Source of the DNA: Micromonospora inyonensis
GTDB taxonomy: Bacteria; Actinomycetota; Actinomycetes; Mycobacteriales; Micromonosporaceae
Direction of reading: 5' to 3'
Assembly: GCF_900091415.1 (NCBI RefSeq)
Contig: NZ_FMHU01000001.1
Coordinates: forward strand, 1,984,001-2,048,000
DNA length: 64,000 nt
The notes under the pieces were generated by a model. That model was not told where the DNA came from and searched no databases. It saw nothing but the letters and a program-made list of their open reading frames with translations. The translations under genes were made by a program, and so were the position numbers. Positions 1 through 64,000 of this stretch are shown here, piece by piece; position 1 is the stretch's first letter, and each line of letters begins with the position of its first letter.

Positions 1-1
1 C

Positions 2-295
2 TTGATGTCGCACGCCGCTGTGGTGGAGGCGTTCGCGTTCGGAGTCCCCGACGAGGTTCGCACCGAGGAGGTGGCCGCGTTGGTCGTGGTTCGTCATCCG
101 GTGTCGCCTGCGGAGATCCTGGGCACGGCGGCCGACCGGATCGTTGCCCGTAAGCTGCCCAGGTTCATGGTGATTACCGAGTCAGCGTTGCCTCGGCTCG
201 GTAACGGCAAGCTTGACCGTGTCGCGATCGTCGAGGGCTTCAACCTGGACACGGCGTGGGACCGCTTGTCATCCGTCAGTTGCAGCAGTTCCTGA
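2..295 (+). CDS. C-terminal end of an AMP-forming acyl-CoA ligase (5' end outside the window)
   Basis: The 97 visible residues match the C-terminal lid domain of the ANL (acyl-CoA synthetase) superfamily: an opening LMSHAAVVEAFAFGVPDE block, then a stretch like EEVAALVVV, and near the end the A10-type motif LGNGKLDR with the lysine that contacts the adenylate. The reading frame is open to the window edge and the first residues are internal to the family, so the real start and the whole adenylating domain lie upstream. The substrate cannot be told from this part. The protein ends with a short unconserved tail, SSVSCSSS. Family membership is fairly sure; specificity is unknown. Confidence 0.7.
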   Translation: MMSHAAVVEAFAFGVPDEVRTEEVAALVVVRHPVSPAEILGTAADRIVARKLPRFMVITESALPRLGNGKLDRVAIVEGFNLDTAWDRLSSVSCSSS

Positions 296-1019
296 CGCTC
301 GGATGCCGTAAACAGAGGAGCCGGACGGCACACGCGTGTGCCGTCCTGGCCGGCTCGTCGGCGACCGGATGCCAATTGGTCCGATGACATGATCACCCGA
401 CGGCCGTCCGCCGCGTTCGGCGACAAGTCGGACGAGCCTGCGGAACTGGGCGGGCTGCAGTCAGCTGGGTGCGCAGGGTGGCGCCTCGGGCCACGGTGTG
501 TCGGTAGCGTTGATGTCCGATCACCGAGCTGGCGGAGGTTCTTGTGGCGTGGCTGATGCTGGCGGCTGATGAGGCGGCGGTGTGTGAGGCCGTGGGGGTC
601 AGGTCTTTCGTGCAGGCCCGTTCACTGGTGGCGAGCGGCGCACCGGTCGAGGTGAGCGGGGACCTGCGGTCCGGACGCGGGGCGGGCCGTCGTGCGGGGC
701 GAGAGACCCGGTTGGGTGACGGCGTCGGTCGTCGCCGCGGGCGGTGCCAGCGGATACGTGGCCTCCACTACCAGCGTCCCCGATGGCACTGCACAGTTCT
801 GTGAGTGCCCCCGGCACGGCACAAACCTGCGCGCCATCCCGCTGCCCGACGGCATCGGACGCCGCGATGTGACCCCCGTTTACCCCCCGAAAACCCCATC
901 CAAGCGTTGACCATATGCGACCGGTATCGATCAGCGGGCGACGGCGTTTATGCAGCTCAGCGCCAAGGGCTGACCATCAATGACAAGCCCGGCGTCACAG
1001 CGGTCGACAAGCGTAGGCC
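296..1019. other. Gene-poor stretch with no recognisable gene
   Basis: About 720 bases between the ligase fragment and a tRNA-like sequence. Short open frames exist on both strands but none has a family resemblance, a good ribosome binding site and consistent third-position G+C together. Around 490-640 a frame reading ITELAEVL...DEAAVCEAVGV looks like former coding sequence but has no start and drifts into low-complexity sequence. I read the stretch as decayed DNA at the edge of a former mobile element; this is inference. Confidence 0.4.
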
Positions 1020-1044
1020 GACGGTTCGATTCCGTCAGGCGGCT
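1020..1044 (+). other. tRNA-like T arm and 3' acceptor remnant, candidate attachment site
   Basis: GACGG-TTCGATT-CCGTC (1020-1036) is a perfect five-pair T stem with a standard seven-base T loop, followed by AGGCGGC (1037-1043) where an acceptor 3' strand would be. No matching 5' acceptor strand (GCCGCCT) or D arm is found 65-95 bases upstream, so this is not a whole tRNA. A 3' tRNA piece is what is left at one end of an element integrated into a tRNA gene, and an integrase fragment starts 18 bases away. Confidence 0.35.
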
Positions 1045-1051
1045 CGGTGAA

Positions 1052-1078
1052 GAAGCCCAGGTCAACGACCCGGGCTTC
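1052..1078. terminator. Hairpin, possible terminator
   Basis: GAAGCCC (1052-1058) pairs with GGGCTTC (1072-1078), and GGTC with GACC inside it, broken by one A/C mismatch. There is no T run, which is usual for actinobacterial terminators. It lies just past the tRNA-like remnant and overlaps the end of the integrase fragment. Confidence 0.45.
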
Positions 1079-1238
1079 GCCGTTTCTCAAGGTCGATCAC
1101 GCGGGCCAGCTCGTCGACGAGGAACCGCGGAATCGGCACCGACCGGCGCTGGTGGTTCGTCGGCGTTCCCTCCACCAGCTCGCCGCCAGCCTCCGCGAAG
1201 GCCACCGCGACGGTCACCCGCCACCGCAGCAGATCAAC
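1062..1238 (-). pseudogene. Tyrosine recombinase (integrase) fragment
   Basis: Fifty-eight codons resemble the middle of an actinobacterial phage/ICE integrase: VDLLRWRVTVAV, then GELVEGTPTNHQRRSVPIP, then RFLVDELARV. In intact relatives this lies just after the first catalytic arginine (RWGE...) and before the HxLR, His and Tyr motifs. Here the frame stops after DLEKRRSPGR and all three later catalytic motifs are gone; upstream the frame runs into sequence antisense to the neighbouring reductase. It is therefore a dead fragment. Its position beside the tRNA-like remnant supports an old integration site. Confidence 0.6.
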
Positions 1239-1350
1239 GGGGCCCGTAGCCGTGCCGGCCCGGCCCCGGCCTGCCGGCGACCTCCGGCCGGGCGTGAGCC
1301 TGACGGGCTCACCGGCCTGCGGCATGTGCAGCCATCGCGCTGAGGGGTGG

Positions 1351-1995
1351 TCAGCGTCTCCAGAAGAGGAGGTGAGTGACTCCGCTGGGGCTCGGCACCG
1401 ACTCGAGGTGGAAGCGGTCGAGAAGATCCGTGTGGCTGTCCCACAGCCGTTCCCCTCGGCCGAGGTCGACGGGTGCGACGGCGATGTGCATCGTGTCGAC
1501 CAGGTCGGCCTCGATGAACTCGCGGATGGTGGCGACCCCGCCACCGAGGCGCACGTCCCGGCCTGCGGCGGCCTGCTTCGCGCGTGCCAGCGCCTCGGCC
1601 GGACTGGCATTGAGGAAATGGAATGTGGTGTCAGCCAGGGTGAACGACGGGCGTTCGTAGTGGGTGAGGACGAAGACCGGCGTGTGGAACGGTGGATTGT
1701 CCCCCCACCATCCCTGCCACTCGTGGTTCTCCCAGGGGCCGCGCTGGGGGCCGAACTTGTTTCGACCCATGATCTCCGCGCCGATGTTGTGGTCGTAGTC
1801 GCGGGTCATGTAGTCGTCCAGCCCACGCGTGCCGCCGGGTTCGGTGCGGTACACGAAGCTGGCGGTAGCGGCACGCCAGGAGAACAGTGGGGTGGGGTCG
1901 GCGTGGCCGAAGGGCCGCTCCAGGCTTTGCCCCTCACCGGTACCGAACCCGTCACGCGACACGTTGAAGCACTGCACCCTCAACAACTGGGGCAC
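1351..1995 (-). CDS. Dihydrofolate reductase family protein (RibD C-terminal-like)
   Basis: A 214-residue protein of the RibD_C/DHFR-like family, NADPH-dependent oxidoreductases of unknown small-molecule substrate. Visible family marks are the N-terminal FNVSRDGF strand, the MGRNKFG turn, the strand VFVLTHYER, and the glycine-rich nucleotide segment RLGGGVATIREFIEADLVD, with LDRFHLESV near the end. The GTG at 1995 is chosen because AAGGAGGA lies just upstream; an ATG at 2034 would add 13 unconserved residues and put the Shine-Dalgarno inside the gene. It is divergent from an HxlR regulator, which probably controls it. Confidence 0.85.
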   Translation of the reverse strand: MPQLLRVQCFNVSRDGFGTGEGQSLERPFGHADPTPLFSWRAATASFVYRTEPGGTRGLDDYMTRDYDHNIGAEIMGRNKFGPQRGPWENHEWQGWWGDNPPFHTPVFVLTHYERPSFTLADTTFHFLNASPAEALARAKQAAAGRDVRLGGGVATIREFIEADLVDTMHIAVAPVDLGRGERLWDSHTDLLDRFHLESVPSPSGVTHLLFWRR

Positions 1996-2036
1996 GAATC
2001 CTCCTTGTAGCTGGTGAGCACCTTCCGGTGGCAAAT

Positions 2037-2050
2037 TGCAACCGGTTGTA
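2037..2050. promoter_or_regulatory. Imperfect palindrome, candidate HxlR operator
   Basis: TGCAACC/GGTTGTA is an inverted repeat with one mismatch per arm, in the 73 bases between the divergent reductase and regulator starts. HxlR-family regulators usually bind such dyads in the shared promoter. Binding by this regulator is inferred. Confidence 0.45.
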
Positions 2051-2068
2051 CCGTACTACCATGTTGGG

Positions 2069-2632
2069 ATGCCGCAACCAGTGGGGGCCGGTCGCCTGCC
2101 CGTGCCACAAGGGAGATCGGGGTGCCCGATCAATCTGACGGTCGAGCTGCTGGGCGACCGATGGAGCTTGGTCGTGCTACGGGACGTCATGTTCGGCGGT
2201 CACAGGCATTTCCGTGAACTACTCACGAACTCGATCGAGGGCATCGCCTCGAACATCCTCGCCAGCCGCCTGTCGAAGCTCGTGGATTCGGGCCTGCTCA
2301 GCCGCCACGGTGACTCGAGCCACAGACAGAAGATCGACTATCGCCTGACCGAGGCAGCGATCGAACTCGTTCCGGTCATGGCGCACCTCGGTGCCTGGGG
2401 ATCTCGATGGCTCCCCACATCATCCGAGCTGTCGATCCGTGCCCAACTTCTTGTCGACGGCGGTCCTGAGATGTGGCAGAGCTTCATGGACGAACTCCGC
2501 TCCATGCACCTCGAAGGCCATCCGCAACCCGCCGACGGCGTCCTCGCCGAACTCACCCTGGCCTACGAGCGCACTGCGGCTGCCGCTGTACTGCCTCAGC
2601 CCTCATCCGGTCCTCAGGAGGGCGAGCGCTGA
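2069..2632 (+). CDS. HxlR-family transcriptional regulator
   Basis: A 187-residue winged-helix protein. The family opening GCPINLTVELLGDRWSLVVL begins near residue 18, followed by the FRELLTNSIEGIASNILASR recognition-helix region and the wing (LVDSGLLSRHG...RQKIDYRLTE). The ATG at 2069 fits the usual short N-terminus; an in-frame TTG-type start at 2036 would overlap the palindrome. The C-terminal 70 residues form an extension typical of actinobacterial members. HxlR proteins often sense redox or aldehyde stress and regulate a divergent oxidoreductase, here the DHFR-family gene. The effector is unknown. Confidence 0.88.
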   Translation: MPQPVGAGRLPVPQGRSGCPINLTVELLGDRWSLVVLRDVMFGGHRHFRELLTNSIEGIASNILASRLSKLVDSGLLSRHGDSSHRQKIDYRLTEAAIELVPVMAHLGAWGSRWLPTSSELSIRAQLLVDGGPEMWQSFMDELRSMHLEGHPQPADGVLAELTLAYERTAAAAVLPQPSSGPQEGER

Positions 2633-2707
2633 CCATCCGCGACGGAAGGTGCCGAGAGGCGTGCCGCTGCTGGGGTGTGCGGCTGAGAGGTGACCGGGGT
2701 GGTGCGG

Positions 2708-3649
2708 TTACGAGCCGGTCAGCTGGTCGCGGCGACGGATGAGGTACGCCGTCTCGGCGGTGTTGCCGGCCAGGTCGATGGCCCGGTCGTACGCCGCCCG
2801 TGACTGCTCGCTGCGGCCCAGCCGGCGCAGCAGGTCGGCGCGGGTGGCGTGGAAGGCGTGGTAGCCCTCCAGGGGCAGACCGTCCACCTCCGCCAGGGCG
2901 ACCTCCGGGCCGTCGAGTTCGGCGACCGCGATCGCCCGGTTGAGCCGCACGATCGGCGAGGGGTCGAGGCGGAGCAACTGGTTGTAGAGCGTGACGACCT
3001 GCGACCAGTCGGTGTCACGGACGTCCCGGGCGGCGGTGTGGACGGCGTTGATCGCGGCGAGGATCTGGTAACGCCCTGGCGCCTGGCCGGAGGCGAGGCG
3101 CTCGCGGACCAGGGCGTGGCCCTCGGCGATCAGCTGGCGGTCCCAGGCACCACGGTCCTGTTCGCCGAGGGTGACCAGTTCCCCGCTCGCCGACACCCGC
3201 GCGGCCCGGCGGGCCTCCGTCAGGAGCATCAGCGCCAGGAGTCCGGCGACCTCGCCGTCCGCCGGCAGCAGGGCACGGACCAGTCGGGTCAGCCGGATCG
3301 CCTCGGCGGTCAGGTCACCGCGGACCGCCTCCTTTCCGGGGGCCGAGGCCAGGTAGCCCTCGTTGAAGATCAGGTAGAGAACGGCGAGCACCCCGGTGAC
3401 CCGGGCCGGGATGTCCGCCCGTAGCGGCACGCCGTAAGGGATCCTTGCCGCCTTGATCTTCGCCTTCGCGCGGGTGATCCGTTGGCCCATGGTGCTCTCC
3501 TGGACCAGGAACGCGTGGGCGATCTCGGGCACGGTGAGCCCGCCGACCATCCGCAGGGTCAGCGCGACCCGTATCTCCATGGCGAGAGCGGGGTGACAGC
3601 AGGTGAAGATGAGGCGGAGCCGATCGTCGTCGATGGCGCCGAGTGGCTC
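2708..3649 (-). pseudogene. 5'-truncated ECF42-type RNA polymerase sigma factor
   Basis: The remaining part holds the end of the region-2/4 linker (DDDRLRLIFTCCHPALA), sigma region 4 (VALTLRMVGGLTVPEIAHAF...ITRAKAKI), the DUF6596 block (IPARVTGVLAVLYLIFNEGY) and the C-terminal TPR-like extension of ECF42 sigma factors. Full members have about 410 residues; region 2, which binds the -10 element and core polymerase, is missing. The homologous frame continues upstream of the ATG at 3580 to about 3649 and stops abruptly where a MazG-like fragment begins on the other strand. A 290-residue product could start at 3580 but would not be a working sigma factor. Confidence 0.75.
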
Positions 3650-3651
3650 AG

Positions 3652-3762
3652 GAGGCCGACGTGCTGTGCCAGGTGCTGGTCATGGCCCGGCACCACGGCG
3701 TCGACCTGCACGCCGAGGTCGAACGGAAGTGGCTGAGGTGGAAGCCGGCCCCGAGCCGGTAG
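3652..3762 (+). pseudogene. C-terminal fragment of a MazG-like nucleotide pyrophosphohydrolase
   Basis: A frame ending with TAG at 3760 reads EADVLCQVLVMA, RHHGVDLHAEVERKWL and RW. This resembles the last helix pair of the small actinobacterial MazG-like NTP pyrophosphohydrolases, including the conserved EAD metal-binding dyad. Upstream the frame turns at once into the antisense of the sigma-factor gene, so no start and no first half exist. Two genes broken at one point mean a recombination or deletion junction near 3650. Confidence 0.5.
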
Positions 3763-3770
3763 ACCGGCTC

Positions 3771-3848
3771 CGGGCCGTGTCGGGCCGTGTCGGGCCGTGT
3801 CGGGCCGTGTCGGGCCGTGTCGGGCCGTGTCGGGCCGGGTCGGGCCGG
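3771..3848. repeat. Ten-base tandem repeat, about eight units
   Basis: CGGGCCGTGT is repeated six times without error (3771-3830), once with one change (3831-3840) and then in part (3841-3848). The period of ten keeps no reading frame. It lies between the MazG remnant and the acetyltransferase start. No spacers are present, so it is not a CRISPR. Confidence 0.95.
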
Positions 3849-3912
3849 AGGCCGTCGGGGACCGGGGCGGAAATCCGGTGCCGTACGCCAGGCCCGGCCG
3901 GGACAATGCCTC

Positions 3913-4556
3913 GTGCTCATCGATCACTGGCCCCTGGTGGGACTACGGGTACGGACCGCCCGGCTGGAACTTCGACTGCCCAACGAGGACGAACTGGCCG
4001 AGCTGGCAGCGGTCGCCGCTCGGGGCGTGCACGAGCCGGGTGTACGGCGCTTCCTGGTGTCGTGGACGGAGGGGGCGCCGGCTGAGCGGGCCCGAGCCCT
4101 GGTCCAGACCCACTGGCGTAACCGAGGCGACTGGACCCCGCAATCATGGTCGCTCGACCTGGTCGTCTTCGTCGAAGGGCGACCGGTGGGCGTCCAGGAC
4201 GTCTGGGCGCGGGAGTTCCCGGTACGCCGTGAGGTGGCGACGGCTCGTGGCTCGGCCTGGCGTACCACGGTCGGGGAATCGGCACCGAGATGCGTGCCGC
4301 CGCGCTGCACCTGGCCGTCGCCGGTCTCGGGGCCACCCACGCGACCAGCGCCTCCTTCGTCGACAACGCCGCGCCGCTCGCCGTCTCCCGCAAGCTGGGC
4401 TACCAGCCGGACGGGATCACCCGGGACGTCCGGGACGGCGAGGTCCTCGTCTCCCAGCGGCTCCGCCTGACCCGGGAGATATGGGACCGGACGGACCGAC
4501 CGGCGGTCACCATCAGCGGCCTGGAGCCCTGCCTGGACCTGTTCGGCATCGGCTGA
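3913..4556 (+). pseudogene. Frameshifted GNAT-family N-acetyltransferase
   Basis: From GTG 3913 one frame gives the N-terminal half (VRTARLELRLPNEDELAEL...DLVVFVEGRPVGVQDV). A second frame gives the acetyl-CoA binding part (GLAYHGRGIGTEMRAAALHL) and the C-terminal part (SFVDNAAPLAVSRKLGYQ), ending at 4556. The frames would join if ACGGCTCG near 4240 had one more G, giving ATGSWLGL, which is what relatives have. Together the parts make a normal RimJ/RimL-type acetyltransferase of about 214 residues. It is either a recent pseudogene or a sequence error in a G run; the target is unknown. Confidence 0.75.
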
Positions 4557-4594
4557 GACGACCACCCATGCCCCGGCGCTGGCGAAGCGACCGC

Positions 4595-5420
4595 TCAGGT
4601 GGCGCGGGCGACCACCACGAATTCGCCGTCCCCCGCCCCGACGGGCTCATTCCGGCACCCGCCACGAACCCGCTCGACGACGAACCCGCGTGCCCGCAGG
4701 GAGGCGCGGAGCCGGGCCTCGGTCCGGAACCGCAGGGTGGCCGAGCTGAGCAGTTCCGGGCGGGTGTCCGCGGGCGGTGCATCGGCTGGTGGCGGGAAGA
4801 GGTAGTGGTGGGTGAGGGTGACCAGGTCATCGCGGATCGCGGTGACCTCGGTCCATGCCTCGACCGTGCGGCCGTCCGGCAGGCGTGGATGACGTCGTGA
4901 GTCGACCGGGTTCCACCGTTCCCAGCGCCGGTCGGCCGGGTCGCGCGAGTCGAAGACCAGCCGCCCGCTCGGTACGAGCGCCCGGTGGAGGTCGGTGAGG
5001 ACGGCGTCCCACTCCTCGTCGGTGACGAAGAACTGGGCGACGTGGCTGGTCATCAACGCTATGTCGAAGGACCGGTCGGGCAGGACGGTGGCGGTGCCCT
5101 CGATCCAGGTCACCCGGTCCGCACCCGTTTGGCGCGGGCGGCGTCCAGCGAGGTGCGGGCCGGATCGACGCCGGTGACCTGGTGCCCGGCGGCGGCCAGG
5201 GCCAGGGTGAGCCGCCCGGTGCCGCAGCCCAGGTCGAGGACACGAACCTGCGGCCGCACACCGCCGGGGATACGGGCCTGGGGCGGCACGTCGCCGAGGA
5301 CACGGGCCTGCGCTGTCTCGTCGACCACGGTGAGGAAGAAGTCGTCGTCCGGCCCCCATGGGCACTCGGCGTCGTGACCGGGACGAGCCTGGGATCCTCG
5401 AACTCCCCGTGTCGCATCAC
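4595..5420 (-). pseudogene. Frameshifted class I SAM-dependent methyltransferase
   Basis: Three frames together give one normal methyltransferase: MRHGEFEDPRLVPV from 5417/5420, then DAECPWGPDDDFFL and motif I VLDLGCGTGRLTLALAAAG with motif II VDPA, then VTWIEGTA...FDIALMTSHVAQFF and LHRALVPSGRLVFDSRD to the stop at 4595. The first break (near 5375) lacks one base after GTC; the second (near 5118) lacks one G in ACGGGTG, where relatives would read AKRGADRV. The C-terminal half alone lacks the SAM-binding loop and should be inactive. The GGGGG upstream of GTG 5420 may be the ribosome binding site. Substrate unknown. Confidence 0.75.
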
Positions 5421-5490
5421 GACCCCCGATCAGGTCAGGAGATCGTGGTGGGAAGTGGCCCAGGCGGGCTGGAAGCCACCACGATCGCGA

Positions 5491-5709
5491 TTACTTCTCG
5501 GCGACGAAGACGCCCCGCCCCGGCCGCCCGATCAGAATTCCCCGCCCGCGCAGGGTGGCCACAGCGCGGTGGATCGTCGAGTGCGACAGGTCGTAGTGGG
5601 CTGAGAGCTCCCGGGTGGACGGCAGTTGCGAGCCGGACTGGAACTCGCCGTTCTCGATCCGACGAAGGATGTCGGCGAGCAGCTCGTCCATGGTGGGTGG
5701 AATCGGCAC
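5491..5709 (-). CDS. Short GntR-type winged-helix regulator (module copy 1)
   Basis: A 72-residue protein that is only a GntR DNA-binding domain: MDELLADILRRIENGEF, QSGSQLPSTRELSAHYDLSH, STIHRAVATLRGRGILIG and RPGRGVFVAEK. There is no effector domain, so it may respond to dimer partners or concentration only. GTG 5709 is preceded by AAGGGG at a good distance. It is a paralogue of the 73-residue protein at 28396 and, like that one, is divergent from a DivIVA-like gene. Short GntR proteins of this kind (KorSA-like) are known from actinomycete integrative elements. It probably represses its own divergent promoter region. Confidence 0.85.
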   Translation of the reverse strand: MPIPPTMDELLADILRRIENGEFQSGSQLPSTRELSAHYDLSHSTIHRAVATLRGRGILIGRPGRGVFVAEK

Positions 5710-5724
5710 GTCGAGGCCCCTTGA

Positions 5725-5897
5725 GGTCGGTTGGCACCACCAGTATCGATCACCGTTTCGTGACGGAGCAACCACAAGGAGCAAGGGGGTGAGGAGGGCG
5801 ACAAAAGAAGAGGGAAGCCAGGAGGGAAGCGTTGACGGAGATTGTAGCTCTGAGTAGAGTTGTCGTCGCGATGCGACACCGGCGGTCGGTTGGCACC
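5725..5897. promoter_or_regulatory. Divergent promoter region with a 14-bp direct repeat
   Basis: GGTCGGTTGGCACC occurs at 5725-5738, next to the GntR start, and again at 5884-5897, 159 bases away. The space between is unusually purine-rich (AAAAGAAGAGGGAAG). Two identical sites in the shared upstream region suit a regulator that binds both and loops or bridges. The rest of the 330-base gap (5710-6041) shows no gene. Operator function is inferred. Confidence 0.45.
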
Positions 5898-6041
5898 TCT
5901 TGTACGGACTGTCATCAGCGAACTCCACGTAGCTGCCCTGTTCGGGGTGGTCGTCACTTCCCCCGGCCGACCGCCCGCTCCCCCGGGATCGGGGCGGCCC
6001 TGTCGTCGCGCGCGGCTCGACGCCGTGCACGGCAGGGCGGG

Positions 6042-6413
6042 GTGTCCCGTCCGGACCCGAACCAGCAGGGGCACCCCCAAAAACCGCTCACCCCGGACCG
6101 CATCCGGGACCATCGCTTCACCACCCGCCGCCGGGGACTCGACCCCGACGAGATCGCCGCCTTCCTCGCCCGGGTCGCCGACGAACTCGCCGTCGCCCGG
6201 ACCGCCCTGACCGACGCCCGAGCGCTCACCCAGGTCACCGGGTGCGTGGACGCCGGTGAGGTGACCGTCTCCCAGGAGGACGCCCAGGGCGTACGGCACC
6301 GGGTGTTCTGCGACCGGCTGCTGCCCGGCGGCGGCCGGTGCGCGCTGCCCACCGAGCACAGCGTGCCCTGCACCGCCCGGCGGCGGCGGCCGAATCCGGA
6401 CCGGTTCCGCTGA
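6042..6413 (+). CDS. DivIVA-like/Cys-rich fusion protein (module copy 1)
   Basis: A 123-residue protein whose first half carries a DivIVA-type segment (FTTRRRGLDPDEIAAFL, ARVADELAVARTAL). The second half is the Cys-rich domain EVTVSQEDAQGVRHRVFCDR followed by GGGRCALPTEHSVPC. In the second module at 27.4-28.0 kb these two parts are separate overlapping genes; here they are joined at ARALTQVTGCVDAGEV, as if about 60 codons had been lost in frame. C-x9-C-x5-H-x3-C spacing is the same in both copies and could bind zinc. GTG 6042 is the likely start but its GGGCGG is very close; upstream starts are possible. Function unknown. Confidence 0.7.
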   Translation: MSRPDPNQQGHPQKPLTPDRIRDHRFTTRRRGLDPDEIAAFLARVADELAVARTALTDARALTQVTGCVDAGEVTVSQEDAQGVRHRVFCDRLLPGGGRCALPTEHSVPCTARRRRPNPDRFR

Positions 6414-6478
6414 AGCGCCCGCGTCGCCCGGTCCGGATTCGGCCGGGCGTCGCCCGCATCGCCCGGTCCGGCCGGTGG

Positions 6479-7651
6479 TCAGAGCGCCGCTGCGTACATC
6501 TGCTCGAAGCTGTTCCGGTACTGCTGGTAGACCGAGCGGATGTTGGTCCGCACCATCGCCTCGTCGTTGCGACGCAACGAGGTCTGGTTGAAGTTGGGGC
6601 TGCCGGTCAGCACCCAGCGGGCGTCGGTGTCCCCATCGACGTTCCCCTCGACCAGCAGGTACTTCGAGTGGATCCGGCCGGGCAGGACGTTGGCCGAGTC
6701 CAGTTCGCGCAGGGCGATGTTGGGGTGCGCGGAGAGCACGGTGCGCACCTCGTCGGCCATGAGACCGTGCACGATGCGGACCTGGCAGCCCTGTCCGGCC
6801 AACTCCACCAGCCGCTGCGCGATCGGCAGGCGGTAGGTGTCCCACTCCGACATGCCGATCCGGATGGTGGCCGCCGTCGTGCAGCCCACCTTGGCCAGGT
6901 GGTCGATTACCGGGTCGCCCTCGACGCGAGGGAAGAAGTAGGCGGTCACCGAGCCACCCGGCATCCCGGTGGTCACCGTGTCGTCGTGGTGGTCGGCGTG
7001 CTGCTCGGCGGCCAGTTCCCCGAAGTAGCGGTCGTACGCCGCGTAGAGGCGGCGATTCTCGACGAAGGTGACCGCGTTGTTCCAGTACGTGCGCGAGTTC
7101 AGGTCGGTGAAGTTGGCCGACGACTGGAGCACCACGTCGGACCGGCCGCCGGTCTCGGAGAAGAGGTAGAACTTGTTGTGGTTCCCCTTGGTGCCGAGGC
7201 AGGAGGCGGTGTTCCCCTCCGGCGAGAGCCGGGAGCAGACGTGCAGGAACGAGGGCGCCGAGCGGTCGGTGCCGAACTCGGCGCGCAGTGCCTCGACCGC
7301 CGGGTTGGGAACCTGCCAGCCGTCCAGCACGAGTTGGACGTGAACACCGCGCTGGTGGGCGGCGACCAGTTCGGTGGCGAAGTCGAGCCCCGCCTCGCCG
7401 GAGACGACGAAGTGGGCGATGCGGATCCGGGAGCCGGCGGGTGCCTGCTTCACCAGGTTGCACACCTGGCGTACGACGGCGGTCGGATCCCCGGCAGCCG
7501 GGTTGTTGAAGACCGCGCCGGTTCGCACCGGTACGACGGCGGCGTCCCGGCACGGGCTGGTGCCGTCGGCGGCGGTGGCGGTGGCCGCTGGCATCGTCAC
7601 CGCGGCCACCGCCGCGAGGAGTGTGGGCGCCAGCACTGAGGTGGCACGCAT
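6479..7651 (-). CDS. Secreted phospholipase D-like protein
   Basis: A 390-residue protein with a Sec signal peptide (MRATSVLAPTLLAAVAAV, cut near ATATAADG) and two half-sites of the phospholipase D superfamily: HNKFYLF at residue 158 and HSKYLLV at 328, each followed by the usual SSANFTD and GSPNFNQ segments. Both HxK pairs are kept, so it should form an active phosphodiesterase fold outside the cell, acting on phospholipid or nucleic acid. ATG 7651 has GGAAGGA upstream at the right spacing; earlier in-frame starts lie before the signal peptide and are unlikely. Several cysteines suggest disulphides. It stands alone. Confidence 0.9.
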   Translation of the reverse strand: MRATSVLAPTLLAAVAAVTMPAATATAADGTSPCRDAAVVPVRTGAVFNNPAAGDPTAVVRQVCNLVKQAPAGSRIRIAHFVVSGEAGLDFATELVAAHQRGVHVQLVLDGWQVPNPAVEALRAEFGTDRSAPSFLHVCSRLSPEGNTASCLGTKGNHNKFYLFSETGGRSDVVLQSSANFTDLNSRTYWNNAVTFVENRRLYAAYDRYFGELAAEQHADHHDDTVTTGMPGGSVTAYFFPRVEGDPVIDHLAKVGCTTAATIRIGMSEWDTYRLPIAQRLVELAGQGCQVRIVHGLMADEVRTVLSAHPNIALRELDSANVLPGRIHSKYLLVEGNVDGDTDARWVLTGSPNFNQTSLRRNDEAMVRTNIRSVYQQYRNSFEQMYAAAL

Positions 7652-7780
7652 GGTGTTCCTTCCGGATTCGTCGATCGGGTCCTGACGCACCTGGCCGGCG
7701 GTGAACAAACCGCAGGTTAGAGGCGTAAGAGCCCAGCGAAACCCGGCCAGGGGTACGGCCATTGGCGTGCAGGTGAAAGA

Positions 7781-8437
7781 TCAGGTAACAGCGGGTGGGA
7801 CCGGCGTCGGCTGGACCGGCCAGGCGTACATCGTCCTGGCGTAGTCGGGGCCGTAGTGGCGCTTCAGGGCGGCCAGCTCCATGTCGGGGGCCTCGACCGC
7901 CTTGACGATCCGGGGTCGGGACGGCAGCGCGTCCGGCTGCCAGGTCTCCGGTCGCCACAGTTCCGAACGGAGAAACGCCTTGGCGCAGTGGTAGAAGACC
8001 TGCTCGACCTCCACCACGATGGCGAGCTGCGGACGGTGCCCCTGCACCACCATCCGGTCGAAGTACGGCGCGTCCCGGACCAGGGTCGCCCGACCGTTGA
8101 TCCGGAGCGTGTCCGACCGGCCCGGAACCAGGAAGACCAGCCCGACGTGCGGGTTCTCCAGGATGTTGTGGAAGCCGTCGGCCCGCCGGTTGCCGGGACG
8201 CTCCGGGACGACGATGGTCCGGTCGTCCAGCACCAGTGTGAAGCCCGGCGGGTCGCCCTTCGGTGAGACGTTGCAGGAGCCGTCCGAGCCGGAGGTGGCG
8301 ATCAGGCAGAACGGCGAGGCGGCCAGCCACTGCCGGTCGAGTTCGTGCAGGACGCGGCGCTCCTTGGCGACCGCACGGGCGTTCGGCTCACCGAGCAGCT
8401 CACGCAGCTCCTCCGGCGCGGTGATCTCCGTCGTCAC
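7781..8437 (-). CDS. Pyridoxamine 5'-phosphate oxidase-fold flavoprotein (MSMEG_1061-like)
   Basis: A 218-residue split-barrel protein of the FMN-binding MSMEG_1061 type. Marks are DRQWLAASPFCLIATSGSDG with CNVSPKGD, RPGNRRADGFHNILENPHVG, LRINGRA, and the C-terminal VFYHCAKAFLRSELW block that places cofactor-binding residues. GTG 8437 follows GGGGAGGA by four bases; the much longer open frame upstream is antisense to neighbouring genes. Such proteins use FMN or F420 to reduce small molecules; the substrate is unknown. It stands alone. Confidence 0.87.
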   Translation of the reverse strand: MTTEITAPEELRELLGEPNARAVAKERRVLHELDRQWLAASPFCLIATSGSDGSCNVSPKGDPPGFTLVLDDRTIVVPERPGNRRADGFHNILENPHVGLVFLVPGRSDTLRINGRATLVRDAPYFDRMVVQGHRPQLAIVVEVEQVFYHCAKAFLRSELWRPETWQPDALPSRPRIVKAVEAPDMELAALKRHYGPDYARTMYAWPVQPTPVPPAVT

Positions 8438-8603
8438 GTTGTCCTCCCCCGTGCGTTGACCCCGGTGACAGCACCCGCGCCGAGGCAGGCGCCGCCAGCG
8501 TACGCCGGGCGGACCACGGCGAGGTTTGTCCACCAGAGGCGGGGGTACCGCCCCACGCAGCGGGCCGCGCGTCCACGACCCAGAAGACCCCGGGAGGTCG
8601 GAG

Positions 8604-9110
8604 ATGGAGAGCCGACTCAAGGTGCTCGGGCACCCTGTGCACCCGATGCTGGTGATGTTCCCCTTCGGCCTGCTGGTGACCGCGGTCTTCTTCGACGTCG
8701 TCGACACGCTCGGCGGATCGGCCGTCTTCGGGGAGATCGCGTACTGGAACATCACCGTCGGGCTGGTCATGGGCCTGCTCGCCGCGATCGCCGGCACCTT
8801 CGATCTGCTCGCCATACCGGCCGGCACCCGGGCCAAGCGGGTGGCACTCACCCACGCGGCCGCCAACCTCGCGGTGATCCTGCTCTTCGCCGCCGTCTGG
8901 GCGGTGCGTTTCAACGCGGAATCGCGGGCGGCCGGCGGCGCGCTCATCGCCATCGAGGTGGTCGCCCTGGCCATCCTCGGCGTCAGCGGCTGGCTCGGCG
9001 GTGAACTGGTCGACCGGCTCGGCGTCGGGGTCGACCCGGAGGCCGGCCTGGACGCTTCCAGCTCACTGCGGCCGCCGGCAACCACCACACGGATCGGGGA
9101 GATGCGGTGA
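8604..9110 (+). CDS. DUF2231 integral membrane protein
   Basis: A 168-residue protein starting MESRLKVLGHPVHPMLVMFP, the hallmark opening of DUF2231 with its conserved HPxHP motif. About four membrane helices follow (FGLLVTAVFF, ITVGLVMGLLAAIAGTFDLL, LAVILLFAAVWAV, LIAIEVVALAILGVSGWLGG). ATG 8604 is preceded by GGGAGG. Members are often next to stress proteins; here the stop overlaps the start of an Hsp20 gene by four bases, so the two are translated together. The biochemical role of the family is not established. Confidence 0.88.
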   Translation: MESRLKVLGHPVHPMLVMFPFGLLVTAVFFDVVDTLGGSAVFGEIAYWNITVGLVMGLLAAIAGTFDLLAIPAGTRAKRVALTHAAANLAVILLFAAVWAVRFNAESRAAGGALIAIEVVALAILGVSGWLGGELVDRLGVGVDPEAGLDASSSLRPPATTTRIGEMR

Positions 9111-9760
9111 GCGAGCAGAGCGGCGGTTCCGGACGGGGCTGGCGTGGCCGGTCGGCGGGCTGGGACCCGATGGGTGAGTTGCAGGCACTCCGCGCCGAGC
9201 TGGCCCGCCTGGTCGGTGGCCCCTCCGGGCCGCCGGAGGTGGAGCTGACCGAGACCGCCGAGGGGTGGGAGGTGGTCGTCCGGCTGCCGGGCGTGGCACC
9301 CGAGGAGGTCGCCGTCGAACTCGACGACCGGGAACTCTGCGTACGGGCGCGCTCGGAGGCCGAGGTCAACGCCGACCACGGCATCCCCGGCGGCCTGGAG
9401 ACCCGGGGCTTCGAGTACCGCGTGGACCTGCCCGCCCGGGTGGACCCGGAGGCGATCGACGCCGTCATGGACCACGGGCTGCTCCGGGTCCGGCTGCCCC
9501 GGGCGACCCGCCCCGCGCCGCGCACCATCACCGTCGGACCGCCGGCCCCGGTGTCCGCCCCGCCCCGTCCGGCACCGGCTGCGCCGCCCCACGCCACGCC
9601 GGCACGCGCCGCCGACGGCCGCCCCGAGCGGGGTGCGCCCCCCGTCGACCCGGCCGCGGACCGGGAGATGCACCACCCGGACGTCGGCACCGGCTCCGGC
9701 CCACCCGACCCCGACCGACCCGGCCCGTCCGAGGGCACGGGCGAGATCGACCGGCCGTAG
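9107..9760 (+). CDS. Hsp20/alpha-crystallin small heat-shock protein
   Basis: A 217-residue ATP-independent chaperone. The alpha-crystallin domain spans about residues 40-135: ELTETAEGWEVVVRLPGVA with EEVAVELDDRELCVRA, GFEYRVDLPARVDPEAIDA, and GLLRVRLPR, the Gly-x-Leu motif of the last strand. The C-terminal 80 residues are a proline-rich disordered tail, longer than usual and lacking a clear IXI motif. GTG 9107 overlaps the previous stop. It probably holds unfolded proteins during stress together with the function of its membrane neighbour. Confidence 0.88.
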   Translation: MSEQSGGSGRGWRGRSAGWDPMGELQALRAELARLVGGPSGPPEVELTETAEGWEVVVRLPGVAPEEVAVELDDRELCVRARSEAEVNADHGIPGGLETRGFEYRVDLPARVDPEAIDAVMDHGLLRVRLPRATRPAPRTITVGPPAPVSAPPRPAPAAPPHATPARAADGRPERGAPPVDPAADREMHHPDVGTGSGPPDPDRPGPSEGTGEIDRP

Positions 9761-9763
9761 CGA

Positions 9764-10876
9764 ATGGTCGAACCGTCCCTGCTCGGCCCGGTCGCCGGGC
9801 ACGTGCCGGACGTCGCCCGGATCGCCGTGCTGCGCGCCAACGCGCTCGGCGACTTCATCTTCGTCCTGCCGGCGCTGGACGCGCTGCGGGCCGCGTACCC
9901 GGAGGCGGAGCTGGTGCTGCTCGGCGCGCCGTGGCACGCGAAGCTGTTCCGCGACCGGCCCGGCCCGGTGGACCGGGTACTGGTGGTTCCGCCGGCACCG
10001 GGCATCCGGGGCCGCGACCCGGGCGAGCCCGAGTCCTGCCTGGACGACTTCCTCGCCGCCGCCCGCGCCGAGCGCTTCGACCTGGCCCTGCAGGTGCACG
10101 GGGGCGGCGCGAACTCGAACCCGATCGTCGCCGGCCTCGGCGCGCGGGTCACCGCCGGGCTGCGCGCCGAGGACGCGCCACCGCTGGACCGCTGGATCCG
10201 GTACGTCTACTACCAGCACGAGGTGATCCGCTATCTGGAGGTGGCCGCGCTGGTCGGAGCCCCGGCCACCACCGTCCTCCCGAGTCTCGCGGTGACCGAC
10301 ACCGACCGGGCCGAGGCGCGGTCGGTGCTCGGCGAACCGGCCCGGCCCCGGGTGGCACTGCATCCGGGTGCGACCGACACCCGCCGCCGCTGGCCGGCGG
10401 AGCGGTTCGCCGAGGTGGCCCGGGAACTGGTCACCGACGGGTACGAGGTGCTGGTCACCGGCACCCCCGCCGAGCAGGAGGTGGTCGACCGGGTGGTCGC
10501 GGCGGCGGGGGTGCCGGTGCGCCCCCAGGTCGGCACGCTCAGCCTCGGCGCGCTGGCCGCCTGCTACGCCGACTGCGCCCTGGTGGTGTCGAACGACACC
10601 GGCCCGCTACACCTGGCGGCGGCGGTCGGTGCGCCGACGGTCGGCGTCTACTGGGTCGGCAATCTGATTAACACCGGGCACCCGCTGCGCCACCGGCACC
10701 GGCCGATCATGTCCTGGACGGTGCACTGCCCCGTCTGCGGCGTCGACTGCACCCCCGGGGTGTATCCGGCGCGGCCGGGCGACGGCGAGTGCCCGCACCG
10801 CGACTCGTTCGTCACGGACGTGCCGACGGTGGAGGTCGTCGAGGCGGCCCGCGAACTGCTCGCCACCAGCCGTTAG
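9764..10876 (+). CDS. Glycosyltransferase family 9 (heptosyltransferase-like)
   Basis: A 370-residue GT-B enzyme of family 9. The N-terminal domain starts IAVLRANALGDFIFVLPALD, as in LPS heptosyltransferases. The C-terminal nucleotide-sugar domain has VALHPGATDTRRRWPAERFA and LVVSNDTGPLHLAAAVGAPT, the family donor-site signature. A Cys-rich stretch near the end (HCPVCGVDCTPGVYP, then CPH) may bind metal. In Gram-negative bacteria such enzymes use ADP-heptose. Here the gene runs convergent to hldE, which makes ADP-heptose type donors, so a heptose donor is plausible; the acceptor in an actinomycete is unknown. It starts three bases after the Hsp20 stop. Confidence 0.85.
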   Translation: MVEPSLLGPVAGHVPDVARIAVLRANALGDFIFVLPALDALRAAYPEAELVLLGAPWHAKLFRDRPGPVDRVLVVPPAPGIRGRDPGEPESCLDDFLAAARAERFDLALQVHGGGANSNPIVAGLGARVTAGLRAEDAPPLDRWIRYVYYQHEVIRYLEVAALVGAPATTVLPSLAVTDTDRAEARSVLGEPARPRVALHPGATDTRRRWPAERFAEVARELVTDGYEVLVTGTPAEQEVVDRVVAAAGVPVRPQVGTLSLGALAACYADCALVVSNDTGPLHLAAAVGAPTVGVYWVGNLINTGHPLRHRHRPIMSWTVHCPVCGVDCTPGVYPARPGDGECPHRDSFVTDVPTVEVVEAARELLATSR

Positions 10877-10881
10877 ACGAC

Positions 10882-10922
10882 GGGGTTGGGGTTGGGGTTG
10901 GGGTTGGGGTTGGGGTTGGGGT
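10882..10922. repeat. GGGGTT tandem repeat
   Basis: Six perfect GGGGTT units and a partial seventh follow the glycosyltransferase stop by a few bases. Seven G4 tracts spaced by TT could fold into G-quadruplexes on the coding strand and in its RNA. It lies in a convergent gap and runs into the hairpin at 10918. Confidence 0.95.
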
Positions 10923-10957
10923 CCCCTGTTACCGCTTTTTGTCGAGGAGGGGGCCCC
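10918..10957. terminator. GGGGTCCCC-family hairpin, probable two-way terminator
   Basis: GGGGTCCCCT (10918-10927) pairs with AGGGGGCCCC (10948-10957), with one G-T pair; the loop holds CGCTTTTT. The gap separates convergent genes, so it can end transcripts from both sides. The 23 bases 10918-10940 recur exactly, inverted, at 48800-48822, so this is one member of a dispersed repeat family. Confidence 0.7.
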
Positions 10958-10967
10958 TGCAAACACC

Positions 10968-12029
10968 TCAGCGGGCAGGGCGCACGGCACCGGGATGCGC
11001 ACCGGCACCGGCGTGGGTGTCGGCGGCACCGGGATGGGCTTCGGCGGAACGGGTAGGGGCGTCGGCGTCGGCGAGGACGAGTTCCCAGGCCTCCACGTCG
11101 CGCTCGGTGACCGTGGTCGGCGACTCCAGGTGGTACGCCCCGCTGGGCAGGATGCCGGCGCCGCCGTACCGGGCCAGCACGGCGAGCTGGGCCGCCACGT
11201 CTTCGCCCTGGTGCCCCTCGGGTAGCCGACGCCAGAAGTCGAAGCCACCCGCCTCGACCAGCCGGACCCGGTCGTAGAGCACGCAGCCTCCGATCCAGGA
11301 GACCTTGTACGCCCGCCAGGCCCCGGCCGGCAGCGTGAGGCGTCCGGTCACGTGCAGCAGGTTCGCCGCCGAGTGGATGGTCGCGCGCTGCCATTCGAGG
11401 GTGCCGGGACGTACCGTCTCCGGGACGGGAGGACCGCTCCACTCCTCGTAGTGCCGGTGGGTCTGCGGCCGGACGTCGTCGAGGTACGACAGACCGTGTA
11501 CGGCGTTGCCGACGAACCCGCAGTCCAGCTCGGTGATTGCGGTGACCAGCCGGTGCAGGGTCCCCGGTTCGAGCCAGACGTCGTCGTCGAGGCAGAGCAC
11601 GTACCGGGCCGTCGACCGGTCCAGCAGGTACGCCCGGTGCTCGGCCAGGCCGCGCCGGGGCAGCCGTCGGGTGAGCAGCACGGGATGTCCCCGGTGGCGC
11701 AATACCCGGGCCATGGTGGCGACCGCCGGGTGCCGGAAGGCCGGCGCGCCGTCGGACTGGTCGCTGACCGCCACCCCGAAACCGGGTACGCCCTCCTGGG
11801 CGGCCAGCCCGGAGAGGGTGACCGCGAGTTCGGCCGCCCTGTTCCGGGTGGGGATCAGCACGTCCAGGGTGCGCTCGCGGCGGAAGTCGTCCGGCGAGCC
11901 GCGGTCGAGCGGCCGGTCCACGACGTCCGGCGGGCCGACGGCATCCGACCGCTCCACGGCACCGGGTGGGGCCTCGACGTGCGGCTGGTGCACGGCACCG
12001 GGTGGGGCCTCGACGTGCGGCTGGTTCAC
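10968..12029 (-). CDS. Family 2 glycosyltransferase
   Basis: A 353-residue GT-A enzyme. The catalytic domain begins near residue 60 with LDVLIPTRNRAAELAVTL, carries the metal and donor site LCLDDDVWLEPGTL, GGCVLYDRV, and GHQGEDVAAQLAVLARYGG. The N-terminal 55 residues hold a tandem 12-residue repeat around HVEAPPGAVHQP (39-bp DNA repeat) and look disordered. The C-terminus is Ala/His/Pro-rich. GTG 12029 overlaps the hldE stop by four bases, so both are in one operon. It probably adds a sugar in the same glycan as the GT9 enzyme; this is inference from position. Confidence 0.85.
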   Translation of the reverse strand: MNQPHVEAPPGAVHQPHVEAPPGAVERSDAVGPPDVVDRPLDRGSPDDFRRERTLDVLIPTRNRAAELAVTLSGLAAQEGVPGFGVAVSDQSDGAPAFRHPAVATMARVLRHRGHPVLLTRRLPRRGLAEHRAYLLDRSTARYVLCLDDDVWLEPGTLHRLVTAITELDCGFVGNAVHGLSYLDDVRPQTHRHYEEWSGPPVPETVRPGTLEWQRATIHSAANLLHVTGRLTLPAGAWRAYKVSWIGGCVLYDRVRLVEAGGFDFWRRLPEGHQGEDVAAQLAVLARYGGAGILPSGAYHLESPTTVTERDVEAWELVLADADAPTRSAEAHPGAADTHAGAGAHPGAVRPAR

Positions 12030-14038
12030 GACGTCCGGCCGGTGAGGAAGGGACCCCGGTTCCCCTTGCCGTGGCCGTTGCCGTTCGGATGTCCGTTGTC
12101 GTGATGGTGTCCGTTGCCGTTCGGATGACCCTGACCGTGGCCGGGGCCGTGCCCGTGGGCGTCGGGGCCGTGCGCGTCGTCGGGACCGTGGCCGGGGACG
12201 GGGACGTCGTTGTTGGCAGGCGGTGCCCCGCCGACCTGCTGCGCGCGGATCCGCTCGATGATCGCCGACGTGGAGCGGTCCGGGACGTAGCCGAGGGTGC
12301 GGACCTCTCCGCCGAGCCGGCGGACCAGGGGGGCCTCGGGCACCATCTCGGGCGGGTAGTCGCCGCCCTTGACGTACACGTCGGGACGGATGGTCTCGAT
12401 CAGCGTGGCCGGGGAGTCCTCCTCGAAGACCACCACGTGGTCGACGCAGGCCAGTGCGGCGAGCAGGGCGACCCGGTCCTCGACCGGGTTCACCGGCCGG
12501 TCCGGGCCCTTGAGCCGGCGGACGCTGTCGTCCGAGTTGACCGCCACGACGAGCAGGTCGGCCAGCTCCGCTGCCTGTTCCAGGTAGCGCACGTGCCCCG
12601 GGTGCAGCACGTCGAAGCAGCCGTTGGTGAAAACCACCGACCGGTCGGCGACCCGGTGCGCGGCAAGGATCGCGGCCAGGTCCTCCGGGCCGACCACCAC
12701 TGGTCGGCCGCCGACGTCGGTCGTGACGCCGAGCGCGGCGAGCAGATCCTGTCGGCGGCAGACACAGGTGCCGGTGTCCGAGACGGTGATGGTCGCGGCG
12801 AGCTGCGCCAGGTGGGCGGCGGTGGACAGTGGGGCCTCGGCGGCGAGGGCCAGCGTCATGGCGGCCAGGTAGGCGTCCCCGGCTCCGACCGCATGGCTGG
12901 CCGGCACGGGGGTGGCGTGGCTGCGCCGGGGCGAGCCCTCCGCGCCGCCCACCACGGCACCCTCGGTGTCCAGGGTCACCGCCACCACGTCCGCCCCGGT
13001 GTGCGCGCGCAGATCGGCCAGGCGGGACTCGGCGAGTCGCGCCCGGTCCGTGCCGGTGCCGTCGGCGGAGACGGTCACGCCGGTGCCGGTGATGCTGAAA
13101 CCGTCCCCGCTCAGCGCCACCCGCTCCTCGCCGGGAGTCGGCTCCCCGGTGGGTCCGGTGGGCGGCACGTTGGTCCCGGGGGCCGTCACCCCGTCCGGTT
13201 CGGTGGGTCGCGGGCTGCCGGGGATGGTGGGCGTCCGGCTGAGCCGTCCTTCGCCCGGGGCGGTGCCGACGACGAGTTCGGAGGGACCGTCCGGCGGGTC
13301 CGCGTGGTCGAGGTGCAGGACGTCGACGCCGGCGGCCCGGGTGGCGGCACCGGAGGCGCGGGCGAGCAGCCGGGTAGCTTCGGCGAAGCTCGGCGTCACC
13401 ACGGTCGGGGCGAGCCCGCGCCAGTCGGCGAGGTCGTGTGCGTCCAGGGCGACGGTGGCGAAGCGGTGCCGGTTGGCGACCAGCCAGGCCCGGATCGGCG
13501 CGGACAGCGCACCGAGCCCGTAGTCGCAGACCACCAGGGTCGGCGGAGCTCCGGCCGAGGCGGCGCGCAGCTCCTCGACCGCGCACCCCACGGCGGTCAG
13601 CAGCCGGGTTACCCCGTCGTCGGTGAGCAGGTCGTCCGGGTCGCCGGAGTCCTCCCGTAGCAGGATCTGGTTGCCGGCCAGCATCCGGCGCTTGACCGGG
13701 GTGGGCCGGCCGGGCTGGTTGACCGTCCGGTCCCAGACGCCCGCCCGGTCCAGGCAGTCGTGCAGCTCGTCCCCGGCGACGTCCGCGCCGACCGGGGCGA
13801 CCAGCGCGGCGAGGCCACCCAGGGCGGTCAGGTTCACGGCGGTGTTCGCCGCTCCGCCCGCTGCGGAGATCCGCCGCCGCAGGGTGAGCACCGGGGCGGG
13901 AGCCTCCCGGCAGAGCCGGTCGGAGTCGGCGAATCGCCACTCGTCGAGCATCGCGTCGCCGATGACCAGGACGGGTCGTCCCCGCCAGCTTTCCACGACG
14001 GTGGCGAGCCGGCGCTGTTCCGCTGCTGCTCCTGCCAT
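12026..14038 (-). CDS. hldE: Bifunctional heptose 7-phosphate kinase / heptose 1-phosphate adenylyltransferase
   Basis: A 670-residue cytosolic enzyme that makes ADP-heptose. The PfkB-type kinase half has VLVIGDAMLDEWRFADSDRL, GGAANTAVNLTALGG, and the anion-hole signature VGAGDAYLAAMTLAL. The adenylyltransferase half begins VVFTNGCFDVLHPGHVRYLE with the HxGH site and ends with VYVKGGDYPPEMVPE and GYVPDRSTSAII. Two oddities are a Pro/Thr/Gly-rich insert of roughly 90 residues in the kinase domain and a C-terminal His/Gly/Asn-rich tail. ATG 14038 is chosen because conserved sequence begins soon after; a start at 14134 is possible. It is followed by a GT2 gene. Confidence 0.9.
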   Translation of the reverse strand: MAGAAAEQRRLATVVESWRGRPVLVIGDAMLDEWRFADSDRLCREAPAPVLTLRRRISAAGGAANTAVNLTALGGLAALVAPVGADVAGDELHDCLDRAGVWDRTVNQPGRPTPVKRRMLAGNQILLREDSGDPDDLLTDDGVTRLLTAVGCAVEELRAASAGAPPTLVVCDYGLGALSAPIRAWLVANRHRFATVALDAHDLADWRGLAPTVVTPSFAEATRLLARASGAATRAAGVDVLHLDHADPPDGPSELVVGTAPGEGRLSRTPTIPGSPRPTEPDGVTAPGTNVPPTGPTGEPTPGEERVALSGDGFSITGTGVTVSADGTGTDRARLAESRLADLRAHTGADVVAVTLDTEGAVVGGAEGSPRRSHATPVPASHAVGAGDAYLAAMTLALAAEAPLSTAAHLAQLAATITVSDTGTCVCRRQDLLAALGVTTDVGGRPVVVGPEDLAAILAAHRVADRSVVFTNGCFDVLHPGHVRYLEQAAELADLLVVAVNSDDSVRRLKGPDRPVNPVEDRVALLAALACVDHVVVFEEDSPATLIETIRPDVYVKGGDYPPEMVPEAPLVRRLGGEVRTLGYVPDRSTSAIIERIRAQQVGGAPPANNDVPVPGHGPDDAHGPDAHGHGPGHGQGHPNGNGHHHDNGHPNGNGHGKGNRGPFLTGRTS

Positions 14039-14137
14039 GCCCTGCCGGATCCCCTCGCCTCGGCGGGTCAAACCCGCATCCGACGGGGCGACCCGGGTGA
14101 CGCGTTCTGTCCCTCCCACCCCCGGGAACACCACCAG

Positions 14138-14325
14138 CGAGCACGGAGAACGCGCTGGTGCTGCCGGGGGCGTGGCGAACCCGACTTCCTGCGGGCCGAC
14201 CCGGACGCGGCGCGGGAGTGCGTGGCCGACGGCGGCATCGTCAGCAGCCGGAAGCCGGAAGCAGGACGACCCGCCGGCCCTCTCGCGACGATCGTCGAGG
14301 AGTTCGCCCGCTGGGGGCGACGGGG
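14138..14325 (+). pseudogene. Remnant of a DJ-1/PfpI-family protein
   Basis: Pieces of a PfpI-type protein can be read in shifting frames: ALVLPG from 14152, PDFLRADPDA from about 14181, then VADGGIVSSRKPE and ATIVEEFA. In relatives PGG-VANPDFLR and VVVDGGIVSSRKPDDLPAF are about 80 residues apart and enclose the catalytic cysteine region, all missing here. G and C runs are each one base short of expectation near 14166 and 14081-type positions (14166-14182). No start or stop remains. It is a decayed gene caught between hldE and the MFS gene. Confidence 0.6.
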
Positions 14326-14338
14326 AGGGCCGTGCCCG

Positions 14339-15634
14339 TCAGGCCGGGGCGCGGTCGGCGGCGGCCGCCCAGGCCGCGTCCTCGGCCTGTTTGCGGGCCA
14401 GTCCGTTGCGACCGTCGTAGCGGACGAAGGTGGGCAGCAGTGCGGCGAGCGCGACGGTGCCGACCACGCAGAGGACGCCGCCGGAGACGATCGAGCCGTT
14501 GACTCCCACCCAGCGGGCGGCCAGGCCGGAGCGCAGCTGACCGAGGAGCGGGCCGGTCGAGTAGGAGAGCATCTCGATGCCGGCGAGCCGGCCGCGCAGG
14601 TGGTCGGGGATGGTCTGGTTCCAGATGATCATGCGGAACAGGCCGGAGACCATGTCCGCCGCACCGGCCAGGGCCAGGAAGAACAGCGCCAGCCAGAGCG
14701 AGTTGACCAGCCCGACGCCGATGATGGCCAGTCCCCAGGCCCCGGCGGCCAGCACCACCATCAGCCCGTGCCGGTGCACGCGGGCGGTCCAACCGGAGCC
14801 GACGGTGGCGACCATCGAGCCGACGGCCGGAGCGGCGTAGAGCAGGCCCAGCACCGACGGCCCGCCCAGCTTCTCGGCCATGAACGGGTAGAGCGCCTGC
14901 GGCATGCCGAAGAACATCGCGTTGATGTCGACCAGGTAGGTGCCGAGCAGTTCGGGGCGGCTGCGGGCGTACCGCAGGCCGGTGGCCACCGAACGCAGCG
15001 ACGGCCGGTCGGCGGCCGGGGGCGGCGGCACCGCCCGGACCATCGCCAGGCAGACCAGCGAGACCGCGAAGGTGGCCAGGTCGAAGGCGTACACCCAGGC
15101 CAGGTCGACGCTGGCGATCAGCACCCCGGCGATGCCCGGCCCGCCGAGCTGGGCGAGCTGCATCCGTAGCGAGTTCAACGCACTGGCCGCCGGGATCTGG
15201 TCCGGCGCGACGATGCGCGGGGTGAGCCCCTCCATGGCGGGTCGTTGCAGCCCGTCCAGCGCCGCGGTCAGCGCGGCCACCAGGTAGAGCAACCAGAGCT
15301 GGGGCTTGTCGCCGAGGGAGTTGACGAGCAGCACCCCGCAGAGCAGGGTGAACCCGACCTCGCCGCCGAGCACCAGCAGGCGACGGTCCAGGTAGTCGGC
15401 GAGCGCGCCGCCGACGAAGGCCATCACCAGCAGGGGTACGAGCTCACAGACGCCGATCAGCCCGACCAGGAGGGGATCCCCGGTGAGCTGGTAGACCTGG
15501 TACGGCAGCGTGACGTAGGTGATGAAGGACCCGAAGCTGGACACGCCTGCTGCGGTGAAGACCAGCCGGTAGTCCCGTGAGGTCCGCAACGGCGTCACGT
15601 CCAGCGCCGTACGACGGAGCAGGCGGATCAGCAC
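14339..15634 (-). CDS. Major facilitator superfamily transporter (MFS_3/EntS-like)
   Basis: A 431-residue membrane protein with twelve predicted helices, starting TSRDYRLVFTAAGVSSFGSF. The loop between helices 2 and 3 has GGALADYLDRRLLVLGG, the MFS signature A form, and the later LALAGAADMVSGLFRMIIWN and PDHLRGRLAGIEMLSYSTGP are typical of the EntS-like exporters. GTG 15634 is the only reasonable start but has a weak ribosome binding site. One of four MFS_3-type exporters in this window; the substrate cannot be told. Confidence 0.87.
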   Translation of the reverse strand: MLIRLLRRTALDVTPLRTSRDYRLVFTAAGVSSFGSFITYVTLPYQVYQLTGDPLLVGLIGVCELVPLLVMAFVGGALADYLDRRLLVLGGEVGFTLLCGVLLVNSLGDKPQLWLLYLVAALTAALDGLQRPAMEGLTPRIVAPDQIPAASALNSLRMQLAQLGGPGIAGVLIASVDLAWVYAFDLATFAVSLVCLAMVRAVPPPPAADRPSLRSVATGLRYARSRPELLGTYLVDINAMFFGMPQALYPFMAEKLGGPSVLGLLYAAPAVGSMVATVGSGWTARVHRHGLMVVLAAGAWGLAIIGVGLVNSLWLALFFLALAGAADMVSGLFRMIIWNQTIPDHLRGRLAGIEMLSYSTGPLLGQLRSGLAARWVGVNGSIVSGGVLCVVGTVALAALLPTFVRYDGRNGLARKQAEDAAWAAAADRAPA

Positions 15635-15768
15635 GTGCCGGATGCTCGTCGGTCCGGTGCGTCCCTGTCCAGGGGTTTTCGGGTGGGTGAGGGCAACCTA
15701 ACCATCGCCCGCACCTGTCGGTACGTCTGATCGTCCGACCGGCTCGTCCTCGGGTGCCCCGTGCGGGG

Positions 15769-16260
15769 CTACTTGAGGATGAGCCGGTCGGTCTGCTCGA
15801 AGACGGCGAGGTCGGCCAGGGTCTCGGTGACCGAGGGGGAGAGCGGGGCGGGGAAGGCGCCCGGGTGGAAGAACCCGGCGTCGGTGGTCTCGTCGGTGAC
15901 CCGCAGCAGCTCACCGTCCCACTCGTCGACCCGGAACGCGGCGGTCAAGACCTGGTACGTGTGGCCGTACATGTTGGTGTGGATGCGGTCCGGGCCGGTG
16001 TAGAGGGCGAAAGCGCTGACCCGCAGCGCCCGTAGACCGGTCTCCTCGCGGACCTCGCGCACGGCGCAGTCGGCGATCGACTCGCCCAGCTCCATCGCGC
16101 CGGCCGGCATCGACCAGTGACCGTTGTCCGAGCGCTGGATCAGCAGCACCCGCCCGCGCTGGTCCCGCAGCACGGCGCGCGCCCCCACGAACATCAGGGT
16201 GCGGTCACCGGCCAGCGCGCGTAGCTGCCCGACGTACGACTCGGCCCAGGAAACGCTCAC
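15769..16260 (-). CDS. NUDIX hydrolase
   Basis: A 163-residue enzyme with a complete Nudix box GAMELGESIADCAVREVREE followed by TGL, so metal binding and hydrolysis of a nucleoside diphosphate derivative are expected. The N-terminal SWAESYVGQLRALAGDRTLM and the substrate strand VLLIQRSDNGHWSMP are typical of a broad actinobacterial group. It is divergent from the acyl-CoA ligase at 16316 with a gap of only 55 bases. Substrate unknown. Confidence 0.9.
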   Translation of the reverse strand: MSVSWAESYVGQLRALAGDRTLMFVGARAVLRDQRGRVLLIQRSDNGHWSMPAGAMELGESIADCAVREVREETGLRALRVSAFALYTGPDRIHTNMYGHTYQVLTAAFRVDEWDGELLRVTDETTDAGFFHPGAFPAPLSPSVTETLADLAVFEQTDRLILK

Positions 16261-16315
16261 CGGGCCAATCTACGGGGGTTCCCAACGTGACACGCGCGAC
16301 ACTAGTTTCCTACCC

Positions 16316-17965
16316 ATGCGTAGCACGATGATGGACGCTCCGCTCCAGGTCTCCCGGATCCTCGAGCACGGCGCCACCGTGCACGGCTCGGCCGAGGTGG
16401 TCACCTGGACGGGCGCGGAGCCCCGCCGCACGACGTACGCCGAGGTGGCCCGGACGGCGGCCCGGCTCGCCCACGCGCTGCGCGACGAGTGCGGGGTGAC
16501 CGGCGACGAGCGGGTCGCCACCTTCATGTGGAACAACACCGAGCACCTGGTGGCGTACTTCGCGGTGCCCAGCATGGGCGCGGTGTTGCACACCCTGAAC
16601 ATCCGGCTCTTCCCGGAGCAGCTCGCCTACATCGCCAACCACGCCGAGGACCGGGTGGTGCTGGTCGACGGCACGCTGATCCCGCTGCTGTCCCGGGTGA
16701 TCGGCGAGATGGTCACCGTGCGGCACGTGGTGGTGGTCGGCGGTGGTGACCCGGCACCGCTGCTGGCGGCGGCCGGCGACCGGATCGCCGTACACCACTG
16801 GGACGCGCTGCTGGCCGACCGCCCGGCGGTCTACGACTGGCCGGAGTCCGACGAACGCGACGCGGCGGCGCTCTGCTACACCTCCGGGACCACCGGCCAC
16901 CCGAAGGGGGTGGCCTACTCGCACCGTTCGATCTACCTGCACTCGCTCCAGATCTGCATGCCGGAGGCGTTCGGGCTGGACGCGACCAGCCGGGAGCTGG
17001 TCATCGTGCCGATGTTCCACGCGATGGCCTGGGGGCTGCCCTACGCGGCGTTCACGTCCGGCGCGTCCCTGCTCATGCCGGACCGGTTCCTCCAGGCCGC
17101 GCCGATCGCCGAGATGATCGCCGCGGAACGGCCGACGATGGCCGCCGCGGTGCCGACCATCTGGACCGACCTGCTGGCCTACCTGGACACCCACGACGTC
17201 GACGTCTCCGGACTGCGGGAGGTCGTGGTCGGCGGCTCGGCCTGCCCGCCGGCCCTGATGCACGCCTTCGGCGAGCGGCACGGCGTCGAGGTGATCCACG
17301 CCTGGGGGATGACCGAGACGTCACCGCTCGGTTCGGTGGCCCGCCCACCGGCCGGGGTGGCCGGCGAGGACGCCTGGCGCTACCGCTACACGCAGGGGCG
17401 GGTGCACGCCGGGGTGGCCGCCCGGATCGTGGGGCCGGACGGCGAGGTGCTGCCCGCCGACGGCACCTCGGTCGGTGAGCTGGAGGTGCAGGGTCCCTGC
17501 GTGACCGCCTGTTACCTCGGTGACGAGACCCCGGACGGGGAGAAGTTCCGCGACGGATGGTTGCGCACCGGCGACGTCGGTACGCTCTCGGCGGACGGCT
17601 ACATCACGCTGACCGACCGGTCCAAGGACGTGATCAAGTCCGGCGGCGAGTGGATCTCGTCGGTGGAGCTGGAGAACGTCCTGATGGCCCATCCGGCGGT
17701 GCTCGAGGCGTGTGTGGTCGGCGTGCCGGACGAGCGCTGGCACGAGCGACCGCTCGCCACGGTGGTGCTCCGCGAGGGGGCCTCGGCCGCGCCGGAAGAG
17801 CTGCGCGAGTTCCTCGCCGGGTCGGTGGCGCGGTGGCAGTTGCCGGAGCGTTGGGCGTTCATCGAGGCGGTGCCGAAGACCAGCGTCGGCAAGTTCGACA
17901 AGAAGGTGGTCCGCGCCCGGTACGCCGACGGCGCGCTCGCCGTGCACACCGTCACGGTGGTGTAA
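16316..17965 (+). CDS. Fatty acyl-CoA ligase (AMP-forming, AlkK-like)
   Basis: A 549-residue enzyme that activates a medium or long acid to its CoA thioester. Motifs in order: P-loop YTSGTTGHPKGVAYSH, PMFHAMAWGLPY, VVGGSACPPAL, AWGMTETSP, the hinge WLRTGDVGTLSADGYITLTD then RSKDVIKSGGEWIS, and VPKTSVGKFDKK with the adenylate lysine. ATG 16316 has no Shine-Dalgarno sequence; a TAGTTT eight bases before it suggests a leaderless message. A second ATG lies at 16328. The gene is followed by a strong terminator. Confidence 0.93.
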   Translation: MRSTMMDAPLQVSRILEHGATVHGSAEVVTWTGAEPRRTTYAEVARTAARLAHALRDECGVTGDERVATFMWNNTEHLVAYFAVPSMGAVLHTLNIRLFPEQLAYIANHAEDRVVLVDGTLIPLLSRVIGEMVTVRHVVVVGGGDPAPLLAAAGDRIAVHHWDALLADRPAVYDWPESDERDAAALCYTSGTTGHPKGVAYSHRSIYLHSLQICMPEAFGLDATSRELVIVPMFHAMAWGLPYAAFTSGASLLMPDRFLQAAPIAEMIAAERPTMAAAVPTIWTDLLAYLDTHDVDVSGLREVVVGGSACPPALMHAFGERHGVEVIHAWGMTETSPLGSVARPPAGVAGEDAWRYRYTQGRVHAGVAARIVGPDGEVLPADGTSVGELEVQGPCVTACYLGDETPDGEKFRDGWLRTGDVGTLSADGYITLTDRSKDVIKSGGEWISSVELENVLMAHPAVLEACVVGVPDERWHERPLATVVLREGASAAPEELREFLAGSVARWQLPERWAFIEAVPKTSVGKFDKKVVRARYADGALAVHTVTVV

Positions 17966-18024
17966 CGGTCTCGCGTGCCACGGCGCATGTAGAGGTAGGG
18001 CGAGACTCCTGCTCCCCTCCCCAG

Positions 18025-18061
18025 GGGCGGCCCCGGCGTTCGCACCGCGCCGGGGCCGCCC
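18025..18061 (+). terminator. GC-rich terminator hairpin
   Basis: Fourteen perfect pairs, GGGCGGCCCCGGCG (18025-18038) with CGCCGGGGCCGCCC (18048-18061), around a nine-base loop, 60 bases after the acyl-CoA ligase. No T run follows, as is common in actinomycetes. It separates convergent genes. Confidence 0.8.
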
Positions 18062-18168
18062 GCTCACACGGGTCGTGCCCGCCACTGCATTGTCGCGAAA
18101 CTTCTTCACGTTCTCCGGCGGTCGGTGGAGTCGTCCCCCGGTCGGCGGAAGCTCCGCCGAATCGCCGC

Positions 18169-19182
18169 TCAGGCCGCGCTGGTGCTGATCAGCACCTTGC
18201 CGACCACCGAGTCCTCCACCACGCGGTGCGCTGCGGCCGTGGCGTCGAGCGGGTAGTGGTGCAGCGGCAGCCCGGCCTCCTGACCCACCCCGACGTGCCC
18301 CTGGGCGACCGCCGCCGTCACGTCCGCGATCGCCTGCTCCTTGGCTGGCCAGGGCGTGGTGTAGACGAGGACGAACTGCCAGCGGGCGTTCGGCAGCATC
18401 AGCGCCCGGACCGGCAGGGTCACCTCGTCGCCGCCGTCGTCGGCGTAGACGCTGACCACCGCGCCGGTCCGCAGGATCCGTACGTCAGCGGCGGCGTTCC
18501 GGGCGGCGGACACCTCCACGACCACGTCTACCCCGTCGGGCGAGATCCGGCGGACCTCCTCGGCCACGTCCTGCTCCCGGTAGTTGATCACATGGTCGGC
18601 ACCGGCCGCCGCCGCGAGGAGCGCCTTCTCCGGGCCGCTGACCGTGGCGATCACCGTGGCGTCCGCCCAGCGGGCGAGCTGCACCGCCGCGTTCCCCACC
18701 GCCCCGGCCCCACCCTGCACCAGCACCACCCGGTCGGTCAGCGCCCCGGCGTGCAGCCGCTGCGGCGTCGTCTCCCCGGCGGTCAGGCAGCGGTGCGCGG
18801 TGAGGAACGGGATGCCGAGGCAGGCCCCCAGGTCGAAGGACGCGTCGCCGAGCGGCACCGCCTGCCGGGCCGGCACCACCGTGTACTCGGCGGCGGTGCC
18901 CCACCGACGCTGCCAGGACGCCTCCCACACCCAGACCCGCTCGCCGATCAGGTGCCGGTCCAGCCCGTTGCCGACCGCCTCGATCACCCCCGCGCCGTCC
19001 TGGCCCGGGGTCTGCCCGCCGTCGGGCACCGCCCAGTTGCGGCGGCCCTTCCAGTCGGTCGGGTTCACCCCGGCGACCGCGAGCCGCACCAGCACCTCCC
19101 CGGGACCGGGTTCCGGCACCGGCCGGTCGACCACCTGGAGCACCGAGGGGTCACCGTTGCGCTCGTACACGATCGCCTTCAT
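18169..19182 (-). CDS. Zinc-independent NADPH:quinone oxidoreductase (MDR family)
   Basis: A 337-residue medium-chain reductase of the quinone oxidoreductase group. It starts MKAIVYERNGDPSVLQVVD, has the GroES-like motif VAGVNPTDWKGR with GQDGAGVIEAVG, and a Rossmann fold around VLVQGGAGAVGNAAVQLARW. The structural zinc cysteines of alcohol dehydrogenases are absent. ATG 19182 follows GGAGAGGA; the longer frame from 19233 would bury that site. It transfers hydride from NADPH to quinones or enones in the cytosol. It stands alone, convergent to the ligase. Confidence 0.9.
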   Translation of the reverse strand: MKAIVYERNGDPSVLQVVDRPVPEPGPGEVLVRLAVAGVNPTDWKGRRNWAVPDGGQTPGQDGAGVIEAVGNGLDRHLIGERVWVWEASWQRRWGTAAEYTVVPARQAVPLGDASFDLGACLGIPFLTAHRCLTAGETTPQRLHAGALTDRVVLVQGGAGAVGNAAVQLARWADATVIATVSGPEKALLAAAAGADHVINYREQDVAEEVRRISPDGVDVVVEVSAARNAAADVRILRTGAVVSVYADDGGDEVTLPVRALMLPNARWQFVLVYTTPWPAKEQAIADVTAAVAQGHVGVGQEAGLPLHHYPLDATAAAHRVVEDSVVGKVLISTSAA

Positions 19183-19267
19183 CCCGTCCTCTCCTCCCGG
19201 TCGCGCTGCCGTACCCGGCAGTGCCCCGATCATGCCGGCTTCGGCGGCCCGCCGAGGCCCCGCCGGG

Positions 19268-19345
19268 GATCGCGCCGGGGCCCGCCGGCCGACGGTGGAT
19301 CGCGTCGGGGCCGGCCGGCCGCAGGTCGCGTCGGGGTCGCCGGGT
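19268..19345. repeat. Imperfect repeat around GATCGCGTCGGGGCC
   Basis: Three diverged copies (from 19268, 19298 and 19325) of a unit of about 30 bases rich in GCCGGCC fill the gap between the HAD and quinone reductase genes, both on the minus strand. No other signal is seen there. Confidence 0.5.
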
Positions 19346-19366
19346 TACCGCAGCGCGCGGGGTGGA

Positions 19367-20014
19367 TCAGCCGGCGACGACCTCCGGCGTGAGCGCGTCG
19401 ATCGACGGGAGCACCACGGCAGCCAGCCGCTCGGCCTCCGGGTCCAGCGGGTACGCCGCGTGCGGCACCGCCACCACCCGCATCCCCGCCGCAGCGGCGG
19501 AGCGCACCCCGTTGGAGGAGTCCTCCACCGCCACGCAACGGGCCGGTTCCACGCCGAGGCGCGCGGCCACCGCCAGGTAGACGTCCGGAGCGGGCTTGCC
19601 GTGCGCGGTCTCCTCGGTGGAGAGGGTCGCGCCGAACGCGTCGGTCAGGCCGGTCGCGGCCAGCGCCGCCGCGATCAGTCGGGTCGGTGAGGAACTGGCC
19701 AGCCCCAGCGGCCAGCGCGCGGCCAGCCGGCGCACCACCTCGTCGGCCCCGTCGATCAGCGGTACGCGCTGCGCGTACCGCCGGGCCATCTCCCCGACCA
19801 CCTCGGCGGCCACCTGTTCGGCGGTCCGGTCCACGCCCAGGTCGTCGCTGAGGTGGCGGGACCACTCGCCGGTGCTCATCCCCATCAGCCGGCGCTGGGT
19901 GTCCGGCTGCCAGGTGCCGCTGTGCGCCGCCACGTATGCGCGGCGGACCTCCTCCCACACCGGCTCGGAGTCCACGATCACGCCGTCCAGGTCGAAGACC
20001 ACCGCATCCGTCAC
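19367..20014 (-). CDS. HAD-superfamily phosphatase (beta-phosphoglucomutase-like)
   Basis: A 215-residue HAD enzyme of subfamily IA. Motif I is VVFDLDGVIVDSEPVW with the two catalytic aspartates; motif II is LASSSPTRL; the lysine motif is HGKPAPDVYLAVAARL; motif III is VEDSSNGVRSAAAAGM. The cap domain lies between motif I and II. GTG 20014 is preceded by GGATGGAG. Relatives act on sugar phosphates or as phosphoglucomutases; the exact substrate is open. Its start is 48 bases after the end of the SCO6745-type gene, so the two may share a transcript. Confidence 0.9.
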   Translation of the reverse strand: MTDAVVFDLDGVIVDSEPVWEEVRRAYVAAHSGTWQPDTQRRLMGMSTGEWSRHLSDDLGVDRTAEQVAAEVVGEMARRYAQRVPLIDGADEVVRRLAARWPLGLASSSPTRLIAAALAATGLTDAFGATLSTEETAHGKPAPDVYLAVAARLGVEPARCVAVEDSSNGVRSAAAAGMRVVAVPHAAYPLDPEAERLAAVVLPSIDALTPEVVAG

Positions 20015-20061
20015 GGCTCCATCCTGCCGTGCCCGGGGCCGGTCAGGGCCGGCAGGGCGGG

Positions 20062-20925
20062 TCAGTCCGGCAGGGCCGGCAGGCCGATCGGGTTGCCCGG
20101 GGGGATCGTGGTGTGGCACCGGCGGGCCAGCGGGTCGAGCAGCTCCCGGAGCCGCTCCACACGCTCCGCGCCGAGCGCCTGCCACGGGTGGGCGGCGGTC
20201 CGATCGGTGGCCTCCTCGACCGCCCGGAACCCGGCCCGGCTCTCCTCGGAGGGCTTCCCCTCTGGGGTCAGCCAGCCGCGCTCGACCAGCCGGCCGTGGG
20301 CTGCCCGCCACTGCTCCTCGGTCCAGCCCCGGCCGGTCAGCGTGAACGGCGCCATGCCGTCGGCGACCCGCCAGGCCAGCGTCTCCACCGGGTCGAGGCC
20401 GGCGGCGACCAGGGCCGCCACGTGCCCGTCGCCCCGGTGCTCGCGCAGTGTGGTGGCCGCCTGCCAGAGCCGGGCCAGCGGGTACCCGGCGCGCGGCAGG
20501 GCGGCGTTCGCCGCGCCCAGCACCCGGCCGCCGGGCTCCACCGCCTCGGCGGCGGCCTCCAGCAGGTCCGCCGCCTCGTCCAGGTGTCCCTCGGGCAGTT
20601 CGTACGTCAGCTCGGCGAGCGCCTGCACCGCCCCGGTGAGCCGGGCCCGCAGCGCCTCCGCCGGGGTGACCAGCTGCCAGACGGCCGGTATCGCCCGGCT
20701 GACCATGGCCGGGGCGAAGGTGAAGAAGACCGCGATCACCGGTGCGGCGTCGGTCTCGCCCAGCGGCGCCGCCCGCCCGGCGAAGTAGCCACGCCAGTAC
20801 CCGCGCAGCCCGATCGCCTCGTAGGCGGCCTGGGACCGGGGGTGGAAGTAGGTCACCGCGTGCAGCGGCTCGTAGTGGGTCCACATCAACCGGGCGGTCC
20901 GCCCCGGATCGTCCAGTGACGTCAC
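20062..20925 (-). CDS. SCO6745-family protein (MarR-like fold)
   Basis: A 287-residue protein of the actinobacterial SCO6745 family. Marks are the opening RTARLMWTHYEPLHAVTYF, the central GLRGYWRGYFAGRAAPLG, the segment FAPAMVSRAIPAVW, and a C-terminal winged-helix-like part (GWTEEQWRAAHGRLVERGWL). The family is widespread and without proven function; a ligand-binding or regulatory role is often assumed. GTG 20925 sits behind GGAGGTG. It probably forms a transcript with the HAD phosphatase downstream. Confidence 0.82.
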   Translation of the reverse strand: MTSLDDPGRTARLMWTHYEPLHAVTYFHPRSQAAYEAIGLRGYWRGYFAGRAAPLGETDAAPVIAVFFTFAPAMVSRAIPAVWQLVTPAEALRARLTGAVQALAELTYELPEGHLDEAADLLEAAAEAVEPGGRVLGAANAALPRAGYPLARLWQAATTLREHRGDGHVAALVAAGLDPVETLAWRVADGMAPFTLTGRGWTEEQWRAAHGRLVERGWLTPEGKPSEESRAGFRAVEEATDRTAAHPWQALGAERVERLRELLDPLARRCHTTIPPGNPIGLPALPD

Positions 20926-21118
20926 GTGCACCTCCGCGTCCGGCGGGTGGTCACCACGCCGCGCTGCGTGGTGGATCCTGAACTTACTGCCACCGGCCGA
21001 GTTGCCGGAAGCCTCCTGTGGTCCACACCGCACGGGACGTTCCGCCGATCCTCGCTGTCGGTGCGTCCGCCCGCCGGGAGTCCGGTGGCGTCCGCTGACG
21101 GAGTGCCGGTGCCGGGTG

Positions 21119-21156
21119 CCGGTGGCGTCCGGCCCGGGTGGGCGGGACGCCACCGG
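21119..21156 (-). terminator. Terminator hairpin after the FKBP gene
   Basis: CCGGTGGCGTCC (21119-21130) and GGACGCCACCGG (21145-21156) form twelve perfect pairs, nine bases beyond the FKBP stop. A further copy of CCGGTGGCGTCC lies at 21082. The remaining gap up to 20926 shows no gene. Confidence 0.75.
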
Positions 21157-21164
21157 ACCGCCGG

Positions 21165-21818
21165 TCACTGGGCGGCGAGGACGTCCACCACGAAGCGCAG
21201 CGGACCGGCGGGCCGACCGCCGGCACCGTCGCCGTACGCCAGCTCGGCCGGGATGTCCAGCTGGACGCGGCTGCCCACGTTCACCCCGACCAGGCCCTGG
21301 TCCCAACCCGGGATCACCCGGCCCGCACCGACCTGGAAGGTCCACGGCTGGCCGGTCTTCCAGGAGGCGTCGAACTCCTCGCCGGTGGCGTAGAAGGCCC
21401 CGACGTAGTTGACGGTGAGCTGCTGGCCGGCCTTGGTGGCCGGGCCGGTGCCCTTGACCAGCGGGGTGACCGTGAGCTTGGTCAGCTTGCCGGAGCCCTT
21501 GGTCACGGCCGGCTTGCTGCCCAGCGCCGGGTCGGTGCCCGGGGGCAGCTGCGGGGCGGTCGCGCCCCCCGCGCCCGCCGAGGCGCTCGCCGACGGGGAT
21601 GTCGCGGCCTGGTCCGCCGGCTCGTCGTCGCCCCCGAAGACCACGAAGGTCGCCACGATCACGCCGACCACGGCCAGGCCCGCGAGCGCGCCGAGCATCG
21701 ACTGCCGGCGACGCTTCGCCTCGGCGGCCTTCTGGGCGGCCAGCTTGGCGGCGAGCCGCCGCTCCGACTTGCTCGCCGGGCTCTGGCCCGGGGACCGTTT
21801 CTCCGTGCGCTCACTCAC
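21165..21818 (-). CDS. Membrane-anchored FKBP-type peptidyl-prolyl isomerase
   Basis: A 217-residue protein: a basic, Lys/Arg-rich N-terminus, one membrane helix (MLGALAGLAVVGVIVATFVVF, residues about 40-60), a Ser/Ala-rich linker, then an FKBP domain over the last 110 residues (LTVNYVGAFYATGEEFDASW, PWTFQVGAGRVIPGWDQGL, VQLDIPAELAYGDGAGG, LRFVVDVLA). The Trp and Tyr of the active pocket are present. It should fold proteins on the outer face of the membrane. GTG 21818 is the start; the larger open frame upstream is antisense to the next gene. Confidence 0.92.
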   Translation of the reverse strand: MSERTEKRSPGQSPASKSERRLAAKLAAQKAAEAKRRRQSMLGALAGLAVVGVIVATFVVFGGDDEPADQAATSPSASASAGAGGATAPQLPPGTDPALGSKPAVTKGSGKLTKLTVTPLVKGTGPATKAGQQLTVNYVGAFYATGEEFDASWKTGQPWTFQVGAGRVIPGWDQGLVGVNVGSRVQLDIPAELAYGDGAGGRPAGPLRFVVDVLAAQ

Positions 21819-21968
21819 GTCGAGGACTCCCTGTAGCGATGAGGTGGGTCGGCACCGGTGCCGGGCCGAAGTCGACGCAAACGGTACCTGGATCGATGTC
21901 TCGCAGGCAGGGGCCCAGCAGCGGCGTCGGGCGGGTGCGGGTGCTGGGCCGGCGGTAGATTCGGACCC

Positions 21969-22361
21969 ATGGCGTTCCTCACCGCAGACGACATTGCCCT
22001 CCTGAACGAGCCGCAGCTGGCCCACGTGGCCACGATCGAAGCCGACGGCACCCCGCACGTCACCCCGGTCTGGGTCGACACCGACGGCGAGCACGTCGTC
22101 TTCAACACCGCCAAGGGGCGGGTGAAGCACCGGAACATGGAGCGCAACCCGGTGGTGGCGATCTCCGTCTCGGACCGGGCGAACGACTACCGGACGCTGT
22201 GGATCAAGGGCACCGTCGAGCTGATCACCGAGGGTGCCGACGAGCACATCGACAGGATGGCCAAGAAGTACCTCGGCAAGGACACGTACCCGTTCCACAA
22301 GCCGGGGGAGGAGCGCGTGATCGTCAGGGTCACCCCGACGCAGCGGCTCAGCCAGGGCTGA
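21969..22361 (+). CDS. PPOX-class F420-dependent oxidoreductase
   Basis: A 130-residue split-barrel protein of the F420-dependent type. MAFLTADDIALLNEPQLAHV is followed by IEADGTPHVTPVWVDTDG, the canonical cofactor-phosphate strand, NTAKGRVKHRNMERNP, and TVELITEGADEHIDRMAKKY. Such enzymes use reduced F420 to reduce biliverdin, quinone or xenobiotic substrates. ATG 21969 is the first start with a conserved N-terminus. It is convergent with ku, 16 bases apart. Confidence 0.9.
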   Translation: MAFLTADDIALLNEPQLAHVATIEADGTPHVTPVWVDTDGEHVVFNTAKGRVKHRNMERNPVVAISVSDRANDYRTLWIKGTVELITEGADEHIDRMAKKYLGKDTYPFHKPGEERVIVRVTPTQRLSQG

Positions 22362-22377
22362 CGTACGGCGGCCGGGG

Positions 22378-23385
22378 TCAGGCCGTCTTGCGGGCCGCCT
22401 TCTTCGGCGCGGCCTTCCTGGCCCCGGTCTTCTTCCCGGTCGTTTTCTCCGCCGGTTCGGCCTTCTTCTCCGCGGCTTTCTTCTCCGCCGTCTTCCTCGG
22501 GGCGGCCTTCGCGGGGGCCTTCTTCCCCGGGGCCTTCTTCTCGGCCGTCTGCTGCGCCGACCTGGCGGCCGAGATCGGCGTCGGCTCGCCGGCCGCAGGC
22601 TGTTCGCCCCGGGCCGCCCGGGCCCGGTCCACGGAGGCCCGGAGCGCGGCCATCAGGTCCACCGCCGCGGCCGGGGCCTCCTCGACCTCCTCCGGCGCGA
22701 TCACCTCCCGCCCCTCCACCTTGGCGTCGATGACCTCCTGCAATGCCGCCCGGTAGTCGTCGGTGAAGGCGTCCGGCTGGAACTCGCCGGCCATCGAGTC
22801 GATCAGCGAGCTGGCCATCGCCAGCTCCGGTGGGCGGACGGTGATGTCCTCGTCCAGGAAACCGAAGTCCGGTTGGCGTATCTCGTCCGGCCAGAGCATG
22901 GTGTTGAGCAACAGCACGCCCTCCCGGACCCGCAGGGTGGCGAGCTGTTCCCGCTGACGCAGCGCCACCTTGACGATCGCCACCCGCTCCGCGTCGACCA
23001 GGGCGTCCCGCAGCAGCACGTACGGCTTGGTCGCCGTCCCCTCCGGTTCCAGGAAGTACGCCTTGTTGTAGAGGATCGGGTCGACCTGTTCGGCCGGCAC
23101 GAACTCCAGCACGTCGATCGCGTGCGAGGTGCTCAGCGGCAGGTCGGCGAAGTCGGAGTCGGTCAGCACCACCATCTCGCCGCCGCCGACGTCGTACCCC
23201 TTGGCGATGTCGTCGTAGCTGACCTCCTCGCCGCAGACCGAGCAGGTGCGCTTGTACCGGATCCGGCCGCCGTCGGTTCGGTGTACCTGGTGGAAGCGGA
23301 TGTCCTTCTCCTGGGTGGCGGAGTAGAGCTTCACCGCGATCGAGACCAGACCGAACGAGACGGCCCCCTTCCAGATGGCCCGCAT
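22378..23385 (-). CDS. ku: Ku DNA-end-binding protein of non-homologous end joining
   Basis: A 335-residue bacterial Ku: MRAIWKGAVSFGLVSIAVKL, the core beta-barrel ring with KRTCSVCGEEVSYDDIAKGY, LEFVPAEQVDPILYNKAYFL and GVLLLNTMLWPDEIR. The last 75 residues are a Lys/Ala-rich tail (repeats of AEKKA, GKKAP) that in other actinobacteria binds DNA and extends end protection. ATG 23385 follows GAGAGGAG. It is divergent from the ligase gene with 48 bases between them, so one control region serves both. Ku threads on broken ends and recruits LigD. Confidence 0.97.
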   Translation of the reverse strand: MRAIWKGAVSFGLVSIAVKLYSATQEKDIRFHQVHRTDGGRIRYKRTCSVCGEEVSYDDIAKGYDVGGGEMVVLTDSDFADLPLSTSHAIDVLEFVPAEQVDPILYNKAYFLEPEGTATKPYVLLRDALVDAERVAIVKVALRQREQLATLRVREGVLLLNTMLWPDEIRQPDFGFLDEDITVRPPELAMASSLIDSMAGEFQPDAFTDDYRAALQEVIDAKVEGREVIAPEEVEEAPAAAVDLMAALRASVDRARAARGEQPAAGEPTPISAARSAQQTAEKKAPGKKAPAKAAPRKTAEKKAAEKKAEPAEKTTGKKTGARKAAPKKAARKTA

Positions 23386-23433
23386 GCTGGCGCTCCTCTC
23401 CCCGCTTCTGACCAGGATCGCAAATGATCGAAG

Positions 23434-24417
23434 ATGGCGCGCGCCGTTCGCGGGCGAACTACAGTCACTCACGTGCCGGGGCGCCCGCCGCTGAAGCCGA
23501 TGCTCGCGACGACCGGACCGCTGCCGGCGGGACCGGAATGGACGTACGAGTTCAAATGGGACGGGGTGCGCGCCCTGGCCGACATCTCCGCGGACGACCA
23601 GCGCCTCTACGCCCGCTCAGGCGTGGAGATCACCGCCGCGTACCCGGAACTGGCGAGCCTGCGGGAGCAGGTGGACGACGTCCTGCTCGACGGGGAGGTG
23701 GTCCTCCTCGGCACCGCCGGGCAACCGTCGTTCACCGCGTTGGCCGAACGCATGCACGTGCGGGACCGGAACCGGGCGGCGCGGCTGGCGGCGGTGGCTC
23801 CGGTGACGTACATGATCTTCGACCTGTTGCGGCTGCGCGGCGCGGACCTGACCGGCTGGCCGTATGCCCGGCGGCGCGCGGAGCTGGAGGCCCTCGGGAT
23901 CGGCGGCGCGCGGTGGGCGGTGCCGCCGGCCTTCCCGGACGGGCCGGCCACCTACGAGGCGGCCGCTGAACACGGGCTGGAGGGGGTGATGGCCAAGCGC
24001 CTCGACGCGCCGTACCGCCCGGGGGTGCGCTCGGCGGACTGGGTGAAGGTCAAGCTGGAGGTGACCGGGGACTTCGTGGTGGGTGGCTGGCGGCCCGGCG
24101 CGCGGAAGATCGGCGGGCTGCTGGTCGGGGTGCCCGGCCCGGACGGCCGGCTCGCCTACCGGGGCCGGGTCGGCGGGGGGATCGGGGCGGCCCTGGAGCG
24201 GGCGCTCCTGGCCGAGCTGGAGCCGCTGCGCACCACCGGCTCGCCGTTCGGCGGCGACGTGCCCCGGGAGGACGCCCGGGGGGCGATCTGGGTGACGCCG
24301 CGGGTGGTGGTCGAGGTGAAGTACGGCCAGCGCACCCCGGACGGTCGACTGCGCTTCCCCCGGGTACTGCGACTGCGTCCGGACAAGCCCCCCGAGGAGG
24401 TCGACGATGCCGGGTGA
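23434..24417 (+). CDS. ATP-dependent DNA ligase, LigD ligase-type
   Basis: A stand-alone ligase of 327 residues that seals breaks in end joining. The nucleotidyltransferase motif I is YEFKWDGVRALAD with the AMP-accepting lysine; motif III VLLDGEVVLL, motif IV HGLEGVMAKRLDAPY and motif V WVKVKLE follow. The OB domain has GDFVVGGWRPGA and ends FPRVLRLRPDKPP, as in LigD ligase domains. ATG 23434 is used here, but GTG 23473 just before PGRPPLKPMLA is also possible. Its end overlaps the polymerase gene by 11 bases. Confidence 0.93.
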   Translation: MARAVRGRTTVTHVPGRPPLKPMLATTGPLPAGPEWTYEFKWDGVRALADISADDQRLYARSGVEITAAYPELASLREQVDDVLLDGEVVLLGTAGQPSFTALAERMHVRDRNRAARLAAVAPVTYMIFDLLRLRGADLTGWPYARRRAELEALGIGGARWAVPPAFPDGPATYEAAAEHGLEGVMAKRLDAPYRPGVRSADWVKVKLEVTGDFVVGGWRPGARKIGGLLVGVPGPDGRLAYRGRVGGGIGAALERALLAELEPLRTTGSPFGGDVPREDARGAIWVTPRVVVEVKYGQRTPDGRLRFPRVLRLRPDKPPEEVDDAG

Positions 24418-25321
24418 GCGGCTGCGCGTGGAGGTGGAGGGGCGCTCGCTGGAGCTGTCCAACCTGGACAAGGTGCTCTACCCGGACGTCGGGTTCACCA
24501 AGGGTGAGGTGATCGACTACTACACCCGGATCGCCCCGGTGCTCCTGCCGCACCTGGCCGACCGGGCACTGACCCGGATCCGCTACCCGAACGGGGTGGC
24601 CGACAAGTCGTTCTTCGAGAAGAACAAGCCCGCCGCCACCCCCGACTGGGTACGCGTGGCGACCCTGCCCGCGCCCGGCTCGACCAAGGGTCGGGAGACC
24701 ATCGACTACGTGGTCGCCGACGACCTGCCCACCCTGGTCTGGCTGGCCAACCTCGCCGCGCTGGAACTGCACACGCCGCAGTGGCGGATCGGGGCGGACC
24801 CGGACATGATGGTCGTCGACCTCGATCCGGGGCCGCCGGCCGGACTGCGCGAGTGCAGCCAGGTGGCGGTGCTGATGCGCGACCGGCTCGCCGACGACGG
24901 CGTGGACGCCTACCCGAAGACCTCGGGCAAGAAGGGGATGCAGCTCTGCTGCCCGGTGGCCGGCACCCAGTCCGCCGAGGTGGTCTCCGGGTACGCCCAC
25001 CGCATCGCCCGTGAGCTGGAAGGCGTCCACCCGAAGCTGGTCGTGTCGAAGATGGCGAAGAATCTGCGCCCCGGGAAGGTCTTCATCGACTGGAGCCAGA
25101 ACAACGCGGCCAAGACGACGGTGGCGCCGTACTCACTGCGGGCCCAGCCGGTGCCCTCGGTCTCCACACCGCTGACCTGGGACGAGGTGGAGGCGGTGGT
25201 CGGTGACGGTCGGCGCCGGCTGCGTCAGTTCACCGCCGTCGAGGTCCTGACCCGGGTCGACGAGCACGGCGACCTGCTCGCCCCGCTGCTCGACGGTGGT
25301 CCGGAACTGCCCACCCGCTGA
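24407..25321 (+). CDS. LigD-type polymerase/primase (end-joining)
   Basis: A 304-residue member of the archaeo-eukaryotic primase superfamily that fills gaps with ribo- or deoxynucleotides during end joining. Marks are LELSNLDKVLYPDVGFTKGE, FFEKNKP, the catalytic carboxylates in MMVVDLDPGPPAG, KTSGKKGMQLCCPV with the SGKKG phosphate-binding loop, and IDWSQNNAAKTTVAPYSLRA. In mycobacteria this domain is fused to the ligase and a phosphoesterase; here polymerase and ligase are separate overlapping genes and no phosphoesterase domain is present. Confidence 0.95.
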   Translation: MPGERLRVEVEGRSLELSNLDKVLYPDVGFTKGEVIDYYTRIAPVLLPHLADRALTRIRYPNGVADKSFFEKNKPAATPDWVRVATLPAPGSTKGRETIDYVVADDLPTLVWLANLAALELHTPQWRIGADPDMMVVDLDPGPPAGLRECSQVAVLMRDRLADDGVDAYPKTSGKKGMQLCCPVAGTQSAEVVSGYAHRIARELEGVHPKLVVSKMAKNLRPGKVFIDWSQNNAAKTTVAPYSLRAQPVPSVSTPLTWDEVEAVVGDGRRRLRQFTAVEVLTRVDEHGDLLAPLLDGGPELPTR

Positions 25322-25452
25322 CGACCCCGGTTGCTACCTGACGTTCGCGCAAGCGCGGGCTCGCCCCTCGCCGTGCAGATCTTGGCCACTTGCCGCTCGA
25401 TACGGACGGCACGTGTCCAGGATCGCTGCTGTCGGGCGGCAGCGGTGGAGGG

Positions 25453-26463
25453 TCAGGCAGCGTCGGGGTGCCAGCGGACGGCAGCGGCGGCGGCGAGGTC
25501 ACCGGCGTGCGCGAAGCCGGCCAGCACCACCAGGTCCCCCGGTCGCGGGCGACCCTGCCGGAGCGTCTCGTGCAGGGTGACCGGCACCGCCGCGCCGAAG
25601 AGGTTGCCGTACTCGTCGAAGGTGTCCGGATGCCGCGCCGCGTCGACGCCCAGGGACTCCCGCCAGTTGGCCAGGAAGAGCCGGTTCGGCTGGTTGGTGA
25701 CCAGCAGGTCGATCGCCGAGGTGGGGACGTCGAGGCGGTCGCAGAGCAGGTTGACCACCTCCGGTACGAGGGCGTTGCCCCGCTCGATGATCTTCCGGAC
25801 CTTGTCCGGCGTGAACGAGACGTCGAGCTGACTGCGTCCCGGCTCCCAGTAGCGGCGGCCGTCCTCCAGCCGGACACCCATGTCCCCGGCGAACTCGCCG
25901 ATGTTGCGCAGCTCGATGTCGAGGATCGGCGACTCGTCCCCCACCCGCAGATAGCCGACCCCGCAGCCGTCGCCGGGCACCGAGGCATGCGACCGACGGC
26001 GGACCTCGGACTGGGCGAACATCTGCCCGGCGGTGTTCTGCGCGCAGCAGATCAGCGCGGTGCGGGCCTCGCCGGTGCGCAGGATCTGCCGGGCGGTACG
26101 GAGCATGTGGACGAAGGAGGCGCAGCCGCCGTTGTGCACGTCCAGGACCCAGCCCGGGTCCTGCCCGAGCCGGTGCGCCACCGCCGCTCCCGCGCCGGTC
26201 CACGGCAGGTCGGGCAGTTGGACGTTGGTGAGCAGGACGTCCAGCGGTCCGTCACCCCGGGCGGCGGCGCGGTCCAGCACCGGCCGGGCCGCCTTCTCGA
26301 TCATGTCCACGGCGGTCTCACCCGGGGCGACGTGCCGGCGGTACCGGGGCGACTTGAACATCACGCTCTCCCGGAGCGCGTCGTCGTCGCCACCGTAGAA
26401 GTCCACGGTCACCCGTTGCTCCGGCAGGTAGCTGCCGACGTCCACCAGACTGACCGGGTTCAC
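25453..26463 (-). CDS. KAS III-like acyltransferase with altered active site
   Basis: A 336-residue thiolase-fold protein related to 3-oxoacyl-ACP synthase III. The nucleophile is kept, Cys114 in HNGGCASF, and Asn287 in EYGNLFGAA matches the third catalytic residue. The second catalytic motif, normally HQAN, reads NQPN (residues 257-260), so the histidine is replaced by Asn. Decarboxylative condensation normally needs that histidine; loss of it points to acyl transfer or another reaction. GTG 26463 is the start. No acyl carrier protein or pathway gene is adjacent, so product and substrate are unknown. Confidence 0.85.
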   Translation of the reverse strand: MNPVSLVDVGSYLPEQRVTVDFYGGDDDALRESVMFKSPRYRRHVAPGETAVDMIEKAARPVLDRAAARGDGPLDVLLTNVQLPDLPWTGAGAAVAHRLGQDPGWVLDVHNGGCASFVHMLRTARQILRTGEARTALICCAQNTAGQMFAQSEVRRRSHASVPGDGCGVGYLRVGDESPILDIELRNIGEFAGDMGVRLEDGRRYWEPGRSQLDVSFTPDKVRKIIERGNALVPEVVNLLCDRLDVPTSAIDLLVTNQPNRLFLANWRESLGVDAARHPDTFDEYGNLFGAAVPVTLHETLRQGRPRPGDLVVLAGFAHAGDLAAAAAVRWHPDAA

Positions 26464-26743
26464 GCGCCCTCCCGGGCTCGGTGGGGGTGACTGACCAGCC
26501 GGAACCGGGGGTCGGGTCTACTCATCGAGGATCGCCCCTGTCGTGCGGTTCTGCGGACGTCCTTCGCTTGGTGATCATCGTCGCCGGGAACCCGGCTCCG
26601 CACAAGTAGACCCCCGACGATCGCCGCGCCGGTCGTGGCGTCCCGGCCCGGTCGGGGGACGCCGGGATTGCGGGAACGGTGACCGGGTCCCTTATTGGAA
26701 CCCACCGTGCACAGTGGACCAGGACAGATGTCATGGTTGGTGC

Positions 26744-26771
26744 GTGCATTGCGCATGACAAATCAATGCAC
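26744..26771. promoter_or_regulatory. Inverted repeat in a long gap
   Basis: GTGCATTG and CAATGCAC, eight perfect pairs around twelve bases, lie in the 604-base gap 26464-27067. The flanks are the most A/T-rich part of the region (ATGACAAATCAATGCA), as at a promoter. No gene is supported in the gap; short frames there have poor codon use. Confidence 0.4.
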
Positions 26772-26979
26772 TGTGCGGATGGTGAAATCAAGGCCCTTCC
26801 GTCGAGGCTCGAACCGACCCCGTTCTGGCCGGTGTGGCGCGGTGTCGCGTCCGGCTCGACCCTTCTGAGCTGCCGAGATGTGAATTGCAACCGGTTCGGA
26901 TGAAGGCGGGGCAAAGGATCGTAGGGCCGTGTCCGGGACTTCGCAAATCGAGAGCACAACTTCACACCGTTGGGCGGAC

Positions 26980-27008
26980 GTTGACGCGGCCGAATGGCTG
27001 GCATAACT
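26980..27008 (+). promoter_or_regulatory. Probable promoter of the small secreted protein gene
   Basis: TTGACG (26980-26985), a 17-base spacer and TAACTT (27003-27008) fit a vegetative actinobacterial promoter. The start codon is 60 bases further, behind GAGAGGGGA. Confidence 0.5.
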
Positions 27009-27067
27009 TTTCCTCAGCCAGCCGGAATGGCACCCGGAAAAGGGTGTCAGAGAGAGGGGAAACAGAA

Positions 27068-27325
27068 ATGGGCCGTATCACCAAGACCCTGCTCGCCACC
27101 ACCCTGGCCGTCGGTGGGATGTTCGCCGCTGCCGCCCCGGCCTCGGCCAGTGGGGACCTGGTGGACGTCACCGTCGGTGACGTCGTCGTCCTGAACGACG
27201 TCGAGGTCGACGTGGCCGCCGCGGTCTGCGGGATCGTCGACGTGAACGCGCTGATCGAGCACCTCAACCAGCACGGCGAGGCCGACTGCCTGGACATCCT
27301 CGGCGGCAAGATCGTCAAGAACTGA
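27068..27325 (+). CDS. Small secreted protein
   Basis: An 85-residue protein with a clear signal peptide (MGRITKTLLATTLAVGGMFA, cut after APASAS). The mature part is short, acidic and Val/Asp-rich (DVTVGDVVVLNDVEVDVAA) with two cysteines (AAVCGIVDV and EADCLDILG) that could make one disulphide. It resembles the small secreted beta-rich proteins found beside chaplins in actinomycetes, but chaplin motifs are missing, so I do not name it. ATG 27068 follows GAGAGGGGA. Strong promoter, long upstream gap and strong terminator suggest high, regulated expression. Confidence 0.75.
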   Translation: MGRITKTLLATTLAVGGMFAAAAPASASGDLVDVTVGDVVVLNDVEVDVAAAVCGIVDVNALIEHLNQHGEADCLDILGGKIVKN

Positions 27326-27334
27326 TTCGTCGAC

Positions 27335-27381
27335 CGGTGCCCCGCACCGCTCGCCCGCGAGGGCGACGGTGCGGGGCACCG
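27335..27381 (+). terminator. Very strong terminator hairpin
   Basis: CGGTGCCCCGCACCG (27335-27349) pairs fully with 27367-27381, and TCGCCC with GGGCGA inside it, leaving one bulged C and a GCGA loop of the stable GNRA type. It lies ten bases after the secreted-protein stop and is followed by GCGTTTGTC. Confidence 0.88.
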
Positions 27382-27424
27382 GCGTTTGTCCGCCGATCCC
27401 GCACGGTGCGGGCGATTGCGGGGG

Positions 27425-27703
27425 TCAGGGCCGCCGGTGCCGGGTCGGACCGGATCGGGCGCAGGGTGCGAGGTGGTCGGTGGGCAGGGTGCACCGGCCC
27501 CCGCCGGTCAGTTGCCGGTCACAGAAGACCCGATGCCGTACGCCCTGGGCGTCCTCGGTCGAGACGGTCACCTCTCCGGCGTCGATCCGTGTGGTGAGCA
27601 GAGCGAGGGCGCGCGTGGCGGTGCGGGCGAAGATCCGGGCGCGGCTCAGGTCGGGTACGACGACCGGCACGTGGATCACCCATCGTTCCTCGGACGCGGT
27701 CAT
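27425..27703 (-). CDS. Cys-rich small protein (module copy 2)
   Basis: A 92-residue protein. The first 38 residues (WVIHVPVVVPDLSRARIFA...) look like a small fold of their own; the second half is the conserved EVTVSTEDAQGVRHRVFCDR then GGGRCTLPTDHLAPC. The spacing C-x9-C-x5-H-x3-C equals that of the fusion protein at 6042, so a metal site is plausible. Its ATG overlaps the stop of the DivIVA-like gene by four bases, which means coupled translation. No known family can be named; function unknown. Confidence 0.75.
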   Translation of the reverse strand: MTASEERWVIHVPVVVPDLSRARIFARTATRALALLTTRIDAGEVTVSTEDAQGVRHRVFCDRQLTGGGRCTLPTDHLAPCARSGPTRHRRP

Positions 27704-28017
27704 CGCTGGTCCCGGGCGGTCGGGCGCAGGGCGTACGTGGTCTGCCAGTCGCGGAGCGCGTCCTTGATCCGTTTGTTCTCGTCGAGGACGGCGTCCAGCG
27801 CCGTCTGCGCGACGGCCAGTTCGTCGGCGACGCGGTGCAGGAACGCGCGTATCTCCTCCGGGTCGAGCCCGTGGCGGCGGGTGGCGAAGCAGCGGGCGCG
27901 GACCTGCCAGGGGCGCAACGGTCGGTATGCGGACGGTGGGGCCGCGTTGACGGGGTGCCGGTACGCCGGCCGACGCCGATGCTGCCGGCCGAGCAGGCGA
28001 CGCAGGAGTGTGCGCAT
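27700..28017 (-). CDS. Short DivIVA-like protein (module copy 2)
   Basis: A 105-residue protein. A basic N-terminus (MRTLLRRLLGRQHRRRP) precedes the segment CFATRRHGLDPEEIRAFLHR, which resembles the start of DivIVA/Wag31-type domains (F...GYDP.EVD.FL), and a helical VADELAVAQTALDAVLDENK run likely to form a coiled coil. True DivIVA proteins are far longer. ATG 28017 is supported by position and by the paralogue at 6042. It is the first gene of a two-gene operon divergent from a short GntR regulator. A role in polar growth is only a guess. Confidence 0.75.
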   Translation of the reverse strand: MRTLLRRLLGRQHRRRPAYRHPVNAAPPSAYRPLRPWQVRARCFATRRHGLDPEEIRAFLHRVADELAVAQTALDAVLDENKRIKDALRDWQTTYALRPTARDQR

Positions 28018-28290
28018 CAGGTGACCGCCCTTCGGGGTGTCCGCTCTCGTCTGTCGAATCTGTCGTTCGGATGGATGGGTGGTCTCCGGCGTTCGGGTCC
28101 GCCGGAGACCACCCGGCCCGACCACCGCAGCCCCCATTCCGCAGTACGGCGACCGGACGTGTGGTGTCTGGTGAGGTCGGGTGCTGGCACGGCTGACGAG
28201 AGGATTCAGCCGTGCCAGCACTGTGGGCACCCAACCGGGAGGCCGGTTGCCTACCAGGCGATCCGCCGCCAGGAACCCGTCACGAACATA

Positions 28291-28341
28291 CAATGCAAAC
28301 CATGCAAAGTGCAAGGCTGAGTATGGTTACCACGCAAAGTG
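28291..28341. promoter_or_regulatory. Repeated GCAAA boxes, candidate GntR operators
   Basis: CCATGCAAAGTG (28300-28311) and CCACGCAAAGTG (28330-28341) are direct repeats 30 bases apart, about three helical turns, with a further CAATGCAAAC at 28291. They lie in the 378-base space between the divergent DivIVA-like and GntR genes. Autoregulation is the likely role. The rest of that space shows no gene. Confidence 0.5.
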
Positions 28342-28395
28342 TTGGATGGCTGGTGGCGGCCATGGGAAGATCTTGGGGCCTACCAGGAGTTGCCC

Positions 28396-28617
28396 ATGCC
28401 CCGAGTCTCAGACCGTCAACGCATCGCCCAAGATATCCGTGACAAGATCGCCTCCGGCGAGTACGGACCCGGTGCGAAACTACCGACGTTGCGCGAGATG
28501 ATCGCGCAGTACGGCGTCTCGGCAGAGCCTGTCCGTTCCGCCCTGCTCATCCTCCAAGCGGAAGGTCTGGTGGAGGGGCATCAGGGCAAGGGCGTGTTCG
28601 TGGCCGACCGTTCCTGA
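28396..28617 (+). CDS. Short GntR-type winged-helix regulator (module copy 2)
   Basis: A 73-residue protein made only of a GntR winged helix: RQRIAQDIRDKIASGEYGPG, AKLPTLREMIAQYGVS, AEPVRSALLILQAEGLVEGH and QGKGVFVADRS. ATG 28396 has AGGAG seven bases upstream. It is paralogous to the regulator at 5491 and in the same divergent arrangement. With no ligand domain, it may simply hold the module at a set level. Confidence in the fold is high; targets are inferred. Confidence 0.87.
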   Translation: MPRVSDRQRIAQDIRDKIASGEYGPGAKLPTLREMIAQYGVSAEPVRSALLILQAEGLVEGHQGKGVFVADRS

Positions 28618-28745
28618 ACCCTGGATCCGTGACACTGGTCGGATGACGGTGGTACCCGCCTCTCCGGCGCACGTCGACGGCTTCCTGGCTCCTGCGGCGG
28701 AGGTGGAGAACCTATCGGAGCGGATGGCCCGTCACACTGACTGTC

Positions 28746-29381
28746 ATGATGCGGGGGCGTGATCGTGTGCGGTGGGTGGCGACTGGGCCGGTCGTCGGGA
28801 TGGCGTTGGGTGCCGTCGACTCTGTGGTGAACCATGTGCCGATCTGGCTCGGCGAGGTCGGCACGGCGCGGGCCGAGCGGGGTGCCTGGTCGCAGGCTGC
28901 GGAGTTCGCCAGCCTCATCCTCGACGCCGGCTGGGCGTGGGCCGGGACGGCCGTGCTGGTGGGCTGGCTGGTCAGCCGGCACACGCGACCCGCTACGGGC
29001 GTGCTGCGCGGCGCGGTGGCCGGGGCCCTCGCGTTGCTCTTCGCCACCACCGCCTACTACGGCATGGATGTGATCTTCGACGGCGGCGCGTGGTGGTACA
29101 GGGCGACCCGGTACTGGTTGATCGGCAGCGTGGTGCTCGGCCCTGCGCTCGGGATCGTGGGCGCGTCGATCCGGCGACCCGGTCCGGTCGGGACCCTCGC
29201 CGCCCTGCTGGTGCCGGCTGGCGCCGCACTGCAGATGGTGGTCCTGCCTCCGCCGCCGGACAGCCTGATGGCGCAGCCGGTGCGGCTGACCGTCTGGCTG
29301 TCGGCGGCGGCGGCCACTGTGTTGATCATGCGTGCGAGGAGCCGTCGGGGGGTTCTGGCCGCGTCGGTCAGGCCGAGCTGA
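28746..29381 (+). CDS. Integral membrane protein of unknown function
   Basis: A 211-residue protein with about five membrane helices (ATGPVVGMALGAVDSVV, WAWAGTAVLVGWLVS, VLRGAVAGALALLFATTAYY, YWLIGSVVLGPALGIVG, LTVWLSAAAATVLIM). The segment AYYGMDVIFDGGAWW between helices is conserved-looking and aromatic. Small actinobacterial membrane proteins of this general kind are common and uncharacterised. Two ATGs at 28746 and 28749 are both possible. The gene stands alone and ends ten bases before a dispersed repeat. Confidence 0.7.
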   Translation: MMRGRDRVRWVATGPVVGMALGAVDSVVNHVPIWLGEVGTARAERGAWSQAAEFASLILDAGWAWAGTAVLVGWLVSRHTRPATGVLRGAVAGALALLFATTAYYGMDVIFDGGAWWYRATRYWLIGSVVLGPALGIVGASIRRPGPVGTLAALLVPAGAALQMVVLPPPPDSLMAQPVRLTVWLSAAAATVLIMRARSRRGVLAASVRPS

Positions 29382-29390
29382 GGCGGGAAA

Positions 29391-29419
29391 CTGCCCCGTC
29401 TGTGCGGGCAGCTCCAAAG
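29391..29419 (+). repeat. Dispersed hairpin repeat, copy 1
   Basis: These 29 bases, starting CTGCCCCGTCTGTGCGGGCA, occur again exactly but inverted at 37148-37176. CTGCCC and GGGCAG make a six-pair stem. It lies just after the membrane-protein stop and before the XPB stop on the other strand, so it may act as a two-way terminator. Confidence 0.85.
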
Positions 29420-29500
29420 GACCCGGACCAGGAACCCCCGGGGCTCGGCAGGGCGCGGACCGTCCCGAGCAGGTCTCAGCCGGACCCGCCCGCGCCGGGC

Positions 29501-31180
29501 TCAGTCGACGGTGGGCAGCTTCGGGCCGAGGACGTCGTCGGCGTCGACGATCGTGTACGCGTACCCCTGCTCGGCGAGGAAGCGCTGCCGGTGGGCGGCG
29601 TACTCGGTGTCGATGGTGTCCCGGGAGACCACCGTGTAGAAGTGCGCCTGGCGGCCGTCGGCCTTGGGGCGGAGCACCCGGCCGAGCCGCTGCGCCTCCT
29701 CCTGCCGGGAGCCGAACGTGCCGGAGACCTGGATCGCCACCGCCGCCTCGGGCAGGTCGATGGAGAAGTTGCCGACCTTCGAGATGACCAGCGTCCGGAT
29801 CTCGCCGGAGCGGAAGGCGTCGAAGAGCCGTTCCCGCTCCTTGTTGGTGGTCGAGCCCTGCACGATGGGCGCGTCGAGGTATTCGCCGAGCTGGTGGAGC
29901 TGGTCGATGTAGCCGCCGATCACCAGCACCTGCTCGTCCGGGTGCCGCTGCACGAGCGCGCGGACCACCGGGAGCTTGGTCCGGGCGGTCGCCGCCATCC
30001 GGTAGCGCTCCTCGCTCTCGGCGGTCGCGTAGGCCAGACGCTCGGCGTCGGTCAGGGTGACCCGTACCTCGGTGCAGAGCGCCGGGGCGATCCAGCCCTG
30101 CGCCTCGACGTCCTTCCACGGCGCGTCGAACCGCTTCGGGCCGATCAGGCTAAACACGTCGCCCTCCCGGCCGTCCTCCCGGACCAGCGTGGCGGTGAGG
30201 CCGAGCCGGCGACGGGCCTGGAGGTCGGCGGTGAACCGGAAGATCGGCGCGGGCAGCAGGTGCACCTCGTCGTAGATGACCAGGCCCCAGTCGCGGGCTC
30301 CGAACAGGTCGAGGTGGGTGAACGCGCCGCCGCGCCGCGAGGTGAGCACCTGGTACGTGGCGATGGTGACCGGGCGGATCTCCTTGCGCTCGCCGGAGTA
30401 CTCGCCGATCTCGTCCTCGGTCAGCGAGGTGCGGGCGACCAGCTCGCGCTTCCACTGCCGGCCGGCGACCGTGTTGGTGACCAGGATCAGCGTGGTCGCC
30501 TTCGCCTCGGCCATCGCCGCCGCCCCGACCAGGGTCTTGCCCGCGCCGCAGGGCAGCACCACCACACCCGATCCACCGGCCCAGAACGCCTCCACCGCCG
30601 CCCGCTGGTACGACCGCAGCGTCCACGGCTTCCCGCCGTCCTTGCCGGCCTCGGCCAGCTCGATCGGGTGCGCCTCGCCGTCGACGTATCCGGCCAGGTC
30701 CTCGGCTGGCCAGCCGAGCTTGAGCAGGGCCTGCTTGAGCCGACCCCGCTCGGAGGGGTGCACCGCGATCGTGTCGTCGTCGAGCTTCGCGCCGAGCATT
30801 CCGGCGAGCTTCTTGCTCTTGGCGACCTCGATCAGCACCAACCGGTCCAGCGCCCGCAGCACCAGCCCGTGCACCGGATCGTTGGCGAGCTGGAGCCGGC
30901 CGTACCGGTCCATGGTTTCGGCCACGTCGACCAGCAACGCGTGCGGCACGGGGTAGCGGGAGTACTTGAGCAGGGCGTCGACCACACCCTCGGCGTCGTG
31001 CCCGGCGGCTCGGGCGTTCCACAGCCCGAGCGGGGTGAGCCGATAGGTGTGCACGTGTTCGGGGGAGCGCTCCAGCTCCGCGAAGGGCGCGATGGCCATC
31101 CGGCAGGCCTGGGCGTCCGGGTGGTCGATCTCCAGCAGCAGGGTCTTGTCCGACTGCACGATCAGTGGTCCACCGCTCAC
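29501..31180 (-). CDS. XPB/Ssl2-type superfamily 2 DNA helicase
   Basis: A 559-residue helicase like eukaryotic XPB. It opens with an actinobacterial N-terminal domain (GPLIVQSDKTLLLEIDHPDA), a damage-recognition-like part, then the motor: TLRSYQRAAVEAFW, Walker A VLPCGAGKTLVGAAAM, the DEVH box VIYDEVHLLPAP, motif III LGLTATLVREDG, and in the second RecA lobe FRSGEIRTLVISKVGNFSID and the arginine finger motif QRLGRVLRP. GTG 31180 is preceded by GGGAGGA. It is presumed to unwind DNA in repair or transcription. The partner-like Helicase_C_3 gene lies 1.35 kb upstream on the same strand. Confidence 0.93.
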   Translation of the reverse strand: MSGGPLIVQSDKTLLLEIDHPDAQACRMAIAPFAELERSPEHVHTYRLTPLGLWNARAAGHDAEGVVDALLKYSRYPVPHALLVDVAETMDRYGRLQLANDPVHGLVLRALDRLVLIEVAKSKKLAGMLGAKLDDDTIAVHPSERGRLKQALLKLGWPAEDLAGYVDGEAHPIELAEAGKDGGKPWTLRSYQRAAVEAFWAGGSGVVVLPCGAGKTLVGAAAMAEAKATTLILVTNTVAGRQWKRELVARTSLTEDEIGEYSGERKEIRPVTIATYQVLTSRRGGAFTHLDLFGARDWGLVIYDEVHLLPAPIFRFTADLQARRRLGLTATLVREDGREGDVFSLIGPKRFDAPWKDVEAQGWIAPALCTEVRVTLTDAERLAYATAESEERYRMAATARTKLPVVRALVQRHPDEQVLVIGGYIDQLHQLGEYLDAPIVQGSTTNKERERLFDAFRSGEIRTLVISKVGNFSIDLPEAAVAIQVSGTFGSRQEEAQRLGRVLRPKADGRQAHFYTVVSRDTIDTEYAAHRQRFLAEQGYAYTIVDADDVLGPKLPTVD

Positions 31181-31347
31181 GCCGGGTCCTCCCGCTCTCA
31201 CCAGGTCTTACGTCGCCCGACGGCCTCCGGGGCGACCATCCAGTCTTGCACGCGGCGGGATCAGGCAGAAAAATTCACCACAGGGTGCAACCTTCGCGGC
31301 ACTCGCATACGTCTAGCGAAGGGACGGCTGCGCCCCTAGGAGGACAC

Positions 31348-32205
31348 ATGAACAGAGTTCGGTCCACCATCGGGGTCGCCGCCCTGGCAGTGGTCACGCT
31401 GGTCGGTGCGGGCGCGTGCGCGCTCGACCCGCAGGCTGATCCGGCCGGCGACGATCTCGCCGCGGTCAGCGTGTCGGGTGGGTTATCGGGGGAGCGCGCC
31501 TCGCCCGGCTCCGACCAGCTGACCGCCCCGATACCCGCCAGGAAGGCGACCGCGACACTCGGCACCACCCGCACCACCGTCCAGACCACCTCGAACAAGA
31601 CCACGGCCAGCAGCACCTGCCCCCAGGGTGAGTACCAGAGGGCCGTCGAGACGTACCTCGCCAAGCTGGGCACCTTCGGCAAGGTCATCGTGGACGGCAA
31701 GCAGTCCGCCACCGACTGCGCCGCGATCAAGAAGTTCCAGCAGCGGTACGACATCCGTCCCGTCCAGGGTCGCGCCGGACCCACCACTCACGACGTGTCG
31801 AAGCGGCTGGCCACCACGAACGTGAAGAGCTGCAAGACCGGCTCCGGTGTCACGTTCTGCATCGACCTGACCCGGCAGACCACCTGGGCCATGCGCGACG
31901 GCAAGGTGGTCATCCCACCGACGGTGACCCGGACCGGGATGCGCGGCTACGCCACCCCGACCGGCACCTACAAGATCAACAAGCGGAACATCAAGGAGTG
32001 GTCGAACCCGTACGAGGTGTGGCTGCCGTACTGGCAGCGCTTCGTGGGTGGCATCGGCTACCACCAGACCACGACCTACCTGCACGACAAGTCGATCGGC
32101 TCGCACGGCTGCATCAACCTGCTCCCGGCCGACGCCAAGCGGTTCTGGGACTGGGGCAAGGTCGGCTACCGGGTGGTCGTCTTCGGCCGCCGGCCCGGCA
32201 CCTGA
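31348..32205 (+). CDS. L,D-transpeptidase (YkuD) lipoprotein
   Basis: A 285-residue exported protein. The signal sequence IGVAALAVVTLVGAGAC looks like a lipobox with Cys about residue 29. A Ser/Thr-rich linker leads to a peptidoglycan-binding-like part (AIKKFQQRYDIRPVQGRAGP) and the YkuD domain with the catalytic SHGCINLLP near residue 252, preceded by TPTGTYKINKR and a conserved histidine in GYHQTTTYLHD. It should form 3-3 cross-links in the cell wall or attach proteins to it. AGGAGGA precedes ATG 31348. A clear terminator follows. Confidence 0.92.
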   Translation: MNRVRSTIGVAALAVVTLVGAGACALDPQADPAGDDLAAVSVSGGLSGERASPGSDQLTAPIPARKATATLGTTRTTVQTTSNKTTASSTCPQGEYQRAVETYLAKLGTFGKVIVDGKQSATDCAAIKKFQQRYDIRPVQGRAGPTTHDVSKRLATTNVKSCKTGSGVTFCIDLTRQTTWAMRDGKVVIPPTVTRTGMRGYATPTGTYKINKRNIKEWSNPYEVWLPYWQRFVGGIGYHQTTTYLHDKSIGSHGCINLLPADAKRFWDWGKVGYRVVVFGRRPGT

Positions 32206-32216
32206 TCCGATCCGAC

Positions 32217-32263
32217 CGCGTCCACCCTGTCACTTCGTCCCCTCAGGTGACAGGGTGGACGCG
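32217..32263 (+). terminator. Terminator hairpin after the L,D-transpeptidase
   Basis: CGCGTCCACCCTGTCAC (32217-32233) pairs over all 17 bases with GTGACAGGGTGGACGCG (32247-32263) around a 13-base loop, 12 bases after the stop. Confidence 0.88.
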
Positions 32264-32288
32264 GGGGGCGGCGACGGGAGGTCAGCAG

Positions 32289-32525
32289 ATGACGGTCGAC
32301 CGGGACACCACCGCCGGGACGTCGACCGTGTCCACCGCGACCGTGGTGGCGTACGCGGTGGCCGGCGCTGCGGTCCTCGGCTGGTTCCTCTTCGGCTGGC
32401 TCGTGCTCCGGCAGGGATTCGTCGACTCGGTCGGCGAGTCGGCCGGGGCGGCCTTCGCCCTGCTGCTGATCGTCTCGATCGTCGGCACCGTCCGGCGCGG
32501 CCGACGCCGCCCGCCGGCCGGTTGA
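32289..32525 (+). CDS. Small membrane protein
   Basis: A 78-residue protein with two predicted membrane helices (VVAYAVAGAAVLGWFLFGWL and AFALLLIVSIVGTV) and a basic C-terminus (RRGRRRPPAG) that should face the cytosol. ATG 32289 follows GGGAGGTC. It is convergent with the Helicase_C_3 gene, the stops being four bases apart. No family is recognised. Confidence 0.65.
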   Translation: MTVDRDTTAGTSTVSTATVVAYAVAGAAVLGWFLFGWLVLRQGFVDSVGESAGAAFALLLIVSIVGTVRRGRRRPPAG

Positions 32526-32529
32526 GCAG

Positions 32530-35007
32530 CTACTCCTCCCGCACCGCCGCGGTGATCCGGTGCAGCGCGAAGGTGTGCAGCATCTCCGTCCGGTCGTCCT
32601 CGGCGCGTAGGTAACCCGCCCCGATCGACACCGGACGCACCAGCCGGGACGCGGTGGCGCCGTGCGCGTCCACGTACCCCACCCAGACCAGGGCCTTGTC
32701 CCGCACCGCCTGTTGCAGCACCGCCAGTGTGTCCCGGTGACCCGGCACCGCGGCCGGGCCGCCCCCCTCCGGTGCCACGCCACGCAGCACCGACGGAGCC
32801 CGGCGGGCCGCCCGCGCCGCCGCCTCGCCCCGCCGGATCTGCTCCACGATGCCGAGCAGCCGGGGCGGGGTGAGCCGGGGCCCGGCCAGCGGGTCGACCG
32901 AGCGGGTGGACACCGGCATCCGGGCGGGGGCCCGGCGCGCCTTCGGTCGGGCCAGCACCGCCGCACCGGCCGGGTCCTCCGGTACCGGCGCGTAGCCGGC
33001 GTCGCGCAGCGCCCCCAGCATCCGCCCCACCTGGTACGGCGTCACCAGCACGGTCGGGGCGAGGCGGCGCAGCGAGAGCGACTCCAACCGCCGGTCGGCG
33101 AGCACCTCGACCAGCAGCGCCTCGTCGTCGCTGCGCAGGTACGCCCCGGCCGAACCGACCCGCAACCCGCCGTGCCGACGGGCCATGTCGTCCACCAGGT
33201 ACGTCAGCCCCTGCGGGACCGGGGTCCGGGACCGGCGACGGAACAGGTCGTGCAGGTCCTCGGCGGACCAGCCGGCATCCAGGGCCCGGCGGACGCTCGC
33301 CGTGGTGACCCGGTGCACGCTCGCCCCGCCGGCCGACTCGTGCTCGGCGACCACGTCCAGTTCGGCGGCGAGCGTCGGCTCCGGTGGACCCGGCACCACC
33401 ACGGTCAGGTCGGCCTGGACGAGGAAGTGGTCGACCGGCTCGGGGAGCAGCGCGTCCAGGGCCCGGACAGCGGTCGACTGCTCGTCGGGATCGGTGCGCA
33501 CCCCCAGCGGGTCGTCGGTCCCTGTTCCTCCCTGGGACTCCGTGTCAACCAGCAGCAGCCGCCCGTATGAGGTGAGCGTCCCGAGACCGGTCACGCCCAG
33601 CGTGGCCGCCTCCGCCAGAACCTCCCGGTGCGCCGTCTCCCGTCCCCGGCTGCGCCGGGGTGCCCGCCAGTCGAGCAGCCCCAGCACCTCGTCGGGGGTG
33701 GGGGCGGTAGCCGGGGGCAGGTCGGCGAGGACGCCGAGCACGGCCCGGCGGGCGGCCGGCGCGCCGGCTCGTTCCGCCTCGGCGGAGAGCGCGCTGATCG
33801 GCCGGTCCCGGTCGTCCCGCTGCCCGACCAGCCCGACCTGCCGGGTCATGGTCAGCCAGGCGCGGGCCAGTTGCTCCCAGCGCCGGGCCAGCGAGACCGC
33901 CCGCCACACCTCGTACCCGCCGGTGGGCAGGACCTGCTGGTCGGCCCCGTACCGGGTGGTGGTCGCCCCGGGCAGATCCAGCTCGCCGAGCAGCCCGGCC
34001 GCGTACGCCGTCTCCAGCAGCAGCGCCGTGGTCGCCTCGTCCAGCCCCGTGCCCTTGGCCAGCCGGCGCAGGTCCCGCACCCCGACCCCGCCGGTCCGCA
34101 GCACCGGCGCCGGGTCGGCGGCCAGCGCGTCCAGCAACGCCTCGGTGTGGCGGACCACCTCCATGGCCTGTCCGGCCCCGGCGTTGTCCACGACCTTCGG
34201 CTCCCGGGTCGCGGCGGCCACCGCCGGCGGTTCGGTCCGCAACGGACCGAGCGGACCGGTCTCCCGACGCAGCAGCAGGCCGACCTCGCGGGGCAGTTCC
34301 ACCGCGCCCGCCCCGCCGGACTCCGCCCCGGAGACCGGCACCAGCAACCGGTGGTCGACCAGCCAGCGCACCGGGGAGCCGGTGGGCGCGCCACCGTTGG
34401 TCAGGTCGGCGGGGACGACGTCCTCCACTCCGGTGGCGGGGGCACGCAGCGCACCCGGAGGCACCGTGCCGACCGGTGGGCCGGCGGCGAGCCGGTCCAG
34501 GATCGCCCGCGCCGAGGGGGGAGCGGCCAGCAGCGTCCGCCGCAGCTTCGCCGGGTCGGCGCAGAGCGTGGCCGTGGCCGGGTCCAGCTCCGCCGCCGGC
34601 CGGCCCAGCCCCGCCGGGTGCGCGGAGACCTCGTCCACACTCGGCACCACGTGCAGGTCGTGCTCCGGGCCGTACAGCAGGAAGAGCTCGCGCAGCCGGG
34701 ACAGGGCGGTGCGGACGGCGGTCGGCGCGGGTGGGCGCGGACCGGCGGTGGCCATCGCGAGCACCGTCTCGACGGAGGTGCCACCGCCGTCGGGACGCCG
34801 GGTCAGGCGGGCGGCGTCGAGGATCTGGAGGGTGAACTGGTCCAACCCGTCGAGCGCGCGGGCCACCGAGACCCGCGACTGCGCCCGGACGGCGAGGGCC
34901 GAGAGGTCGGCGGGGACCGGTACGACGAGGTCCGGCCGCCGGGCGAGCAGCGCGGCGAGCGCCTCGTCGCCGAGGGTGCGCAGGTGGTCCGCGAGTGAGG
35001 TGGTCAT
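32530..35007 (-). CDS. Helicase_C_3 (XPB/Ssl2 N-terminal-like) protein
   Basis: An 825-residue actinobacterial protein that carries the XPB-associated Helicase_C_3 domain rather than a motor. It starts MTTSLADHLRTLGDEALAAL, has repeated winged-helix-like segments (RLAKGTGLDEATTALLLETA), the block LLPEPVDHFLVQADLTVVVP that is typical of this domain, and ends with a WYL-like beta region (LVWVGYVDAHGATASRLVRP...GAGYLRAEDDRTEMLHTFAL). No Walker A motif is present. In actinobacteria it is regularly found with the XPB helicase, as here, so joint action is likely; the role is not proven. Confidence 0.87.
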   Translation of the reverse strand: MTTSLADHLRTLGDEALAALLARRPDLVVPVPADLSALAVRAQSRVSVARALDGLDQFTLQILDAARLTRRPDGGGTSVETVLAMATAGPRPPAPTAVRTALSRLRELFLLYGPEHDLHVVPSVDEVSAHPAGLGRPAAELDPATATLCADPAKLRRTLLAAPPSARAILDRLAAGPPVGTVPPGALRAPATGVEDVVPADLTNGGAPTGSPVRWLVDHRLLVPVSGAESGGAGAVELPREVGLLLRRETGPLGPLRTEPPAVAAATREPKVVDNAGAGQAMEVVRHTEALLDALAADPAPVLRTGGVGVRDLRRLAKGTGLDEATTALLLETAYAAGLLGELDLPGATTTRYGADQQVLPTGGYEVWRAVSLARRWEQLARAWLTMTRQVGLVGQRDDRDRPISALSAEAERAGAPAARRAVLGVLADLPPATAPTPDEVLGLLDWRAPRRSRGRETAHREVLAEAATLGVTGLGTLTSYGRLLLVDTESQGGTGTDDPLGVRTDPDEQSTAVRALDALLPEPVDHFLVQADLTVVVPGPPEPTLAAELDVVAEHESAGGASVHRVTTASVRRALDAGWSAEDLHDLFRRRSRTPVPQGLTYLVDDMARRHGGLRVGSAGAYLRSDDEALLVEVLADRRLESLSLRRLAPTVLVTPYQVGRMLGALRDAGYAPVPEDPAGAAVLARPKARRAPARMPVSTRSVDPLAGPRLTPPRLLGIVEQIRRGEAAARAARRAPSVLRGVAPEGGGPAAVPGHRDTLAVLQQAVRDKALVWVGYVDAHGATASRLVRPVSIGAGYLRAEDDRTEMLHTFALHRITAAVREE

Positions 35008-35090
35008 CGTCGTTCCACGCTAGCCGGCCGAAGGGTGGTCCCGCCCCTCGGACGTCCGGCCGGTATCCCCGCCGACGGTAGGTTCACGGC

Positions 35091-35705
35091 ATGTCCCCTC
35101 TGACAGTCGGGTTCGATCTCGACATGACCCTGGTCGACTCACGTCCCGGCATCGCCGCCACCTTCCGGGCGCTCACCGCCCGCACCGGGGTGCCGGTGGA
35201 CGTCGAGTCCGCGGTGGCCCGGCTCGGGCCGCCGCTGCGTACCGAGATCGCCCGCTGGTTCCCGCCGGCGGAGGTCGATTCGATGGTCACCCTCTACCGC
35301 AAGCTCTACCCGGCGTACGCGATCACCCCGACGGTGCCGCTGCCCGGCGCGGTCGCCGCCCTCGACGCCGTCCGTGCCCACGGCGGACGGGTCCTGGTGG
35401 TCACCGCGAAACTCGGCCGGCTGGCCCGGCTGCACCTGGACCACCTCGGGCTGGCCGTCGACGAGCTGGTCGGCGACCTGTTCGCCGAGGAGAAGGCGAC
35501 CGCGCTGGTCACCCACGGCGCGACCCACTACGTCGGCGACCACGTGGCGGACATGGTGGCCGCCCGGACGGCCCGGATCCCGGGGATCGGGGTGGCGACC
35601 GGCCCGTGCTCGGCCGAGGAACTGCGCGCCGCCGGAGCCGACCTGGTACTCGACGATCTCACCGGATTCCCAGCGGCGACGGGGCGGTTGATCCGGCTAG
35701 CCTGA
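35091..35705 (+). CDS. HAD-superfamily hydrolase
   Basis: A 204-residue HAD hydrolase with motif I VGFDLDMTLVDSRPG, motif II VLVVTAKLGRLARLHL, and motif III VGDHVADMVAARTA. Motif II has Thr as needed, the lysine motif is FAEEKATALV. It resembles PGP/phosphatase-like subfamily I members. Substrate unknown. ATG 35091 is divergent from the Helicase_C_3 gene by 83 bases, and a cold-shock gene follows 36 bases after the stop, possibly in the same transcript. Confidence 0.88.
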   Translation: MSPLTVGFDLDMTLVDSRPGIAATFRALTARTGVPVDVESAVARLGPPLRTEIARWFPPAEVDSMVTLYRKLYPAYAITPTVPLPGAVAALDAVRAHGGRVLVVTAKLGRLARLHLDHLGLAVDELVGDLFAEEKATALVTHGATHYVGDHVADMVAARTARIPGIGVATGPCSAEELRAAGADLVLDDLTGFPAATGRLIRLA

Positions 35706-35741
35706 GGGGAGTAGACGTCTCAACGAAGCAGGGGTTCTCAG

Positions 35742-36128
35742 GTGCCGACGGGTCGAGTGAAGTGGTATGACGCGGCCAAGGGATACGGGTTCGTCACCAG
35801 TGACGAAGGTGGCGACGTGTTCCTGCCCAAGGGCGCGCTGCCGGCAGGGGTCACCGATCTGAAGGGCGGCCAGCGCGTCGATTTCAGCGTCGTGGACAGC
35901 CGCCGGGGCGCGCAGGCGATGGGGGTCAAGCTGCTCGACGCCCCGCCGTCCGTTGCGGAGCTGCGCCGCCGGCCGGCGGAGGAGCTGCACGGACTGGTCG
36001 AGGATATGATCAAGGTGCTGGAGGCCAAGGTCCAGCCGGACCTGCGGCGGGGCCGCTTCCCGGACCGGAAGACCGCGCAGAAGATCGCTCAGCTCGTCCA
36101 CGCGGTCGCGCGCGAGCTGGAGGTCTGA
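35742..36128 (+). CDS. Cold-shock domain protein with C-terminal extension
   Basis: A 128-residue protein. Residues 1-65 are a cold-shock fold that binds single-stranded RNA or DNA: GRVKWYDAAKGYGFVTSDEG with RNP1, and GDVFLPKGAL with RNP2. Typical CspA proteins end there; this one has a further 60 helical residues (ELRRRPAEELHGLVEDMIKV...) found in a long actinobacterial variant. GTG 35742 is the start. The last 40 bases overlap the end of mqnD on the other strand. Confidence 0.9.
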   Translation: MPTGRVKWYDAAKGYGFVTSDEGGDVFLPKGALPAGVTDLKGGQRVDFSVVDSRRGAQAMGVKLLDAPPSVAELRRRPAEELHGLVEDMIKVLEAKVQPDLRRGRFPDRKTAQKIAQLVHAVARELEV

Positions 36129-36976
36129 GGCACGAGCCCGGCGTCGGCGGCCCGGCGCAGCAGCGCCTCCACGGCGGCGAAACCGTCCGCTCCCAGGTCG
36201 GCGGTGAATTCGTTGACGTAGAGGCCGATGTGCCGGTCCACCACGTCGGGCTCCATCTCCTGGGCATGGGTTAGCACGTAGTCCCGGGTGGCCGCCGGGT
36301 CGGCCCACGCCCGCTCCACCGAGGCGCGGATCCACCCGGCGGCGGCCTGCGGGTCCACCACGCCGCGCTTCGCCAGGATCGCCCCGAGCGGGATCGGCAG
36401 GCCCGCGGTGCGCTCCCACCATTCGCCCAGGTCGACCAGAGCGGTCAACCCGTGTCGGGGGTACGTGAACCGGGCCTCGTGGATCACCAGGCCGGCGTCG
36501 TACCGGCCGGCGGCCACGCCCGGCATGATCTCGTGGAACGGCACCACCTCGATCCGCGCCGGCGGCCGTTCGGCCGACCAGAGCCGGAACAGCAGGTACG
36601 CCGTCGTCCGGTCACCCGGTACGGCGACCGTCGCGCCGCTGAGGTCGCCCGTGCTGCCGAGGTCGCCCCCGCTCGCCTCGCCGGGGTCGCCCGCGCCCGC
36701 CTCGCCGGTTCCGGGGCGGGTGAGCAGCAGCGGGCCGCACCCTCGGCCGAGCGCCCCGCCGCAGGGCAGCAGGTGATAGTCCTCCAGCAGCCACGGCAGT
36801 GCCCCGTAGCTCACCTTGACCAGGTCGAACGCCCCCCGCTCGGCGGCGGTGTTGGTGACGTCCACATCGGCGTAGGTCACCTCGACCGGCGGTGCGCCGG
36901 GCACGAGGCCGTGCACCAGCGCGTGGAACACGAAGGTGTCGTTGGGGCAGGGCGAGATCGCCAGCGAGAGCGCCAC
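36089..36976 (-). CDS. mqnD: 1,4-dihydroxy-6-naphthoate synthase of the futalosine pathway
   Basis: A 295-residue periplasmic-binding-fold lyase of menaquinone synthesis; it converts cyclic dehypoxanthine futalosine. Marks are LAISPCPNDTFVFHALVHGL, TNTAAERGAFDLVKVSYGAL, GRGCGPLLLTRP, and YDAGLVIHEARFTYPRHGL. A Gly/Glu-rich insert (GEAGAGDPGEASGGDLGSTG) between the two lobes is longer than in most relatives. GTG 36976 starts the conserved part, although GAAGG is only one base away. The mqnB gene lies 1 kb upstream on the same strand, cut off by a pseudogene and repeats. The 3' end overlaps the cold-shock gene by 40 bases. Confidence 0.93.
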   Translation of the reverse strand: MALSLAISPCPNDTFVFHALVHGLVPGAPPVEVTYADVDVTNTAAERGAFDLVKVSYGALPWLLEDYHLLPCGGALGRGCGPLLLTRPGTGEAGAGDPGEASGGDLGSTGDLSGATVAVPGDRTTAYLLFRLWSAERPPARIEVVPFHEIMPGVAAGRYDAGLVIHEARFTYPRHGLTALVDLGEWWERTAGLPIPLGAILAKRGVVDPQAAAGWIRASVERAWADPAATRDYVLTHAQEMEPDVVDRHIGLYVNEFTADLGADGFAAVEALLRRAADAGLVPQTSSSRATAWTS

Positions 36977-37021
36977 GCCTTCACGGTAGCCCGTTGACCT
37001 GGCACTCCGGCCGCGCCCCCG

Positions 37022-37098
37022 GGCCGGGCTGCCGCCCTCCTCGGCCGGGCTGCCGCCCTCCTCGGCCGGGCTGCCGCCTCCCTCGGCCGGGCTGCCGG
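37022..37098. repeat. 21-bp tandem repeat
   Basis: GGCCGGGCTGCCGCCCTCCT plus one base, repeated at 37022, 37043 and 37064 (the third slightly changed), with a partial fourth at 37085. The period of 21 keeps a frame, and translated it would read SPAEEGG repeats, but it is upstream of the mqnD start. It may be the decayed end of an older gene. Confidence 0.9.
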
Positions 37099-37147
37099 TT
37101 GGTCCGGATGGTAGGTCCCTGCTCCTCGGCGACATGCCCTTGGCGCG

Positions 37148-37179
37148 CTTTGGAGCTGCCCGCACAGACGGGGCAGCTC
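37148..37179 (-). repeat. Dispersed hairpin repeat, copy 2
   Basis: GAGCTGCCC (37153-37161) and GGGCAGCTC (37171-37179) form nine perfect pairs around a nine-base loop. Positions 37148-37176 are identical, inverted, to 29391-29419. It lies upstream of mqnD and may end transcription or act as a REP-like element. Confidence 0.85.
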
Positions 37180-37221
37180 GAAAGGGCTCGACCGATAACC
37201 ACCTCCACCGCCGGGGCGAGT

Positions 37222-37242
37222 TGTCCACAGGCTTGTCCACAG
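37222..37242 (+). promoter_or_regulatory. Two tandem DnaA-box-like sequences
   Basis: TTGTCCACA occurs at 37222-37230 and at 37234-37242, twelve bases from start to start. This is exactly the consensus DnaA box of high-G+C actinomycetes. No dnaA, dnaN or further boxes are nearby, so it is not the origin; it may titrate DnaA or control the neighbouring genes. Confidence 0.55.
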
Positions 37243-37426
37243 GAGTGCGGGAGGTAGTTGAGAACGGCGGCGAGCTTTCGGACGATCAGGGTGTGACCGA
37301 GCGTGCGGTGATCCCGGACGGCCCGACTGGGGAGCCGCTGACGGGCAGGGCAAAGCCGACGCCGGGGCCGGGGCGGGTGTCGGGGCCGGGGCCGGACGGA
37401 CCGGGGCGGGTGTCGAGCTCGGGGCG

Positions 37427-37966
37427 GTGCTGCGCGCCCTGCGGACCTGAGCCAGCGCGAGCTGGCCGCGCGGGCCGGGGTGCCGAAGAGCACCGTGGCC
37501 CGGATCGAGTCGGGCGAGGCGGCCGGAACCACGGTTCCGTACGGTCGAGCGGCTGGTCCGTGCGGCCGGGGGCGAGGTGACGGTCGGCGTCGCGGGTGGG
37601 GAACGACCGGCGGCGGTCCCGGCCGTGCCGCACGACGGATGTCGGGACGGCGCGGGTCGGCACTACCCCGCCCACCTCGACGTACGGGAGGTCCGCACCC
37701 TGAAGGACTGGCCGGGGGCCTGGTGGGCGGACTGGTACAACCTGCCGCCGGAGCGGTGGCCGTTGCCGGTGCCCCCGGCGACCTACGACCTCGACCGGCG
37801 TGGTCGAGACCGGCGGCGTGAGATCGACCGGATCCTCCAGCAGATTCGTTACCGGCGGGGACGGTGCCGGCCTGCCCGCCACCGCGTGGCGGCTGGTCAC
37901 CTTCCTCACGGCGGAGATGGATCGGTCCGGGATCGGCACGGTCCACGCGGTTGCCGAGGGCGGTGA
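37427..37966 (+). pseudogene. Broken XRE-family regulator
   Basis: Parts of one helix-turn-helix protein lie in different frames: VLRALR (37427), LSQRELAARAGVPKSTVARI with ESGEA from about 37451, then RFRTVERLVRAAGGEVTVG and, to about 37845, HYPAHLDVREVRTLKDWPG with REIDRILQQIR. The first break would be healed by one more G in CGGACC; the second lies near 37530. A further piece (GLPATAWRLVTFLTAEMDRS from about 37863) may be its tail in a third frame. It cannot give a working protein. It sits between mqnD and mqnB, on the other strand. Confidence 0.7.
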
Positions 37967-38022
37967 GATCGCATTCCCGCACGCCTGCGACTTCCAGATG
38001 GGGTGGACCAGGCCGCGGGCGC

Positions 38023-38718
38023 TCAGGCTCTGTCGGTCCGCCGGGCGTCGAGGGCCGCCGGACCCAGGGCGTCGAGGGCCGCGGCCGCCGAGCCCAGGGC
38101 GGTGAGTGCTTCCCGGAGACGCCACGCGCCCCGGTCGCGGGGCCCGATCGGGTTGGAGATCGTCCTGAGTTCCACGAAGGGGACCCCGGCCTGGGCGGCG
38201 GCGACCGCGACGGCGTACCCCTCCATCGCCTCGGCCACCGCGTCAGGGTGTCGGTCGGCGAGGGCCCGGGTGCTGTCGGCGGTGCCGGTCACGGTGCTGA
38301 CGGTCAGCACCGTGCCGACCACCGCGTCCGGTAGCGCCGACCGCAGGGCGGCGAGCAGGGCCGGATCCGCCGCGACCGCGACCTCGCCGCCGAGCTGCTC
38401 GGGAGACATGCCCAGCTCGTCGATCGGGATGAACCCCTCCGGCGACTCCGCACCCAGGTCCGCCGCGAGGCTACGGCCGGCGAGCACGGTCCCGCCGACC
38501 GCCACCCGATGGGCGAAGCCCCCGGCCACGCCGGCGCTGACCACGCCACCGTACGGGCGTCCGGCGGCCTCGGCGAGCGCCAGCAGACGTGCGGTGGCCG
38601 CCCCCGCCACGGCCGGTCCGACGCCGACCGGGACGACCGTCGCCGTCGGGTCGGTCAGGCCGGTACGGACCGCCTCCGCCTCGGCGGGCACCGCGGTGAC
38701 CACGAGCAGACCCGTCAT
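38023..38718 (-). CDS. mqnB: Futalosine hydrolase
   Basis: A 231-residue nucleosidase of the MTA/SAH family that removes hypoxanthine from futalosine in menaquinone synthesis. It starts MTGLLVVTAVPAEAEAVRTG, has VGVGPAVAGAATARLLALAE, the catalytic GGVVSAGVAGGFA and AVAEAMEGYAVAVAAAQAGV with the Glu that binds ribose, and FVELRTISNPIGPRD, which is typical of MqnB rather than MTAN. ATG 38718 overlaps the stop of the MFS gene by four bases, so the two are translationally coupled. The 3' end meets the broken XRE gene. Confidence 0.93.
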   Translation of the reverse strand: MTGLLVVTAVPAEAEAVRTGLTDPTATVVPVGVGPAVAGAATARLLALAEAAGRPYGGVVSAGVAGGFAHRVAVGGTVLAGRSLAADLGAESPEGFIPIDELGMSPEQLGGEVAVAADPALLAALRSALPDAVVGTVLTVSTVTGTADSTRALADRHPDAVAEAMEGYAVAVAAAQAGVPFVELRTISNPIGPRDRGAWRLREALTALGSAAAALDALGPAALDARRTDRA

Positions 38719-40289
38719 GCCACCGGCCCCTGGGAGTCCTGGCGGTCCTCGTCCTCCGAGCGGTCGGCCACCGGTGAGGGACGGTAGATGTGGTAGCCGG
38801 GTGGAATGAGCCGCTCGTCCTCCGGCGCGGTGGGCGCGGGAGCGGGAGCGGGGTCGTGGCCGGTGGTGCCGGCGGGGGCGGGGTCGACGAGTTCGTCGTC
38901 GCCGACGGGGCGGCCGAGCAGGCGTTCGCCGCGTAACCGGCGGGTGACGAGCATGCCCCGGAGGGCGGCGAGCGTGCCGACGGCGGCAGCCACACCGATG
39001 CCGATCCGCCCGTCGAAGGGGACCAGCCCCAGGCCGCCGCCGGCCACGAAGGCGAGCATCAACACCGTCTCGGAGTGGGCGAAGGAGCTGGCCCGCAGTC
39101 GCTCCGGGATACGTTCCTGGATCGACGCGTCGACGGCGAGCTTGGCGACACCGCTGGTCAGGGCGGCCACCAGGCAGAGCGCGGCCACCATCGCCAGGGA
39201 GAACCGGATCGTGGCGAGCACCGCCACCCCGGCCACGATGACCATGCCGCTGGACTGGATCAGCGCCGGGTGGTGGATGTGGAGGCGGGTGCCGACGGCG
39301 GTGGCCAGGAAGGCGCCGAGGGCCAGCGCCGCGCCGACCAGGCCGAGGGCGACCTCGTCCCCGAGATCCCGGCCGAGGAGCACGGTGGTCAGGTCGCCAG
39401 CCTTGATCGCGAAGGCGAGGAAGAGCAGCAGGAAGCCGTACACGGCGCGGAGAGTGGCGGCGCCGATCAGCGTGGCCAGCACCAGTCGGCCCGCCGGGCC
39501 GCCACGGCCCAGCGGCCGTTCACCGTCGCGGCCGAACGCCCGGCGCAGCGGGCGGGGCACCCGTTCCGGTGGCTCGGAGTCGGCGCGGGGCGGCAGCCGT
39601 AGGGCGATCACCATGCCGGCCAGGAAGATGAGGGAGGCGACCCGGAGCGGCCACTGCGGGCCGAACCAGAACGCGGCCAGCCCGATCGGGGCGACCAGGC
39701 CGCCGGCGACCGTGCCGTAGACGCTGGCCCGCGCGCCGACCTGGGAGAGGCCGAGCCCTTCGGGAAGTAACCGGGGCACGGCCGCGGAACGGGCCACCCC
39801 GTACGCGCGGGAGAGGGCGAGCACCCCGAACGCCGCCGGGTAGAGCCCGAAGCCGTGGATGTAGTCGGAGATCATCCAGGCCAGGAAGGCCCGGCCCAGC
39901 ATGGTGGCCGCGAGAGCGTAGCGCCGGCCGTGCCGGAAATGGTCGAGCAGTGGCCCGACCACCGGCGCCAGCATCGCGAACGGCACCATCGTCACCAGCA
40001 GGTAGAGGGCGACCTTGCTGCGGGCTTCGCCGAGCGGCACGTTGAAGAAGATCGTTCCGGCCAGGCCGATGGCGATCAGGGTGTCCCCGGCGCACGAGAC
40101 GGCGTGCAGGTCGAAGAGGCGGATCATGCCGACCTCGCCCCCGGCGCTGCGGGCCCTGGCCAGACCGAACCGCCGTCCCATCCACCGACCGCCGTCGACC
40201 GACCCGCGGAGGAGCCTGCGGGTGGTGCGGACGCCCGTACCGACGGTCGTCCCGAGGACGGACCGTCCGGAGCGGGAGAACAGCGGCAT
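38715..40289 (-). CDS. MFS-type membrane transporter
   Basis: A 524-residue protein with a 45-residue basic N-terminal tail (RTTRRLLRGSVDGGRWMGRR), about twelve membrane helices from IRLFDLHAVSCAGDTLIAI onward, and a hydrophilic Pro/Ala-rich C-terminus ending in PPGYHIYRPSPVA. LLDHFRHGRRYALAATMLGR is the MFS loop. AAGGATGGGAAC lies before ATG 40289; another start at 40307 is in frame. It is coupled to mqnB in most actinomycetes with this order; a link to quinone or other lipid export is possible but not shown. Confidence 0.85.
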   Translation of the reverse strand: MPLFSRSGRSVLGTTVGTGVRTTRRLLRGSVDGGRWMGRRFGLARARSAGGEVGMIRLFDLHAVSCAGDTLIAIGLAGTIFFNVPLGEARSKVALYLLVTMVPFAMLAPVVGPLLDHFRHGRRYALAATMLGRAFLAWMISDYIHGFGLYPAAFGVLALSRAYGVARSAAVPRLLPEGLGLSQVGARASVYGTVAGGLVAPIGLAAFWFGPQWPLRVASLIFLAGMVIALRLPPRADSEPPERVPRPLRRAFGRDGERPLGRGGPAGRLVLATLIGAATLRAVYGFLLLFLAFAIKAGDLTTVLLGRDLGDEVALGLVGAALALGAFLATAVGTRLHIHHPALIQSSGMVIVAGVAVLATIRFSLAMVAALCLVAALTSGVAKLAVDASIQERIPERLRASSFAHSETVLMLAFVAGGGLGLVPFDGRIGIGVAAAVGTLAALRGMLVTRRLRGERLLGRPVGDDELVDPAPAGTTGHDPAPAPAPTAPEDERLIPPGYHIYRPSPVADRSEDEDRQDSQGPVA

Positions 40290-40394
40290 GTTCCCATCCT
40301 TGCCCATCGCCCGGACCGTTGCCGCATCTGCCCGGGAAGACGTGTGTCGGGGAGTCCCTGTCGGCCGGCGACGTGCATGGGGGACAATGGAAAG

Positions 40395-41213
40395 GTGACC
40401 AGGCCCGCCTCCACCCGTGCCCGCCTCGACCAGGTCTGTGCCGCCGCCGTCGAGGTGGCCCGCGAAGGCATCACCGAGGTGGAGCCCTCGGACGTCGGGG
40501 ACCACCTCAAGGCTGTCGCCGAGGGAGACCGGATCGTCACTCACTACTTCGAGTGCCGCCTTTCGGGCTACCGGGGTTGGCGCTGGGCGGTGACCGTCAC
40601 CCGGGTCCCACGCAGCCGTAACGTGACGGTCTGCGAGACCGTCCTGCTGCCCGGCCCGGACGCGCTGCTCGCCCCGGGCTGGCTCCCCTGGCAGGAGCGG
40701 CTCCAGCCGGGCGACCTCGGCCCCGGCGACCTGCTGCCCACCCCGCCGGACGACGAGCGCCTGGCTCCGGGCTACCTGCTCTCCGACGACCCGGCGATCG
40801 AGGAGCCCGCCTGGGAACTGGGGCTCGGCCGTACCCGGGTCTTCTCCCGCGAGGGGCGGATGGACACCGCTCAGCGTTGGTACGACGGTGACCACGGTCC
40901 CGGTGCGGCGATCTCGGTCGCCGCTCCCGCCGCCGCCCGCTGCGGCTCGTGCGGGTTCTACCTCCCGCTGGCCGGGGCGTTGCGGCAGTCCTTCGGCGCC
41001 TGCGGCAACTTCTACGCCCCGGACGACGGTCGGGTGGTCAGTGCCGACCACGGGTGCGGTGCACACTCCGAGGCCCTGGCCGACGCACCCGAGTCCCAGG
41101 TCGACGAGCTGCCCACCATCTACGACGACAGTGCGGTGGAGGAGATGTCGGTGAGCCGCGCCCCGGGCTCGGTGGAGGCGACCGAGCCGGCGGAGCCGTA
41201 CGGGCACTCCTGA
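40395..41213 (+). CDS. DUF3027 protein
   Basis: A 272-residue actinobacterial protein of family DUF3027: ARLDQVCAAAVEVAREGITE, GDHLKAVAEGDRIVTHYFEC, GYRGWRWAVTVTRVPRSRNV, then LLPGPDALLAPGWLPWQERL. Two clusters, CGSCGFYLPLAGALRQSFGA with CGNFYAPDDG and VSADHGCGAHSEA, hold four cysteines and histidines that look like a metal site. GTG 40395 is used; ATG 40377 (six codons earlier) is also possible. The family has no known function but is conserved across actinobacteria, next to DUF2530 as here. Confidence 0.88.
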   Translation: MTRPASTRARLDQVCAAAVEVAREGITEVEPSDVGDHLKAVAEGDRIVTHYFECRLSGYRGWRWAVTVTRVPRSRNVTVCETVLLPGPDALLAPGWLPWQERLQPGDLGPGDLLPTPPDDERLAPGYLLSDDPAIEEPAWELGLGRTRVFSREGRMDTAQRWYDGDHGPGAAISVAAPAAARCGSCGFYLPLAGALRQSFGACGNFYAPDDGRVVSADHGCGAHSEALADAPESQVDELPTIYDDSAVEEMSVSRAPGSVEATEPAEPYGHS

Positions 41214-41262
41214 CCCGCAGCGCCGGGTACCGTCCGGTGACGGCCCGTCGGAGGCACGCAGC

Positions 41263-41511
41263 TCAGCGGTGGGTGCGGCGGCGTCGTCGGTTCGCGTCGT
41301 GCCGCATCATCACCGCCAGACCGGGGAACCCCCACAGGAAGCCGGCCAGGCAGGTCCAGAGCCAGTTCTCGTGACCGTTCGTGGTGATCCAGTCGCGGAA
41401 GAAGACCAGGAGCACCAGCCCGGCGACGGCCCAGATCACCAACCCGGCGAGGGCGAAGGGCACCATCGGCGGGTCGAGCGGCTCCGGCCGCGGTGGCTGT
41501 TGTCTGGGCAC
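41263..41511 (-). CDS. DUF2530 small membrane protein
   Basis: An 82-residue protein with two membrane helices (VPFALAGLVIWAVAGLVLLV and WLWTCLAGFLWGFPGLAVM) separated by FFRDWITTNGHEN, and a basic C-terminus MMRHDANRRRRRTHR. This matches DUF2530. GTG 41511 gives the usual PLDPPMVPF opening after a short Pro-rich leader. It is convergent with DUF3027 and divergent from the purine permease. Confidence 0.87.
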   Translation of the reverse strand: MPRQQPPRPEPLDPPMVPFALAGLVIWAVAGLVLLVFFRDWITTNGHENWLWTCLAGFLWGFPGLAVMMRHDANRRRRRTHR

Positions 41512-41601
41512 CTGGGAAGCGTACCTCGATCAACTTTTGCTGGTAGCCCCTGATCTGCGACGATGCGCCCGGACCGACGGAAGATCAGTTGCGAGGATCC
41601 G

Positions 41602-43080
41602 ATGGACAAAGCGTCGCCCGAGACCGGAACACTCTCCGAGTCCCCCCGCCCCCGCAATGGCTTCGACCGGTTCTTCGAGATCTCCGCCCGGGGCTCGACG
41701 GTGGGCCGCGAGGTGCGTGGTGGGCTCGCCACCTTCTTCACGATGGCCTACATCGTGGTGCTGAACCCGCTGATCATCGGCGGTGCGGTGGACGGCGACG
41801 GCAAGAAGCTGGCGATTCCCGCCCTGGCGGCGGCGACCGCGCTGGTCGCCGGGCTGATGACCCTCCTGATGGGCGTGGTGGGCCGCTTCCCGCTGGCGCT
41901 CGCCGCCGGGCTCGGCGTGAACGCGCTGGTCGCGTACGAGATCGCACCGCAGATGACCTGGGCGGACGCGATGGGCCTGGTGGTGATCGAGGGTGTGATC
42001 ATCGCCGCGTTGGTGCTCACCGGGCTCCGGACGGCGGTGTTCCGCTCGGTGCCGACCCAGATGAAGACGGCCATCGGCGTCGGCATCGGCCTCTTCCTGA
42101 CCATCATCGGCCTGGTTGACGCCGGCTTCGTCCGCCGGGTGCCGGACGCGGCGAACACCACCGTCCCGGTCGGGCTGGGCATCGGCGGCAAGCTGGTGAG
42201 CTGGCCGATGCTGGTCTTCGTGCTCGGTCTGCTGGTCACCCTGGTGCTGGTGGTGCGCAAGGTGCGGGGCGCGATCCTGATCGGCATCCTCGCCTCCACC
42301 GTGCTGGCGATCGTGGTCGAGGCGGTGGCGAACGTCGGACCGTCCGTGGTCGACGGCAGGCCCAACCCGAAGGGCTGGGCGCTCAACGTGCCGGAACTGC
42401 CGAAGACCGTGGTGGACGTGCCGGACCTCTCCCTGCTCGGCAACTTCAACGTGCTGGACTCGTGGGGCCGGGCCGGTTGGCTGGTCGTGCTGATGTTCGT
42501 CTTCACCCTGCTGATCACGGACTTCTTCGACACGATGGGGACGATGGTCGCGGTCGGTCAGGAGGGTGACCTGCTCGACGAGCGCGGCACCCCGCCACGC
42601 GCCAGGGAGATCCTGCTGGTCGACTCGATCGCGGCGGCGGCCGGTGGTGCGGCCAGCACCTCCAGCAACACCTCGTACATCGAGAGCGCCGCGGGTGTCG
42701 CGGAGGGTGCCCGGACCGGCGCGGCCAACCTGGTCACCGGTGCCCTGTTCCTGCTGGCGATGTTCCTCGCGCCGCTGGTGGTGATCGTGCCGTTCGAGGC
42801 GGCCTCGACGGCGCTGGTCGTGGTCGGCTTCCTGATGATGACCGCGGTGCGGACCATCGACTGGACCGACTACGAGATCGCCATCCCGGCGTTCCTCACC
42901 ATCGTGCTGATGCCCTTCACCTACTCGATCTCCAACGGGATCGGCGCGGGTCTGATCACGTACGTGGTGGTGAAGCTGGCGAAGGGGAAGGCCCGGGAGG
43001 TCCACCCGCTGCTGTACGGGGTGGCCGCCCTCTTCGTGGTGTACTTCCTGCGAGGGCCGGTCGAGTCCGTCCTCCTGTGA
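41602..43080 (+). CDS. NCS2-family purine permease (AzgA-like)
   Basis: A 492-residue transporter for hypoxanthine, adenine or guanine. It starts with the family segment FDRFFEISARGSTVGREVRG, has ATFFTMAYIVVLNPLIIGG, GLGVNALVAYEIAPQMTW, LLITDFFDTMGTMVAVGQEG and the substrate-site helix AAGGAASTSSNTSYIESAAG, with about 13 membrane helices. ATG 41602 follows GAGGATCC; the longer frame from 41563 lacks support. AzgA members import purine by proton symport. It stands alone. Confidence 0.93.
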   Translation: MDKASPETGTLSESPRPRNGFDRFFEISARGSTVGREVRGGLATFFTMAYIVVLNPLIIGGAVDGDGKKLAIPALAAATALVAGLMTLLMGVVGRFPLALAAGLGVNALVAYEIAPQMTWADAMGLVVIEGVIIAALVLTGLRTAVFRSVPTQMKTAIGVGIGLFLTIIGLVDAGFVRRVPDAANTTVPVGLGIGGKLVSWPMLVFVLGLLVTLVLVVRKVRGAILIGILASTVLAIVVEAVANVGPSVVDGRPNPKGWALNVPELPKTVVDVPDLSLLGNFNVLDSWGRAGWLVVLMFVFTLLITDFFDTMGTMVAVGQEGDLLDERGTPPRAREILLVDSIAAAAGGAASTSSNTSYIESAAGVAEGARTGAANLVTGALFLLAMFLAPLVVIVPFEAASTALVVVGFLMMTAVRTIDWTDYEIAIPAFLTIVLMPFTYSISNGIGAGLITYVVVKLAKGKAREVHPLLYGVAALFVVYFLRGPVESVLL

Positions 43081-43122
43081 CCCGGTGTAAACCTCCTGGT
43101 GAGCATGCTCATATCGGATGTC

Positions 43123-43150
43123 GTTAGCTTGGCTCATTAGCTAGGCTAAC
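43123..43150. promoter_or_regulatory. Palindromic operator before the MarR gene
   Basis: GTTAGCTTGGCTCA and TTAGCTAGGCTAAC form a 28-bp dyad with 11 of 14 pairs. It ends four bases before the GTG start of a MarR gene, so binding would block that gene and the MFS gene after it. A perfect GAGCATGCTC lies at 43101. Autoregulation of this kind is the rule for MarR proteins. Confidence 0.65.
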
Positions 43151-43154
43151 CAAC

Positions 43155-43604
43155 GTGACGGAGCGGACGGTGACGACGAGACGCGTGGCACCGACGCAAC
43201 TGGCGCAACAACTGCGTGATGCGCTCACCCGACTCAACCGGCGGGTCCGCCAGGCCCGGCCGGTGGGTGACCTCACGGTGACTCAGCTCTCCGCCCTGAC
43301 CAGCCTCCGGCTGGCGGGCGCGCTGACCCCTCGGGAGCTGGCCGACGTCGAACGGGTACAACCGCCGACGATGACCAGGATCGTCGCGAAGTTGGAGGAG
43401 CGCGGCCTCGTTCGCCGCACCCCCCACCCGACCGACGGCCGGCAGGTCATCCTGGCGGCCACCGAAGGGGGGCAGGCCGTGCTCGACCAGTTCGAGCGGG
43501 CCCGCGACGAGTGGCTGGCCAACCGGCTGGCCGACCTCACCGAAGAGGAACGCGACACCCTGCGGCACGCCGCCGAGATCCTGCAGCGGCTCGCCCGCGG
43601 CTGA
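43155..43604 (+). CDS. MarR-family transcriptional regulator
   Basis: A 149-residue dimeric winged-helix regulator: AQQLRDALTRLNRRVRQARP, LTVTQLSALTSLRLAGALTP, REL-ADVERVQPPTMTRIVA recognition helix, then LVRRTPHPTDGRQVILAATE wing with the DxR motif. GTG 43155 is the start. The MFS exporter starts 60 bases later, so the pair looks like a self-controlled drug-efflux operon; the inducer is unknown. Confidence 0.92.
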   Translation: MTERTVTTRRVAPTQLAQQLRDALTRLNRRVRQARPVGDLTVTQLSALTSLRLAGALTPRELADVERVQPPTMTRIVAKLEERGLVRRTPHPTDGRQVILAATEGGQAVLDQFERARDEWLANRLADLTEEERDTLRHAAEILQRLARG

Positions 43605-43664
43605 ACGCCACCGGGTCCGCACCGTCCGCCCTGGATGACGCGTACCCGAGGAGGCGCACCGAGC

Positions 43665-44999
43665 GTGCGGACGAAACTGAGCACGATGTTCCAGTCCCTG
43701 CAGATCCGTAACTACCGGCTCTTCGCGTCCGGGCAGCTGATCAAGTTGATCGGCGTCTGGATGATGTTCATCGCCCAGGACTGGCTCGTCCTCGAACTCT
43801 CCGGCGACTCCGCCACCGCGCTCGGCATCGTCACCGCGCTCCAGTTCGCCCCGGTCCTGCTCCTCACCCTCCTCTCCGGCCGCCTCGCCGACCGGTACGA
43901 CAAGCGCCTGCTCCTCTTCGTCGCCAACGCGTTCTGGAGTGTGCTCGCGCTCGGGATGAGCGTGCTGGTCGTCACCGGCCTGGTGCAGCTCTGGCATGTC
44001 TACGTCTTCGCCGCCCTGCTGGGCGTCGCCAACGCGGTGGAGACCCCGGTCCGGCAGGCGTTCGTCTCCGAGCTGGTCGGCACGCCGCTGCTGCCGAACG
44101 CGCTCGCCCTCTCGGCGGCCACCTTCAACAGCGCCCGGATCATCGGCCCCGCCGTCGCCGGTGTCGCGATCGCCCTCGTCGACGTCGGCCCGGTCTTCCT
44201 GGTCAGCGCGCTCAGTTCGCTCGCCCCGCTGGCCAACGTGGTCCGGATGAACCCCGCCGAGCTGTACCGCGAGGCGCTGCCCCCGATGGAGGAGCGCGAC
44301 TCGGCCAAGGTCGTCGACGGGCTGCGCTACGTCGCGAAGCGCCCCGACCTGCTGCTGCCCATGGCGCTGATGTCGGTCATCGGGATGAGCCTGTTCAACT
44401 TCCAGATCACGCTCGCCGCGCTGGCCAAGACCGTCTTCGACACCGGAGCGGCCTCGTTCGGACTGTTCACCACCACGCTCGCGGTGGGCTCGCTCGCCGG
44501 TGCGCTGGCCGGAAGCGGACGGCGTAGCCGCCCATCGGTCTGGGTGGTGCTCGGCGCGGCGGTCACCTGTTCCGTGTTCGGCACCCTGGTCGGGCTCGCG
44601 CCCGGGTACTGGCTGGTCGTCGCGTTGCTCCTGCCGACCGGGTTCTTCGTGATCTTCTTCGCCCAGGCCGCCAACCAGCGGGTCCAGCTCGGCACCGACG
44701 CCGCCTTCCGGGGCCGGGTGATGGCGCTGTGGGTGCTGGTATTCCTCGGCACCAACCCGGTCGGCGCGCCGCTCGTCGGCTGGGTCGCGGAGACCTACGG
44801 TGCCGGGGCGAGCATCTGGGCCGGTGGGCTGATCTCGCTCACCGCCGCCGGACTGGCCCTGACCTGGCAACTGCGTCGCTCCGGTGCCCGCATCCGGCTG
44901 CGGATCCGCCCGTTGCCCCGGCTCTACGTCGTTTCGCCCCCGACGGCCGCTCGCGGCCGGTGCCAGACGCGGTGGCCCGCGGAGGCCGGTGTGCGGTGA
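43665..44999 (+). CDS. MFS exporter controlled by MarR (MFS_3)
   Basis: A 444-residue transporter with twelve helices: RNYRLFASGQLIKLIGVWMM, AQDWLVLELSGDSATALGIV, SGRLADRYDKRLLLFVANAF signature loop, ANAVETPVRQAFVSELVG, and ANQRVQLGTDAAFRGRVMAL. The hydrophilic end (RPLPRLYVVSPPTAARGR) is unconserved. GTG 43665 lies ten bases from GAGGAGG. The location after a MarR gene with its operator suggests export of a toxic compound. Confidence 0.9.
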   Translation: MRTKLSTMFQSLQIRNYRLFASGQLIKLIGVWMMFIAQDWLVLELSGDSATALGIVTALQFAPVLLLTLLSGRLADRYDKRLLLFVANAFWSVLALGMSVLVVTGLVQLWHVYVFAALLGVANAVETPVRQAFVSELVGTPLLPNALALSAATFNSARIIGPAVAGVAIALVDVGPVFLVSALSSLAPLANVVRMNPAELYREALPPMEERDSAKVVDGLRYVAKRPDLLLPMALMSVIGMSLFNFQITLAALAKTVFDTGAASFGLFTTTLAVGSLAGALAGSGRRSRPSVWVVLGAAVTCSVFGTLVGLAPGYWLVVALLLPTGFFVIFFAQAANQRVQLGTDAAFRGRVMALWVLVFLGTNPVGAPLVGWVAETYGAGASIWAGGLISLTAAGLALTWQLRRSGARIRLRIRPLPRLYVVSPPTAARGRCQTRWPAEAGVR

Positions 45000-45064
45000 A
45001 CCCTCCCCGACCGGATCCCGGCATTCCGCTGGCACAGCGGGTCACGGGGGCTTAGCGTCGATAC

Positions 45065-45574
45065 GTGGAGGTCGGTCGGGCGATGCTGCTCGTACTGGCG
45101 ATCCTCCTCGTGGTGTGTGTGCCGGCCGCGGTCGCCCTGGTGTGCTGCGGTGACGACCGCCTCGACCGGATCGCCGGTGCCTGGTCGCGTCGGCGTGCCC
45201 GCCGCCGCGACCGCCGGACGATCGCCCAGCTCGACCGGGCGATCGACGCCGATGACCTCACCCGCGACATCGACCTCACCGAGTTCGACCGGCCGGACCG
45301 CCGGTCGCTGGAACAGGTCGCCGCCGACCTGTGGCGGCTCCGCGCCTACCGGTTGGGACGCGGCGGACGGCCGATCGTCTGGCCGCTGCTGCTGATCCAA
45401 ACGTACGACGACCGGCTCCGACTGGCGTGCCGGTGCCTCGGTGTCACCGAGCACCTGGCCGAGCTGGAAGGGGTGGACCGGGAGATCGAGCGGGTGCGCG
45501 TCGAGGGGGCGCTGCACGCCGCCGGACTGCCGCTGCCGGCGGCCACCGCCGACCACCGCCAACGACACCGGTGA
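45065..45574 (+). CDS. Membrane-anchored hypothetical protein
   Basis: A 169-residue protein with one N-terminal membrane helix (AMLLVLAILLVVCVPAAVAL) and a charged cytosolic part (RRRARRRDRRTIAQLDRAID, then DIDLTEFDRPDRRSLEQVAA) with conserved-looking DRLRLACRCLGVTEHLAELE. Similar proteins stand in this place in related actinomycetes, but no function is known. GTG 45065 is the start. The ThpR gene follows 16 bases later, possibly in one operon. Confidence 0.75.
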   Translation: MEVGRAMLLVLAILLVVCVPAAVALVCCGDDRLDRIAGAWSRRRARRRDRRTIAQLDRAIDADDLTRDIDLTEFDRPDRRSLEQVAADLWRLRAYRLGRGGRPIVWPLLLIQTYDDRLRLACRCLGVTEHLAELEGVDREIERVRVEGALHAAGLPLPAATADHRQRHR

Positions 45575-45590
45575 CCCGACGCCGTCGCCG

Positions 45591-46154
45591 ATGAGGCTCT
45601 TCGTCGCGGTCCACCCGCCGCCGGAGGCGGTGGCCGATCTCGCCGCGCAGGTCGCCCGGCTGCGGATCGGGCTGGCCGCCGCGGCCGGCACCGACGTCCG
45701 GCTGGCCGACCCGGCGGACGTGCACGTGACCGTCGCCTTCCTCGGCGAGGTCGGGGTCGACCGGCTGCCCGCCGTACGCGACGCGCTGGACCGGGCGGCC
45801 GGCCCGTGCCGGGGACCGGAACCGCCCCGGCTCCGGCTCGGACGCGGCGGCCGGTTCGGGTACGGCCGGCGCACCGTGCTCTGGGTGGACGTGCTCGGTG
45901 AGGTGGAGCGGCTGGCGACGCTCGCCGGCCGGATCCGGGACGAGCTGTGCGCCGCCGGACTGCCGCACGACGACCGGCCGTTCCGGCCCCACCTCACCAT
46001 CGCCCGCCCCGGCGACCGGATCGACGTCGAGGAGGACCGGATCACGCTGGACGGATACCTCGGGCCGAGCTGGCGGGCGACCGAGGTGGTCCTGGTCCGC
46101 AGCCACCTCGGCCCGGTCCGCCGGTACGACCACCTCGCGGCCTGGCCGCTGTGA
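45591..46154 (+). CDS. thpR: RNA 2',3'-cyclic phosphodiesterase (2'-5' RNA ligase family)
   Basis: A 187-residue 2H phosphoesterase. Both catalytic HxTxx motifs are present: HVTVAFLG near residue 48 and HLTIARPG near residue 137. It starts MRLFVAVHPPPEAV, typical for ThpR. The enzyme opens 2',3'-cyclic phosphates on RNA ends and can ligate RNA in the other direction. No tRNA gene is near. ATG 45591 has only a weak ribosome binding site, in keeping with coupling to the gene before. Confidence 0.9.
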   Translation: MRLFVAVHPPPEAVADLAAQVARLRIGLAAAAGTDVRLADPADVHVTVAFLGEVGVDRLPAVRDALDRAAGPCRGPEPPRLRLGRGGRFGYGRRTVLWVDVLGEVERLATLAGRIRDELCAAGLPHDDRPFRPHLTIARPGDRIDVEEDRITLDGYLGPSWRATEVVLVRSHLGPVRRYDHLAAWPL

Positions 46155-46191
46155 GCGAGCCGGCCAGGCGGCGGCCGTCCGACCCAGCGGG

Positions 46192-47265
46192 TCAGGAGGA
46201 CTCGCGGGCCGCCGGGCCGGAACCGAAGAGCACGTCGTCCCAGCTCGGCAGCCGCTTGCGCGGCTTGCCTGCGGCCTCGGCGGGAGCCTCGGCGGCGGGT
46301 GCGCCGGTGCGGCGGGGCCGGAGCACCGCCAGCGACGGCACGGCCGGCACCTCCTTCGGCGCGTCCGAGTCGTCGTCGAACGCCGAACCCTGGCCACCAC
46401 CGAGCAGGGCCGCCGCGCCACCGCTGATCGCCCGCTGACGGGGCGACTCCTGGTCGCCGAGGGCGGCCGGGGTACGCGGTTCGAGGCCCCGGCCCGAGGT
46501 CGAGCCGAGCGGCCGGTCCAGCGAGGCGAGCAGGGCGTCCCGGCCGGCGCGGATCGGGTCACGGCCCGGACGGGCGCGCTCGACGGGGGCCGGCAGGCCG
46601 TGGCCGCCCCGGCTCGGCTCGCCGCGCGACGGGCCGGGCAGGGCGTGACCCCGCTCCGGTGCCGGCTCCTGGCCGAGGATCGGGGTGGGTCGCTCGGCGC
46701 AGAGGTACTGCGCCATGTCGTCGTGCGGCGTGACGTTCTGCCGGATCTTGTCGAGATCCCAGACGGCCTGGGCGGTGGCCTTGCCGGAGGGCCAGGTGGC
46801 GATGATCCGCCAGGTGCCGTCGTCGCGGCGGTACGCGTCCCAGGAGATCTTCTCGGTGTCGATCCCGTGCTGGGCCAGCCGACCGTTGACCACCTCGGCG
46901 AGCGGGGTGGGCTTCTCGGCACCCTTGAGCCGGGTGCGGCGGGCGTGCTGGGCGAGCATGGCCCGCTCCTGGAGGACCGGGCCGGCGTACCGGAGGACCC
47001 GGTCGACCGGGACCCCGGCGATCCGGGCGACGTCCTCGGCGGACTCGCCGGAGCGGATCCGGGCCTGGATGTCCCGAGGGGAGAGCGAAGGGATCGGGTC
47101 GGGGGCCCGCTCGGTCGCGACGGCCAGCGGCGGCGCGCCGGGCTCGGCGTGCAGCACGTTGGTGACGCGCTCGTCGATGGGCAGGGCTAGCAGCCGCCCC
47201 ACCTCGTCGGCGAGCACCAGGGCCTGGCCGTCCTCGGAGAGGGCGACGAAGCGTACTGGGCGCAT
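46192..47265 (-). CDS. sepH: Septation protein SepH
   Basis: A 357-residue actinobacterial cell-division protein (formerly DUF3071). The N-terminal domain is MRPVRFVALSEDGQALVLAD...LALPIDERVTNVL, followed by the helix-turn-helix LSPRDIQARIRSGESAEDVA RIAGVPVDRVLRYAGPVL and DDGTWRIIATWPSGKATAQA. The C-terminal half is a disordered Pro/Arg-rich linker ending in RKRLPSWDDVLFGSG, the conserved tail. In Streptomyces SepH binds FtsZ and helps Z-ring formation at sporulation septa. GGAGG precedes ATG 47265. It stands alone. Confidence 0.93.
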   Translation of the reverse strand: MRPVRFVALSEDGQALVLADEVGRLLALPIDERVTNVLHAEPGAPPLAVATERAPDPIPSLSPRDIQARIRSGESAEDVARIAGVPVDRVLRYAGPVLQERAMLAQHARRTRLKGAEKPTPLAEVVNGRLAQHGIDTEKISWDAYRRDDGTWRIIATWPSGKATAQAVWDLDKIRQNVTPHDDMAQYLCAERPTPILGQEPAPERGHALPGPSRGEPSRGGHGLPAPVERARPGRDPIRAGRDALLASLDRPLGSTSGRGLEPRTPAALGDQESPRQRAISGGAAALLGGGQGSAFDDDSDAPKEVPAVPSLAVLRPRRTGAPAAEAPAEAAGKPRKRLPSWDDVLFGSGPAARESS

Positions 47266-47448
47266 GACGTTGCCTCCGTCCCGCTTCGCTGGCCGCACGC
47301 CAGGGTCAGCCACCCGGGCGTCTGGTCAACACGGTACGCCCATCCGTCGGCGGGTGGGGGATGCCACGCCCGCATGTCGCGGTTGAGCAGGTCAGGGATC
47401 ACAGTCGCAGGGGACGCCGCCGGTCGGCGACGCCCCCCACCATAGCGG

Positions 47449-49964
<2,516 letters not shown>

Positions 49965-50212
49965 GTCGTCTCCTTGGATCTGCTCGGTGCGCCCGCCTGG
50001 GCTCATCCGGCCAACCGGCCGAGCGCCTTAGGCGACCCTCAGGAATGCGTTCGGAACATCTTGCCTGGTGGCAACCGGGTTTGCGACCCGCAACCACTGT
50101 GCTACAGGCGACATCCTGCGGTGTGGCCATCCGCAACATGGTGGTGACCTGGGGCACAACGTGCTGGTCAGCGGCGTATGGCACGGTATCGGCAGGCGAG
50201 AAGGAGGGGAAC

Positions 50213-50872
50213 GTGACGGGAGACACAGCGGTCCCGGATGTCGGGCCGGTCGGGAACGTCGAGGAGAAAGGGCTTTCCCGGGCGGACCTGGCGGCCGACT
50301 GGTGCACTCAGTTCGACCGTTGGTTCCGCGACGTGGCCGCCGCCGGGCTGCCCGAGCCGAACGCGATGGTGGTCGGCACCGCGGACGCGGCCGGCCGTCC
50401 GAGCGGACGGACCGTACTGCTCAAGCGGTACGACCCCGCCGGCTTCGTCTTCTTCACCAACCACACCTCCCGCAAGGGGACGGAGGCCCTGGCCAACCCG
50501 TACGTCAGCCTGGTCTTTCCGTGGTTCGCCCTCGGGTGGCAGGTGATTGTCACCGGGAGCGTGGTGCCGGTGGACCGGGCCGAGACGGAGACCTACTTCG
50601 CCACCCGGCCGCGCGGCTCGCAGCTCGGTGCCTGGACCAGCCCGCAGTCCCAGGTGATCCCGGACCGCAACTACCTCAGGGAGCGCGAGCGGGAGGTGGC
50701 CGAGCGGTTCGCCGGCACCGATCCGATCCCGCCCCCACCGCACTGGGGTGGGCTGCGGGTCGTGCCGGACGCGGTGGAGTTCTGGCAGGGGCGGGCCAAC
50801 CGGCTGCACGACCGGTTCCGTTACCGCCGTACCGGCCAGGACGAGTGGGTCGTCGAGCGGCTCGCGCCGTGA
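50213..50872 (+). CDS. pdxH: Pyridoxine/pyridoxamine 5'-phosphate oxidase
   Basis: A 219-residue FMN enzyme that makes pyridoxal phosphate. WFRDVAAAGLPEPNAMVVGT is followed by GRPSGRTVLLKRYDPAGFVF, the FMN-binding FTNHTSRKGTEALANPY, ATRPRGSQLGAWTSPQSQVI, and the C-terminal WGGLRVVPDAVEFWQGRANR LHDRFRY substrate signature. GAAGGAGGGGAAC precedes GTG 50213. The product is the cofactor used by serC upstream. The 248-base gap to the citrate synthase contains no gene. Confidence 0.95.
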   Translation: MTGDTAVPDVGPVGNVEEKGLSRADLAADWCTQFDRWFRDVAAAGLPEPNAMVVGTADAAGRPSGRTVLLKRYDPAGFVFFTNHTSRKGTEALANPYVSLVFPWFALGWQVIVTGSVVPVDRAETETYFATRPRGSQLGAWTSPQSQVIPDRNYLREREREVAERFAGTDPIPPPPHWGGLRVVPDAVEFWQGRANRLHDRFRYRRTGQDEWVVERLAP

Positions 50873-50949
50873 CCCGCGCGACGGCGTGACCCAGCAGGTG
50901 GAGGCCGTGACACAGGCGAAGGACGTGACCGGGTGAAGGGCGTGACCGG

Positions 50950-52272
50950 GTGAAGGCGGCCGGCGAGGTCAAGGCCGCGACCGGGGCGGCGCAGGCCGAG
51001 CCGGGCAGTGCCCGTCGCTGGGCGATCGACCTGCGTCCGCTGCGGGTGCCGGCGTACCGGCGGCTCTGGACCGGCAACAGCGTGGCGATGTTCGGCTTCC
51101 AGTTCACCGCCGTCGCGGTACCGGTGGAGATGTACGCGCTGACCCGTGACTCGTTCTGGGTCGGGCTGATCGGCGTGGCCGCGTTCCTGCCGCTGCTGGT
51201 CTTCGGGCTCTGGGGTGGGGTGGTGGCGGACCGCCGGGACCGTCGCCAGGTGCTGCTGGTGGGCTCCCTGCTGCTCTGGCTCGCGACGCTCGGCCTGCTG
51301 GTCCAGGCGCTGCTCGGGGCGCGCAGTCCGGCGCTGCTGCTGGCCCTGGTGGCGGTGCAGTCCACCGCGTTCGCGATCGCCTCACCGGCGCGCAGCGCGA
51401 TGCTGCCCCGGTTGGTGCCGCTCGACCTGGTGCCGGCGGCGAGCACGCTGAACTACACCACCAACACCGCGGCCACGGTGGCCGGCCCGATGATCGCCGG
51501 GCTGATCTTCGGTGTCTGGGGCACCGGCACCGGGTTGCCGATCGCGTACGCGGCGGACGCCCTGCTGCTCACCGCGTTGGTCTGGGCCGCCCGAGGGCTC
51601 CCGGCGCTGCCGCCCGAGCCGGACCCGGACGGCACTCCGCGCCGGCGGGGGCTGGCCAGCGTGGTCGACGGCTTCCGGTACCTGTTCACCACCCGGGTGC
51701 TGATGCTGTCGTTCGCCATCGACCTGATCGCCATGATCCTCGCCATGCCCCGGGCGCTCTTCCCGGAGATCGCCGAGGAGCGCTTCGGCGGCGGCGCGGC
51801 GGTCGGCTGGCTGTTCAGCGCGATCGCGTTCGGGGCGCTGCTCGGCGGGCTCACCTCCGGCTGGATCGGCCGGATCAGGCGGCAGGGGCTGGCGCTGGTC
51901 GGCGCGGTGGTCGGCTGGGGCGTGGCGGTCGCCCTGGCCGGGCTCGCCGGGCACCTCTGGCTGGCCGTCGGACTGCTCGCGGTGGCCGGCGCCGCCGACC
52001 TGGTCAGCGCGGTGCTACGGCAGTCGATGCTGCTGGTGCACGCGCCGGACCGGATGCGGGGGCGGCTCCAGGGGGTGAACACCGTGGTGGTCGCCGGTGG
52101 GCCCCGCCTGGGCGACCTCCGGGCCGGGACGATGGCCGCCGGCCTCGGCAGCGGGGTCGCCTGGGTCGGCGGTGGTCTGGCTGCCGTGGTGCTGGCCGTA
52201 CTGCTCGCGGTCGGTTTCCCCGCCCTGGTCCGCTACCGGACCGGCCCGGTCGCCGGTAGCCGACAGCCCTGA
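50950..52272 (+). CDS. MFS exporter (MFS_3)
   Basis: A 440-residue transporter: LRVPAYRRLWTGNSVAMFGF, VEMYALTRDSFWVGLIGVAA, GGVVADRRDRRQVLLVGSLL signature loop, ASPARSAMLPRLVPLDLVPA, and LVHAPDRMRGRLQGVNTVVV. Twelve helices. GTG 50950 starts after a tandem 14-base repeat, CGTGACCGGGTGAA at 50927 and 50941, which leaves two possible starts. It is the nearest paralogue of the exporter at 14339. Substrate unknown. Confidence 0.88.
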   Translation: MKAAGEVKAATGAAQAEPGSARRWAIDLRPLRVPAYRRLWTGNSVAMFGFQFTAVAVPVEMYALTRDSFWVGLIGVAAFLPLLVFGLWGGVVADRRDRRQVLLVGSLLLWLATLGLLVQALLGARSPALLLALVAVQSTAFAIASPARSAMLPRLVPLDLVPAASTLNYTTNTAATVAGPMIAGLIFGVWGTGTGLPIAYAADALLLTALVWAARGLPALPPEPDPDGTPRRRGLASVVDGFRYLFTTRVLMLSFAIDLIAMILAMPRALFPEIAEERFGGGAAVGWLFSAIAFGALLGGLTSGWIGRIRRQGLALVGAVVGWGVAVALAGLAGHLWLAVGLLAVAGAADLVSAVLRQSMLLVHAPDRMRGRLQGVNTVVVAGGPRLGDLRAGTMAAGLGSGVAWVGGGLAAVVLAVLLAVGFPALVRYRTGPVAGSRQP

Positions 52273-52353
52273 GGCGACCGGCGCGGCAGCGGGCGGGGCG
52301 GCAGCGACGGAGCCGTCGGGCGCGGTGCGGGTCCAGGCACTAGGGTCGCCGGC

Positions 52354-53283
52354 ATGCAGACCACCCAGCCCACTCCGCCCTCCGGAGCGCAGTGGACCAT
52401 CGCCGCCGCCGGCCACGAGGCTGTCATCGTGGAGGTGGGAGGTGGGCTGCGGGCGTACCGTCGCGACGGCGTCGACTACGTCGACGGCTACCGCCCCGAC
52501 GAGATCTGCCCCGGGTGCGCCGGGCAGGTGCTCGCCCCCTGGCCGAACCGGATCCGGGACGGCGCGTACACCTTCGGCGGGCGCTCGTGCGCGCTGCCGC
52601 TGACCGAGCCGAGCCGGCACGTCGCCATCCACGGCCTGGTGAACTGGGTGCCGTGGCGGGTGGTCGAGCAGACCGGCGACGCGGTCACCGTGGGTTACGA
52701 CCTGCCGCCGCACCCGGGATACCCGTGGGCGCTGCGGCTGCGCAGCCGGTGGAGCGTGGGTACGGACGGCCTGCGTGCCGAGCACGAGGTGACGAACCTC
52801 GCCGCCGAACCGGCGCCGTTCGGCTTCGCCGTGCACCCGTACCTGCGGCTGCCCGGGGTTGCCGTGGACGACCTGCTGATGCGGGTGCCCGCCCGCAACC
52901 GGCTGCTGGTGGACGGCCGGCTGCTGCCGGTCGGGGCGGCCTCGGTGGCCGGCACGAAGTACGACTGGACCGTGCCCCGCCCGATCGCGGACGCGGTGCT
53001 GGACAACACCTTCGGCGACGTCGTCCGGGACACCGACGGCACTTCGGCGGTCACCCTCGCCGCCCCGGACGGCGCGGACGCGGTGCGCCTCTGGGCGGAC
53101 GCGGAGTTCGGCTGGTGGCAGGTCTTCACCGGCGACGCGCTGTCCGGCGAGCGGCACCGCCGGTCGGTGGCGGTGGAGCCGATGACCTGCCCGCCGGACG
53201 CGTTCCGTTCCGGACGGGACCTGATCACGCTGGCCCCGGGGCAGACCTGGCGGGGCACCTGGGGCATCCGGCCCGGAGCCTGA
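52354..53283 (+). CDS. Aldose 1-epimerase family protein
   Basis: A 309-residue galactose-mutarotase-fold protein: CAGQVLAPWPNRIRDGAYTF, HVAIHGLVNWVPWRVVEQTG with the catalytic histidine, FGFAVHPYLRLPGVAVDDLL with the second one, and HRRSVAVEPMTCPPDAFRSG with the catalytic glutamate region. This is the actinobacterial group that acts on aldohexoses or their phosphates. ATG 52354 lies 81 bases after the MFS stop. A nitroreductase follows. Confidence 0.9.
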   Translation: MQTTQPTPPSGAQWTIAAAGHEAVIVEVGGGLRAYRRDGVDYVDGYRPDEICPGCAGQVLAPWPNRIRDGAYTFGGRSCALPLTEPSRHVAIHGLVNWVPWRVVEQTGDAVTVGYDLPPHPGYPWALRLRSRWSVGTDGLRAEHEVTNLAAEPAPFGFAVHPYLRLPGVAVDDLLMRVPARNRLLVDGRLLPVGAASVAGTKYDWTVPRPIADAVLDNTFGDVVRDTDGTSAVTLAAPDGADAVRLWADAEFGWWQVFTGDALSGERHRRSVAVEPMTCPPDAFRSGRDLITLAPGQTWRGTWGIRPGA

Positions 53284-53350
53284 GGAAGACAGCCGGATCC
53301 CGGGAGAACGGCCGGGGTCTGAGCCGACAGACGAAGTAGGGAGGCGCGGC

Positions 53351-53989
53351 GTGGAGTTCGCGGAGGTCGTCCGGCGACGACGGATGGTGCGCAACTACGA
53401 CCCGGACCGCCCCGTCCCGCCGGAGGTGGTGGACCGGTTGCTCGACCACGCGGTCCGCGCGCCGTCGGCCGGCTTCGCCCAGGGCTGGGGGTTCCTGGTG
53501 CTGGAGGACCCGGCCGACCGGGAGCGGTTCTGGACCGCGGCCACACCCGGACGGGGCGGCCGGACCCGCTGGCTGACCGGGATGCGGCGGGCTCCGCTGG
53601 TCGTGGTGCCGCACGCCAACCGCTCCGTCTACCTCGACCGGTACGCCGAGCCGGACAAGGGCTGGACGGACCGCGCCGAGGAGCGTTGGCCGGTGCCGTA
53701 CTGGTATGTCGACACCGGCTTCGCCTCGCTGTTGATGCTGCTCACCGCCGTGGACGAGGGGCTGGGGGCGTGCTTCTTCGGCATCCCGCCGGAGCGCACC
53801 GCCGCGTACCGGGCGGCGTTCGACGTCCCGGCGGAGTTCACGCCGATCGGTGCGCTCACCATCGGTTACCGGGCACCCGACCAGCGGTCACCGTCGTTAC
53901 GTCGGGGGCGTCGCCCGGTCGACGAGGTGGTGCACCGGGGACGCTGGGGGCGGCCGGACACTCCGGCCGGTGGGTACGCGGCCGAGTAG
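53351..53989 (+). CDS. Nitroreductase family protein
   Basis: A 212-residue FMN-dependent oxidoreductase. It begins with the family signature EFAEVVRRRRMVRNYDPDRP, followed by LLDHAVRAPSAGFAQGWGFL, then the helix FASLLMLLTAVDEGLGACFF with GIPP, and IGALTIGYRAPD near the end. It should use NAD(P)H to reduce nitro or quinone compounds, or F420-like substrates. GTG 53351 is the start behind GGGAGGCG. The substrate is not known. Confidence 0.9.
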   Translation: MEFAEVVRRRRMVRNYDPDRPVPPEVVDRLLDHAVRAPSAGFAQGWGFLVLEDPADRERFWTAATPGRGGRTRWLTGMRRAPLVVVPHANRSVYLDRYAEPDKGWTDRAEERWPVPYWYVDTGFASLLMLLTAVDEGLGACFFGIPPERTAAYRAAFDVPAEFTPIGALTIGYRAPDQRSPSLRRGRRPVDEVVHRGRWGRPDTPAGGYAAE

Positions 53990-54136
53990 CGAAGCTGACA
54001 AGAGGGAGCAAAATGCGAAGTGGCGGGGGCCGCTAGGCTGGCAAGGTCATCGAATACCGCTGGGTCGCGGTGTCACGCCGCGGCCCTCGGCTGGCGGGTG
54101 CCGGCCGGCTCGGCAAGGGGAGGGGAGCGTGCCGTC

Positions 54137-54442
54137 GTGATCTTCAGAGCGGTCCGGGACGGGCGTCCCTACCCGGAGCACCACCTCACCCTCAAGCAGT
54201 GGGCCGAGATCCCGCCGCGTCCGCTCCGCCTCGACCAGCTCATCACCACCAAGCGGGAGTTGGCGCTGGACAAGCTCCTCGCCGAGGACTCCACCTTCTA
54301 CGGCGACCTCTTCCCGCACGTGGTGCAGTGGAACGGCGGGCTCTACCTGGAGGACGGGCTGCACCGGGCGCTGCGCGCCGCCCTCCAGCAGCGCAACCAG
54401 ATCCACGCCCGGGTGCTCGTGCTGAGCGACCACCCGGAGTAG
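54137..54442 (+). CDS. Conserved small protein, ParB-like N-terminal motif
   Basis: A 101-residue protein highly conserved in actinomycetes: VIFRAVRDGRPYPEHHLTLK, QWAEIPPRPLRLDQLITTKR, ELALDKLLAEDSTFYGDLFP, HVVQWNGGLYLEDGLHRALR. The end of this pattern resembles the ParB/Srx fold, in which a promise of a DG.HR motif binds nucleotide. Some database entries call such proteins antitoxins, but no toxin gene is adjacent. GTG 54137 follows GGGGAGGGGAG. Function unknown. Confidence 0.8.
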   Translation: MIFRAVRDGRPYPEHHLTLKQWAEIPPRPLRLDQLITTKRELALDKLLAEDSTFYGDLFPHVVQWNGGLYLEDGLHRALRAALQQRNQIHARVLVLSDHPE

Positions 54443-54494
54443 CGCGACGGCGGACGACGCGTGGCTCGCCTGAGGAGTCGTTTAGGGTGACGGG

Positions 54495-55661
54495 ATGAGC
54501 CTGCCCGCCATCGATCTGCTCGACCTGGACTCGTTGCTCGACGAGGAGGAGCAGCAGATCCGCGCCGTCGTGCGCCGGCTCGTGGACGACCGGGTCCGGC
54601 CGTACGTCGCCGACTGGTACGAGCGGGGCGAGGTGCCCGCCCGCGAGTTGGCCCGGGAGTTCGGCAAGCTCGGGCTGCTCGGGATGCACCTGACCGGGTA
54701 CGGCTGCGCCGGTTCCTCGGCGGTCGCGTACGGGCTGGCCTGCCTGGAACTGGAGGCCGGTGACTCGGGCGTACGGTCCCTGGTCTCGGTGCAGGGTTCG
54801 CTGGCCATGTACGCGATCTGGCGGTACGGCAGCGAGGAGCAGAAGCAGCGCTGGCTGCCTCCGATGGCGGCCGGTGAGGCGATCGGTTGCTTCGGGCTGA
54901 CCGAGCCGGACCACGGGTCCGATCCGGCGTCGATGGCGACCCGGGCCCGCCGGGACGGCGACGACTGGGTGCTGACCGGCGGGAAGATGTGGATCACCAA
55001 CGCGCCGGTGGCGGACGTGGCGGTGATCTGGGCGCGGGCCGAGGAGGGGGTGCGCGGGTTCACCGTACCGCTGGACACGCCCGGGGTGACCACCCGGGAG
55101 ATCCGGCGCAAGATGTCGCTGCGCGCCTCGGTGACCGGCGAGATCTCCCTCGACGACGTCCGGCTCCCGGCGGACGCGCTGCTGCCGGAGGCGGCCGGGT
55201 TGAAGGCCCCGTTGAGCTGCCTCACCGAGGCGCGGTTCGGCATCGTCTGGGGCGCGCTGGGCGCGGCCCGGGACTGCCTGGAGACCACCCTGCGGTACGC
55301 GACCACGCGCACCCAGTTCGGTCGACCGATCGCCGGTTTCCAGCTCACCCAGGCCAAGCTCGCCGACATGGCGGTGGAGTGGCAGAAGGGCTACCTGCTC
55401 GCCCTGCACCTCGGCCGGCTGGCCGACTCCGGTGGCCTCCGCCCGGAGCAGGTCAGCGTCGGCAAGCTCAACAACGTCCGGGAGGCGCTGGCCATCGCCC
55501 GCAAGTGCCGGACGATCCTCGGCGCGAACGGCGTCTCCGGGGAGTACCCGGTGATGCGGCACGGCGACAACCTGGAGAGCGTGCTCACCTACGAGGGCAC
55601 CTCGGAGATCCACCAGCTGGTCATCGGCCAGCGGCTGACCGGCGTCTCCGCCTTCACCTGA
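54495..55661 (+). CDS. Acyl-CoA dehydrogenase, glutaryl-CoA dehydrogenase-like
   Basis: A 388-residue FAD enzyme. Marks are LVDDRVRPYVADWYERGEVP, LVSVQGSLAMYAIWRYGSEE, CFGLTEPDHGSDPASM, VLTGGKMWITNAPVADVAVI, RTQFGRPIAGFQLTQAKLAD, and VLTYEGTSEIHQLVIGQRLT with the catalytic glutamate in the position used by glutaryl-CoA dehydrogenase. The SVQGSLAMYAI segment is also typical of that enzyme. It oxidises glutaryl-CoA or a similar short acyl-CoA. ATG 54495 is the start. It is followed by an 82-bp palindrome. Confidence 0.92.
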   Translation: MSLPAIDLLDLDSLLDEEEQQIRAVVRRLVDDRVRPYVADWYERGEVPARELAREFGKLGLLGMHLTGYGCAGSSAVAYGLACLELEAGDSGVRSLVSVQGSLAMYAIWRYGSEEQKQRWLPPMAAGEAIGCFGLTEPDHGSDPASMATRARRDGDDWVLTGGKMWITNAPVADVAVIWARAEEGVRGFTVPLDTPGVTTREIRRKMSLRASVTGEISLDDVRLPADALLPEAAGLKAPLSCLTEARFGIVWGALGAARDCLETTLRYATTRTQFGRPIAGFQLTQAKLADMAVEWQKGYLLALHLGRLADSGGLRPEQVSVGKLNNVREALAIARKCRTILGANGVSGEYPVMRHGDNLESVLTYEGTSEIHQLVIGQRLTGVSAFT

Positions 55662-55689
55662 CCCTCATACGCTCCCGTCCCGAAGACCA

Positions 55690-55771
55690 CCCCGTCGATC
55701 ATGGAGTTGTGGCGCCTGATTGGTGGCGATTACGAGGTTTGGGCGGCGCCCTAACTCCATGATCGACGGGG
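55690..55771. repeat. 82-bp palindromic element
   Basis: CCCCGTCGATCATGGAGTT (55690-55708) and AACTCCATGATCGACGGGG (55753-55771) are perfect 19-base inverted repeats; GGCGCC inside each arm extends the pairing. The 30-base loop is A/T-richer than its surroundings. Between convergent genes, it can act as a two-way terminator; its size also suits a MITE-like element. Confidence 0.93.
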
Positions 55772-55786
55772 CGGAGGTAGGGGGGA

Positions 55787-55830
55787 GGGGTGGGACGGGC
55801 TTTCAGCGGAGGGCGCGGCCGTGCGAGCGG
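55787..55830. repeat. Left copy of a 44-bp direct repeat (azoreductase 3' end)
   Basis: Matches 59691-59734 at 39 of 44 positions. The right copy contains the last codons of the azoreductase gene, and this copy still reads SRSHGRALR on the minus strand. It is therefore a remnant of an azoreductase-like gene end, or a target duplication bordering the 3.9-kb segment between the copies. Confidence 0.85.
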
Positions 55831-55849
55831 CTTGATCGCGGCGCGTCGG

Positions 55850-56308
55850 CTATCGGTAGACGCCGGCTCGGCCCGCCCGCAGGTCCGCGAGCGCGTCGGT
55901 GTGCTGTTGGTGGCCCAGCGGAGGCAGGGCGGACAACGCGAAGAAGCGCAGCTCCCGGGTCTCCCTGTCGCCCTCGGTCAGTTGGCCTCCGACGACGGAG
56001 CAGCGGAAGAACACCGTGATCGGCTGTGCGACGTCGCCGTTCGGGTAGACGTGGCGGTACTTGGTGTACACGCCCAACAGGCCGTCGATCCGCACCCGCA
56101 GTCCGGTCTCTTCGGCGACTTCCCGCACCGCCGCCTCCTCGGCCGACTCGCCGAGTTCCAGGGCGCCACCGGGCAGTCCCCAGCAGCCGTCGTCGCTGCG
56201 GCGTTGCAGGAGCACCTGGCCGTGGTGCGGCACACAGGCACCGGCGAAGTTCAGGAAGACCGGTTCCTGGCCGACCTGCTGTCGCAGCCATCTGATGTAG
56301 TCCGGCAA
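55850..56308 (-). CDS. NUDIX hydrolase
   Basis: A 152-residue enzyme. The Nudix box GALELGESAEEAAVREVAEE with TGL is complete. The flanks PDYIRWLRQQVGQEPVFLNF and VLLQRRSDDGCWGLPG are typical of a group with an N-terminal PDYI motif. TTG 56308 is the likely start with GAGGGG six bases before it. It is unlike the NUDIX protein at 15769 apart from the box. Substrate unknown. It lies in the segment bordered by direct repeats. Confidence 0.88.
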   Translation of the reverse strand: MPDYIRWLRQQVGQEPVFLNFAGACVPHHGQVLLQRRSDDGCWGLPGGALELGESAEEAAVREVAEETGLRVRIDGLLGVYTKYRHVYPNGDVAQPITVFFRCSVVGGQLTEGDRETRELRFFALSALPPLGHQQHTDALADLRAGRAGVYR

Positions 56309-56478
56309 CCGCAGCCCCTCACCGTCCCAGGATCTCAGCGGAACCCTGACCTACCGCCTAGCCTTGGTCGGGCTTCCGCCGGCGAAATCCTGCCGTACGC
56401 CACCCGTTCGAGGACGGCGCGGTTCGTGCAGTCCGGCCCTCAACCGTGCGGCGATCCTGAGCGGCATACCGCCCGGCC

Positions 56479-56600
56479 TCACGAGATGCGCGGCTGGTCA
56501 AAGACGGCGTTGTCGATCACCACGTCGACCAGCCGCAGCGGATCCACCTGGGCCAGGTACAGCCGTTCAGCCACCAGGTAACGATCACGGTGAACCGCCT
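56479..56600 (-). pseudogene. C-terminal fragment of a uridine kinase
   Basis: About 38 codons read HRDRYLVAERLYLAQVDPLR and LVDVVIDNAVFDQPRIS, then TGA. This is the C-terminal end of actinobacterial uridine kinase-like proteins (RYL...E.LY.....P...ADVVIDN). A stop lies just upstream of the homologous part, and no P-loop exists. The rest of 56309-56705 shows no gene. Confidence 0.6.
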
Positions 56601-56705
56601 CGGCCTGCGCGCCGGCCCTTCAAGTTGACGCACTTGCTTGCGTCAAGTCGACCACTGCCCTGTATGCGCAGCAGACAGTTGCAGCGCAGTTGAAGGGCTA
56701 CGTGG

Positions 56706-58073
56706 TCAGGTGGCGATGAGGTCTTTGGCGTCCTGACAGAAGGCGCGGACGGCAGGGGTGCGTCGGTAGGGGCCGAGAGCGCCGACCAGGTTGCGTACGT
56801 GCTTGATACACCTTGCGGAGGTGACCTGGCCGGTGAGCGTCTGGACGGCCTGGTCGCCGAGGGCGAGTGCCTTGTCCAGGTCGGGCTGTGCCTGCTGTAC
56901 GTAGGTGGTGGCGAGTAGAGCGTTTCGCAGTGCGCCCTCGCGGGTGTACTCGTTGCTCTGGAGGCGCAGTGCCGCCCGTAGGTGTTCCCGAGCACGGGAC
57001 CAGTCTTCGAGCTTGACGTAGCAGTAGCCGGCCTGGGCGTGGGCCTGTGCTTCGTTGACCCAGTAGGACCAGTCGGGGTCGCCGTGGTCCGGGCGGGTGT
57101 CGGTGAGCCGGTCGAAGGCGCTGTCGAGCGCGCGGCGGGTGTCGGTGACCGATCGGTTGTTGGCGTAAGCCTCGGCGGCCCGCAGGTCGAGGATGGTGGA
57201 GACCTTCGGGCTCGTGGCGGGGTAGCTGGCTCGCGCGGTTTCCGCGAGGGTGATCGACTGGCGGAGCTGACCGAGGTCCTTGGCCTGGCAGGACATGAAG
57301 CCGAGGATGTTCGCGCCGAGTCCGCGATCACCGGCGGCGTGGGCCTGGTAGAGGCCGGCGATCCAGAACCGTTGGGCCTGGCTGTGATGACCGTTGTCGA
57401 AGGAGAGCCAGCCGGCGAGGCGCAGCAGTTCACCGGCGGTGGCGTGGAGGCGTCGGCCGACACTGTCGGCGTAGCGTCGATCGCGCAGCACGCCGACCAC
57501 CGTGCTCAGGTGTTGACGGACCAGGCCGAGGGTTTGACCGCTGCCGAGGTGGTCGTCCATGCGTCGGAGGCTGGCGGTGACCGCGTCGAGGTGGTCGACG
57601 ACCTCCGGGGAGAGTGGACGACCCGTCGTGGACGCGGCGGCTCGTGATGGCGGCGTGATCAACCACTCGTGTGCCGGGGACGTCAGTGCGGAACCGAGCA
57701 GAGTCAGGAACATCCGTCGGTGCATCATTCCCTCAGATTCGTTCACAACCTCGGCAGCCTGCAAGGCCCCCGCCGGTGACCAGGGAAGTTCCAGACCGGC
57801 CGAGGCGGGTAGGGCCTCGAACCCGTCGTCAGGCCAACCCAATTCATCGAGAGTGATCGTCCGCTGCAACTGCTCGGACAACAGCGCCATGGTCAGCGAG
57901 GGCCACGGACTGCGGGGTACGTCGCCCTTCTTCCACTTGTACGGCGTCTTCAGGTGCAACCGCTCTGAGCGGCCGTGTCGTTCGGCGCACTCGTTGAGTC
58001 GCCGGGCGAGTTGCTCGGGCTGCCAGCCCACCTCGCCGAGCAGGTGGGTGATCGCCTCTCCGCTGGGTGCCAC
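56706..58073 (-). CDS. Regulator with N-terminal helix-turn-helix-like and TPR domains
   Basis: A 455-residue protein of a large actinomycete family. The N-terminus (LLGEVGWQPEQLARRLNECA, LKTPYKWKKGDVPRSPWPSL) looks like a non-canonical helix-turn-helix; a linker with MHRRMFLTLLGSAL follows, then TPR-like helices over residues 170-440 (LLRLAGWLSFDNGHHSQAQR, ANILGFMSCQAKDLGQLRQS). The first start, GTG 58073, is weakly supported. Such proteins often answer to peptides or small molecules. It is divergent from the small membrane protein/XRE pair at 58316, with 242 bases between them. Confidence 0.8.
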   Translation of the reverse strand: MAPSGEAITHLLGEVGWQPEQLARRLNECAERHGRSERLHLKTPYKWKKGDVPRSPWPSLTMALLSEQLQRTITLDELGWPDDGFEALPASAGLELPWSPAGALQAAEVVNESEGMMHRRMFLTLLGSALTSPAHEWLITPPSRAAASTTGRPLSPEVVDHLDAVTASLRRMDDHLGSGQTLGLVRQHLSTVVGVLRDRRYADSVGRRLHATAGELLRLAGWLSFDNGHHSQAQRFWIAGLYQAHAAGDRGLGANILGFMSCQAKDLGQLRQSITLAETARASYPATSPKVSTILDLRAAEAYANNRSVTDTRRALDSAFDRLTDTRPDHGDPDWSYWVNEAQAHAQAGYCYVKLEDWSRAREHLRAALRLQSNEYTREGALRNALLATTYVQQAQPDLDKALALGDQAVQTLTGQVTSARCIKHVRNLVGALGPYRRTPAVRAFCQDAKDLIAT

Positions 58074-58315
58074 GTCATCGACCCTTCATGCGTAGCGGTC
58101 GCTCATACGCACAGTAGCGGAGCTGTCGGTCGGCTCAGGACCCCGGCACCGGTCCGCACCAGTAGGCACCACGCGCACCTCCTTTCACCACGGCGCTGCC
58201 GGGGTCAACTGGACACCTTGGAACGGAGCGATGAGTCCGGTTCAAGTCTCGGTGAAACGGCCGTGGGCCGTGGCGGGGCAACGCCCCCGGCTCCCGGCCT
58301 TGCCAGAAGGTGAGG

Positions 58316-58465
58316 GTGCTCGTGATTTCCGAGATCGTGCCGGTCGTGTTCGGTGGCCTGGTGCCAGGGTTCCTGCTTGGTCTCCTCGCGTTCCGGGTCA
58401 AGTCCCGGTGGTGTCCGCGCTGCGGTGGGTCCACCGAAGCCCTGCACCGCGTGGATCAGCGATGA
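58316..58465 (+). CDS. 49-residue membrane protein with CxxC motif
   Basis: A short gene read as VLVISEIVPVVFGGLVPGFL, LGLLAFRVKSRW, CPRCGGSTEALHRVDQR. One membrane helix is followed by a CPRC zinc-ribbon-like half site. GTG 58316 lies five bases from AGAAGG, and its TGA overlaps the ATG of the next gene by four bases, both good signs of a real gene. A start at 58322 is possible. It forms an operon with the XRE/TPR regulator. No family is recognised. Confidence 0.65.
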   Translation: MLVISEIVPVVFGGLVPGFLLGLLAFRVKSRWCPRCGGSTEALHRVDQR

Positions 58466-59682
58466 GTGCGCCGGCCAGCAGGGACGGTCGCCGGGATCTG
58501 CCGATCGGCCGGCGGGTGGCGCAGTTGCGGGTACGGCGGGGCATGAGTCAGCAGGTTCTCGCTGACCGGGTCGGCCGGTCGAAGAGCTGGGTCGACAAGG
58601 TGGAGCGTGGGGTGCGTACCCTCGATCGGCTCACGATGATCGAGACGGTGGCCGCCGCCCTCGGTGTCGCCCCGGGTGTCCTGGTCGGGCGGAAGGTCCA
58701 GCGGTCATCGGGCACCGACGTCACGGCCGCCGTCGAGCAGGTGCGGGAGGCGCTGGCCTGCTACGACACCCCGAGCCGGGAATGGCCGTCGTCGGTGGCG
58801 GAACTCGACCGGCAGATTGGGTACGCGTGGACGGCGTACCGGCACGCCCACCATCCGCAGGTGCTCCGGATGCTGCCCGGCCTGCTCGCCGCCACCCGCC
58901 ACGCCGCCCGCCCCGAAGCCTCGACACGCGGTGCGCGACCAGTCGCCGGGCTGCTGGTACGGGTGTACCGGCTCGCCGCCCAGGTGCTGGTGAAACTTGG
59001 CGAGGCGCACCTCGGCTGGCTGGTCGCCGACCGGGCGATGACCACCGCCGCCGACGACCCACGCCACACCGCCCTCGCCGCCGTCCCACTGGTGCAGGCG
59101 CTGCGCGCGCTGAACCGGGGCCGACTGGCGATGACCGCCGCCACCACCGCCGTACGCCCGCTCGACCTGACGCCGTCGTCCCCGCCGGACGATCTCGCCC
59201 TGGCCGGGGCGTTGCTCACCGAGGCCGCCCTCGCCGCCGCCACCTACGCAGACGCCGCCACCGTGGACGACCTGATTGACCGTGCGGCCCACCTCGCCGC
59301 ACACTGCCCCGACGACGGCAGCGGGTTCGGGCCGGTAGTAGTCGACCTAGCCCGCGCGCTGGCCACCGCCCGCCTCGGCGACAACCACCTGGCCGTCGCC
59401 CTGCATCTGCGTGCCACCAGCGGCGACGGCTGGCGGCGGCTACCCGCCGAACACCGCGCCGCCCACCTGATCGACATCGCCCGGGTGCACCTCGACGTCG
59501 GCGACCAGCATGCCGCCGGCGGTGCCCTGGCCGCCGCCGACCAGATTGCCCCCGCCGAGGTACGGCTCCGACCCGCTGCCCACGCCGTACTGACCGCCGT
59601 GCTGCGTGCCGGTCCCACCCCGGCCGACGTCACCCGCCTTGCCGCCACCATCGGCCTGGCCCGGCCCCACGCGGCGGGCTGA
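58462..59682 (+). CDS. XRE-family regulator with TPR-like C-terminus
   Basis: A 406-residue protein. The helix-turn-helix is IGRRVAQLRVRRGMSQQVLA, DRVGRSKSWVDKVERGVRTL, DRLTMIETVAAALGVAPGVL. The rest is Ala/Leu-rich helical repeats (LLVRVYRLAAQVLVKLGEAH, LGWLVADRAMTTAADDPRHT, HLIDIARVHLDVGDQHAAGG). This is the actinomycete type of regulator related to Rgg/PlcR-like TPR regulators, whose signals are usually unknown. It overlaps a 49-residue membrane protein gene, and the two are divergent from another TPR regulator. Confidence 0.88.
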   Translation: MSAPASRDGRRDLPIGRRVAQLRVRRGMSQQVLADRVGRSKSWVDKVERGVRTLDRLTMIETVAAALGVAPGVLVGRKVQRSSGTDVTAAVEQVREALACYDTPSREWPSSVAELDRQIGYAWTAYRHAHHPQVLRMLPGLLAATRHAARPEASTRGARPVAGLLVRVYRLAAQVLVKLGEAHLGWLVADRAMTTAADDPRHTALAAVPLVQALRALNRGRLAMTAATTAVRPLDLTPSSPPDDLALAGALLTEAALAAATYADAATVDDLIDRAAHLAAHCPDDGSGFGPVVVDLARALATARLGDNHLAVALHLRATSGDGWRRLPAEHRAAHLIDIARVHLDVGDQHAAGGALAAADQIAPAEVRLRPAAHAVLTAVLRAGPTPADVTRLAATIGLARPHAAG

Positions 59683-59690
59683 GCACCAGC

Positions 59691-59734
59691 GGGGTGGGGT
59701 CGGCTTTCAGCGCAGGGCGCGGCCGTGTGAGCGG
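59691..59734. repeat. Right copy of the 44-bp direct repeat
   Basis: Partner of 55787-55830, 39 of 44 bases identical. It covers the end of the azoreductase gene from its last nine codons past the stop. Confidence 0.85.
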
Positions 59735-60342
59735 GCGAGGTCCTCGGCCTGGGTGCGCAACTGCGCGGCCAGGTCCTTGAACTGGTCCAGGGCAGGGTTG
59801 ACGCCGACGAGGGTGAACTCGGCCTCGACCACCTTCAGGTCGAGCTGCCACACGTCGGCGAGGATGCGGCGCATCCACGGCGTGGCGTGGTCCCAGCCCT
59901 CCCGGGGAGTTCCGCTTCCGTAGGCGCCGCCGCGCACCGTGACCAGCACGGCCGGCTTGCCGGCGAGGACCGGCGTGGCGCCAGAGGCCATTCGCGGGTC
60001 GGTGATCACCGTGTCGGCCCAGGTCTTGAAGTGCTGGGAGACACCGTAGTTGTAGAGCGGCACCGCGAACAGCAACGCGTCGGCGGCGACCAACTCGTCG
60101 GTCAGCTGTGCCGCCAGCGCCACCGCCGTCTGCTGCTCGGCCGTGCGCTTCTCCGCCGGTACGAAGCCGGCCGTCACCGCGTCGGCCCAGGTCGTCGAGG
60201 GCAGCGGCTCGGTACCGAGATGGCGGCGCACGATCGTGCCGTCCGGGTGCGCGGCGCGCCATTCATCTTCCACGATGTCGGCGATCTCTCGGCTGTGCGA
60301 ACCCTCGACCCGGATGCTCGAGTCGAGCCGGAACAACGACAT
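59707..60342 (-). CDS. azoR: FMN-dependent NADH-azoreductase
   Basis: A 211-residue flavodoxin-fold enzyme: SLFRLDSSIRVEGSHSREIA with the FMN-phosphate loop, LFAVPLYNYGVSQHFKTWAD, GKPAVLVTVRGGAYGSGTPR with the FMN ring site, and MRRILADVWQLDLKVVEAEF. AzoR enzymes reduce azo dyes and quinones with NADH. ATG 60342 is the start. It is divergent from a MarR gene; two identical operators lie in the 103 bases between. Confidence 0.93.
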   Translation of the reverse strand: MSLFRLDSSIRVEGSHSREIADIVEDEWRAAHPDGTIVRRHLGTEPLPSTTWADAVTAGFVPAEKRTAEQQTAVALAAQLTDELVAADALLFAVPLYNYGVSQHFKTWADTVITDPRMASGATPVLAGKPAVLVTVRGGAYGSGTPREGWDHATPWMRRILADVWQLDLKVVEAEFTLVGVNPALDQFKDLAAQLRTQAEDLARSHGRALR

Positions 60343-60374
60343 GGTGATCTCCCTCAGACATGGCCAGCAGTGAA

Positions 60375-60424
60375 TTGCTGACGCGTCAGCGAACCTACGA
60401 CGGAAGTTGCTGACGCGTCAACAA
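60375..60424. promoter_or_regulatory. Twin MarR operators between azoR and its regulator
   Basis: TTGCTGACGCGTCAGC (60375-60390) and TTGCTGACGCGTCAAC (60407-60422) both hold the perfect palindrome TGACGCGTCA and lie 32 bases apart, three helical turns. The second extends to TTG...CAA at 60424. The MarR protein at 60446 is the likely binder and would control both genes. Confidence 0.8.
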
Positions 60425-60445
60425 AGCGGGGGTAGAGTGTGATGT

Positions 60446-60934
60446 ATGACCGAGCCGCGCTGGCTGGACGAGCAGGAGAGCCGCATGTGGCGGGCCTACC
60501 TGCGCATGCACCGCGCCGTCGAGGTCGCCGTCGACCGCCAGCTCAGCGAAGCCGGCATCTCCCGCCCCGACTACGAGGTGCTGGTACCGCTCTCCGAAGC
60601 CGAGGGGCGGACCATGCGCGTTCGGAACCTGGCCATCTGGCTCGGGTGGAACCGTAGCCGCATCGCACACCAGCTTCGCCGCATGGAACAACGAGGGCTG
60701 ATCACCCGCTTCGAATGCTCCGCCGACGCCCGCGGCACCATGGTCAGACTGACCGACCAGGGCTACGCCGCCGTCGTCGCGGCCGCGCCGGGCCACGTCG
60801 AAACCGTCCGCAACGTCCTCGTCGACCAGCTCGACCAGGACGAGATCGCCCAGTTGACCGCCATCGCCGAACGGGTCGTGGCCGCCGCCGGCTGGTGCCA
60901 GCTACCGCACTCCGGAACGGTCCACGGTTGCTGA
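60446..60934 (+). CDS. MarR-family regulator of azoR
   Basis: A 162-residue winged-helix regulator: EQESRMWRAYLRMHRAVEVA, AGISRPDYEVLVPLSEAEGR, RNLAIWLGWNRSRIAHQLRR recognition helix, and GLITRFECSADARGTMVRLT wing. One or two cysteines (FECSAD, GWCQLP) may sense oxidants, but this is a guess. It stands divergent from azoR with twin operators between, which is the standard arrangement for a MarR repressor of a quinone reductase. Confidence 0.92.
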   Translation: MTEPRWLDEQESRMWRAYLRMHRAVEVAVDRQLSEAGISRPDYEVLVPLSEAEGRTMRVRNLAIWLGWNRSRIAHQLRRMEQRGLITRFECSADARGTMVRLTDQGYAAVVAAAPGHVETVRNVLVDQLDQDEIAQLTAIAERVVAAAGWCQLPHSGTVHGC

Positions 60935-61057
60935 CGGGACGGCTACCCTGCACGGTGTCGGCTGTTGGTCTCCGAGTACCGCTCAACGGGCGGGTGTCGT
61001 AGTGGGGACGTACCGTCGTCTCAGGCAGTGATGTCATGACCGAGGACGGTGAGGGCG

Positions 61058-61819
61058 ATGTCCGGCAAGGGCGAAGTCAACCAGCCCACGCGTGAGTTCC
61101 CGGAGTACCCGGCCGGCCCGTCGTCGACCGATCCGGCAACCGCCGTCGGAAGCGACGGACCCGCCGACGCCGGTCGTCGTGGCCTGCCGCGTGGGCTGAT
61201 CCTGGTGCTGGGGGCCGCCGCGCTGGCCGTGGTGGTCCTGCTCGGTACGCAGGCGGCCGGCCTCTGGCCGAGCTGGCGCAACCCGTTCGCCGAGGAGACG
61301 ACCGATCGCAGCCAGCCGCCCCTGCTGAAGTCGATCCGGGACCTCAGCCGGTACGTGGCCGCCGAGGGCAACTTCCAGGTCGTCGTCGATCTGGAGACCG
61401 ACCGGAAGTACGTCCCGGACTTCCTGCTCAACGAGCGCACCCTCTTCGTCGGCGCGGGCCGGGTGGAGGCGTACGTCGACTTCTCGAAGATCGCCGAGGG
61501 GGCGGTGAAGCAGTCGGCCGACGGGAAGTCCGCCGAGATCGTCCTGCCCGCCCCGCAACTCGGCGAGACGAACCTCGACATCGAGAAGAGCTACGTCTTC
61601 GCCGAGAAGCGCGGCCTGCTCAACCGGCTCGGGGACGTCTTCGCCGACGACCCGAACCGGCAACGTGAGGTCTACCGTCTCGCCGAAGAGCGGATCACCA
61701 CTGCCGCCCGGGACAGCGGGCTCACCGCTCGCGCCGAGGCGAACACCCGCAAGATGCTGGAGGGGCTGCTCCGCTCGCTCGGCTACCAGACGGTCACCGT
61801 CACCTACGCCGCGCCCTGA
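61058..61819 (+). CDS. DUF4230 membrane-anchored protein
   Basis: A 253-residue protein with a disordered start, one membrane helix (GLILVLGAAALAVVVLLG, about residues 44-61) and a DUF4230 domain outside the membrane: LLKSIRDLSRYVAAEGNFQV, ETDRKYVPDFLLNERTLFVG, AGRVEAYVDFSKIAEGAVKQ, and LPAPQLGETNLDIEKSYVFA. The C-terminus is helical. The function of DUF4230 is unknown. ATG 61058 is chosen; GTG 61049 is three codons earlier and equally possible. It stands alone. Confidence 0.87.
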   Translation: MSGKGEVNQPTREFPEYPAGPSSTDPATAVGSDGPADAGRRGLPRGLILVLGAAALAVVVLLGTQAAGLWPSWRNPFAEETTDRSQPPLLKSIRDLSRYVAAEGNFQVVVDLETDRKYVPDFLLNERTLFVGAGRVEAYVDFSKIAEGAVKQSADGKSAEIVLPAPQLGETNLDIEKSYVFAEKRGLLNRLGDVFADDPNRQREVYRLAEERITTAARDSGLTARAEANTRKMLEGLLRSLGYQTVTVTYAAP

Positions 61820-62005
61820 CCCGTCCGAACCGCCGCCTGCCGTGTGTCCGTCGCCGACTGCCCGTTCCTGGTCCGCGACGCCCCGGTGGGCGGCGGCACG
61901 GTCATTGGGCGCCGGTTGGGGCGTCTGTCGCGCAGGACTTGTCGTCGGCAGACGGTGGCCATATCACTCCGAGTGACCCCGGGCCCGCAGGCCCACATCC
62001 TCCGG

Positions 62006-62139
62006 TTTCCCTTTGCTCTGCACCCCAATACGCGCCAGGCACTCTCGGTGAGCGCGCGTTCTTGTACGCTGGCTCCCGTTGACGCTGCAGCCCCTGCTCA
62101 TAGTCGGTGTCGCATATCTGGGTGCAGAGCAAAGGGAAA
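62006..62139. repeat. 134-bp element with 20-bp inverted repeats
   Basis: TTTCCCTTTGCTCTGCACCC (62006-62025) and GGGTGCAGAGCAAAGGGAAA (62120-62139) are perfect; weaker pairing runs nine bases further in. The 94-base core has no open frame. The 561-base gap 61820-62380 holds nothing else except ordinary intergenic sequence. Shape and size suit a MITE-like or REP-like element. Confidence 0.9.
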
Positions 62140-62380
62140 ACTCGGGGATGGCGTGTCCCGGTGAAGGGTCACCCACCGTGAGACCGGAAGCCACTCCGAA
62201 CGCCTGGACGCAGCGTGACTATGGATGGCTGGCGTCGTAGGGCCATCCTCGCCGGGGCGTCCGTGTGGCACACCGCACCGCGCTCGGAACGCCCCGCACC
62301 GGACGCGGCGCCCGCCCCGGTGAGTCGGGGCGGGCGCCGTTGGTCGTGGCGGCCGTGCCATGTCGTCGTGGCGGTGCGGG

Positions 62381-62584
62381 TCAGTACTGGACGGCGTACC
62401 GGTCCTCGTTGGGCATCAGGAGCCAGAGCACCAGGTAGACGATCACCTGGGTGCCGGGCAGCAGCAACGACAGCAGGAACAACAGTCGGACGAAACCGGG
62501 GGACCTGCCGAACCGCTGGGCCAGGCCGGCACAGACACCGGCGAACATGCGCCCCTGACGGGGCCGGACCAGTTTGCGACTCAT
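62381..62584 (-). CDS. PspC-domain membrane protein
   Basis: A 67-residue protein that is a single PspC domain: KLVRPRQGRMFAGVCAGLAQ, RFGRSPGFVRLLFLLSLLLP, and VIVYLVLWLLMPNED. Two membrane helices. PspC proteins sense envelope stress in phage-shock systems; small free-standing forms are common in actinomycetes and not characterised. ATG 62584 is the start. It is divergent from sdaA across 256 bases in which I see no further gene. Confidence 0.9.
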   Translation of the reverse strand: MSRKLVRPRQGRMFAGVCAGLAQRFGRSPGFVRLLFLLSLLLPGTQVIVYLVLWLLMPNEDRYAVQY

Positions 62585-62840
62585 GGTCGTCTACTCCCAC
62601 TCTGCGGCGCTTTGGCCGCCTCTGTAATCCACGGTAGGTGGGGCGTGCCACCGCGCCCTCAGCCCCGAGGTGGATTGGCCACCGGCGTACCCGTAGGTGG
62701 TTACCCGTCCCGGGTCGGGGTGACGCGTCCCTTCCGGCATCGACCGCCCTGGGTGTATCGGCGGCCGGGCGGGGAATCCGTGACCAGGGCGGGTACGCTC
62801 GCCGGCGGCCCCGCCGACGCCACTGGGGCCGAGGGGAGAA

Positions 62841-64000
<1,160 letters not shown>

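Follow-up and report, generated by a model that had tools for sequence, protein, structure and literature searches.

Small Micromonosporaceae cassettes in which an exchangeable regulator faces DivIVA-like and cysteine-rich payload proteins

Two divergent loci and their relatives

The window, a 64,000-nucleotide stretch of the Micromonospora inyonensis genome, contains two loci (copies A and B; Table 1) at which a short GntR-type regulator stands divergent from a payload unit made up of a DivIVA-like part and a cysteine-rich (Cys) part. The original prediction had placed both arrangements at the right coordinates and had noted that the C-x9-C-x5-H-x3-C spacing is the same in each, which proved exact in the alignment. 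It had also taken the two payload parts to be separate proteins; this holds for copy B, in which the stop of the DivIVA-like gene and the start of the Cys gene share an ATGA (27700-27703), whereas copy A is one fused ORF, whose GTG start is predicted and uncertain. Compared with unfused relatives of its payload in other Micromonospora (the Cys proteins P0122-P0124 and the DivIVA-like protein P0131), the copy A fusion is incomplete in both parts, the Cys protein being without its N-terminal strand and helix and the DivIVA-like protein without its C-terminal part. The missing strand and helix may be a sign of decay, and among 26 database matches the fused form was represented by the copy A protein itself only. 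Both GntR proteins consist of a winged helix alone (Pfam GntR cut-off, 27), directly after which the ORFs stop, and the effector-binding domain is absent from both. The predicted payload promoter of copy A scored 9, which was matched in 0 of 200 shuffles.

Table 1. Features of copies A and B in window coordinates
Feature	Position	Strand	Description
Copy A gntR	5491..5691	-	single-domain regulator, 66 aa; PF00392, 52.6 bits; ORF and codon score
Operator-like box 1, GGTCGGTTGGCACC	5725..5738	+	33 nt before gntR A start; box 2 is an exact copy
Predicted sigma70-type promoter, payload A	5832..5860	+	TTGACG 5832-5837, 17 bp, TAGAGT 5855-5860
Operator-like box 2	5884..5897	+	159 bp from box 1; about 24 bp downstream of the -10
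Copy A fusion ORF	6042..6413	+	123 aa; DivIVA N-domain in frame with C-terminal part of Cys protein
DivIVA N-terminal domain, copy A	6087..6188	+	TIGR03544, 36.3 bits (cut-off 22)
C-x9-C-x5-H-x3-C motif, copy A	6309..6371	+	from alignment
Copy B Cys protein	27425..27703	-	92 aa; no Pfam/NCBIfam family over cut-off
C-x9-C-x5-H-x3-C motif, copy B	27461..27523	-	spacing identical to copy A
Copy B DivIVA-domain mini-protein	27700..28017	-	105 aa; TIGR03544, 24.4 bits (cut-off 22)
Weak tandem repeat upstream of gntR B	28299..28343		12/15 identical, 30 bp apart
Copy B gntR	28396..28617	+	single-domain regulator, 73 aa; PF00392, 78 bits

Near copy A, a methyltransferase-like gene with Methyltransf_25/11 pieces lies in two frames on the minus strand (4595-5113 and 5110-5328), a split that we attribute to a frameshift or a sequencing error, and a PLD-like protein (6479-7651, minus strand; PLDc_2, 90.6 bits), secreted as judged by eye, is encoded convergently with the fusion ORF. 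Convergent with the Cys gene of copy B is the gene for an 85-aa protein that begins like a signal peptide and has no Pfam match (27068-27325, plus strand).

The idea of a two-copy module did not survive a search of the M. inyonensis genome with the copy B Cys protein, which recovered ten loci with E values of 1e-12 or lower, eight of them outside the window (six further rows, at E 0.2-0.6, were taken as noise); a profile search added one distant homologue beside a DUF397 gene (C2:200813). Contig C1 (3.29 Mb) carries all ten close copies, and C2 (3.60 Mb) carries none. In a draw of genomes from the family, Cys matches were present in 34 of 121 genomes and 13 of 44 genera, with some of the 34 genomes having weak matches only (E about 1e-4); DivIVA-like matches at E<=1e-6 occurred in 63/121, a count that can include other DivIVA-domain proteins. 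Across the class, 4 of 296 genomes had a Cys match, three of them from the same genus. The Cys protein had 777 relatives at E<=1e-3 and the DivIVA-like protein 224; nearly all of the named organisms among the 120 listed relatives of the latter were Micromonospora.

For comparison of gene neighbourhoods we used 80 named loci (79 from Micromonospora and one from Micromonosporaceae), picked by the patterns ED[EA]QGVRH and ER[FW]V[IVA]H[LV]P[VF], which are mutually related samples of one subfamily. At least 1000 nt of upstream DNA was available for 76 of them, the other four having too little. The set for conservation counts and for the tree comprised 84 sequences, namely 75 named and nine from our own genome, with the copy A fusion left out. 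Five named loci were dropped from it: L131, L133 and L134, which have a split or partial Cys match (3/80), and L119 and L132, which were removed solely by a script rule because more than one overlapping match had been recorded. The 75 named and nine own sequences fell into 37 clusters at 80% identity (23 GntR, 11 XRE, 3 unlabelled).

Some relatives are arranged in other ways. At L263 (genome G036) and L147 (G032), Cys and small GntR genes stand in close series, with up to three GntR genes consecutively at L147. Three genomes of one genus (L135:6266-6883, L138 and L149) retain a distant Cys homologue that is convergent with a DUF397 gene; at L135 and L138 its neighbour is a gene encoding about 840 aa. 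L139 comes from a different genus, and there the distant homologue has a divergent XRE gene on its other side. The convergent arrangement with DUF397 is perhaps an ancestral form.

Regulators, payloads and operator-like repeats

A divergent regulator was found in 75 of the 76 named loci, being a GntR in 46 and an XRE-DUF5753 protein in 29, and DUF397 accompanied the latter at 28 of the 29. The set of GntR, DivIVA-like and Cys genes that had been predicted to recur together is therefore looser than proposed, since XRE-DUF5753 replaces GntR in 29/76 and the DivIVA-like gene, present in 60/76, is missing in 16/76. By combination, 35 loci had DivIVA-like plus GntR, 11 GntR without DivIVA-like, 24 DivIVA-like plus XRE-DUF397, four XRE-DUF397 without DivIVA-like, one DivIVA-like plus XRE without DUF397, and one (L082) nothing. 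At the ten loci of our own genome, GntR faces five (copies A and B, L009, L012 and L015) and XRE-DUF5753 four (L010, L011, L013 and L016), each of these with DUF397 after it; the Cys locus L014 has neither a DivIVA-like gene nor a regulator, and the other nine have a DivIVA-like part upstream. The original prediction had set against itself the case that the Cys protein occurs mostly without the GntR or DivIVA-like gene, or that its cysteines are not conserved. Neither case arose in our sample: the DivIVA-like gene accompanied 60/76 and the cysteines were kept in 83-84 of 84 sequences; GntR was present at 46 of 76 named loci, and at five of our own ten. At L016 (7786-10435) the XRE-DUF5753 gene is broken and a gene that we judged by eye to be transposase-like lies between XRE and DUF397.

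The stop of the DivIVA-like gene and the start of the Cys gene overlap by four bases in 52 of 64 loci and by one base in nine of 64, in a count that used the nearest in-frame start and so favours overlap; we regard the payload genes as usually coupled in translation. On a quick tree of the Cys proteins, regulator type tracked the tree with four GntR/XRE changes, and presence of the DivIVA-like gene changed 14 times; the tree was built from 82 columns for 84 sequences and leaves many forks open, so these counts are rough.

Two more small payload families stand beside the same regulators in our genome, PWPC at 11 places and DFW at nine (PWPC, DFW and MTRF are labels coined in this analysis), and no Pfam or NCBIfam family scored over its cut-off in the members scanned. 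Payload units took the forms Div-Cys, Div-DFW, DFW-Div, PWPC-DFW, DFW-PWPC, PWPC-PWPC, and single DFW, PWPC or Cys. A census of the genome found a divergent regulator within 1.5 kb of 21 of 28 payload units (12 XRE and nine GntR), one of the nine GntR partners (C1:1669179) being a 218-aa GntR 1.4 kb off that is probably of another kind. When the 28 units were placed at random, 1595 of 2000 placements gave 0 and the maximum was three. The association of regulator and payload is thus far beyond chance. PWPC and DFW, unlike Div and Cys, were first noticed beside regulators, and their profiles started from such genes, which favours those two families. Input to the census consisted of 35 of 36 GntR rows, 27 DUF5753 rows reduced to 24 units by merging two and omitting two partial ones, 11 of 12 DivIVA-like rows (a row at E 0.07 omitted), and the ten Cys rows with the C2 homologue.

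The seven units without a divergent regulator were three PWPC, one DFW-PWPC, one DFW-Div with a GntR on the same strand, and two Cys genes, that of L014 and that of C2, the latter with a convergent DUF397 gene. DivIVA-like genes also stand with GntR or XRE where no Cys gene was detected (L136, L137 and L243-L249). The regulator is accordingly exchangeable between GntR and XRE-DUF5753, and the payloads mix too. At L193 (DFW payload) and L269 (Cys payload), a one-domain GntR gene is followed on the same strand by a DUF397 (BldB-type) gene, with the payload opposite. A 61-aa protein without a Pfam match, HTH-like by eye (L237:4252-4437, plus strand), faces a DFW-PWPC pair and is perhaps a third type of regulator.

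To look for operator-like repeats, we took the 260 nt nearest the regulator in 53 GntR and 32 XRE intergenic regions and compared the best 15-mer repeat there with 100 shuffles. A repeat matched in three or fewer of the 100 shuffles was found in 28 of 53 GntR regions, two of which (L067 and L068) have GC-rich repeats of another kind, the rest being copy A and 25 further regions, and in 0 of 32 XRE regions. A scan of the 6.92 Mb genome for the copy A box, GGTCGGTTGGCACC, gave two exact matches, both between gntR A and its payload, and nine sites with one mismatch (reversed control, seven). The L009 box, CTCCGGTTGGTTCGGC, likewise has two exact genome sites, both in the L009 intergenic region, so that copy A and L009 each have a private pair. 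One-mismatch copies of the L009 box occur at two places elsewhere (G000:C1:1454864 and C2:2462660; control, 0), which are possible further targets, so that the target set may be wider.

A pair of TCCGGTYGGTTCGGC boxes at 119-124 bp is common to eighteen loci (one with G for Y), and a single box of this type occurs in two more. Twelve loci, copy A and 11 named ones, share a pair with the shorter core GTCGGTTGGC at 151-180 bp. No further box was present in 194 and 118 kb of DNA from the 17 and 11 fetched loci of the TCCGGTYGGTTCGGC and GTCGGTTGGC types, respectively. Copy B, L012 and L015 lack a significant repeat of their own (equalled in 44, 46 and 41 of 100 shuffles), and the box model is therefore not general; the weak tandem repeat upstream of gntR B could be at most a possible operator. 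Self-regulation, as originally proposed, is consequently plausible for copy A, with its private operator-like pair, and has no significant pair behind it at copy B. The L136 repeat pair was significant (0/100 shuffles), and its box is related to that of L015. The GntR proteins of L015 and L136 are 60% identical and mutually nearest among the nine own GntRs compared, and their payloads differ, one locus having Div-Cys and the other Div-DFW; this would be expected if the box is the GntR site and regulator and box travel together. All winA-type loci (12/12) have a predicted promoter of copy A quality ahead of box 2. Such promoters were found in one of 18 own9-type loci, the score being not significant in the other 17, and in 14 of 33 loci overall.

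Properties of the payload proteins

The label DivIVA-like stands, as TIGR03544 scored over its cut-off in both copies; the Pfam DivIVA scores, 21.5 and 18.9 bits for copies A and B, are below the cut-off of 28. A profile of the DivIVA-like protein matched, among PDB sequences, DivIVA (7o39, E 3e-6; 2wuj, 7e-4), GpsB (4ug1, E 7e-6) and Wag31 (6lfa, 0.002). In the AF2 model of the copy B protein (mean pLDDT 79.7, about 90 or more in the domain; pTM 0.56), a short helix (36-40) precedes a long one (53-96), and the best Foldseek hit, though weak (E 2.8), was GpsB 4ug1. Judged from these sequence comparisons, we regard the relationship to DivIVA as real. The payload shares with the N-domain of DivIVA, GpsB and Wag31 an RG-x-D-xx-E-V/I core and the predicted short helix-loop-long helix, and differs from them in being about 105 aa long and basic, with a conserved ALRxWQ end and no long coiled coil. 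A DivIVA-like domain has been defined by the motif RGYDxxEVD with a coiled-coil helix after it (accessible text of PMC9858780); the long helix of the model, predicted at high pLDDT, agrees with the second part of this definition. At the positions of that motif in 56 payload sequences, R was found in 48, G in 56, Y in three (L in 44), D in 56, E in 51 and V/I in 56, so that the GY-based pattern, as given in the accessible part of that paper, would miss the payloads with Leu for Tyr (44/56).

The Cys protein is basic and of the C-C-H-C type, the four candidate ligands being conserved in 84/84, 84/84, 84/84 (His) and 83/84 sequences. That no named family covers it was borne out, in that no Pfam or NCBIfam family scored over cut-off and none of the 120 listed of its 777 relatives has a Pfam domain. 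Its structure model gave no clear Foldseek match, and neither a fold nor a sequence match was found among solved structures. The metal site suggested at the outset is plausible given the conserved ligands, even though the predicted structure resembles no solved fold that we found, and the protein probably binds zinc.

Large proteins are encoded after the payload at two loci: a 650-aa protein after Div-Cys at L011 (6520-8472, plus strand), overlapping its stop, and a 736-aa protein after a lone DivIVA-like gene at L241 (3607-5817, plus strand). Both begin with a cysteine stretch that is DnaJ-like as judged by eye, neither has a Pfam match at E<=0.01, and they are possible further payload partners.

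Possible mechanism, alternatives and known systems

We conclude that the loci form a real, widespread and unnamed module, a variant of the WhiJ-BldB type, of firm anatomy, in which both regulator and payload are exchangeable. As to what it does, we lean, by a modest balance of probability, towards a Micromonosporaceae variant of the WhiJ-BldB-IosA/AbaA module, in which the local regulator would repress its own gene and would control a DivIVA-domain adaptor and a probable zinc protein that tune tip growth or sporulation. The one-domain GntR would bind its two private boxes, perhaps with looping, and block its own promoter and that of the payload; we infer repression of both genes because one box closely follows the payload promoter and the other lies near the regulator's own start. 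As the GntR has no effector domain, its release would have to come from a partner, perhaps the Cys protein, or from loss or dilution of the GntR. The freed DivIVA-domain protein would then dock on the DivIVA/Scy/FilP scaffold of the tip or septum, a target suggested by its DivIVA domain, and would carry there the probably zinc-bound Cys protein, with the effect of braking or tuning tip growth or sporulation. Docking alone cannot account for the function, since 16/76 loci are without the DivIVA-like gene.

A broader reading, which we offer tentatively, is that of a combinatorial developmental network in Micromonosporaceae, in which exchangeable local regulators are combined with several small payload families and DivIVA payloads would feed many independent switches into the machinery of the hyphal tip or septum. 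Its regulators would be the one-domain GntR with a private operator pair, GntR with DUF397, and WhiJ-BldB; its payloads would be the DivIVA-domain adaptor and the C-C-H-C, W-x-C-x2-C-x3-WPC and unnamed ASVQF/DxWxW proteins.

The same cassettes could be read without any part in polar growth, the Cys protein sensing zinc or redox state and acting as co-regulator of the facing GntR or XRE in a metal/thiol switch, with the DivIVA-like gene as a passenger. We think this unlikely: the conserved C-C-H-C residues, a one-domain GntR without a ligand domain of its own, and the loss of the DivIVA-like gene from 16/76 Cys loci, with its 14 changes on the tree, would all suit such a switch, but a mere passenger would not be expected to be overlap-coupled in most of the loci that have it, nor to be found with GntR or XRE where no Cys gene was detected. 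Toxin-antitoxin or phage defence function, with the small regulator as antitoxin or autorepressor and the Cys or DivIVA-like protein as toxin, seems to us improbable. The cassettes are small and multi-copy with overlapping payload genes, and XRE-DUF397 pairs were proposed to be type II toxin-antitoxin systems (PMC2701414 and PMC7159879, accessible parts), but 14 such pairs overexpressed in S. coelicolor showed no type II behaviour, according to the accessible text of PMC10364602. Moreover, in 75/76 named loci the payload is encoded on the strand opposite the regulator, PADLOC gave no match beyond one chance-level row (a Cas10 model, E 0.023, with the copy B DivIVA-like protein), and one Cys member used as query had no match in 72,556 plasmid and 50,697 phage records. 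That the loci are decaying relics of a lineage-specific duplication, with no present function, is very improbable in our opinion. Individual loci do look damaged, as in the truncating fusion of copy A, the broken XRE and transposase-like gene of L016 and the three split or partial Cys matches, but the residues are near-invariant over 84 diverged sequences, and overlap, boxes and, in the winA type, promoters are conserved.

Members of the GntR family have a C-terminal effector-binding domain. The regulators of copies A and B are like that family in their winged helix, which scores over the Pfam cut-off; unlike it, the proteins of copy A, copy B and L009 (66, 73 and 86 aa) are a DNA-binding domain only, and a private repeat pair accompanies those of copy A and L009.

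In Streptomyces, WhiJ-BldB loci are present as many paralogues per genome, with XRE (WhiJ) and DUF397 (BldB) adjoining a small payload gene, iosA or abaA; at whiJ9/iosA, regulator and payload are apparently read toward opposite sides, and the WhiJ9 intergenic region contains direct repeats (accessible text of PMC10294661). The same text reports that loss of BldB raises expression of iosA and five abaA genes, that overexpressed iosA and abaA6 block sporulation and together mimic a bldB mutant, and that bldB was among the first bld genes found, its biochemical function being still unknown. WhiJ loci have been proposed as possible developmental brakes (PMC4255298, in part). The sign of control may differ between the two systems, since WhiJ9 is an activator of its payload (PMC10294661, in part), whereas the GntR is proposed as a repressor from box position alone. 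Among the open-licence papers that our searches found, no title or abstract start described a Div-Cys payload or GntR replacing WhiJ-BldB.

The combination of XRE-DUF5753 and DUF397 by which WhiJ-BldB loci were recognized was found at L010, L011, L013 and 28/76 named loci, and, disrupted, at L016. In copies A and B the regulator is a GntR and no DUF397 lies nearby; they are therefore a GntR variant rather than strict members. What the comparison adds is a payload with a recognizable target, the DivIVA/GpsB-type domain, in a WhiJ-BldB-like layout, and several branches in which a simpler regulator and a short private repeat replace WhiJ-BldB. The question of what such cassettes switch, and how, thus becomes testable, given one small protein and a 14-bp site. 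Many parallel cassettes may tune polar growth in sporulating actinomycetes, and the family is well suited for studying possible controls on growth and sporulation in these filamentous bacteria.

The original prediction of a small system of its own is right in that the system is local and recurring, and needs amendment in that the layout, with a small payload divergent from the regulator, resembles the whiJ9-bldB9/iosA locus of Streptomyces as described in the accessible text of PMC10294661. In contrast to that locus and its direct repeats, repeats were detected here, by the 15-mer test, at GntR loci only; and unlike WhiJ-BldB loci, the cassettes have Div-Cys as their payload, with a one-domain GntR taking the place of WhiJ-BldB in 46 of the 76 named loci.
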